The notes below the pieces were generated by a model. It worked only from the letters and a program-made list of their open reading frames with translations, was not told the origin of the DNA and did not search any database. Shown here one piece after another: positions 1 through 29,817 of a DNA stretch of 29,817 nt. The stretch comes from a virus. Both the position numbers and the translations under genes were made by a program. Location of the stretch: positions 1-29,817 of IMG/VR virus record IMGVR_UViG_3300025889_000646, one strand, 5' to 3'. Every line of letters begins with the position of its first letter. The first letter of the stretch is position 1.

Positions 1-69
1 GTTTGAGATTCTACAATAAACATTAACGGGGTTGATGAAGATGTAACCGAAGCAGAATCAACATTCAAT

Positions 70-1113
70 ATGTTTGTTAAATTGGATGGTGTACAGTCGG
101 GTATTTATCACGTACCAACAAAAACAGTAAACGTAACTTCGACACCTTGTGCAGATGCCAACTATACTAATTCAGATGGTAGTTACGCGGGTACGGTTGC
201 AAGCGGTGGCACTCTCAACATACCTAACATTACCGTAACTGATAGCGATGGAACTACTTCATCCGTTCCAAGTGTTCAGGACGTTGTATGTACACCCGCT
301 AATTATGGCACTCGGATATTAAGCGTAATGAGAAGGAAATATTGCGTTGAAGCTATGTGTGGTTTTTCGTTTACATATATAGATGACGAATTTGCCGCAG
401 ATGGAAGCGCGGTTATTAGGGTTAGAAGGTCAAGCGATAACAGCGAACAAGACTTCACGCCAAGCGAAATAACCGATGGCACACTAACCACATTTACGGG
501 CGCGGGAGATGGTTACGTGACTAAATTCTACGACCAAACAAGGAACTACTTCAACCTATTCAATACTTCGGCTGGAAACCAAGCAAAGATAGTAACGAGT
601 GGTATTTTAAACACAGATTCTCAAGGCAATCCAACAGCAATAACTACTAGCAGTTTCGGGTATTATTTAGGTGCAAATGGTTCTGCTCAAACAGATTTAC
701 CATTGTTTAGTCCCGTTGGTACAATTTGGAGCGTTTACAGAAGATTTGCCTCAACCGCTGTTAACTTCTTGGTATCTATCTCTAATAATCCTTGCGTTGG
801 TAGGGCGGGAACGGGGTCGTTTCCTAATTCTGTTTCGTCAGGCGCGGCAACTGTTACGTTAAACAATTCAGCACTTGCCGACCAAAATAGAGACACATTA
901 CTAGCAGCGACAGATGACGTTGATGCTATATTGTTTATTAAGGATATTGATTATACAGCATCGGGCAATTGGCGTTTGTCAAATGGCTGTTTAGTTTGGA
1001 AAGACTTTGCTGTTGGTTCTGAAATTTCTGAATTTGTTGTCTCCAAAAAGAATTGGAACGCTTACGAGTCGGAAATCTTTGCCGACAGAAACGCATATTA
1101 TAGCTACTATTAA
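70..1113 (+). CDS. Tail-fibre/adhesin-like virion protein with arabinofuranosidase-B-like lectin fold
   Basis: Probable receptor-binding or virion-decoration protein of 347 aa. Residues about 25-80 are Ser/Thr/Gly-rich and beta-like, typical of tail-fibre linkers. From about residue 80 there is a block with the signature IRVRRSSDN...QDF, then GAGDGYVTKFYDQ and NQAKIV. This resembles the jelly-roll domain related to the catalytic domain of arabinofuranosidase B (ArabFuran-catal), which recurs in surface proteins and phage fibres of Bacteroidota. No enzymatic activity can be claimed. The start is uncertain. The ATG at 70 has no RBS, and the same frame stays open and protein-like back to a TGA at 4-6, so the N-terminus may begin at a non-ATG codon or arise by frameshifting. 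Domain call moderately sure; role inferred from the fold and position before the lysis block. Confidence 0.6.
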   Translation: MFVKLDGVQSGIYHVPTKTVNVTSTPCADANYTNSDGSYAGTVASGGTLNIPNITVTDSDGTTSSVPSVQDVVCTPANYGTRILSVMRRKYCVEAMCGFSFTYIDDEFAADGSAVIRVRRSSDNSEQDFTPSEITDGTLTTFTGAGDGYVTKFYDQTRNYFNLFNTSAGNQAKIVTSGILNTDSQGNPTAITTSSFGYYLGANGSAQTDLPLFSPVGTIWSVYRRFASTAVNFLVSISNNPCVGRAGTGSFPNSVSSGAATVTLNNSALADQNRDTLLAATDDVDAILFIKDIDYTASGNWRLSNGCLVWKDFAVGSEISEFVVSKKNWNAYESEIFADRNAYYSYY

Positions 1114-1114
1114 G

Positions 1115-1309
1115 ATGAAAAAATTACGATTTGAATTAGCTTATTTAGCCATTGCTAGAAGCGCAAAGGAGGCAGAAGATAGAGGTTGCGAGATGTTGTC
1201 AACTAATCAATGGTGGTCTATCGGACAAGATGACAATGGTTACTTTCTGTTTGTTCCTGAAAGCGATGTTGATGGGCTAAGTACTGAAGAGTTAACTAGG
1301 TTAGAATAA
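1115..1309 (+). CDS. Small hypothetical protein, 64 aa
   Basis: A 64-aa protein whose ATG lies one base after the TAA of the fibre-like gene, so the two are probably translated together. A longer reading of this frame starts at 1007 inside the fibre gene, but that extension is a shadow; the ATG at 1115 fits the gene junction. The N-terminal half is a likely amphipathic helix (AYLAIARSAKEAEDRG). It is followed by a beta-like part with WWSIGQDDNGYFLFVPE and an acidic C-terminus. I do not recognise the family. A small tail-associated or chaperone-like role is possible from position only. Confidence 0.6.
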   Translation: MKKLRFELAYLAIARSAKEAEDRGCEMLSTNQWWSIGQDDNGYFLFVPESDVDGLSTEELTRLE

Positions 1310-1326
1310 GGAATAAGAAATAAGGA

Positions 1327-1644
1327 ATGGAACTGACGGAAATCTTAAAGAGTGTTGATGCGCCAGCTATATTGATAGTTTTGGGCTACTTCTTGTATCG
1401 TGCAGATACGAAGGTAAAGGAGAAGGAGGATGAGATTAAAAGCCTAAACGAGTACATTAGAATAAGCGACAAGGAGAACATCAAAACTTTGTCCGAGTTC
1501 GGCAAGTTCTTAGAAAGCCTAATTGCTAACGTTGACTCAATTAAAGGCGAACTAGCAAAAGAAATAAGCCATAGTGCAGAAGTCGTTAAGAATAAGATTG
1601 ACAATCTTAAATTAATAATAGAAAGCAAAAATGAGCCGAGATGA
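1327..1644 (+). CDS. Holin-like membrane protein (single TM plus coiled coil)
   Basis: A 105-aa protein with one N-terminal hydrophobic segment (about residues 12-25, DAPAILIVLGYFLYRAD). A long charged, heptad-like helix runs from about residue 28 to the C-terminus, with many Lys/Glu and regular Ile/Leu. This short TM plus coiled-coil layout resembles the BhlA/UviB group of phage holin-like proteins, and the gene sits at the start of a presumed lysis block. The same layout occurs in other small phage membrane proteins, so holin is an inference. The gene is separated from its upstream neighbour by 17 nt. Confidence 0.5.
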   Translation: MELTEILKSVDAPAILIVLGYFLYRADTKVKEKEDEIKSLNEYIRISDKENIKTLSEFGKFLESLIANVDSIKGELAKEISHSAEVVKNKIDNLKLIIESKNEPR

Positions 1645-1691
1645 AGTTACATTATGTAGGTCTAAGGTTCATTCCGTAATTCGAGAGTACA

Positions 1692-2117
1692 ATGAGCGAA
1701 CTAATCAACTTGAGGGCAAAAGCTTTGCTGAAAATGAAGAATTACCGCGCGAAACAGAAAGCATTAGCGAAGTTGTCGGCAATTCCCGAAGATGGCTATT
1801 GGTGTTGGTTAATTCAAGAGGATTACGAATTTTTAAGCGAATCTTGGAAAAAATCACTTGGTTACGAGGATTGTGAGTTAGAAAATCGTCCCGAAACTTG
1901 GATGGAGTTGATTGACAAGAAAGGTCTGCAAGATGCGTTAGCGAACGTTGATAAGCACTTTCAAACAAGGGGTCAACATCCTTACCATCAAGTAGTAAAT
2001 TACATTTGCAAAGATGGAAGCATTAAGACGTACATTTGCAATGGAGAGGTAACTAAGTGGGATGATAACGGTAAACCGCTTGTGATGATAGGAACGCACG
2101 AAGAAGTCGTTAAATAA
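1692..2117 (+). CDS. Stand-alone PAS-domain protein
   Basis: A 141-aa protein that is almost entirely one PAS fold. About 30 basic helical residues precede the core. The core reads GYWCWLIQEDYEFLSESW..., then LGYEDCELENRPETW, an acidic helix (LQDALANVDKHF), the strand YHQVVNYICKDGSIKTY and a final strand ending at VMIGTHEEV. This order matches the PAS_3/PAC pattern of Bacteroidota sensor kinases. There is no kinase, cyclase or GGDEF output domain, so it may act by binding another protein or a small ligand. An in-frame TAA at 1677-1679 limits the start to 1692. The overlapping ORF at 1631 in another frame lacks protein-like character. PAS identification is strong; function unknown. Confidence 0.72.
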   Translation: MSELINLRAKALLKMKNYRAKQKALAKLSAIPEDGYWCWLIQEDYEFLSESWKKSLGYEDCELENRPETWMELIDKKGLQDALANVDKHFQTRGQHPYHQVVNYICKDGSIKTYICNGEVTKWDDNGKPLVMIGTHEEVVK

Positions 2118-2119
2118 AG

Positions 2120-2257
2120 TTGGGAGAAAGTGAGCGAAAGACAAAAAAGTGGTGTAAATTAGCACCTCGTGAATGTGATAAAAACTGTTTAATCAAAGGA
2201 CAATGTACGCTAAAATCTGCCGCAAGTATTACGAAACGCAAACCGAAGGAACGCTAG
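2120..2257 (+). CDS. Putative 45-aa Cys-rich mini-protein (TTG start)
   Basis: A short frame opening with TTG three bases after the PAS stop and ending inside the next gene. It encodes a compact Cys cluster, WCKLAPRECDKNCLIKGQC, spaced C-x6-C-x3-C-x5-C, followed by a basic tail. The Cys pattern and tight spacing suggest a real zinc-binding or disulfide-bonded mini-protein. The DNA from 2118 to 2202 has no other explanation. It overlaps the following gene by 55 nt in another frame, and the start codon is weak, so this is tentative. Confidence 0.4.
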   Translation: MGESERKTKKWCKLAPRECDKNCLIKGQCTLKSAASITKRKPKER

Positions 2258-2637
2258 AAATCTATGACGAAGAAACAAATGACCTTGAGTTTGTTTGCAA
2301 GACGTTAGAACTACCTTATCGAGATAATGAAAGGAACATTAGTTGCATACCTGAAGGGCATTATGACGTAGTGCCGCGTACATCTAAGAAGTATGGCAAC
2401 CATTTACACGTAACGGGCGTAGAAGGTAGGTCGCTGATTCTAATCCATTATGCTAACTATGTAGGTTCTGACAACCCAAGAACGGGACATTCTGACTTAA
2501 GGGGGTGCATAGCTGTTGGTCAAAAATTTGGAGACATTACGGGCGATGGAATTGTAGAGATTCTAAACTCTAAAAACACAATGAAGGCTTTAATGGATGT
2601 TGCTCCTGATGGCTTTGTTCTAGAGATTACTCAATGA
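2203..2637 (+). CDS. DUF5675 family protein (lysis-region)
   Basis: A 144-aa protein matching the DUF5675 pattern: an early hydrophobic strand, LPYRDNERNISCIPEGHYDV, a central HLHVTGVEGRSLILIHYANYV, and GCIAVGQKFGD near residue 105. The conserved His in LIHYAN and the Cys in RGCIAVG recall the arrangement of L,D-transpeptidase-like folds. Family members often occur in phage lysis or tail regions, but I do not know of a proven activity. A peptidoglycan-directed function is therefore inference from the fold and from the holin-like and spanin-like neighbours. It overlaps the next gene by 4 nt. Confidence 0.7.
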   Translation: MYAKICRKYYETQTEGTLEIYDEETNDLEFVCKTLELPYRDNERNISCIPEGHYDVVPRTSKKYGNHLHVTGVEGRSLILIHYANYVGSDNPRTGHSDLRGCIAVGQKFGDITGDGIVEILNSKNTMKALMDVAPDGFVLEITQ

Positions 2638-2999
2638 ACGGAAGCGAAAAGATACTAGCCGGATTCATTGCCATTCTTGTTTTGATAGTTATGGCGTTGT
2701 CTATTAAGCTACTCAATACAAAGGAAAGCATAGGTGAAAAGGAACGAGAATTAAACCGTATTCATCAGACTAGAATAACCAACTACGAAAACCAAATTAA
2801 CACTACTCGAAAAATTATTCGTAGTTTGCAAGCCGAAAACGAGGAACTAACCAAGCAAAAACAGCGTGTTAAAGTTGTCACCATTCGTGAAATTGATAGT
2901 ATTACTCGGTTGCCTTTCGATGGCAAAGCTAAGTTCTTCGCAAGAGAGATTGCCCGAGTTGATAGTAGTCGAACAAGATACCTTAGTAACGGTAACTGA
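2634..2999 (+). CDS. Membrane-anchored coiled-coil protein, possible i-spanin (Rz-like)
   Basis: A 121-aa protein with one N-terminal TM segment (about residues 8-26, ILAGFIAILVLIVMALSI). It is followed by a long charged coiled coil through residue 85 and a basic C-terminus. This is the plan of Rz-type inner-membrane spanins. The case is strengthened by the next gene, which starts inside it in another frame and has a secretion signal. Spanins diverge quickly, so sequence alone cannot prove this. Other single-TM coiled-coil phage proteins remain possible. Confidence 0.5.
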   Translation: MNGSEKILAGFIAILVLIVMALSIKLLNTKESIGEKERELNRIHQTRITNYENQINTTRKIIRSLQAENEELTKQKQRVKVVTIREIDSITRLPFDGKAKFFAREIARVDSSRTRYLSNGN

Positions 3000-3303
3000 A
3001 CATCAATTCGATATGGTGCTAATAGCTTTCTCATACGCTAAGAGCCTCGAAAACACGTCTAAGCTAACGTCTAAGCAACTAACGCGGCTTGATTCGATAA
3101 ACACCTATCTGAACGAAGTATTGACGTTAGAACGTAAGAAACACGCTGAACAAGATTCTATAATAGTTAACCTTGAGGACGTTATCAAGAAACACGAAAA
3201 GGCAAAGAAGCGTGAAAAGCTAAAGAATGTCTTTATACAAATTGGCGCGGGCATAGTAATAGCTGCTGAAACTGGTTTGATAACTTACCTAATATTGAAA
3301 TGA
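2866..3303 (+). CDS. Exported protein nested with upstream gene, possible o-spanin-like partner
   Basis: A 145-aa protein beginning with GTG inside the preceding gene, overlapping it out of frame by 134 nt. The overlap encodes a convincing signal peptide (LSPFVKLIVLLGC), with LLGC as an imperfect lipobox at about residues 13-16. A coiled-coil region follows (about 75-115), then a C-terminal TM segment (about 120-144, QIGAGIVIAAETGLITYLILK). The signal peptide supports the GTG start over internal ATGs. The nested architecture is reminiscent of Rz/Rz1, but a C-terminal TM segment is unusual for an o-spanin. It may instead be an envelope-spanning protein. Confidence 0.48.
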   Translation: MLKLSPFVKLIVLLGCLSMAKLSSSQERLPELIVVEQDTLVTVTEHQFDMVLIAFSYAKSLENTSKLTSKQLTRLDSINTYLNEVLTLERKKHAEQDSIIVNLEDVIKKHEKAKKREKLKNVFIQIGAGIVIAAETGLITYLILK

Positions 3304-3509
3304 GCGCATACGAAGAGAACGAAGAAACGAAGCTAGTAATTGACGCAATGCTGTACGTTAATAGAAGCATTCAAAGCGACTTAGGAAGCGATTCCACAAC
3401 AGAAGATAAGGAGTTCGCTAGGTTGTATTGGAATTACGCAAAAGCTAAAATTCAAAAATACTCTCCATTATTTTGGGAGGTAATTAAACATCAAGACGAC
3501 GAAGATTAA
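3300..3509 (+). CDS. Small acidic helical protein, 69 aa
   Basis: A 69-aa protein overlapping its upstream neighbour by ATGA. It is predicted mostly helical and acidic, with a central LYWNYAKAKIQKYSPLFW segment and an Asp/Glu-rich C-terminus. No family recognised. It lies two bases before the phosphoesterase gene and is presumably co-translated with it. No membrane segment or zinc motif is visible. Confidence 0.6.
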   Translation: MSAYEENEETKLVIDAMLYVNRSIQSDLGSDSTTEDKEFARLYWNYAKAKIQKYSPLFWEVIKHQDDED

Positions 3510-3511
3510 TT

Positions 3512-4564
3512 ATGGAACATCGACCAAGATTAACGCCTGAAGAGTTTCAGATAATTCAAACGTGGCGCGATAGGGGGCATTTACCCGAACTATTTGAGCA
3601 ATGTAAAGCCGCTGGAATAGATATTAAAGATGTTAAACACTATTGGCATAAGTCGGAGAAGTTCTCAATCTTCGCAAAGAATAAACCTCAATCTTTAGAG
3701 GATACATTCAAGCCTATATTATCCGACCTTAAAAGCTATTCGCCAAAGTTTAAGAAGATTAAGCGTGAAAAGGTTACAGACCCTCATTGTTTAATCATAG
3801 ACCCTTCAGACGTTCACGTTGGCAAGTATGCCGAAAAGCAAGAAACGGGAGAGAATTACAACATTGAAAAGGCTGTTAAGCAAGTAGACGAGGGTATTGA
3901 TGGTATATTATCAAAAGCGTTTGGGTTTAACATTGATAAGGTTATTTTCGTAATAGGTAACGATTGCTTGCATATTGACACGCCTAAACGAACCACAACA
4001 AGCGGAACACCACAAGACACTAGCGGAATGTGGCACGAAGCATTTACAGCCGCAAAAGAGATGTATATACGTGCCATTGAGCGAATACTACCTTATTCAG
4101 ATGTTGAGATAATATTTAACCCAAGCAACCACGATTATATGAGTGGCTTTATGTTAGCCCAAACTATTCAGGCTTACTTCAGGTGGTCAAAGAATGTAAA
4201 GTTTGACGTTAGTATTGCGCATCGAAAGTACACCAAGTACGGCAACAATATGATTGCTACAAGTCACGGAGATGGGGCAAAGCTACCTGACACACCTCTA
4301 CTAATGGCAACCGAAAACCCGCAAATGTGGAACGATTGCCAGTTTAGGTACATTTATCTTCACCACATACACCACAAGCAGACCCATAAATTTATGAGTG
4401 GTAAGGACTTTATAGGTGTTACAGCCGAATATCTACGCACTCCAAGCCCTTCTGATAGTTGGCATAGTCGTAACGGTTATGTAGGGGCTAAAAAGGCAAT
4501 AGAAGCGTTTATCCATAGCTTTGAAAACGGTCAGGTCGCGCGTTTAACACACCATTGCGGATGA
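3512..4564 (+). CDS. Calcineurin-like metallophosphoesterase
   Basis: A 350-aa protein with the metal-binding motifs of the calcineurin-like phosphoesterase superfamily in order: D-V-H at residues 100-102, G-N-D at 149-151, N-H-D at 206-208, S-H-G-D at 251-254 and a His-rich HHIHH at 284-288. These would coordinate a dinuclear metal site for phosphoester hydrolysis. The N-terminal 50 residues look like a small helical module (TPEEFQIIQTWRDRG). Related proteins are common in phages of Bacteroidota; the substrate is unknown, with nucleic acid processing a reasonable guess. Its stop overlaps the start of the GIY-YIG fragment by ATGA. Confidence 0.85.
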   Translation: MEHRPRLTPEEFQIIQTWRDRGHLPELFEQCKAAGIDIKDVKHYWHKSEKFSIFAKNKPQSLEDTFKPILSDLKSYSPKFKKIKREKVTDPHCLIIDPSDVHVGKYAEKQETGENYNIEKAVKQVDEGIDGILSKAFGFNIDKVIFVIGNDCLHIDTPKRTTTSGTPQDTSGMWHEAFTAAKEMYIRAIERILPYSDVEIIFNPSNHDYMSGFMLAQTIQAYFRWSKNVKFDVSIAHRKYTKYGNNMIATSHGDGAKLPDTPLLMATENPQMWNDCQFRYIYLHHIHHKQTHKFMSGKDFIGVTAEYLRTPSPSDSWHSRNGYVGAKKAIEAFIHSFENGQVARLTHHCG

Positions 4565-4761
4565 CAACAATAGGAATATATAAGGTTACATCTCCCTCAA
4601 ATAGAGTTTACATTGGTCAGAGCGTAAACATTGAACGCAGATTAAAGAGATATAAGTCTCTATCAATAAAAACCAAACAACAGACCAAGCTATGGAGGTC
4701 TTTGATAAAACACACCACGTTTAAGCACGAATCAAAAATAATTTTGTTTTTCAATCCGTAA
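4561..4761 (+). pseudogene. Truncated GIY-YIG endonuclease
   Basis: A 66-residue frame beginning at the ATG overlapping the upstream stop. It opens with a clear GIY-YIG N-terminus: TTIGIYKVTSPSNRVYIGQS, then NIERRLKRYKSL. The frame then reads LWRSLIKHTTFKHESK and stops. In intact enzymes the KYG...F-E-I-I strand and the catalytic Glu follow, so most of the nuclease domain is missing. The break coincides with the left copy of the 21-bp direct repeat at 4720-4740. The frame is best read as a remnant left when the downstream cassette was acquired. A functional mini-protein is unlikely. Confidence 0.7.
4720..4740. repeat. 21-bp direct repeat, left copy
   Basis: An exact 21-bp sequence beginning TTTAAGCACGAATC and ending AAAAATA, repeated at 5625-5645. 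It lies inside the end of the truncated GIY-YIG frame and just upstream of the PP-loop gene promoter. It bounds the PP-loop cassette with the second copy. Confidence 0.9.
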
Positions 4762-4773
4762 GACGTACATTTG
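4743..4773 (+). promoter_or_regulatory. Bacteroidota-type promoter of the PP-loop gene
   Basis: TTTG at 4743-4746 and TACATTTG at 4766-4773, separated by 19 nt. This is a full match to the TTTG / TAnnTTTG consensus for the primary sigma factor of Bacteroidota. Transcription would begin about 6-7 nt after the second box, at or next to the ATG at 4778, so the mRNA should be leaderless or nearly so. Confidence 0.75.
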
Positions 4774-4777
4774 AAAA

Positions 4778-5629
4778 ATGAAAACAGTAACAAGCGTAAG
4801 CGGTGGCAAGACATCCGCATACATTCACGCCAATTTTGATTCAGATTTAAGCGTGTTTTCTTTGGTTAGGATTGAAGATACAGCTAACCTTTGGATGAAG
4901 GGAAAAGACGAAAAAACTAGGCAGCTTGTTTCAGATAAATTGGGAGGTGTTGAGTTTATTGGAACTGCTGAAATGGATGAAATCATTTACACCATCTTAG
5001 ACCTTGAGCAATTCACAGGAAAGAAAATTGATTGGATTACAGGAGATACATTTGAGCAAGTTATTCGCAATCATAGCAACTACCTACCTAATCAAATGGC
5101 AAGGTACTGCACGGTAGATATGAAGATAGTGCCAATCTTTGAATATTTGCAAGACAAGATAGATTTGCCTTGTATAATGAACATCGGCTATCGACCAAAC
5201 GAAACGAAACGAGCAGACAGACTGAAGGAGCGTGAAACAGATGGAATAGAACTATTTGATACTGTCATAGGTAAATCTAAGAATGGTAAAACAAATAGAT
5301 GGGGAAAGGTAGCATATCGAACCTGTCAATTCCCTTTGATTGAGAATAACATTCATAAAGATACTATTCACGAGTATTGGAAAGACAAGCCTGTAAGATT
5401 CGCCTATCGTAATAACTGCGTAGGGTGTGTGAATAGACAACCATTATTCCTGTCTCATATGGCTAATAAAGACCCAGAGACGTTTAATTGGTTTGTCAAG
5501 CAAGAAGAATTAACGGGTAACACATTTAATAGCAAAACAAGCTATGCGAAGATTCAGAATTTTGGCGTTCAACATCAGTTATTTGATGACGATTTCAATG
5601 ATTGTGATTCTGGTTTCTGTGGAATTTAA
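4778..5629 (+). CDS. PP-loop ATPase, PAPS-reductase-like
   Basis: A 283-aa protein of the adenine-nucleotide alpha-hydrolase (PAPS reductase / PP-loop) superfamily. The PP-loop is SGGKTSAY at residues 8-15, close to the N-terminus. Supporting features are Y-C-T-V-D-M-K near residue 110, GYRPNETKRADR near 147, a NNCVGCVNR Cys pair near 215 and a C-terminal Cys pair. It probably activates a substrate as an adenylate; sulfur transfer or another modification cannot be separated by sequence. Similar stand-alone proteins are frequent in phages. The gene has its own promoter, and its stop codon lies within the right copy of the 21-bp repeat, so it looks like a self-contained acquired unit. Confidence 0.82.
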   Translation: MKTVTSVSGGKTSAYIHANFDSDLSVFSLVRIEDTANLWMKGKDEKTRQLVSDKLGGVEFIGTAEMDEIIYTILDLEQFTGKKIDWITGDTFEQVIRNHSNYLPNQMARYCTVDMKIVPIFEYLQDKIDLPCIMNIGYRPNETKRADRLKERETDGIELFDTVIGKSKNGKTNRWGKVAYRTCQFPLIENNIHKDTIHEYWKDKPVRFAYRNNCVGCVNRQPLFLSHMANKDPETFNWFVKQEELTGNTFNSKTSYAKIQNFGVQHQLFDDDFNDCDSGFCGI

Positions 5630-5645
5630 GCACGAATCAAAAATA
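5625..5645. repeat. 21-bp direct repeat, right copy
   Basis: Exact second copy of the 4720-4740 sequence. It contains the TAA of the PP-loop gene at 5627-5629 and sits just before the early promoter at 5669. Confidence 0.9.
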
Positions 5646-5668
5646 TTTTCACTTTTTTGCTCTAATTA

Positions 5669-5700
5669 TTTGCGTAGTTGCAAAGTAATTCCGTAATTCG
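5669..5700 (+). promoter_or_regulatory. Early promoter 1 (TTTGCGTA box)
   Basis: TTTGCGTA at 5669-5676 and a degenerate second box GTAATTCG at 5693-5700, with 20 nt between the TTTG and the octamer. Spacing and flanks align with the stronger promoter at 9419-9450, including the following TCATCATTAACG. The weak second box may mean lower activity or dependence on an activator. Confidence 0.55.
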
Positions 5701-5702
5701 TG

Positions 5703-5741
5703 TCATCATTAACGAAATAACCCACTAAAAACAACAAAAAG
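5703..5741 (+). promoter_or_regulatory. Early leader motif, copy 1
   Basis: Leader reading TCATCATTAACG, then AAATAACCCACTAAAA and an A/C-rich stretch to the ATG. It is nearly identical to the leader at 9452-9489, although the genes that follow are unrelated. In this copy the G-run that could pair with CCC is replaced by AAA, so the mini-hairpin is lost while CCCACTAA is kept. Confidence 0.6.
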
Positions 5742-6056
5742 ATGAACACTACTTACGACATTAACAAGGAAAAGACAACATTTAAACTAGGTGGAGGAAT
5801 TAGCCTGTCTAGAGATAAGTATGCTAAAGCTGTAAATGACAATATTGTTATCTATATTGATGATGAGCCGCATATTTGCAGCGTTATTGAGTTTGAAAAA
5901 TGGTCTAAGTTGTCTGAAAAAGAAGTTAACCGGATTTCTTTGCTATCAAAGTCTATTTCTTATAATTCATTTATCATACTTCCTAACTCTTTCCCTGATT
6001 GCAGTCTTGAAGAGTGGTCTAATATTAACGCTTATCTAGTAGTTTACAAAGGATAA
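5742..6056 (+). CDS. Hypothetical early protein, 104 aa
   Basis: A 104-aa protein and the first gene after early promoter 1. It is beta-like at the N-terminus (FKLGGGISLSRDKYAKAV, NIVIYIDDEPHICSVIEF), followed by a helical middle and an aromatic C-terminus. I see no known motif. As the first early gene next to a strong leader it may be a host-takeover protein, but this is only position-based. Confidence 0.65.
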   Translation: MNTTYDINKEKTTFKLGGGISLSRDKYAKAVNDNIVIYIDDEPHICSVIEFEKWSKLSEKEVNRISLLSKSISYNSFIILPNSFPDCSLEEWSNINAYLVVYKG

Positions 6057-6060
6057 AATA

Positions 6061-6106
6061 AACCAAAACGGGGCAACCATAAGAACGCCCCACTAAACAC
6101 AACAAA
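6061..6106 (+). promoter_or_regulatory. Intercistronic leader with hairpin, copy 1
   Basis: Begins AACCAAAACGGGGC at 6061-6074, the same 14 bases as at 9626-9639. GGGGC at 6070-6074 can pair with GCCCC near 6087-6091, giving a 5-bp hairpin. CACTAA and an A/C-rich run to the ATG at 6107 follow. The likely role is translation initiation, mRNA stability or processing; no promoter boxes are visible here. Confidence 0.6.
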
Positions 6107-6367
6107 ATGCAAAAAGTAGAAAGGATTAAATGGCAAGGTTTCACAGTAGATGTTTACTTCGAAGATGACGAGTACGACATTCACATTGATGACATTAGCC
6201 CCATTGAAAAAGACAAGTCAGAGTTTCTGTACGAGTTCGGAACTATGTCAAACGCTTACGATGAAATTGTTCAGATAGTTTCTGAAGCGATAGCAGAGCC
6301 AGTTGAGATAGAAGATTATGAAGCTGATTACGCTGATGAAATTAGAGACGCAAAACTAGACCAATGA
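6107..6367 (+). CDS. Very acidic hypothetical protein, 86 aa
   Basis: An 86-aa, strongly acidic protein. A beta-like N-terminus (VERIKWQGFTVDVYFEDDEYDIHIDDI) is followed by a helix and an Asp/Glu-rich C-terminus. The charge suggests a possible DNA mimic or an interaction protein, but no family is recognised. It follows a leader hairpin and overlaps the next gene by ATGA. Confidence 0.65.
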   Translation: MQKVERIKWQGFTVDVYFEDDEYDIHIDDISPIEKDKSEFLYEFGTMSNAYDEIVQIVSEAIAEPVEIEDYEADYADEIRDAKLDQ

Positions 6368-6537
6368 AAACACTACGAGAACGAGTAATAAGCAACATTA
6401 TAAGAAGCAACACTACTTCACAGCTAAAGTCATCAATTAGATACGCTGAATTAGCTGGAATGCTAGAAGATGAAACTATACAGGAATGGATTCATTTTCG
6501 TAAATTGCTAGTCTTTGACGATTTAGCACCATATTAA
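6364..6537 (+). CDS. Small helical protein, 57 aa
   Basis: A 57-aa frame whose ATG overlaps the upstream TGA. The N-terminus is basic (MKTLRERVISNIIRS) and the rest looks helical (YAELAGMLEDETIQEWIHFRKLL). No family recognised. The overlap, the early operon context and the absence of any other explanation for this stretch support a real gene. Confidence 0.55.
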   Translation: MKTLRERVISNIIRSNTTSQLKSSIRYAELAGMLEDETIQEWIHFRKLLVFDDLAPY

Positions 6538-6559
6538 TAACAGAAACAACAGAGAAAAA

Positions 6560-6676
6560 ATGAAAGAACTATTTAAAGCACTCGCAGCATTGAAATTAAT
6601 TTCATACCTTTATGGGTATGATGAATATAAAAGAATACATAAAAAATCATTTCAATTACAACCCAGTTACTGGTAA
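6560..6676 (+). pseudogene. Possible orphaned start of the annealing-protein gene
   Basis: A 38-codon frame after a typical A-rich leader, opening MKELFKALAALK, which is how many Erf-family proteins begin. It loses that character after about 14 residues, where the HNH endonuclease frame starts. The intact Erf-like gene begins at 7039 with a similar ATGAAAG-ACTA-TT start. The simplest reading is that the HNH gene inserted at the start of the annealing-protein gene and supplied or copied a new start downstream. The alternative is a short independent gene. Confidence 0.35.
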
Positions 6677-7055
6677 GATAACAAGAGATGATAGGGCTAA
6701 TTCTAACGGAAGCCTTGACCATTATGGATACCTGATAATAAAGGTAAAAGGTAAACAGTTCAAGGCTCATAGGTTAGCTTGGTTGCTACACTACGGAGAT
6801 TTCCCTGAAAATGAAATTGACCATATAAATTGCGTAAGAAATGACAATAGAATTTGCAATTTAAGAGACGTTACTAGAGGTGATAATAATAGGTATAACA
6901 AGAAAAAAAGAAACAAAGATACTGGAGAGTTTGGTATTTACATTGACAGAACAAAAGGACTTAAAAAGAAATACGGAACAAGAGTTAATGGAAAAACATA
7001 TAGATTTTACACAATAGAAGAAGCTAAAAAGTTTAAAAATGAAAGCACTAATTGA
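6612..7055 (+). CDS. HNH homing endonuclease
   Basis: A 147-aa free-standing HNH endonuclease. The N-terminal part has the usual FNYNPVTGKITR and GYLIIKVKGKQFKAHRLAWLL. The catalytic core follows as PENEIDHINCVRNDNRICNLRDVT with the paired His and Asn residues. A basic C-terminal part carries KYGTRVNGKTYRFYTIEEA, like the DNA-contacting repeats of AP2/NUMOD-type tails. Two start clusters exist (6612 and 6621); MNIKEYIKNHF at 6621 fits the family better. It lies directly before, and overlaps by 17 nt, the Erf-like gene, a favoured insertion target for such selfish genes. Confidence 0.85.
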   Translation: MGMMNIKEYIKNHFNYNPVTGKITRDDRANSNGSLDHYGYLIIKVKGKQFKAHRLAWLLHYGDFPENEIDHINCVRNDNRICNLRDVTRGDNNRYNKKKRNKDTGEFGIYIDRTKGLKKKYGTRVNGKTYRFYTIEEAKKFKNESTN

Positions 7056-7608
7056 AATTCAAAACGAATTAAAAGCACCTAAGAATCAGTATAATTCTTT
7101 TGGTAAGTACAAATACCGAAGCTGTGAAGATATTTTAGAGGCTGTAAAGCCACTATTAAAAGAGAAAGATTTAAGATTAACTATTAGCGATGAAGTTAAA
7201 GAGGTTTGTGGATTGGCTTATGTAGAATCAACAGTTATAATTTGCAACATCAAGGGAATGGAAGTAACCGCTAAGGCTCAGGCAGGAATTGAGAAGGCTG
7301 CTGGAATGTCATTAGCACAATCATTCGGTAGTTCTTCAAGCTATGCGCGTAAGTACGCTCTAAACGGTTTATTCTTAATTGATGACACAAAGGATGCAGA
7401 CGCTACTAATACTCACGGAAAAGCACCACAGCCAAAGGCACAACCACAACCGAAAGCAAAGCCCGAATTAAAGCCCGAAACCGAGCAATGGGAAAAGGCT
7501 ATTGAGTTTCTAGTTAAAGGCGGATTGATTTCAGCGATTGAAGGCAAGTACGCGCTTGACAAAGTGAACAAGCAATTGTTAATGGACACCGTATTAGATA
7601 AGGCGTAA
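7039..7608 (+). CDS. Erf-family single-strand annealing protein
   Basis: A 189-aa protein with the Erf pattern: an N-terminal helix (LIEIQNELKAPKNQYNSFGKYKYRSCEDILEAV, residues about 4-36), LKEKDLRLTISDEV, and the Gly/Ser-rich loop AQSFGSSSSYARKYALNGLFLIDDTKD at about 94-120. A Pro/Lys/Gln-rich linker (about 126-147) leads to a small helical C-terminal domain. Erf proteins anneal complementary single strands during phage recombination. Its partners here are the DUF3127/SSB-like and RusA genes downstream. The start overlaps the end of the HNH gene. Confidence 0.82.
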   Translation: MKALIEIQNELKAPKNQYNSFGKYKYRSCEDILEAVKPLLKEKDLRLTISDEVKEVCGLAYVESTVIICNIKGMEVTAKAQAGIEKAAGMSLAQSFGSSSSYARKYALNGLFLIDDTKDADATNTHGKAPQPKAQPQPKAKPELKPETEQWEKAIEFLVKGGLISAIEGKYALDKVNKQLLMDTVLDKA

Positions 7609-7610
7609 TT

Positions 7611-7814
7611 ATGGAAAAGACACCTATAATAAAACTCATTGAATTTTGCATTGAGCAAGAAAAAGAATATTCTCAAGAGCCAATAGGTCTAGCATTTGAA
7701 AACGTTAGGCTTAGAGCAGAAGGATTACTATACGAATCAGATAACTATTTAGAAGCATTACAAGCAACAAACCTTAACAGAAAATTTGATTATGAAAAAG
7801 AAAAAAGCGTTTAA
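7611..7814 (+). CDS. Small acidic helical protein, 67 aa
   Basis: A 67-aa protein starting two bases after the Erf-like stop. It is predicted all-helical and acidic (IIKLIEFCIEQEKEYS, LAFENVRLRAEGLLYES). No motif recognised. The close spacing suggests co-translation with the annealing protein. Confidence 0.6.
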   Translation: MEKTPIIKLIEFCIEQEKEYSQEPIGLAFENVRLRAEGLLYESDNYLEALQATNLNRKFDYEKEKSV

Positions 7815-7854
7815 ATATTGGGGAACTATGAACTGATGGGATAAACAAACAGAA

Positions 7855-8046
7855 ATGAGCAAAGAACTATTTGAACAATTAAGAGAAGAACAAAATGAAG
7901 AAATCACTGTACAACATCGAGAAAGAATATCTAGAGATTGCCAACCAATTGGAGGATGGGGAACTATCTCCAGAACTGGAAACAGCTTTAGCAATAAACG
8001 AAAGAGAACTGCAAGGGAAGGCGGTAGCATACGCCTACGTGATTAA
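7855..8046 (+). other. Short frame before the Gp157-like gene; N-terminus looks genuine
   Basis: An ATG after a typical A-rich leader (GGGATAAACAAACAGAAATG) begins MSKELFEQLREEQNEEI, which resembles real phage N-termini. Past position 7895 the frame runs under the Gp157-like gene and turns into basic, low-quality sequence. It may be the remnant of a gene whose 3' part was replaced, or a leader peptide coupling translation of the next gene. Evidence is weak. Confidence 0.3.
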
Positions 8047-8389
8047 AGAATCAGAAGATACGGTTAGCGTTATTGATGCTGAAATTAAGCGACTACAAGG
8101 GCTTAAAAAGACAGAACAGAACAAGGCTAAACGACTGAAGGAAACTATTTCCAATGCTATGGAATTGTATGGCATTACAGAAATCAAAACCGAAACTTTG
8201 AAACTCAACTTTAGACGTTCTGAAGGTGTGATTTGTACAGATTCATCTGTTGGCATTCCAATGGAATTATCAACGGTTGTTCCTGAAGTAATCAAGCCAA
8301 ATTTAACAGCAATAAAAGCCGCGATTAAAGAAGGTCGGTCAGTTACCGGGTTTGAGATTGAAGAACGCTATTCATTGCAAATCAAATGA
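7895..8389 (+). CDS. Siphovirus Gp157-like protein
   Basis: A 164-aa protein with the layout of the siphovirus Gp157 family: an N-terminal helical coiled coil (about residues 1-95, with YAYVIKESEDTVSVIDAEIKRLQGLKK and LKETISNAMELYGITEIKT), then the beta segment LKLNFRRSEGVICTD, then I-P-M-E-L...VVPEVIKPNLTAIKAAIKEGRSVTGFEIEE. Gp157 was linked to phage resistance in Streptococcus; otherwise the family is poorly understood and sits in recombination/replication blocks. The next gene starts by ATGA overlap. Confidence 0.78.
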   Translation: MKKSLYNIEKEYLEIANQLEDGELSPELETALAINERELQGKAVAYAYVIKESEDTVSVIDAEIKRLQGLKKTEQNKAKRLKETISNAMELYGITEIKTETLKLNFRRSEGVICTDSSVGIPMELSTVVPEVIKPNLTAIKAAIKEGRSVTGFEIEERYSLQIK

Positions 8390-8733
8390 CCGACCCAACC
8401 AAGCAAATAGAAACGCTTAACGAGTATGTTAACAAATACTACAATTGCAACAGACAAGATGGTAACGAACTATCGTTGTACCTTCAGAAGATTACTGCAC
8501 TATTATACTACCTTGAAAGCGTTAGGAGTCAAATCCACAACAATTACGAAGTAGAAATCTTTAAATTAGTCAAAGAAGGAAACAGCGTTGCAAGGGCTGT
8601 AAACGAAGCCAATGTAAAGCACCCAATGATGTACCAACTTAGGCGTATAATGGATGGCGGCTACCGAATAGCAGACGCAATTAGAACAAACATTAGTTAT
8701 TTAAAATCAGAAAGACAAACAACAAATCAATAA
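8386..8733 (+). CDS. Hypothetical helical protein, 115 aa
   Basis: A 115-aa, all-helical protein (TLNEYVNKYY, LSLYLQKITALLYYLESVRSQIHNNY, YQLRRIMDGGYRIADAIRTNISYLKSE). Similar small helical proteins are often found beside SSB-like and Gp157-like genes in phages. No catalytic motif is visible. It starts by ATGA overlap with the Gp157-like gene and precedes the DUF3127 gene by 3 nt. Confidence 0.65.
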   Translation: MTDPTKQIETLNEYVNKYYNCNRQDGNELSLYLQKITALLYYLESVRSQIHNNYEVEIFKLVKEGNSVARAVNEANVKHPMMYQLRRIMDGGYRIADAIRTNISYLKSERQTTNQ

Positions 8734-8736
8734 ACA

Positions 8737-9078
8737 ATGACAATTACAGCACCAATTGAAGTAATCCAAGACACGCAAGAGTTTGAATCTGGATTTAGAA
8801 AACGAGTATTAGTCCTTAAAACAACAGGCGAATATCCGCAGTTACTACCTTTTGAGTTCACTAAAGAACGATGTGACGCGCTTAACGTCCTGAAGGTAGG
8901 GCAAACAGTTACCGTTCACTATGACATTAGAGGCAACGAATACAACGGTAGATACTACGTTAATCTATCAGCGTGGAAGTTTGAAGCTGAAGAAAATGGT
9001 AGCGCAGTTATTGCTAACGCTGCGAGGGCGAAGTCTGCACCTGTTCTTGACGAGCCTGAAGATGATTTACCATTTTGA
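8737..9078 (+). CDS. DUF3127 / SSB-like OB-fold protein
   Basis: A 113-aa protein with five-stranded OB-fold character (IEVIQDTQEFESGFRKRVLVLKT, LLPFEFTKERCDALNVLKVGQTVTVHYDIRGNEY, YYVNLSAWKFE). A flexible linker ends in an acidic tip, EDDLPF. That tip is the hallmark of single-strand DNA-binding proteins, used to recruit partner enzymes. The fold matches the DUF3127 group common in Bacteroidota and their phages. A role as the phage ssDNA-binding protein working with the Erf-like and RusA proteins is well supported by context. Confidence 0.8.
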   Translation: MTITAPIEVIQDTQEFESGFRKRVLVLKTTGEYPQLLPFEFTKERCDALNVLKVGQTVTVHYDIRGNEYNGRYYVNLSAWKFEAEENGSAVIANAARAKSAPVLDEPEDDLPF

Positions 9079-9401
9079 TAGTCAAAGTAAAACCATTATC
9101 AGTTAACCAAGTATGGCAAGGCAAGCGGTTTAAGACCCAATTGTACAAGCAATACGAAAAGGAGATACTGTTAAATCTTAAACCAATGGAAGTAAAGAGT
9201 GGCAAGTTGTCGCTCTTTCTTCGTTTTGGTTTGTCAAGTAAAAACGCTGATATTGACAACCCAGTTAAACCATTTGTTGACTGCCTCCAAAAGCGTTATG
9301 GGTTCAACGATAGGCATATCTATAAGCTAACGGTTGAGAAGGTTGATGTTAAGAAGGGTGAAGAGTTTATTGAATTTGAACTTAAACCAATTCTAGACTA
9401 A
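9075..9401 (+). CDS. RusA-family Holliday junction resolvase
   Basis: A 108-aa protein starting with TTG at 9075, overlapping the SSB-like stop. RusA motifs are clear: LSVNQVWQGKRFKT near the N-terminus, the acidic catalytic stretch NADIDNPVKPFVDCLQKRYGFNDRHI (about residues 57-82), then LTVEKVDVKKGEEFIEFEL. RusA enzymes cut Holliday junctions as dimers. No ATG is available upstream, and starting later would remove the first beta strand. This gene closes the recombination block; a new promoter begins about 20 nt downstream. Confidence 0.86.
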   Translation: MIVKVKPLSVNQVWQGKRFKTQLYKQYEKEILLNLKPMEVKSGKLSLFLRFGLSSKNADIDNPVKPFVDCLQKRYGFNDRHIYKLTVEKVDVKKGEEFIEFELKPILD

Positions 9402-9418
9402 AAAAATTTGCACTAAAA

Positions 9419-9450
9419 TTTGCGTATGTCGAAACTATCATATACATTTG
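9419..9450 (+). promoter_or_regulatory. Early promoter 2 (full consensus)
   Basis: TTTGCGTA at 9419-9426 and TACATTTG at 9443-9450, with 20 nt between TTTG and TACATTTG. It fully matches the TTTG / TAnnTTTG consensus of Bacteroidota. It shares TTTGCGTA with the promoters at 5669 and (as TTGCGTA) 15601. Confidence 0.8.
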
Positions 9451-9451
9451 A

Positions 9452-9489
9452 TTCATCATTAACGGGGTAACCCACTAAAAAACAAAACA
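9452..9489 (+). promoter_or_regulatory. Early leader motif, copy 2
   Basis: TTCATCATTAACGGGGTAAC then CCACTAAAAAACAAAAC before ATG. GGG and CCC flank GTAA, which can form a very small stem with a GNRA-type loop. It is the counterpart of the leader at 5703-5741. Confidence 0.6.
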
Positions 9490-9627
9490 ATGACAATCGA
9501 AACAACAATCAAAATCATCAACCAACTAAAGGCTGAAAACAACCCAAGCAATAATGAGTTAATTGCATTCTACGAAAAGAAAGTAAAAGAGGCTTATGTT
9601 AACGCAATAAACAAAGCATTTAACTAA
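9490..9627 (+). CDS. Small helical early protein, 45 aa
   Basis: A 45-aa frame directly behind early promoter 2 and its leader. Two helices are likely (TTIKIINQLKAENNPS, NELIAFYEKKVKEAYVNAIN). No family recognised. Promoter, leader and the following intercistronic motif all bracket it exactly as they bracket the unrelated 104-aa gene at 5742, which argues strongly that it is translated. Confidence 0.62.
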   Translation: MTIETTIKIINQLKAENNPSNNELIAFYEKKVKEAYVNAINKAFN

Positions 9628-9677
9628 CCAAAACGGGGCGAGGCATCCTACACCTCACTAATCAAACCCAATAACAA
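9626..9677 (+). promoter_or_regulatory. Intercistronic leader with hairpin, copy 2
   Basis: AACCAAAACGGGGC at 9626-9639, identical to 6061-6074. GAGG near 9640-9643 can pair with CCTC near 9653-9656, then CACTAAT and an A/C-rich run to the ATG at 9678. The stem sequence differs from copy 1 while the flanks are conserved, which suggests that the hairpin itself matters. Confidence 0.58.
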
Positions 9678-9866
9678 ATGACACTAAAATTAAAAGTACC
9701 CGACCTTGACGAAGTTATAAGCGAGGCAAACAAAAAAGGAATTAAACCATTTCACATTTCATCAGCTACTGGATTAGCGCACTCGACAGTTACTAGATAT
9801 TTCTGCGGGGCAAAGGCAAATGTAGAAACGGTGGAGAAGATTGTAAACTACATTAACAAGAACTAA
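9678..9866 (+). CDS. Small HTH DNA-binding protein (Cro/C1-like)
   Basis: A 62-aa protein containing a single helix-turn-helix of the XRE/Cro type: DEVISEANKKGIKPFHISSATGLAHSTVTRYFCGAKANVETVEKIVNYI. The recognition helix is about STVTRYFCG. There is no oligomerisation or effector domain. It is probably a phage transcription regulator of the early region; its own operator cannot be identified. The stop overlaps the next gene's A by TAATG. Confidence 0.78.
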   Translation: MTLKLKVPDLDEVISEANKKGIKPFHISSATGLAHSTVTRYFCGAKANVETVEKIVNYINKN

Positions 9867-10078
9867 TGAAAGAAATGATTTGCAAGCTAATATTCTCGGA
9901 CAACATAGATTTCGAGGATTTTTACAACATCGACATCAGCAATAACCGCGTAACTCTTCAAGGTAGATTTTCGGAGGAAAAGGTTATCAAGTACGAAGAA
10001 TTAGGGTATAAGTTCAACGTAGAAGAAGATGTATTTTACAGGTCAGAAGTTGATGAAATTAGAATTGTTTTATGCTAA
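9866..10078 (+). CDS. Hypothetical protein, 70 aa
   Basis: A 70-aa acidic protein of mixed alpha/beta type (MICKLIFSDNIDFEDFYNIDISNN, VTLQGRFSEEKVIKYEELGYKFN). It begins by TAATG overlap with the HTH regulator, so the two are probably translationally coupled; an anti-repressor or partner role is possible but unproven. No known family recognised. Confidence 0.6.
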   Translation: MKEMICKLIFSDNIDFEDFYNIDISNNRVTLQGRFSEEKVIKYEELGYKFNVEEDVFYRSEVDEIRIVLC

Positions 10079-10089
10079 AAATTAAGAAG

Positions 10090-10293
10090 ATGAAAACAGA
10101 ACAGATTGAAATGATTGAATGTCCTGATTGCGAAGGCGAAACATTTGAAGAAGCGTGTATTAAAAAAATAGGACATATGCTTGATAAAGACGAAAACAAA
10201 CCTGACGGTTATAGACGATTTGGTGGTAAACTATGTGTATGGGCTTGTTGCTGCTTTGACAACGAAAAAGAGGCAAGGGAATCATTTGGCTAA
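10090..10293 (+). CDS. Small Cys-rich, possibly zinc-binding protein
   Basis: A protein of about 67 aa with CPDCEG near the N-terminus, a lone Cys nine residues later, and CVWACCCFDNE near the C-terminus. This may make a zinc site. An upstream ATG at 10072, overlapping the preceding stop, would add six basic residues; either start is possible. The stop is followed within 7 nt by the CTAACG...GTATG repeat. No family assigned. Confidence 0.58.
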   Translation: MKTEQIEMIECPDCEGETFEEACIKKIGHMLDKDENKPDGYRRFGGKLCVWACCCFDNEKEARESFG

Positions 10294-10299
10294 TGCACC

Positions 10300-10316
10300 C
10301 TAACGTTTTGGGTATG
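10300..10316. repeat. Imperfect 17-bp repeat, copy 1
   Basis: CTAACGTTTTGGGTATG just after the stop of the Cys-rich gene; 15 of 17 positions match 10581-10597. CTAAC here can also pair with GTTAG near 10316-10320 to form a weak hairpin. Confidence 0.6.
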
Positions 10317-10362
10317 GTTAGTGCCTGATTAGAATTACAAAACTTTCAAAATATAAATACAG

Positions 10363-10584
10363 ATGAAAAAAGAACAGAACTTAAAAGATAGCACAGAACA
10401 GGTATTAACTATACCTGTTGTTAGCGCAAGTACAATTATTAAAGAATTGCATGAGGCTTTGACAAATTTATTACAAGCTGCTGATGATGAAGGTTGGATA
10501 AATGACGAAACTGGTGAAGATTGGGAAGAACAAGCACAAGCAAGAAAAGCATTAGCAAATGTACCTGAAAAGTATTTGCGCTAA
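10363..10584 (+). CDS. Hypothetical phage protein, 73 aa, between repeats
   Basis: A 73-aa protein with a Ser/Thr/Val N-terminus (VLTIPVVSASTIIKELHEALTNLLQAADDEGW) and an acidic C-terminal helix (EDWEEQAQARKALANVP). Proteins of this style are widespread among phage early genes, but I cannot name a function. Its stop codon lies inside the second copy of the CTAACG...GTATG repeat, and the preceding gene carries a copy at its own 3' end, so each looks like a gene-plus-repeat unit. Confidence 0.6.
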   Translation: MKKEQNLKDSTEQVLTIPVVSASTIIKELHEALTNLLQAADDEGWINDETGEDWEEQAQARKALANVPEKYLR

Positions 10585-10597
10585 CGGTTTGTGTATG
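10581..10597. repeat. Imperfect 17-bp repeat, copy 2
   Basis: CTAACGGTTTGTGTATG, overlapping the stop codon of the 73-aa gene; differs from copy 1 at two positions. The unit from repeat to repeat is 281 bp and holds one gene. Confidence 0.6.
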
Positions 10598-10631
10598 AAT
10601 TGATTTTTAACGGATTTAAACAGTAAATATT

Positions 10632-10754
10632 ATGGATAAAGAACTATTGAAAATAGCCCGAAACCTAGTAGACTACGAAGCTGGAAAAACAATCTTTGAA
10701 ACAGCTTTAGGAATTATCAGAAAATCAGACGTAAACCAAATAGAACTATTTTAA
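10632..10754 (+). CDS. Small protein, 40 aa
   Basis: A 40-aa frame (MDKELLKIARNLVDYEAGKT...RKSDVNQIELF), predicted helical. Its TAA overlaps the ATG of the HTH gene downstream, which supports translation. It starts 35 nt after the repeat at 10581-10597. No family known. Confidence 0.5.
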   Translation: MDKELLKIARNLVDYEAGKTIFETALGIIRKSDVNQIELF

Positions 10755-10969
10755 TGAAAACAACAACACAAAAGAACAGACTACGAGAGTTCCTAGATTC
10801 AGGTCGCTCTGTAACCCGTTTAAGCGCGTTTAACGAACTCGGAATAGTTGAGTTATCCGCTAGGATATGCAACTTAGAACGAGAAGGTTACAGCGTATCT
10901 AAGGAGCGTATCAAAGTAGTGAACAGATTCAACGAAACAGTAACAGTTATGAAATATAAGAAGAAATGA
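10754..10969 (+). CDS. Winged helix-turn-helix protein (HTH_39-like)
   Basis: A 71-aa protein with the pattern of small phage winged-helix proteins: KNRLREFLDSGRSVTRLSAFNELGIVELSARICNLEREGYSVSKERIKV, then a beta hairpin (FNETVTVMKYKKK). The recognition helix falls near LSARICNLERE. It is probably a DNA-binding regulator or replication accessory protein. It overlaps the DnaA-like gene by 4 nt. Confidence 0.75.
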   Translation: MKTTTQKNRLREFLDSGRSVTRLSAFNELGIVELSARICNLEREGYSVSKERIKVVNRFNETVTVMKYKKK

Positions 10970-11499
10970 AGTTAAAGAACAAAAAACTAAGTGCTTCAGG
11001 TCAAAGGCTTATTGCTATTATCGAATCGCTTACAGGCACAGACCCAACAGTTAACTCAAGGAATCGAGAGTTTATAACAGCTAGAATAATTGCATACAAG
11101 ATTCTGCGAGATAATGAAGAATGGACGTTTGCACAAGCTGGCAGTTTGTTCGGTAAAGACCACGCAACAGCAAGACACGGTTATATATCCTTCGACTACC
11201 TTAGACATCAGGACACTATGCTAGATTACTATTACAAAAAGACGTTGGAAATCTACCAAGACAAGGAACAAGTAATTGAGCAGTTAGAAAAGAGCCAATT
11301 GCACGAGAAACTATTAGAAAAGGAAGGTGAGATTAACGGGTTGAAAAGCTACATCGAAGAACTGAAAAAGCAAATAGTAGAGATGAAAGAGGACAGAGAT
11401 AACTACGGAGAACTTTTTGACATCATTAAGATGAGAGTTCCAGCGGGTAAGAAGGAAACAGCCGCGAAAAGAATTAACGCAACATTAAACAGCATCTAA
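10966..11499 (+). CDS. DnaA domain IV-like DNA-binding protein with coiled coil
   Basis: A 177-aa protein. Residues about 28-75 (RNREFITARIIAYKILRDN...FGKDHATARHGY) match the DnaA domain IV signature, where bacterial DnaA has GRDHSTV-H. From about 90 to 155 it is a long coiled coil (EKLLEKEGEINGLKSYIEELKKQIVEM). The AAA+ ATPase domain is absent, so it could bind DnaA-box-like sites but not form the ATP-dependent initiator filament. It may mark the phage origin or hijack host DnaA sites. It is followed by replication genes, which supports a replication role. Confidence 0.75.
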   Translation: MKLKNKKLSASGQRLIAIIESLTGTDPTVNSRNREFITARIIAYKILRDNEEWTFAQAGSLFGKDHATARHGYISFDYLRHQDTMLDYYYKKTLEIYQDKEQVIEQLEKSQLHEKLLEKEGEINGLKSYIEELKKQIVEMKEDRDNYGELFDIIKMRVPAGKKETAAKRINATLNSI

Positions 11500-11627
11500 T
11501 GAAACGCTACCAAATAAGACGAAAGGACAAGAGAAATACATTGCTTGTTAAGAAGTACATCTATCCGTTTTGGTTTATGATGAATCTTACTACTATTGGT
11601 TTGCTATATTCTATGTTATACGTGTAG
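11499..11627 (+). CDS. Small membrane protein, 42 aa
   Basis: A 42-aa frame overlapping the DnaA-like stop by TAATG. The first 20 residues are strongly basic (KRYQIRRKDKRNTLLVKK). The rest is one hydrophobic segment (YPFWFMMNLTTIGLLYSMLYV). It probably inserts in the inner membrane with the N-terminus inside. Function unknown. It is the last gene before the structured leader. Confidence 0.5.
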   Translation: MKRYQIRRKDKRNTLLVKKYIYPFWFMMNLTTIGLLYSMLYV

Positions 11628-11637
11628 AAATAATTAC

Positions 11638-11645
11638 TATATTTG
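11638..11645 (+). promoter_or_regulatory. Candidate promoter -7 box
   Basis: TATATTTG matches the TAnnTTTG box. The expected upstream TTTG is only weakly represented by TGTT at 11614-11617. Transcription would start around 11651, at the hairpin that opens the structured leader. Confidence 0.5.
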
Positions 11646-11649
11646 TGTA

Positions 11650-11776
11650 TCGCTACGCCAATTTAGCGACACTTAAAAATCCTTAGTATGCAAAACTTTT
11701 CATTAAACCGATACGGGAAAAACGATAGACTAGCTGAGGTGTCTTATCGGGCTTTGGCGAGCCTCCCGTTCGGTAT
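11650..11776 (+). ncRNA. Structured leader RNA: hairpin plus three-way junction
   Basis: Hairpin H1: TCGCTA at 11650-11655 pairs with TAGCGA at 11664-11669 around an 8-nt loop. A three-way junction follows. P1 is ACCGA (11707-11711) plus CGGGA (11714-11718) paired with TCCCG (11764-11768) plus TCGGT (11770-11774), with a 2x1 internal loop. P2 is CGATAGAC (11723-11730) with GTC-T-TATCG (11741-11749), one bulged T. P3 is GGCT/AGCC (11750-11753 with 11760-11763). P2, P3 and the 3' strand of P1 abut without linkers. No Rfam-type family is recognised. It lies behind a candidate promoter and before a GIY-YIG gene, so a cis-regulatory or trans-acting RNA is possible. Confidence 0.5.
11672..11690. 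repeat. Direct repeat flanking the three-way junction, copy 1
   Basis: CTTAAAAATCCTTAGTATG. It matches 11777-11794 except for one deleted base and two substitutions. Both copies end in ATG; this ATG opens the 41-codon frame at 11688. Confidence 0.6.
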
Positions 11777-11813
11777 CTTAAAACCCTCAGTATGTCGTAT
11801 TCAGACAAATTAA
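11688..11813 (+). CDS. Possible 41-aa leader peptide over the RNA structure
   Basis: ATG in the first repeat opens a 41-codon frame that runs through the whole three-way junction and ends 22 nt inside the GIY-YIG gene. Its protein has no recognisable character. If translated, ribosomes would unfold the RNA and might couple to the downstream start; otherwise the frame is incidental. Confidence 0.25.
   Translation: MQNFSLNRYGKNDRLAEVSYRALASLPFGILKPSVCRIQTN
11777..11794. repeat. Direct repeat flanking the three-way junction, copy 2
   Basis: CTTAAAACCCTCAGTATG, the second copy of the 11672-11690 sequence. Its ATG is the start of the GIY-YIG gene. Confidence 0.6.
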
Positions 11814-12088
11814 AAAACCAGTATTCCGTTTACGTTTTAGTAAATAATCAAACGCCTATTTACGTAGGTTGTACCTCTGACATTGCAGTTAGAATAAGCA
11901 GTCATAGGCGAACAAATAAAGAGTTTACAGACTATGTTATTGTCAAGACTTACGACACTAAAAAGGATGCTTTAATAGCTGAAAACTCAATAATCAGATA
12001 CCTATCAATTTTCATAAATGATGATAATGTGAATGGTAAATTCTCTGATTTGAGTTATTTGACTATGTATAAAAAGAAAAAGCAATGA
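11792..12088 (+). CDS. GIY-YIG nuclease-domain protein
   Basis: A 98-aa protein with the GIY-YIG core at its N-terminus: QYSVYVLVNNQTPIYVGCTSDIAVRISSHR. The GIY and YIG positions read VYV and YVG; the Arg and His that follow are in place. A later ENSIIRYL helix carries the conserved Glu. There is no separate DNA-binding domain, so it is either a minimal homing-type nuclease or a phage DNA-processing nuclease. It starts in the second direct repeat after the structured leader and overlaps the next gene by ATGA. Confidence 0.72.
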   Translation: MSYSDKLKNQYSVYVLVNNQTPIYVGCTSDIAVRISSHRRTNKEFTDYVIVKTYDTKKDALIAENSIIRYLSIFINDDNVNGKFSDLSYLTMYKKKKQ

Positions 12089-12804
12089 ACGGTTGGATTA
12101 AACTACATAGGTCACTTGTTAAATGGGAGTGGTATGATGACATTAACGTAAAGGTTACGTTTCTACACTTATTACTATCCGCTAACCACGCACCTAAGAA
12201 ATGGAGGGGTATAGATATTGGTCGAGGTCAGCTATGGACATCAATTGGAAACCTTGCAAAAGAGATTGGTCTTTCAGAAAAGCAAATCAGAAACAGTTTG
12301 AAAAAACTTGAAAGAACTAATGAAATATCAATCAAAGGGGCAAGCAAAGGGACTATGATAACTGTCTGTAAATACGATAGTTACCAAGACACTAAAGAAG
12401 ATAAGGGCGAGCAAACGGGCAAACCAAAGGCAAACGAAGGGCAAGCAAAGGGCAAGCAAGGGGCGACAAACAATAATGATAATAATACTAATAATGATAA
12501 TAATGGAAATAAACAAGTAAACAAAGAACAACACTTTGAGGACTCTTCTTTGAATGATGCGTTTGAAGATTTTAAACTACACCGAAAGCAGCTAAAGAAA
12601 CCAATGACCGAAAAAGCTATTGAGTTAGCGGTTAAAAAACTGCAAAAGGTTAACGAAAAGGTTGCTATTGAAATGATTCAGCAGAGCATAGAGAACGGAT
12701 GGTCGGGTTTGTTTGAAGTGAAAGAGCAAGCAAAAAAGAAAACAACTAGCGACCATTACTACATCAACGAGAATGGTAGCAAAATATTAAAGGGCGTACT
12801 ATGA
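12085..12804 (+). CDS. Replisome-organiser-like protein (winged helix N-terminus)
   Basis: A 239-aa protein in the usual layout of phage replication initiators. The N-terminal winged helix is GWIKLHRSLVKWEWYDDINVKVTFLHLLLSAN... with LAKEIGLSEKQIRNSLKKLERTNEI. A low-complexity Asn/Asp/Gly/Lys linker covers about residues 110-150. A DnaD-like C-terminal helical part has ENGWSGLF. Such proteins recruit the phage helicase to the origin, and the primase-helicase follows directly with a 4-nt overlap. An origin is often inside this gene type; the simple repeats at 12472-12505 are noted as a candidate only. Confidence 0.78.
   Translation: MNGWIKLHRSLVKWEWYDDINVKVTFLHLLLSANHAPKKWRGIDIGRGQLWTSIGNLAKEIGLSEKQIRNSLKKLERTNEISIKGASKGTMITVCKYDSYQDTKEDKGEQTGKPKANEGQAKGKQGATNNNDNNTNNDNNGNKQVNKEQHFEDSSLNDAFEDFKLHRKQLKKPMTEKAIELAVKKLQKVNEKVAIEMIQQSIENGWSGLFEVKEQAKKKTTSDHYYINENGSKILKGVL
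12472..12505. repeat. AAT/GAT-type microsatellite in the linker
   Basis: Tandem AAT, GAT and ACT triplets coding for the Asn/Asp linker. It is AT-rich and easily unwound, and could be part of a replication origin, but coding for a flexible linker is the simpler explanation. Confidence 0.6.
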
Positions 12805-15488
12805 AACAGATTATTGATTGGAATAGCATAGAAGTTAAGGGTAACCGTTCAGGTTCTAAGCGAGCGTTATGCCCTAATTGCTCGGCTGATAGGCGCAAAT
12901 CAAAAGACCCTTGTTTGTCTGTTAACTTTGACAAAGGGTTAGCGAATTGCCATAATTGTCAAGCGGTTTCGTTTAGAGAAAATAACAGAAACGACAAGAT
13001 AGATTCTTATACACCACCTCCACAAGATTGGCAAAACTATACGCAACTATCTGACAACTTAGTTAAGTGGTGCAAACAACGAGGAATACCACAGCGAACA
13101 CTAATAGACTTCAGGATAACGGAGGAGAAGCAATGGTTGCCACAGACCAACAGAGAAGAGAATTGCATAGTATTTAACTATTTCGAGGGTGACACTTTGG
13201 TTAACAAGAAGTGTAGAGATGGTCGTAAGAACTTCACACAGTCTAAGGATGGCAAGAAGCTACTGTACAACATCAATTCAGCGATTGGAGCAAAGGAACT
13301 TTACATTGTAGAAGGTGAGTGTTTTGATAAGGATGCTGAAATACTTACGCAAAATGGATGGATGAAGTTTAGTGATTTGAATGGTACTGAAAAAGTTGGT
13401 GCTGTTTCCGATGATTCTAGTTTAAATTTTGTGAAGCCAAAAAATCTAGTTAAAAAAAGGTATGATGGAAATTTGGTAAAATATTCCAACGGTAGAGGAA
13501 ACTTTACCAGCATTACAACGCCTGAGCATAATCTTGTTTATGTAGGTAAGAATGGTTTAGAAAAAATAAAGGCAAAAGATGTAAATACTACACAAAGGAA
13601 CATACCAAGAACAACCTACTATGATGGAATCGGTGTTGACTTGTCTGATGATTTAATTCGTCTTTATGTGGCAATTTCTGCCGATTTTACAATTAGAAAA
13701 GAGGGTGACATTTATGGCTGTTTTAAGAAGAAGCGTAAGGTTGAAAGAATATCTTCAATACTTGAAAAAACTCATATAAGACATACCATTACTGAGGTTA
13801 AAAATGATATGACTTCTGTTTTTATACATAGAGGTCAAAACATTGAACCTTTTAAAATATTTCCAAGTGAATGGATTGGAAGGTTATCTGCAAGACAGAT
13901 AGAGTTAATACTTGAAGAGGTTATACTTTGGGATGGAAATTTTGTGAATAACAGAACTATGAAGGAGTATAATAGCAAGGAAAAGTCAAACATTGATTTT
14001 ATTCAAACTCTTTGTCATATGTCAGGCAGAATGTCAACCATTTGCAAGCGTAAAAATGAACGTGGTGAATGGTACAAGGCTACAATACTTCAGAAGAAAG
14101 TTTCTACAATAACTAAAAAGAACAGGTCTGAAATAGAATACAGCGATTACGTTTACTGTGTTACGGTTGATACAGGAATGATATTAGTTAGACAGAATGA
14201 TAACATAACTATATCGGGTAATTGTGATGTTCTTGCAATGTCTGCAAATGGAATTGACAATGTTGTTAGTCTATGCAATGGAGCAAACGACCACGATGAG
14301 CAATGGGTTAACTCTCAAAGATACCTTGACGATGTGGAAAGATTTATTATCGCTGTTGATAACGACCCAAAAGGTATTGAGGTACGTGAGAAGATAGCGC
14401 ATCGTTTAGGCAAGTGGAGATGCAGTTACATAGAATGGACAGACAAGGATGCAAACGGTTCTCTTCTAAGCGGTGAGATTGATAGCGATATACGTAATGC
14501 AATAAAATTTCCTGTTAGTGGTACGCATACAGTTAAAGATTTAGAGGCTGGAATATTTGACCTTTACGACAACGGATTACCGAAAACCATAAGACCAAAG
14601 CACCGCAGTTTTGATAACGTCAACACCATATTTAGCGTAATGAAAGGTCATTTAGTAACGGTAACTGGAATACCTTCACACGGAAAGTCTAACTATGTAG
14701 AATGGTATGTTTTAAACTTGCTTTACGACTATGATTTTAAAGCATCGTTCTTCAGCCCTGAACATACTCCGATGAGTTTACACCAAACTAACTTCTTGCA
14801 AAAAGCGGTAGGGCGTAACTTTTGGAAAGACGATGGAGCAACACCAAGAATAACGAAGGCAGATATTTCACGCTATACTGATTGGGCTAATGAGAAGATT
14901 TATATTACTGCGCCTGAAAAAGGTAATGTAGCTACTTGGGATTGGTTGATAGATAAATTCAAAGAACAGCTATACAGCTACGGAATTAACATATTCGTTA
15001 TTGATGCGTTCAATAAAGTTCAAATGCCCAGCGGTAACCGATTAGAAAACATCAACGATGTACTGACTAAGCTAACAGCATTCGCACAGACAAACGATTG
15101 CATTATTTTCTTAGTTGCTCATCCTACTAAGATGAAAAAAGAAGAGGATGGTACATACTTGCCTCCAACGCTATATGATGTTTCAGGTAGTGCAGACTTT
15201 AGAAATCAGACTCACGATGGATTCACGATTCACAGACACTTCGGTGAGGATGCTAGAACGGAATTTGTTAGCACTAAGGTTAAGTATCAGTTTCAGGGTG
15301 AGATAGGCAACTCTGCAAGTATGGAATATGATGTGTTAACGAGTAGATACTATGAGTTAGGGCAAACACCTCCGCGCTTTGATATGACCTTGCCAATTGA
15401 AGAGCAAGAATTGCAACCAGTTACAGCTATGAAACCAAATGAAGATTTTTACTATGATGAAATTGAGAACGAGGAAGCACCTTTTTGA
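12801..15488 (+). CDS. Primase-helicase (T7 gp4/Twinkle-like) interrupted by an in-frame intein
   Basis: An 895-aa precursor. The N-terminal zinc-binding module has C24-x2-C27 and C50-x2-C53. The TOPRIM domain starts before residue 170 with YIVEGE, where an intein (residues 174-474) is inserted. It resumes with CDVLAMS and continues to VDNDPKG near 519-525. The helicase has Walker A GIPSHGKS at 623-630, Walker B-like FVIDAF near 731 and the helicase tail motif LYDVSGSADFRNQ. After splicing the enzyme would be 594 aa, a normal size. It would prime and unwind phage DNA in the cytoplasm, loaded by the preceding organiser-like protein. Confidence 0.85.
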   Translation: MKQIIDWNSIEVKGNRSGSKRALCPNCSADRRKSKDPCLSVNFDKGLANCHNCQAVSFRENNRNDKIDSYTPPPQDWQNYTQLSDNLVKWCKQRGIPQRTLIDFRITEEKQWLPQTNREENCIVFNYFEGDTLVNKKCRDGRKNFTQSKDGKKLLYNINSAIGAKELYIVEGECFDKDAEILTQNGWMKFSDLNGTEKVGAVSDDSSLNFVKPKNLVKKRYDGNLVKYSNGRGNFTSITTPEHNLVYVGKNGLEKIKAKDVNTTQRNIPRTTYYDGIGVDLSDDLIRLYVAISADFTIRKEGDIYGCFKKKRKVERISSILEKTHIRHTITEVKNDMTSVFIHRGQNIEPFKIFPSEWIGRLSARQIELILEEVILWDGNFVNNRTMKEYNSKEKSNIDFIQTLCHMSGRMSTICKRKNERGEWYKATILQKKVSTITKKNRSEIEYSDYVYCVTVDTGMILVRQNDNITISGNCDVLAMSANGIDNVVSLCNGANDHDEQWVNSQRYLDDVERFIIAVDNDPKGIEVREKIAHRLGKWRCSYIEWTDKDANGSLLSGEIDSDIRNAIKFPVSGTHTVKDLEAGIFDLYDNGLPKTIRPKHRSFDNVNTIFSVMKGHLVTVTGIPSHGKSNYVEWYVLNLLYDYDFKASFFSPEHTPMSLHQTNFLQKAVGRNFWKDDGATPRITKADISRYTDWANEKIYITAPEKGNVATWDWLIDKFKEQLYSYGINIFVIDAFNKVQMPSGNRLENINDVLTKLTAFAQTNDCIIFLVAHPTKMKKEEDGTYLPPTLYDVSGSADFRNQTHDGFTIHRHFGEDARTEFVSTKVKYQFQGEIGNSASMEYDVLTSRYYELGQTPPRFDMTLPIEEQELQPVTAMKPNEDFYYDEIENEEAPF
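13320..14222 (+). mobile_element. Intein with degenerate LAGLIDADG endonuclease in the TOPRIM motif
   Basis: Residues 174-474 (301 aa) of the primase-helicase. Block A: CFDKDAEILTQNGWMKFSDL with Cys1. Block B: GNFTSITTPEHNL with the TxxH. Endonuclease-like blocks: LYVAISADFTI and LILEEVILWDGNF, both diverged from LAGLIDADG. Block F/G: YCVTVDTGMILV and a C-terminus ending ISGN before Cys+1. The penultimate residue is Gly instead of the usual His, a known but less common variant. The insert splits VEGE|CDVLAM, the catalytic TOPRIM motif, so function of the host enzyme depends on splicing. The DNA is visibly richer in runs of A and T than its flanks, suggesting later acquisition. Confidence 0.88.
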
Positions 15489-15498
15489 TAGCTTGAGA

Positions 15499-15612
15499 AT
15501 GATTGACGAATTGCACGAAGAATGTGTCAAGAATCCTACTGAAGAAAACCTGAAGCACTATAAAAAAGTCAACAGATTATTCATTAACTACCTGAAAAAC
15601 TTGCGTAATTGA
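15499..15612 (+). CDS. Small helical protein, 37 aa
   Basis: A 37-aa frame (MIDELHEECVKNPTEENLKHYKKVNRLFINYLKNLRN) beginning 10 nt after the primase-helicase stop. It looks like an ordinary amphipathic two-helix peptide with the low-complexity-free composition of real proteins. Its last codons overlap the candidate late promoter. No family known. Confidence 0.45.
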   Translation: MIDELHEECVKNPTEENLKHYKKVNRLFINYLKNLRN

Positions 15613-15631
15613 TTAGTAGTTCATAGATTAG
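15601..15631 (+). promoter_or_regulatory. Candidate late promoter (TTGCGTA box)
   Basis: TTGCGTA at 15601-15607 and TAGATTAG at 15624-15631, 20 nt between CTTG and the octamer. The octamer differs from TAnnTTTG at one base. The TTGCGTA box is shared with promoters at 5669 and 9419. It would drive the packaging and tail operon. Confidence 0.5.
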
Positions 15632-15641
15632 CAAAATGTTT

Positions 15642-15720
15642 AGTGCGTTAACCAGCACTTTGCATATCGCGAATCGCGAATTGAGATATAAACAAGTTAA
15701 ATAGTGCGGCAAAGCACACT
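15642..15720 (+). promoter_or_regulatory. Leader with two AGTGC/GCACT hairpins and a tandem TCGCGAA
   Basis: AGTGC (15642-15646) pairs with GCACT (15655-15659); GTGC (15704-15707) pairs with GCAC (15714-15717). Between them TCGCGAA is repeated in tandem at 15667-15673 and 15674-15680, containing two palindromic TCGCGA sites. The two stems share one sequence, so arms can exchange partners. This could be an operator cluster or a regulated 5' leader for the late operon. No gene fits here. Confidence 0.45.
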
Positions 15721-15732
15721 AATTGAAGAGAG

Positions 15733-16035
15733 ATGAAAGTAATAGCGAGAGAATATCTACAAGTTGGTTATATTCCTGAACTGTTTGACTCCGTACATTC
15801 GGATGACTTGAGAAGGGTTAACAAGACTGCGGTAGACCCTAAGCCAATGAATAACCGATGGTGGAAGAGTCAGGGTGACCAACACCATCATATCTTCGTA
15901 GAAACGTTTATTGAGTTTGCAAGGTACATTCCAAACAAATACGACATCATTCACTTCACACGAGGTGCAACGGATTACGAGATTGAATTGGCTAAGAAGA
16001 TGTTAACGGATAACGGTAAGATTATAGAGGATTAA
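15733..16035 (+). CDS. Hypothetical protein, 100 aa, upstream of terminase
   Basis: A 100-aa protein with an unusual aromatic/His-rich centre (PKPMNNRWWKSQGDQHHHIFVETFIEFARYIP) and an alpha/beta C-terminus (YDIIHFTRGATDYEIELAKKMLTDNGKII). I do not recognise the family. The second part recalls Rossmann-like small phage proteins, but no catalytic motif can be assigned. As the first gene of the packaging operon it may assist terminase. The ATG follows a GAGAG stretch 6 nt upstream, a weak Shine-Dalgarno. Confidence 0.62.
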   Translation: MKVIAREYLQVGYIPELFDSVHSDDLRRVNKTAVDPKPMNNRWWKSQGDQHHHIFVETFIEFARYIPNKYDIIHFTRGATDYEIELAKKMLTDNGKIIED

Positions 16036-16039
16036 CGCA

Positions 16040-17344
16040 ATGATAGAAATAAGCGTTAACGAGGTATTTTGGGAATGTTTAACGACTGATAAACGTTACG
16101 TTCACAGTTACGGTTCGCGAGGCTCAGGTAAATCTAAGCAAGAAGCTATCGGATTCGTTTTAGACATTCTAAACCCACAATATTTTAAAGGCGTTTTAGT
16201 TCGTGAGGTGCAAGATACCATCCGAGACAGTCAGTTTTCAGAGATTAAAAAAGTAATTGAAGAGGCTAAGTTAGGCGATAGAATCACAGCCAATGAACAG
16301 CGAATGTCATTCTACTGTGAATCAACTGGAAACACTATCATATCAAAGGGGCTAAAGAAGTCTAAGTCTAGCGATACTGCACGATTTAAGTCTATTGAAA
16401 ACCCTACTAAAGTTTGGATAGAAGAGGCTGAAGAGATAAGCGAAGAGGACTTTGAAAAGATAGACGGTTCTGTACGCAAGAAGGGCGCAAAGTGTCAGAT
16501 TAGATTCACATACAACACGAACATCGAACCCGACCATTGGATAAGACAAAAGTTTCACAAAGTCCAGCGTTCAGATACATTCTACCTCCACACAACGTAT
16601 AGAGTTAACATTGACAACTTAGACCAAAAGTATATTGATTCCCGCGAATCGTTAAGAGAAACAGACCCCGAACGATACGCTGTTGAAGTTCTTGGTCAAT
16701 GGGGTGCTAAGAAGGTCATAAGACCATTTGCCACACAATACAAGCAAGAAAAACACCGTAAGCCTTGCACGTTACAACCAAACAGAACTATCTATCTAAA
16801 TGTCGATTTCAACTTAGACCCTTTTGCTATTGGATTTGCTCACGTTTGGGAGGATAAAGAAGGGTTTCACTTCCACAACTTTGACGAGTTCTCAATAGCT
16901 TCAGGCAACCTCCACGAAGCCGCTAAACAAATAAAAGCTAAGTATGGTCACTTAATTCACAATTTCCACGTTAGCGGTGATTATTCAGGTCGCGCAAGGT
17001 CAATGCAATCTCCATCTAATGAGTCTAACTATGAACTGTTAATGAGGTTGCTAGGGCTAAACATTAGGCAGATGGAACTAAAGCCTAACCCAAGACACGA
17101 AAACAGCCGAAGTGATGTTAACTTCTTACTTGCTCACGCTGAAGATTTTAGAGTCGACCCAATGAACTCACCTGAATTAGAACGTGACTTTAGGATAGTG
17201 GAGGTAGACAGTAACGAGAAGATAATCAAGAGCAACAGGAAAGACATTTCACAACAAGCCGACCATTTAGATAGATTCCGTTATCTTTGTAACACTCGCG
17301 TAGTAAAAGAATGGATTGCGAGAAAACAACAGAACTTGAATTAA
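16040..17344 (+). CDS. terL: Terminase large subunit
   Basis: A 434-aa phage packaging ATPase/nuclease, of normal length. Walker A is GSRGSGKS at residues 25-32 and Walker B with its catalytic acid is KVWIEEAEE at 124-132. The C-terminal RNase H-like nuclease has acidic residues in IYLNVDFNLDPFAIG (D256, D260), VSGDYSGRAR (D314) and SRSDV (D359). It cuts concatemeric DNA and pumps it into the prohead. The next gene, a TerS-like protein, starts by TAATG overlap, so TerL precedes TerS, the reverse of the common order. Confidence 0.93.
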   Translation: MIEISVNEVFWECLTTDKRYVHSYGSRGSGKSKQEAIGFVLDILNPQYFKGVLVREVQDTIRDSQFSEIKKVIEEAKLGDRITANEQRMSFYCESTGNTIISKGLKKSKSSDTARFKSIENPTKVWIEEAEEISEEDFEKIDGSVRKKGAKCQIRFTYNTNIEPDHWIRQKFHKVQRSDTFYLHTTYRVNIDNLDQKYIDSRESLRETDPERYAVEVLGQWGAKKVIRPFATQYKQEKHRKPCTLQPNRTIYLNVDFNLDPFAIGFAHVWEDKEGFHFHNFDEFSIASGNLHEAAKQIKAKYGHLIHNFHVSGDYSGRARSMQSPSNESNYELLMRLLGLNIRQMELKPNPRHENSRSDVNFLLAHAEDFRVDPMNSPELERDFRIVEVDSNEKIIKSNRKDISQQADHLDRFRYLCNTRVVKEWIARKQQNLN

Positions 17345-17724
17345 TGGCTTACGACAAAAAGAAACTATACGAGCAAGCGGTTGAGATAATTAAAGACGAA
17401 TCTAAAGGTGTTATATTCATTGAAGAGGTTGTTGCCTATCTACCTTGCACAAAGTCAACGTTTTACGACCATTTCCCTATTGATTCTGACGAATCGAACG
17501 CATTAAAAGAATTAATTGAATCTAATAAGGTCAAAGCAAAGTCAAAGATTCGTAAGGTGTTATCTAAATCAGAAAAGGCAGCCGAATTACTTGCTTTATA
17601 TCGTTTGATTGCAACTACTGAAGAACATCAAAAATTGAATCAATCTTACATTGACCACACCAGCAAAGGCAAAGAGATGAAGAACAATGAATTGACCGTA
17701 ACCGTTAAAAAGATGGGCGAGTAA
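17344..17724 (+). CDS. terS: Terminase small subunit-like protein
   Basis: A 126-aa protein starting at the ATG that overlaps the TerL TAA. A longer frame starting at 17311 would lie inside terL and is rejected. The sequence MAYDKKKLYEQAVEIIKDE, then IEEVVAYLPCTKSTFYDHFP (HTH), then KVKAKSKIRKVLSKS, LLALYRLIATTEEHQKLNQSYIDHT matches the small subunit type common in Bacteroidota phages. It should bind the packaging site on phage DNA and oligomerise with TerL. Adjacent placement supports the call. Confidence 0.8.
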   Translation: MAYDKKKLYEQAVEIIKDESKGVIFIEEVVAYLPCTKSTFYDHFPIDSDESNALKELIESNKVKAKSKIRKVLSKSEKAAELLALYRLIATTEEHQKLNQSYIDHTSKGKEMKNNELTVTVKKMGE

Positions 17725-17823
17725 ATGACTATTACAGAATACCTAATATCAACGTCTAAAGATTGGGCTTTTATACTAACTGATGAGCCTATTAAGGAAT
17801 ATCAATACAAACTAGAACTATGA
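17725..17823 (+). CDS. Small protein, 32 aa
   Basis: A 32-aa frame starting directly after the TerS-like stop and ending in an ATGA overlap with the next gene. The sequence (MTITEYLISTSKDWAFILTD...) shows no known motif. The junctions on both sides are tight and explain the whole 96-nt gap, so it is probably translated. Confidence 0.5.
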   Translation: MTITEYLISTSKDWAFILTDEPIKEYQYKLEL

Positions 17824-18164
17824 GTTGCTACACTTGCACAGGATGCACAGCTACTAAGGATATGAACCTTTGTTTTGCTGATGTTACTTTCGGGAACTTT
17901 CCAAACGGAACGGTTAACCTAACTTTCGTTTCAACGGTTGATGGTAGCGTTCAAACTGCTTCGGGAACTGCTTCAGGTGGTTCTCTTAATATCGTTTCTG
18001 CTAACTTGCCTGACTTCATTAGCGGAGTTGCGTACAAGGTTACATCAGATGTTGACTGGACATTAGATAGCACAGTTAGAAGTTGCGTGAGTATTCGCTT
18101 TGTATTGAAGCGTGACGTTAGTGGAATAGTTACGGGAACAAGTGAAACGGTAACAGTTTGCTAA
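17820..18164 (+). CDS. Small beta-rich protein with N-terminal Cys cluster
   Basis: A 114-aa protein with four Cys in its first 20 residues (CYTCTGC, then NLC). An Ig-like, Thr/Ser/Val-rich beta region follows (VNLTFVSTVDGSVQTASGT, VSGIVTGTSETVTV), with a further Cys near residue 88 and one at the C-terminus. It resembles small virion-decoration or tail-tube-associated proteins of Bacteroidota phages in composition only. Function unknown; the surrounding genes suggest a structural or assembly role. Confidence 0.62.
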   Translation: MSCYTCTGCTATKDMNLCFADVTFGNFPNGTVNLTFVSTVDGSVQTASGTASGGSLNIVSANLPDFISGVAYKVTSDVDWTLDSTVRSCVSIRFVLKRDVSGIVTGTSETVTVC

Positions 18165-18329
18165 ATGACGTACACCTACCATTGCAAGAAGTGTAACAAG
18201 TACGAGGACAAAGTTCACGGAATGAACGAAAAGCCCGTTTATACTTGCTGTGATGTTCAAATGAAAAAGGTGTTTATAGTACCTTTAGGCGTTCACAATG
18301 CCAATACAGGCAACAGACAAGGCACGTAA
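18165..18329 (+). CDS. FmdB-like zinc-ribbon mini-protein, 54 aa
   Basis: A 54-aa protein with a four-Cys zinc-ribbon pattern: YHCKKC near residues 6-10 and YTCCDVQMKKVF at 26-37. This looks like small FmdB-type regulatory or ribbon proteins found beside phage morphogenesis genes. It starts immediately after the upstream stop and ends by TAATG overlap with the membrane-protein gene. The role is not known; a folding or metal-binding structural part is possible. Confidence 0.6.
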   Translation: MTYTYHCKKCNKYEDKVHGMNEKPVYTCCDVQMKKVFIVPLGVHNANTGNRQGT

Positions 18330-18613
18330 TGATTCAACACATCATACTAATATCAACAGTAACCGTAGGTATTCATTTAGCTATAATGGAGTTACTATTC
18401 ACGTTTATTGAACCTCCTGAAAACATATTCTTAGGCTTGAAGAAATGGCAACAGCATCTTTGCAAACCGTTGTTCTATTGCCCAACTTGTATGGCTTCGG
18501 TTTGGGGTACTATTTGGCACTTCTACTTCGGAGGTAGTTTGCTAACTTGGATTCCCGTAGTTTTGGCAGTTTCATTTTTTAATACGTTATTTGCTAAATG
18601 GGTTTCAAACTAG
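18329..18613 (+). CDS. Small membrane protein with CPTC motif
   Basis: A 94-aa protein with an N-terminal TM segment (about residues 2-24), a loop containing FIEPPENIFLGLKKW and the motif LFYCPTCMASVWGTIWHF, then a second TM segment (about 69-88). The C-x2-C loop with an aromatic helix resembles DUF1360-like membrane proteins, but the match is by eye. It overlaps the next gene by 16 nt. Function unknown. Confidence 0.6.
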   Translation: MIQHIILISTVTVGIHLAIMELLFTFIEPPENIFLGLKKWQQHLCKPLFYCPTCMASVWGTIWHFYFGGSLLTWIPVVLAVSFFNTLFAKWVSN

Positions 18614-18804
18614 GTCAAACGGTGTATCTTAAAACAGATGCAGAACAAGATGAGCATATCATTGTTAGCAGACGTGAGGTTATCGGAGGTACTGTTATCT
18701 TTACAATCGGCTCAAACGGTAATTACTTTGATGTTTACGACATTGAGATAACAACAGAAATAGACCCATTGAAAAAGTTAGGCGTTACAGCTAAAGAGAA
18801 TTAA
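18598..18804 (+). CDS. Small beta-type protein, 68 aa
   Basis: A 68-aa protein whose sequence (KLGQTVYLKTDAEQDEHIIVSRREVIGGTVIFTIGSNGNYFDVYDIEITTE) forms a probable SH3-like beta barrel. It starts inside the upstream gene in another frame, with ATG at 18598. No functional motif. It belongs to the run of small morphogenesis-region genes. Confidence 0.6.
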   Translation: MGFKLGQTVYLKTDAEQDEHIIVSRREVIGGTVIFTIGSNGNYFDVYDIEITTEIDPLKKLGVTAKEN

Positions 18805-18821
18805 CACAACAAACAACAGAG

Positions 18822-19013
18822 ATGACAGACCCAATTGTTGAAAGCGTTATAGACAAGTATGCCGAGCGTTCTAGAGTTGGAATAGAGAAGTATGGCAAGA
18901 CATTAGAACGAAACGACCTTAGCGCGTTAGAATGGCTTAACCACCTTCAGGAGGAGTTAATGGATGCTACTTTGTACATTGAACGATTGAAAAGCAATGA
19001 AGCTACTAGATAA
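18822..19013 (+). CDS. MazG/DUF5664-like helical protein
   Basis: A 63-aa helical protein with the pattern ERSRVGIEKYGKTLERNDLSALEWLNHLQEELMDATLYIERLK, similar to a recurrent family of short phage proteins related to all-alpha NTP pyrophosphohydrolases. The Glu-rich helices (HLQEELMDA) fit a metal-binding helix, but the protein is too short for a full dimeric pyrophosphatase unless it assembles from several subunits. It lies after an A/C-rich leader and overlaps the next gene by 17 nt. Confidence 0.65.
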   Translation: MTDPIVESVIDKYAERSRVGIEKYGKTLERNDLSALEWLNHLQEELMDATLYIERLKSNEATR

Positions 19014-19629
19014 AATATTGATTGCAGTTCTTCCGATGCAACGCCTTGAAAACGCTAGAAAGGCTAAACTATCTAAAGGCAATCTTCAATTCGAGTTTAA
19101 GGATGACTACGGACGCAAATGGTACTCATTTCGAGACAAAGAAGATATGCCACTAGCGAGGCTTGCAGAACAGCAAACGTACCTTCAATATCTAGCTTCA
19201 GGTCTTAGCGGTGAAATGTTTAACGAGGCAATGGACACGTTAACAGAGTGTCTAGCAAAGAACGACACCGTTAGTGCTGGTGTTATAGTGTACGACCTAA
19301 AAGAGATACCTAAGAAGATTACAAACCTTCACACGTTAATCAACTTAATAGCGGTTAACTACATCCGAGAAGATGAAGATTACCAAGTAGTAAATCATTC
19401 AATACATCAACAGAAATGTGATTGGATATTGCAGCAAGTCGAAAGCGGTAGTTTTTTTTTGTCTCATCCGAGTTTAAAGGTCTTGTTAAATCCGTTCAAG
19501 ACTTCTGGTCAACTTTTGAAGGACAGCTTAAGCGTATTTCAAAGCCTTCTAAAAAGTCAAAAGCAAAGACTAAGTTTGATTCGTTCTCAGCTATCCAAAA
19601 AAGAATCCAGCGAGACAGATACAATTTGA
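18997..19629 (+). CDS. Tail assembly chaperone, frame-0 product
   Basis: A 210-aa frame directly upstream of the tape measure, at the standard position of the tail assembly chaperone. The first about 150 residues look like a real helical protein (LQFEFKDDYGRKWYSFRDKEDMPLARLAEQQTYLQYLASGLS...). After the T-run at 19452-19460 the sequence turns Ser/Leu/Lys-rich and loses protein-like character until the stop at 19629. Meanwhile, the -1 frame becomes open and convincing. The short version is thus either the G-like partner of a frameshifted pair or an artefact of a T-run length error. Confidence 0.6.
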   Translation: MKLLDKILIAVLPMQRLENARKAKLSKGNLQFEFKDDYGRKWYSFRDKEDMPLARLAEQQTYLQYLASGLSGEMFNEAMDTLTECLAKNDTVSAGVIVYDLKEIPKKITNLHTLINLIAVNYIREDEDYQVVNHSIHQQKCDWILQQVESGSFFLSHPSLKVLLNPFKTSGQLLKDSLSVFQSLLKSQKQRLSLIRSQLSKKESSETDTI

Positions 19630-19769
19630 CAACCTTTCTTGAGAGCCATTTGGGTGGTGCTGATGTGTGCTATAAGTATTCACGTCAAACTATCCTTATC
19701 AAATTAGTTACCTTTGTAGATAACCAACTGCAAAGAATTAAAGATGGCGGAAGTAGTCGCAAAGTATAA
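18997..19769 (+). CDS. Tail assembly chaperone, -1 frameshift fusion (GT-like)
   Basis: Reading 18997-19458 in frame 0, then shifting -1 at T_TTT_TTT, gives codons from 19458 (TTT, GTC, TCA...) to the TAA at 19767-19769 without a stop. The added about 102 residues look coding (SSEFKGLVKSVQDFWSTF, KAKTKFDSFSAIQKRIQRD, LTTFLESHLGGADVCYKY, KLVTFVDNQLQRIKDG). The extension fills the 19630-19743 gap and overlaps the tape-measure start by 26 nt. This matches the G/GT arrangement of siphoviruses, in which a -1 frameshift makes a minor longer chaperone that binds the tape measure. The fused protein would be about 257 aa. Confidence 0.7.
19452..19460 (+). other. Slippery T9 run of the programmed frameshift
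   Basis: Nine T in a row. In frame 0 it reads AGT TTT TTT TTG, so the heptamer T_TTT_TTT allows a full -1 re-pairing of both tRNAs. A homopolymer can also hide a single-base sequencing error; one additional T would give a continuous frame. Confidence 0.7.
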
Positions 19770-22065
19770 GCTAGATGTTAATGATGCGGTCAAGAACCTA
19801 GACAAACTCCAAAAGGAAACCAAGAGCCTTGATAACGACTTAGATAAGGCGGGTAAGGATGGCACAAAGTCACTTGATAACGTAGGAAAGAAAGCAAGCG
19901 GTTTATCTTCTACATTTAAGAAGCTAGGAGGCGTTATTGCGGCTGCATTTGCTGTTGATAGGGTTATATCTATCGGTAAGGAGATGGTTAACGTAGCCGC
20001 AAAGGCTGAAGGTGTTGAGCGTGCATTTAAGCGTATTGGTTCAGCTTCATTACTAAAAGATTTAAGAGCAGCAACAAGGGGTACTGTTAGCGATTTGCTG
20101 TTGATGCAGAGGGCTGTTCAAGCATCTAACTTCAAGATACCATTAGACCAATTAGCTGGTCTTTTAAGGTTTGCTCAAGCAAGAGCAAGGGAAACTGGTG
20201 AAAGCGTAGATTACTTAGTTGATTCTATTGTTCTTGGTATTGGTCGAAAATCTCCTCTAATACTTGATAACTTAGGTATTAGTGCGGTAGAACTTAGAGA
20301 ACGATTAAAGGGTGTTGGTGTTGAAGCTACAAGCGTTGCTGATATTGCTAGGATAGTTGGTGACATTGCTAGTGAGGAGTTGGGAAAAATGGGTGAGCAA
20401 GCCGATACAACAGCCGATAAACTAGCACAACTCACTACTATTTGGGATAACTTTTTAGTAGTTGGAGGTAACGCATTAATAAATCTAGGTACTGGTTTTG
20501 CTTTTATATTAGGTCAATTAGATATGCTAGATGTAGCATTGACAGCAAACGAAAAGGCTGCAAAGAACTTAGCCGCTTCTTTTGGTGATGACCTTGTGGG
20601 TGTTGTAGATGAAATGGTAAAAAAGAACCAAGAACTACTAGATTCTCAATTAAAGGTTGCTGAACTAGAAGAAACAAGGGGTTACCAAAACTCAAGAGAG
20701 GCTATTAATAACATTAACGAACAGATAAAAGCCGAAGAAGAACGTCAATCTTTCCTACGTAAATATGTAGAAGAACTAAAGAAGATATATGACGCAAGCA
20801 AGCCAGTTAATGAAGTACAAAAAGAAGAGATTAGAAACATTTTCTTTCTAAAAAGTGCTATTGAAGAGTTAGTAAAAGAAAGAGGTTCACAATCTACAAG
20901 CCTTGAAAGAATAGCAGAAATAAATAAGGAGTTAATACCACTTCAAGAAGAACTAGATAGGCTATTAGGAAAGCAAGCCAAAGCGTTAAAGGAATCATAC
21001 GCTGAAATGGAATTAACACGTGTTTCAATGTCTGAAACTGTTCCAATAGTTAATTCTATGATTTCAACGCTTCAAGGGCTAAACAAAGAACTACAAAGGC
21101 AATCACAAATATTAAATACCTCTCCTGAATTTTCAAAGCAGTATAATGATGCTAGTGATGCTATTGATAAGTTAGAGAAGAAGATTAAAGAGTTCAATGA
21201 CGATTACATAGACCCAAGTCAAGGAAACCCCGACTATGCGGCTGGTGGTAGTATGAGTGCTACTGGTCAAGGTTTATTGAATATTGGAGGCGGTGAAAGT
21301 GGTGGTGTTTCAAGTCCTTTTGATATAGAAGGTTGGACTGAAGACCAAGAAGAAGCGGTTGCTTTGTTTCAAGAATATGCAGACGCTGTACTTGATATAA
21401 GTAATTCAATTACAAACGCTATAATAGCTGGTCACAATGCTGAAATTAACAGCCTTGACTACCAATTAAAAACGGGACAAATAACTAGAGAGACTTATGA
21501 CAAGAAAAGACGAGAACTAGAAAAGAAAAAAGCAGTTTCAGAAAAGAACGCTGCAATATTTAACGCTATCATATCAACAGCATCAGCAGTTGCTGAAGCA
21601 TTGCCAAACGTTGTATTAGCTGGTATTGCTGGTGCGTTAGGACTTATTCAGATAGGTATAATTGCGGGAACTCCACTACCAGCGTTTAAGGATGGGGTTA
21701 TCGGATTGCAAGGTGCTGGAACTGAAACAAGTGATTCAATACCCGCTATGCTTTCAAAGAATGAATCTGTAATGACTGCAAAGGAAACTAAAGCGTATAG
21801 AGAAGAACTTCTAGCAATGCGTAATGGAGGTTTTGAGCAACTAATTCTCACTAAGTACGTAAAACCAATGATAGATGAAAGCCTATTCAATGGATTCGGA
21901 GACATTGGTAAATCAGCACGATTAAACGGAATAACAGCTAACTTGAAAGACCATAACATACTTCACGGACTTGACAGATTAAGACAGTCACAAACTCAAG
22001 GTTTCCAATTTCTAGCTAAAGAATTGAAGCAATCACAACCAAAAAGAGGAGGTTATCGTGCTTAG
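19744..22065 (+). CDS. Tail tape measure protein
   Basis: A 773-aa protein with typical tape-measure features: an N-terminal coiled coil (DVNDAVKNLDKLQKETKSLDNDLDKAGKD), a hydrophobic patch GGVIAAAFAVDRVISIG (about residues 60-77), and long alternating helices through the middle. A strongly hydrophobic stretch lies near residues 600-645 (IFNAIISTASAVAEALPNVVLAGIAGALGLIQIGIIAGTP). A conserved AFKDGVIGLQGAGTETSDSIPAMLSKNESVMTA motif follows, seen at the C-terminus of Bacteroidota tape measures. It sets tail length and is ejected into the host. The size predicts a rather short tail. The next gene starts inside its end. Confidence 0.88.
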   Translation: MAEVVAKYKLDVNDAVKNLDKLQKETKSLDNDLDKAGKDGTKSLDNVGKKASGLSSTFKKLGGVIAAAFAVDRVISIGKEMVNVAAKAEGVERAFKRIGSASLLKDLRAATRGTVSDLLLMQRAVQASNFKIPLDQLAGLLRFAQARARETGESVDYLVDSIVLGIGRKSPLILDNLGISAVELRERLKGVGVEATSVADIARIVGDIASEELGKMGEQADTTADKLAQLTTIWDNFLVVGGNALINLGTGFAFILGQLDMLDVALTANEKAAKNLAASFGDDLVGVVDEMVKKNQELLDSQLKVAELEETRGYQNSREAINNINEQIKAEEERQSFLRKYVEELKKIYDASKPVNEVQKEEIRNIFFLKSAIEELVKERGSQSTSLERIAEINKELIPLQEELDRLLGKQAKALKESYAEMELTRVSMSETVPIVNSMISTLQGLNKELQRQSQILNTSPEFSKQYNDASDAIDKLEKKIKEFNDDYIDPSQGNPDYAAGGSMSATGQGLLNIGGGESGGVSSPFDIEGWTEDQEEAVALFQEYADAVLDISNSITNAIIAGHNAEINSLDYQLKTGQITRETYDKKRRELEKKKAVSEKNAAIFNAIISTASAVAEALPNVVLAGIAGALGLIQIGIIAGTPLPAFKDGVIGLQGAGTETSDSIPAMLSKNESVMTAKETKAYREELLAMRNGGFEQLILTKYVKPMIDESLFNGFGDIGKSARLNGITANLKDHNILHGLDRLRQSQTQGFQFLAKELKQSQPKRGGYRA

Positions 22066-23986
22066 TATTACGTCAACAGAGTTTCCTATACAAAACGAGC
22101 CTGAAGGGCTAAGAGACCTAAAACATAGGGTTTATTTCGCTAAAGACTTAAACGGTTATCTTGAAGAGTGGAACGGTGACCTAGTGTTTATTGGTGATGA
22201 TTACACGTACCTAAGAAGAAAGTACATTGACGAAGGATGTTCAGTTGTTCCGATAACCTTAGACGATGGATGTGGTCGTTCTTATTCGGCTAATCTATTT
22301 CTGAATGAGGCTGAATGGAGACCTGATATATGTCAAGTCACATTAGGCGTTGTTGATGGGGGCTTCTTGTCTCTTATTGATAACAATATGAGTATTAAGG
22401 CATATCTAAACGTGCCACGTTCAAAGAATGATGTAGACATATCTGCATACACAACAGTTCAAACAGATTTAACGTTTGAGGCTAGTGCTATTGCAGACCC
22501 TGATGTAACAAGCAGAGAGGGCGTTAGGGTTTACGATGCTTATAAGTTTCTAATAGCATTTATGACAGATGGTTTATTAGAGTTTGAAAGTAACTTTCTA
22601 TTTCCTGATGACAGCGAACCTGATTTATTAAGTCCAGTTCTGATAACAGCAAACGAACTAAGAGAGGGTAATTCAAGCGCGTTATACCCTTACATATCGT
22701 TTCAAGACTTTCACAGCGATATGGCTAAGTTGTATCACTTATCATTTAACGTTGTTAACGGTGTGTTTAGGGTTGAACCTGAATCGTATTTTCAGCAATC
22801 TTCAAGCGTATTAGTTTTAGAGAACGCTAGTCAAGTTTCACAAGATAGCGACAAAGAATCATTTTACGCTAAGGTTCAATTTGGTTCTCAATCAGATGAA
22901 AAAGATACGTTTGATTACTATCCTAACATTACGTTTTTAGGATTTAGTCAGGAGGAATATCACTTAGGCGGTCAATGCAATAATAAGGGCTCATTAGACC
23001 TTAGAATGGAGGAATTGATAACAGATACAAATGTTATTATGCAAAGCCTACCAATAGCTTCAGGTGGTGCAACAGACCCAAAAGCAAAGGATGAGGATAT
23101 ATTTATCGTTACTTGTGATTCAAACAATATAAGTCAAGTATATCCACATCCTACCGATTCGCTGTTACAATACTACAATAAGCTATTGACCAACTTTGAA
23201 GTGTCAACAAGGTGGGGTGACGGTGTTCCGTTTCCTATATTTCAATTCTTGGGAGAGAATCAAAACGGTGCAAGGGGTTACAATCCATCAGCGTATCCAG
23301 TTTCTTTACAAGCTGTAAACGCTCTTAGCCAATTCGGTATGGCTAATTTCACAGATAGAACATTGCCTGAAGGATTTGACCCTAACTCAAATATGAGTGA
23401 TGTAACGTCACCGCTAAACTCACCACAATCAATAGACCCTTCTTCAGCAACGGTTACAGATACTCAAACAAAAACCATTTATACAGCACCAACAAACAGC
23501 GTTTATACTGTGATTACAAGCGTTAGGACAACATTCGCGGCTGCTGGTTCTGTTGGTTCTGTTTATTTATTGAGATATGACGGGGTGAATCAGGGCGTTA
23601 TCGGAGAGTTAGCGCAATTTGCACCAACTTTTTCAGGTGGTGTTTACAATTTTGAGTTAAGCTGGACTGTTTACTTAGATGCTGGAGATAGGGTTGCTGT
23701 TGGAGTTGTTAACATACCTGAAATTATACAAGATTCATTCTTTCAGGTTAACGATTTAGACTTTATTGAAAAGACTTATAGTCCTGAAGATAACTACCTA
23801 ATCAATACGACATTTGATTACCCAATAACACCTGAACAATGGCATCAATTCTTAGATGATAGACACGGTGAGATAACCGTTACTCACCAAAACGGAAACA
23901 TCAAAGGGTATCTGCGAGAAGCGATACGAGACTTTGAAGATGGAATAACGGAGTGGAAAATTAAGAGTACCTTTGGAGACGCATAA
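22058..23986 (+). CDS. Large tail protein, probable tail-hub/baseplate component
   Basis: A 642-aa protein starting with GTG at 22058, inside the tape-measure end. AGAGGAGG at 22044-22051 is a strong Shine-Dalgarno 6 nt upstream, rare in this window, and supports this start. The protein is mixed alpha/beta with an early YLEEWNGDLVFIGDDYTYLRR domain. A central extracellular-like beta domain covers about residues 470-560 (TKTIYTAPTNSVYTVITSVRTTF...). The C-terminus reads TPEQWHQFLDDRHGEITVTHQNGNIKGYLREAIRDFEDGITEW. Position after the tape measure suggests the distal tail or hub; the family is not certain. Confidence 0.65.
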   Translation: MLSITSTEFPIQNEPEGLRDLKHRVYFAKDLNGYLEEWNGDLVFIGDDYTYLRRKYIDEGCSVVPITLDDGCGRSYSANLFLNEAEWRPDICQVTLGVVDGGFLSLIDNNMSIKAYLNVPRSKNDVDISAYTTVQTDLTFEASAIADPDVTSREGVRVYDAYKFLIAFMTDGLLEFESNFLFPDDSEPDLLSPVLITANELREGNSSALYPYISFQDFHSDMAKLYHLSFNVVNGVFRVEPESYFQQSSSVLVLENASQVSQDSDKESFYAKVQFGSQSDEKDTFDYYPNITFLGFSQEEYHLGGQCNNKGSLDLRMEELITDTNVIMQSLPIASGGATDPKAKDEDIFIVTCDSNNISQVYPHPTDSLLQYYNKLLTNFEVSTRWGDGVPFPIFQFLGENQNGARGYNPSAYPVSLQAVNALSQFGMANFTDRTLPEGFDPNSNMSDVTSPLNSPQSIDPSSATVTDTQTKTIYTAPTNSVYTVITSVRTTFAAAGSVGSVYLLRYDGVNQGVIGELAQFAPTFSGGVYNFELSWTVYLDAGDRVAVGVVNIPEIIQDSFFQVNDLDFIEKTYSPEDNYLINTTFDYPITPEQWHQFLDDRHGEITVTHQNGNIKGYLREAIRDFEDGITEWKIKSTFGDA

Positions 23987-25581
23987 TGAGCCTTGAAATA
24001 ATACCATATCAACCCATCGCATTTAACCTAGAAGAGAACTGCACGTTGCCTTGTGCGGATTGGATTCAGAAGATAGAGCGAACGGACGTAACAAGTGTGC
24101 AATTTGATTATTCACCTTGCCCAACAGCTTGGACAATACTAGACAACGGAGACTTCGCAAGTGGTTCTACTGATTGGAACGTATTCGGAACGTGGACATT
24201 TAGTGGAGGTGTAGCAACTTCACCAACAGGCACAACAGGACGTATTCAACAGACATTTGAGCAATCAACTGTTGGATACTTTCGATTATCGTTCTATTGC
24301 ACCGTTGATAACGGTTATTTAAACATATACACCGATGGAGGGTTCTACGAGTACACCAATCAAAGCGGTTACTATGAATATTTTATTGACGCTACAACTT
24401 GCACAGAGATAAACTTTTTGTTCAATAGTGCTTTAGGTGGTTCACTATCTAACATTTCGTTAGTGCCAATGAATACGGACGTTAGATTAGATGTAACCGA
24501 TTTAAACAACGTAAGTCAAGCAACCATACCAAACACTTGGTACACGTTTAACAATGGCTTTCTAACTGCAAATTTTGAGGATTGGAGTTCTTTATCGTTA
24601 GCCGATGGATGTTACAAGTTGGCAGTTTACGACCCTTGCCAATGTTCACAATTTGGATTTGTGGGTGATGACTTTAGAACTGCAAACCAATTCAGAACAA
24701 TTACAGGTGCTGCAACTATTGGAGGTGGTCTAATTCAATTCAAAACTGCTGGACAAACACAACTAAGGTCACGTGCTTTACTTTGCCCTGACACCGAATA
24801 CGAGATAACATACACGTTAAGCGGGTTACAAGGGTTAGATGACTTTCAGGTTAGAATTGGAACAACAAACGGAACGGTAAGAACAACCGATGGTACTTAT
24901 TCAGAAACACTATCAACCAACTTTACAGGAGACATTGAGGTTAGATTTATCGTAAACCATAACGGTGTACCTCACACAATTGAACTAAGTGATTTTAGTA
25001 TTCAAGCGTTAAAGCCTGTTGTTGCTTATAGGTCTGTTTCATTTAATTTAAAAGACAGTCACGGTTGTACGGTATTAGTTGAAACTTGCGGTAACGGTGA
25101 CCAATTCAACTTTGGTTTTAATGGCACAGGATTTAAGCCAATACTACGCCTAGAAAGCACTTATAGAACAGCGAGTTACCCATCAACCAAAACGGGGTAT
25201 GAGTATTCTAACGGGTTCAAGAAAGTGCCTTATATGCGTACAAGACAGTCTAAAACGCTTTTGTTCGGTGCTGTTGAATACATACACGACTTTGCTAGGT
25301 TGTGGTTAGGCTTTGACAATCTATACATTGAAGGTGTTTTAATGGCAAGTGATGACGATGAGCCACCTACAATAAGCTGGGAAGAGGACTTAGATTTTGG
25401 AATCGTTACCTTTACATTCAGCAAACAAGAGTTAACAGAAAAGCGAAGTTGTGCTATCACATCAGATACGGGTTGCAGCACAGATGGCTTTGAATTAAGC
25501 ATATTAGGAACAGGCGGTAATATACGACCTGACAAACCAATTATAACAACAACACAAGGTAAAATAATACTATTCGGATAA
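23986..25581 (+). CDS. Tail protein with two carbohydrate-binding-like beta domains
   Basis: A 531-aa protein starting by TAATG overlap. After a short Cys-containing N-terminus (NCTLPCADWIQ) there are two similar jelly-roll-like regions. The first is NGDFASGSTDWNVFGTWTFSGG to SLVPMNTDV (about 52-165). The second is DDFRTANQFRTITGAATIGGGLIQF to IELSDFSIQ (about 228-335). Both resemble the CBM4/9-like modules of secreted proteins. The C-terminal part (YRTASYPSTKTGYEYSNGFKKVPYMRTRQSKTL) may anchor to the tail. A receptor-binding or accessory fibre role is likely; the domain match is by eye. Confidence 0.6.
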   Translation: MSLEIIPYQPIAFNLEENCTLPCADWIQKIERTDVTSVQFDYSPCPTAWTILDNGDFASGSTDWNVFGTWTFSGGVATSPTGTTGRIQQTFEQSTVGYFRLSFYCTVDNGYLNIYTDGGFYEYTNQSGYYEYFIDATTCTEINFLFNSALGGSLSNISLVPMNTDVRLDVTDLNNVSQATIPNTWYTFNNGFLTANFEDWSSLSLADGCYKLAVYDPCQCSQFGFVGDDFRTANQFRTITGAATIGGGLIQFKTAGQTQLRSRALLCPDTEYEITYTLSGLQGLDDFQVRIGTTNGTVRTTDGTYSETLSTNFTGDIEVRFIVNHNGVPHTIELSDFSIQALKPVVAYRSVSFNLKDSHGCTVLVETCGNGDQFNFGFNGTGFKPILRLESTYRTASYPSTKTGYEYSNGFKKVPYMRTRQSKTLLFGAVEYIHDFARLWLGFDNLYIEGVLMASDDDEPPTISWEEDLDFGIVTFTFSKQELTEKRSCAITSDTGCSTDGFELSILGTGGNIRPDKPIITTTQGKIILFG

Positions 25582-26135
25582 TGGCAAATACAGTAAACAT
25601 AAACGACTTAGACACACTTTCACCAAGTGCATTAAACGGTGATTATTATGGTATCGTTTTCGATGCTGCGGGAGACACTAACAAGGTTATCTTTGAAGAT
25701 GCTGTTGCACAATCAAACGCTAATTTAGGATGTTTGTGTGTTAAAAAAGTTTCATTTGAAATAGCAGCAGCCGATGTGTTGAATATGAATGTTACACCTC
25801 AATATTTTATTTCGCCTTTAGGTGCAGACATTTATCCTGATTTCATTGATATATCTGTTCAGTTTAAAAATGGAACTACACCATACGCTACTAATGTAGA
25901 TTTAGAGGTTCGTCATCTTGGTTCTGATGAGCCAATATTTGAAAATGCTACAATTCTAAACGCATCAAATGACTGTATTAGAAAATTAGCACCTTCTAAC
26001 CCAACATTTGCTGGTTCTGATTTACAAGTTATACCTAATACTGGCGTTTACATTTGGTCACCAACAGGCGCACCAACAGCAGGAGACTTTGACTTAGTTG
26101 TTCACGCTACATACGTTGAAGTTAACATAAGCTAA
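25581..26135 (+). CDS. Structural protein of unknown role, 184 aa
   Basis: A 184-aa protein starting by TAATG overlap. The N-terminus MANTVNINDLDTLSPSALNGDYYGIVFDAAGDTNKVIFEDAVAQ is typical of virion tail or capsid decoration proteins in Bacteroidota phages. The rest is beta-rich, with the Cys pair CLC and a final VHATYVEVNI strand. Neighbours are tail proteins and a MuF-like protein. Function unclear. Confidence 0.62.
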   Translation: MANTVNINDLDTLSPSALNGDYYGIVFDAAGDTNKVIFEDAVAQSNANLGCLCVKKVSFEIAAADVLNMNVTPQYFISPLGADIYPDFIDISVQFKNGTTPYATNVDLEVRHLGSDEPIFENATILNASNDCIRKLAPSNPTFAGSDLQVIPNTGVYIWSPTGAPTAGDFDLVVHATYVEVNIS

Positions 26136-26136
26136 T

Positions 26137-27093
26137 TTGCCAACAGCAGCCGAAATAACACGTGCGAAATTAGAAGCAATAGAGGATGTTCCATTGAATT
26201 GGGCTAAGTCTATTGATAACTATCAACCACGTTTATTCAATCGTCTATCAAGGTTGCTCAATGAACTTGAAACGGTTGATGGAGAGTTAGCTAAAACAGC
26301 CGCAAACCTCAATAGAATTGACCAAATAGTTACGGGGTTAAGAGACTTTTTAACGCAAGGTGAGTATGTTGATATTGTAACTAAATTCAATTCCGAGTTC
26401 ACCGTTCAGCAAGGGTTAACTGCTCAATACTTTTCAGACGTGCTAAAGGTTGAACCAGTAGTTACTTCTTTTAACGCTCAACTGTATCAACGTAATCGAG
26501 CCGCAGCAATAGAAGCAGTATTATCTAACGCTTCATTAGATACTATGTTACTCAATGATGTGAGGTCTACGTTAGTTGATAGTGTAGGTGCTAACGCTAG
26601 ATTTGGAGACACCTTTGATGCATTGCAAGATTTGGTAATTGGAAACGCTGAACGCGAAGGGCAACTATTACGCTATTCAAGACAGATTGTTTCAGACACA
26701 TTTGCGACTACCGATAGAGCATACACGCAACTAATCAGCGAAGAACTAGGTTATAAGTGGTTTAGGTGGTTAGGTGGCAAAATGAAAACGACCCGATGTC
26801 TATGCTTGAATCTAAACAGAAAGTATCTAAGCAAGGGAGAGGTTGAGAACATTGGTAGAGGCAATTTATCAATTATACCTAACTTAGCAAGTTGCAGAAC
26901 GAATAACGGTTGGGCTGGAATGATGAAAGGCACAAACGAAAAGACCATCTTTACCGTTGCTGGTGGTTACAACTGCCAACATTCAATACTGCCTGAAAGT
27001 ACCTTTGCAGTTCCGAAAGAGGACATTGTACGTGCAATTGCTAACGGAACATTTGAGCCAACTAGAACAGAAAAAGAGTTTTTTAATTTGTAG
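26137..27093 (+). CDS. MuF-like minor head protein
   Basis: A 318-aa protein starting with TTG one base after the previous TAA; the next in-frame ATG is far inside, so TTG is preferred. The N-terminal half is helical. The C-terminal half has the Mu gpF/SPP1 gp7 signature: YSRQIVSDTFATTDRAYTQLI, YKWFRWLGGKMKTTRCLCLNLNRKYLSK, GWAGMMKGTNEKTIFTVAGGYNCQHSILP. The conserved Cys and the final NCQH motif are present. MuF proteins act in the portal vertex region and in prohead assembly, usually encoded beside portal and capsid. Here it follows the tail genes. Confidence 0.82.
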   Translation: MPTAAEITRAKLEAIEDVPLNWAKSIDNYQPRLFNRLSRLLNELETVDGELAKTAANLNRIDQIVTGLRDFLTQGEYVDIVTKFNSEFTVQQGLTAQYFSDVLKVEPVVTSFNAQLYQRNRAAAIEAVLSNASLDTMLLNDVRSTLVDSVGANARFGDTFDALQDLVIGNAEREGQLLRYSRQIVSDTFATTDRAYTQLISEELGYKWFRWLGGKMKTTRCLCLNLNRKYLSKGEVENIGRGNLSIIPNLASCRTNNGWAGMMKGTNEKTIFTVAGGYNCQHSILPESTFAVPKEDIVRAIANGTFEPTRTEKEFFNL

Positions 27094-27110
27094 TTTAGCA
27101 AAAAAACTAC
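27090..27110 (+). promoter_or_regulatory. Perfect 7-bp hairpin before the lipoprotein gene
   Basis: GTAGTTT (27090-27096), loop AGCAAAA, AAACTAC (27104-27110), one base before the ATG at 27112. It overlaps the MuF stop at 27091-27093. There is no U-run, so it is not a standard terminator. It may control translation of the lipoprotein. Confidence 0.5.
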
Positions 27111-27111
27111 T

Positions 27112-27309
27112 ATGAAGAAACTTTTACCACTACTATTGATTTTCGCTAGTTGCCAAAAAGAACCAATAGACAATTGTGCAAAGTGCTACCTTGTTAACGG
27201 TCAGCTTTGGTCTTACGTTTGCGAGGATGAACTAGACAATCAAACAATTGAAGAGTATATCGAATATTGGGACAATGCTTCTGATTTAAACTGTCAAAAG
27301 TCACAATGA
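27112..27309 (+). CDS. Small lipoprotein, 65 aa
   Basis: A 65-aa protein with a short signal peptide (MKKLLPLLLIFASC) and a lipobox FASC at residues 11-14, so Cys14 should be lipidated. The mature part is about 50 residues with four Cys (NCAKCYL, WSYVCED, LNCQK), which could form two disulfides. Small phage lipoproteins often work in superinfection exclusion or lysis; neither is proven here. A 7-bp hairpin sits directly before the start, and the next gene overlaps its end by 4 nt. Confidence 0.75.
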   Translation: MKKLLPLLLIFASCQKEPIDNCAKCYLVNGQLWSYVCEDELDNQTIEEYIEYWDNASDLNCQKSQ

Positions 27310-28163
27310 AATACAAGGTAGTACGACCTATTAGAGACAAGTTCGGAAACAAAGTTAGCGAAGGTCAAATTGTCAATAGAGACATCCTAAACGAAACCTA
27401 TCTGCAACGGTTAATATCAAACGGTAGATTGATAGAGATTGAAGAACTACCATTAGAACGTTTTGAAGGAACTGTAAAGCCTTGCATAGTTACAGGAATG
27501 TGGAAACGTCCTGAAGTGTTTAAAATCTTTGGAGAGCATTACCAATCAATAGGCATTGACGTTATTGTAGTTGGCAGCGAAGGCAAGCAATCAAAAGAAC
27601 TTGCTAAATCATTTGGGTTTATCTATTTAGAACGTCCTAATAACCCTTTAGGCAGTAAGATGAACGATACTATTACCGAAGCAATGAAACGCGATTACAC
27701 GCACGTTATATGCGTTGGTAGTGATGACTTGTTATCTGTTGAGTTAATTGATTATCAAATAGGGTTAATGCAGTCAGGATATGACTTTATCGGAATGACA
27801 GACTTCTACTTTTACGAAATCAAAAGCGGTAAGGCTAGTTATTGGGGTGGTTATAGAGAACCCGAAAGACGCAACCATACAGTTGGTGCTGGTAGATGTT
27901 TGAGCAGACGCATCATTGATAGTTGGGGTGGTGTGGTTTGGGATAACTCAATACCTAAACAATTAGATACTGTAATGCAAAATAGATTGTCTGTTTCAAA
28001 GTACCCTCAAAGAATTTTCAGTTTAAAAGAAAAAGGTATGTTTGCTGTTGACATTAAAAGCGATGTAAATATGACACCTTTTACATTATGGGATAATAGT
28101 CACTATATTGACAGTCAAATCATAACAGATAAATTCGATGTGCGGAATAGCGGCAGTAATTAA
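27306..28163 (+). CDS. Glycosyltransferase (GT-A/GT2-like) with N-terminal virion-type domain
   Basis: A 285-aa protein in two parts. Residues 1-45 (KYKVVRPIRDKFGNKVSEGQIVN...LQRLISNGRLIEI) resemble the short phage proteins beside capsid or head-completion genes. Residues 55-275 are a GT-A fold: CIVTGMWKRPEVFKIFGEHY, IDVIVVGSEGKQSKEL, YLERPNNPLGSKMNDTI, THVICVGSDDLL with S-D-D at residues 139-141 in the place of the metal-binding DxD, and a later GAGRCLSRRII acceptor loop. It would transfer a sugar, with unknown donor and acceptor. It overlaps the AsnB-like gene by 26 nt. Confidence 0.75.
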   Translation: MKYKVVRPIRDKFGNKVSEGQIVNRDILNETYLQRLISNGRLIEIEELPLERFEGTVKPCIVTGMWKRPEVFKIFGEHYQSIGIDVIVVGSEGKQSKELAKSFGFIYLERPNNPLGSKMNDTITEAMKRDYTHVICVGSDDLLSVELIDYQIGLMQSGYDFIGMTDFYFYEIKSGKASYWGGYREPERRNHTVGAGRCLSRRIIDSWGGVVWDNSIPKQLDTVMQNRLSVSKYPQRIFSLKEKGMFAVDIKSDVNMTPFTLWDNSHYIDSQIITDKFDVRNSGSN

Positions 28164-29457
28164 CGGAACAGAACAAGAAGCCCTTGCTATGGGCGAAGTG
28201 ATAAAACGAAGAGGCATTGAATCCAATGTTACAACCGTTGGAAACCTTACGGTCTACTTCACACACTTACCAATTGAAACAAGCGAATACGACCAACCAT
28301 TTACGTACAAGGGTTACACCGTTTGGTTAAACGGGTTTATTAGTAACTGGAAAGAGCTTTGCAAAGAGTATAGTTTAATAGCTTATAGCGATACGGAACT
28401 ACTTGCTTGGTGGATTGCTCACAAAAAAGATTTAAGTGCTTTAAATGGCTTCTTTGCTGTTTTGTATTACGATGGTAAAGAGGCGCATACTTTTACCGAC
28501 AGGTACGGAATTAAGCAACTTTACAAGACTAAGCATCAAAAGAAAACATACATATGTTCAGAGGTAAAAGGATTTAGAGCAATATCTCAATTGATTCCTG
28601 ATTTTGACGCTGTAAACGATTGGGAATACTCTTTAGGGGTTATGACAGACAATACTATTTGGCAAGGTATTGAACGTGTGGATTGCTTGCCTCTTATATT
28701 TCCTGAAAAGATAGACATCAGTTACGAAGATGCAAAGGTCGAATTGCTAAGACTTTGGAAACAATCTGTTGAAAGGAATTACAAAATGTTTGCTGGTTGC
28801 TACTTGTCAGGTGGTGTTGATAGTGGAATGATAGCACATTGGATGTCTCCTGATTACTCATTTAGCGTAGATTATCAAAACGAACTATCCGAAATTGAAA
28901 ACATAAAAATCAATTCTCGCGGTATTCATCATACACTAATTGCAAATTATGAGTTAGCTTTTCAATATTCTTGGAAGATTTGGGAAGTGTTAGATGACTT
29001 AAAAGTAGGGTCTTGCTATACTAACTTTGCTATTGCTGAACTAGCTTCAAAGTTTTGTAGGGTAATGTATTCGGGTGCTGGAGGTGATGAGGTCTTTAGC
29101 GGTTATATGCACAGGTATAACAAGCCTATTAACGATGTGATTAAACGTACATCAAAAGAAGGTAAGCATTACGACATTAGCCATAGAGAGTATGATTTTA
29201 GATACTTGAAAGGTATATTAGTTATTGAAGATAGAATGAGTGGTTTTCACACAATGGAGACACGCTATCCGTTCTTAGATAACGACCTTGTTAATTTTGC
29301 CTTATCTTTACCTGAAGAGTATTTAGAAAACAAACGTATTTTAAAAGACATTTCAGGACTGCCAAAGGAAATAACCGAAGGCAAGAAACGCGGGTTTTCA
29401 AATCCTCATTACACGAACGAAGAATGGGTTGAATTATGTCTGAATTTTATAACGTAG
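28138..29457 (+). CDS. AsnB-like glutamine amidotransferase / asparagine synthase
   Basis: A 439-aa class II amidotransferase. It begins MCGIAAV, with Cys2 as the catalytic nucleophile. The N-terminal domain includes LNGFISNW near 64-71 and YSDTELL near 83-89. The usual RGPD motif reads RGIE, a deviation. The synthetase half has the PP-loop LSGGVDSG at 223-230 and SGAGGDEVFSGY at 312-323, plus TRYPFLDND near 376. It hydrolyses glutamine and amidates an adenylated carboxylate. It is about 100 residues shorter than standard AsnB, like members found in surface-polysaccharide clusters. Asparagine itself or a sugar acid could be the acceptor. Confidence 0.82.
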   Translation: MCGIAAVINGTEQEALAMGEVIKRRGIESNVTTVGNLTVYFTHLPIETSEYDQPFTYKGYTVWLNGFISNWKELCKEYSLIAYSDTELLAWWIAHKKDLSALNGFFAVLYYDGKEAHTFTDRYGIKQLYKTKHQKKTYICSEVKGFRAISQLIPDFDAVNDWEYSLGVMTDNTIWQGIERVDCLPLIFPEKIDISYEDAKVELLRLWKQSVERNYKMFAGCYLSGGVDSGMIAHWMSPDYSFSVDYQNELSEIENIKINSRGIHHTLIANYELAFQYSWKIWEVLDDLKVGSCYTNFAIAELASKFCRVMYSGAGGDEVFSGYMHRYNKPINDVIKRTSKEGKHYDISHREYDFRYLKGILVIEDRMSGFHTMETRYPFLDNDLVNFALSLPEEYLENKRILKDISGLPKEITEGKKRGFSNPHYTNEEWVELCLNFIT

Positions 29458-29817
29458 ACTTCATCAATATTGATGGTAATTACATTCACAGAACTGCAAT
29501 TATTCACGACAATGTAAGGTTAGGAACTAACAACTGGATTGGTGCTTATTGCGTTATTGGTTCAAACGGTGAGATTCGCGGCAAAGACCAAAAAGCATTC
29601 AAGGGAAATGTAGTAATAGGTGACAACAACGTTATATCCGAACACGTTACAATTCAAAGACCTTATGAGTTTGTCAGCACCTACATTGGAGACAATAACA
29701 TCATAATGGCTCATTCTCATATCGGTCACGATGTCAAGATATTAAACGACTGTGAGATTTGCACAGGTGTTATCATTGGAGGCTATACGGTAATTGAAAG
29801 CGGTGTAAAGATAAAAC
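29436..29817 (+). CDS. Left-handed beta-helix acyltransferase, 3' truncated by window
   Basis: The first 127 residues of a hexapeptide-repeat protein resembling LpxA (UDP-GlcNAc acyltransferase): IHDNVRLGTNNWIGAYCVIGSNGEIRG, VVIGDNNVISEHVTIQRP, YIGDNNIIMAHSHIGHDVKILNDCEICTGVIIGG. The His in MAHSHIGHD corresponds to the catalytic His region of LpxA. The likely job is acyl or acetyl transfer to a sugar nucleotide or glycan. It starts inside the AsnB-like gene (22-nt overlap). The C-terminus lies outside the window. Confidence 0.8.
   Translation, partial: MSEFYNVDFINIDGNYIHRTAIIHDNVRLGTNNWIGAYCVIGSNGEIRGKDQKAFKGNVVIGDNNVISEHVTIQRPYEFVSTYIGDNNIIMAHSHIGHDVKILNDCEICTGVIIGGYTVIESGVKIK

Follow-up and report, generated by a model that had tools for sequence, protein, structure and literature searches.

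The question raised by this locus was what a set of glycan-type enzymes does inside the structural operon of a phage, and on which molecule it would act. The window, that is the whole stretch of DNA analysed, was 29,817 bases long and represented a complete IMG/VR virus record.

Gene content and phage context of the locus

At the right end of the window, four overlapping open reading frames on the plus strand were found where the first-pass annotation had placed them: a Cys-rich putative lipoprotein of 65 aa (27112..27309), a glycosyltransferase (GT) of 285 aa with a GT2-like GT-A fold (27306..28163), an AsnB-like glutamine-dependent amidotransferase of 439 aa (28138..29457), and a hexapeptide acyltransferase with an LpxA-like left-handed beta-helix (HEX, 29436..29817), represented by its first 127 codons and cut at the contig end. 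The overlaps were 4 bases between lipoprotein and GT, 26 between GT and AsnB, and 22 between AsnB and HEX. The gene of a minor-head-like protein (318 aa, TTG start, 26137..27093, plus strand), a context gene outside the cassette, ended at 27093, 18 bases before the lipoprotein-like ORF, and the GC content was unchanged across the cassette boundary. The Rfam search gave no match, and the promoter and terminator scans gave nothing above chance.

These genes had been read as a four-gene module, of which the GT, AsnB-like and LpxA-like members stood and the lipoprotein did not. The N-terminal MKKLLPLLLIFASC of the lipoprotein resembles a lipobox, and homologues were found in this phage family only (L004, L009, L034, L035 and L036), the gene preceding the GT in some relatives and, in L004 and L035, lying downstream of it or at another place. 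Owing to this variable position, and to its not being found in other cassette-bearing lineages, it was rejected as a cassette member. The minor-head-like protein had no Pfam match, and its role is presumed from its context and a C-terminal Cys/His motif; its homologues in 10 related contigs adjoined tail184 in some cases and lay within the head module in others.

The first-pass annotation had named host DNA across a prophage boundary as the alternative origin of the region right of 27.1 kb. This was ruled out: the region is phage and not host, because related phage contigs have the same genes between tail and head genes, with the head genes coming next. The placement in these contigs also supported the reading of the genes as a glycan module that is phage-borne and set within a structural operon. 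As had been predicted, the module runs past the window, and the relatives showed the rest of HEX, two further putative GTs, and scaffold-like and capsid-like genes. The viral contigs L002 and L003 contained the GT, an AsnB remnant, a full HEX, further genes, and a scaffold-like and a capsid-like gene, the latter two named from gene order and size. In the phage family of the window the order was terminase, tape measure, tail proteins, (lipoprotein), GT, AsnB, HEX, GT221, a 182-aa protein, GT299, scaffold and capsid, with variation. Contigs G001 and G003, of 43-44 kb, had both ends inside one gene, which suggested circularly permuted, nearly complete genomes; on this basis about one third of the genome, head genes included, is probably missing from the window.

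Several other features were recorded in the window and its relatives. A Toprim/DnaB-like primase-helicase (12801-15488) contained a probable intein at about 13.3-14.2 kb, with the borders CFDKDAEILT ... ITISGN/C (Pfam Intein_splicing, E 0.0038). Small endonuclease genes of homing type, one HNH_3 and two GIY-YIG-like, were located at 6612-7055, 11792-12088 and about 4555-4761, the third being assigned by sequence only. PAPS-reductase-like ORFs lay at 4778-5629 of the window and at 8924-9823 of L002 (SVSGGKTSAYI and SFSGGETSAYM, respectively), the latter flanked by a near-duplicate pair of HAD-like genes (8279-8800 and 9956-10483). Among G003 and G005 (L051-L055), one relative had a Mom-family DNA-modification protein (Pfam Mom, 9.5e-34) together with DNA methylases.

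Enzyme classes of the cassette

The assignment of the three proteins to the GT, AsnB-like and LpxA-like classes was well supported and is very probably correct. The AlphaFold model of the GT had a pLDDT of 92.0 and a confident GT-A fold, which was accompanied by a DxD-type metal motif (SDD, 27720-27728). The best structural match was the fucosyltransferase WrtF (Z 18.3 over 181 residues), followed by 6p61 and AvpGT; glycosyltransferases led in Foldseek, with KdsB, NeuA and RmlA lower, and the closest viral models were other uncultured Caudovirales proteins. The GT has in common with these three GT2-type GT-A enzymes the fold (Z 16-18 over about 180 residues) and the motifs N..LG.K.N and SDD, but the identity was 13-15%, no Pfam GT model matched, and the motif DxKSxxNxTPF near the C-terminus was specific to the family. 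In Pfam and NCBIfam together no curated GT family was matched, DUF2064 and TIGR04282 being sub-threshold only. The residues W66, R68, N112, K118 and G138-S139-D140 were invariant, and the motifs W-K-R-P, N..LG.K.N and SDD are characteristic of GT2-like enzymes.

An N-terminal extension of about 55 residues (27306..27473) is present in some lineages only. By profile it was found in the subclade of the window, L010, L017, L041, L044, L046 and others, and was absent from the GTs of 220-236 aa. It was compared with known virion domains and rejected as one of them, the matches to short phage proteins being weak (phrog_16445, E 0.018; DUF7210, E 0.058), and a comparison with the small head-region protein of L013 gave no match. 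GT221 and GT299 were not confirmed as GTs by profile and are GT-like by motif only.

HEX matched Pfam Hexapep at 1.1e-16, and LpxA structures were the best profile match (5e-29). The His of the HIGHD motif (His98, 29727-29729) was invariant in 24 HEX sequences. LpxA, the acyl-ACP UDP-GlcNAc O-acyltransferase, has the left-handed beta-helix and the catalytic-type His in common with HEX and provides the closest solved structures, but it is about 260 aa long, whereas full-length HEX relatives are about 170 aa (mostly 167-202 aa) and are without the C-terminal helical domain of LpxA. These relatives were 63-82% identical to the window HEX over the part present in the window. The truncated window protein scored 77.1 bits against the curated LpxA cut-off of 226 bits.

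The AsnB-like protein matched Pfam Asn_synthase (1.9e-29) and GATase_7 (6e-13), and no cassette protein reached the cut-off of a named NCBIfam family. Its best named family was the asparagine synthase TIGR01536, with 162.8 bits, below the curated cut-off of 267.1; TIGR03108 (eps_aminotran_1) gave 82.9 bits, below 816.9. The glutaminase Cys2 (MCGI; 28141-28143 in the window) was present in 41/41 complete N-termini and the oxyanion residues N65 G66 (NG) in 42/42, and the ATP-pyrophosphatase PP-loop SGG(I/V/L)DS (SGGVDS at 28807-28824) was found in all 42 cassette AsnBs with letters there. At the Glu position of the synthetase motif SGEGSDE, by alignment to ASNS, the cassette AsnBs had Ala in 40 of 43, Thr in two and Ser in one; the window reads SGAGGDE (29071-29091). 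In human ASNS the corresponding Glu-364 is conserved, and the E364A and E364Q variants are inactive (PMC6748925).

Since this Glu, essential in the human enzyme, was absent in 43/43 sequences, the cassette AsnB probably amidates a sugar carboxylate. The Glu was also missing from Agrobacterium and Lawsonia plasmid AsnBs lying amid DegT aminotransferase and acetyl/acyltransferase genes, and was kept in two unrelated phage-record AsnBs, those of Streptomyces phage TurkishDelight (TGEGSDE) and of record LT985590 (SGEGADE); the link between Glu loss and a sugar-type context is correlative and comes from few sequences, and a different residue could make up for the loss. Among known functions the nearest would be uronamide formation by WbpS and WbqG. 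These belong to the AsnB superfamily, lie in glycan clusters (P. gingivalis, P. aeruginosa, E. coli O121) and convert uronic acids to uronamides, a Bacteroidota AsnB homologue, WbpS, being among the enzymes that make one (PMC7468200). The window protein differs from them in being shorter (439 aa) and phage-borne.

Amidation appears to be optional, since AsnB was lost or degraded in several relatives: it was missing in G003 and G004, was a 76-aa remnant in G001, and was absent beside GT and HEX in L009. In L002 the 76-aa remnant (2238-2468) has MCGI followed by a stop, and part of the glutaminase is found in a different frame. WbpS is likewise optional in the comparison of P. gingivalis with T. 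forsythia.

Conservation and spread of the three-gene unit

A scan of the viral contigs with the single AsnB sequence found nothing; alignment-based scans were needed to find the loci and gave many more. Profiles were then made for GT, AsnB and HEX, and every locus was scored. The 43 contigs with a cassette AsnB were reduced to 38 by dereplication at 95% identity. In all 36 testable cassettes the GT preceded AsnB on the same strand, and in most of them the two genes overlapped; the AsnBs of the other two cassettes begin at a contig end. HEX was located within 1.5 kb of AsnB in 33/38, downstream in 30 and upstream in three. The conserved unit is thus GT, AsnB-like protein and HEX.

Further glycan-type genes accompanied the unit in part of the set. 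A second GT-like protein, c4, whose profile showed a relationship to the GT (87.5% probability), was nearby in 19 of the 38 cassettes, and a sulfotransferase-like gene was present in 4/38 (Pfam Sulfotransfer_3 in L022); such additions are typical of glycan work. In L007, L013, L019, L022, L084 and L093 the sulfotransferase-like gene directly followed the GT. Variant gene structures were also observed. In L011/L014 (9332-10702) the GT had a second GT-like domain fused to its N-terminus, giving 456 aa directly upstream of AsnB, and in L019 (11932-13371) and L022 (12059-13478) AsnB was split into a glutaminase ORF of 176 aa and a synthetase ORF of 247-249 aa, with HEX before them.

The cassettes were found near three terminase groups that were unjoined at the BLAST level used, and in other lineages they lay outside the tail/head block, next to a divergent terminase or, in L008, upstream of the terminase. 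The GT tree required nine terminase-group changes against a possible minimum of two, which indicated that the cassette has moved between phage lineages. The distance correlations were 0.55 for GT-HEX, 0.42 for GT-AsnB and 0.15 for AsnB-HEX, the last being non-significant in the Mantel test (183 of 2000 permutations equally high); this poor correlation suggested that parts of the cassette can be exchanged. Faster divergence of the cassette was considered as a sign of allele swapping and discarded, since many neighbours had similar synonymous distances. With dN/dS of 0.03-0.19 across seven pairs, GT, AsnB and HEX are under purifying selection.

About 85,000 species of bacteria and archaea were scanned with the GT alignment, by means of two degenerate peptide patterns that will miss distant GT forms, and one contig, L050, from a Peregrinibacteria MAG, was found. 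Because L050 has genes in common with the phage contigs, including one for an ERF-like protein, it is probably a virus binned into that MAG. Among the isolated phages of INPHARED no such GT was found, and the AsnBs there were only distant. The cassette was thus near-restricted to phages in the collections searched, and the GT is phage-encoded, on viral contigs with terminase and capsid-like genes.

Proposed function and competing readings

As to substrates, donor sugar, acyl group, acceptor and benefit, we infer a pathway in which the GT would transfer a sugar, with a nucleotide-sugar of the host as donor, the AsnB-like enzyme would convert a carboxylate, most likely that of a uronic-acid sugar, to the amide at the expense of glutamine and ATP, and HEX would add an acyl or acetyl group; in the phage family of the window, two further putative transferases would come next. 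The acceptor would be a protein of the virion, to which the glycan would be added in the cytoplasm as the particles assemble. A virion protein is proposed as the most likely acceptor because no membrane segments are predicted in the enzymes and their genes are flanked by those for tail and head. One candidate acceptor was the 182-aa protein encoded next to the GTs, but its model (pLDDT 32) was useless. Cytoplasmic glycosylation of a virion protein is favoured here, with moderate confidence, over modification of the host surface.

According to a passage in PMC11256854 citing Freeman 2023, mycobacteriophages encode GTs and have glycosylated virions. There, phage-encoded glycosyltransferases decorate the virion; the present GT is likewise phage-encoded, and a glycan on its virions is proposed. 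That paper notes no cassette with an amidotransferase and an LpxA-like acyltransferase, and the two systems are compared here by description.

Modification of the host surface, with the enzymes altering LPS core or another surface glycan and so blocking superinfection or the re-adsorption of progeny to debris, is the chief competing reading but rather unlikely. LpxA-like and AsnB-like enzymes are typical of LPS and O-antigen clusters, soluble GTs could act on LPS core at the inner membrane, and the GTs of pelagimyophages were interpreted in this way by their authors (PMC7029224). The Gtr serotype-conversion operons of temperate phages (GtrA/GtrB/Gtr-type) also have phage-borne glycosyltransferase genes, but no flippase or polyprenyl-phosphate membrane GT was seen in six fuller relatives of the window. 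By simple hydropathy, no flippase, GtrA/GtrB or polytopic membrane protein was seen in these six, which had only small proteins of 1-3 segments, tape measures, and one weak case of 395 aa from another lineage. A Pfam scan of 83 proteins of G003 and G005, with GT, AsnB and HEX left out, gave no nucleotide-sugar enzyme, flippase or LPS gene among the matches listed (the 25 most frequent of 32 families). Since no flippase and, among the families listed, no nucleotide-sugar enzyme was seen in these relatives, the enzymes would draw on the sugar nucleotides of the host and work in the cytoplasm. The structural-operon position would, in addition, leave scant time for surface remodelling, and the small lipoprotein that adjoins the cassette in some family members, a point in favour of the host surface, has a position unlinked to the cassette.

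Action on another phage or host molecule, such as a DNA base, the nucleotide pool, tRNA or a small molecule, is improbable. The overlap of GT-A and nucleotidyltransferase folds, as seen in the lower Foldseek ranks of KdsB, NeuA and RmlA, would allow it, but glycosyltransferases lead the structural matches, and no hydroxymethyl-pyrimidine enzyme was among the Pfam matches listed for G003/G005, though one of them has the Mom-family protein. Least credible of all is an ordinary asparagine synthase that supplies asparagine or nitrogen during infection and lies beside glycan genes by chance: TIGR01536 is indeed the best named family, and asparagine synthase is listed among the auxiliary genes of viruses in virome papers (PMC10465536, PMC10980836), but the score falls below the curated cut-off, no cassette AsnB has the glutamate that human ASNS needs for activity, and the GT neighbour is fixed in every testable cassette.

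Phage GTs, virion glycosylation, AsnB-like sugar amidotransferases and LpxA-like acyltransferases are already known. The phage-restricted three-gene cassette is new, no description of it having been found in a limited search of the open-access literature, and the likely misannotation of this kind of AsnB as asparagine synthase is also a new point. A viral 'asparagine synthase' is unsafe evidence for viral nitrogen or amino-acid metabolism, because the cassette AsnBs are without the residue that asparagine synthesis needs and are tied to glycan enzymes; Ala, Thr or Ser in place of Glu, together with a GT neighbour, offers a simple test for re-sorting such annotations. Returning to the virion protein as acceptor, we tentatively propose, as a possibility somewhat short of an even chance, a mobile pathway, essentially confined to phages, that makes an amidated, acylated and sometimes sulfated virion sugar in many unrelated tailed phages, part of the widely reported 'asparagine synthase' auxiliary genes of viruses being its sugar amidotransferase. 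If this is true, many uncultured phages would have in common an exchangeable set of genes by which their particles acquire a coat of amidated, acylated sugar, and such a coat could affect adsorption, stability or recognition.
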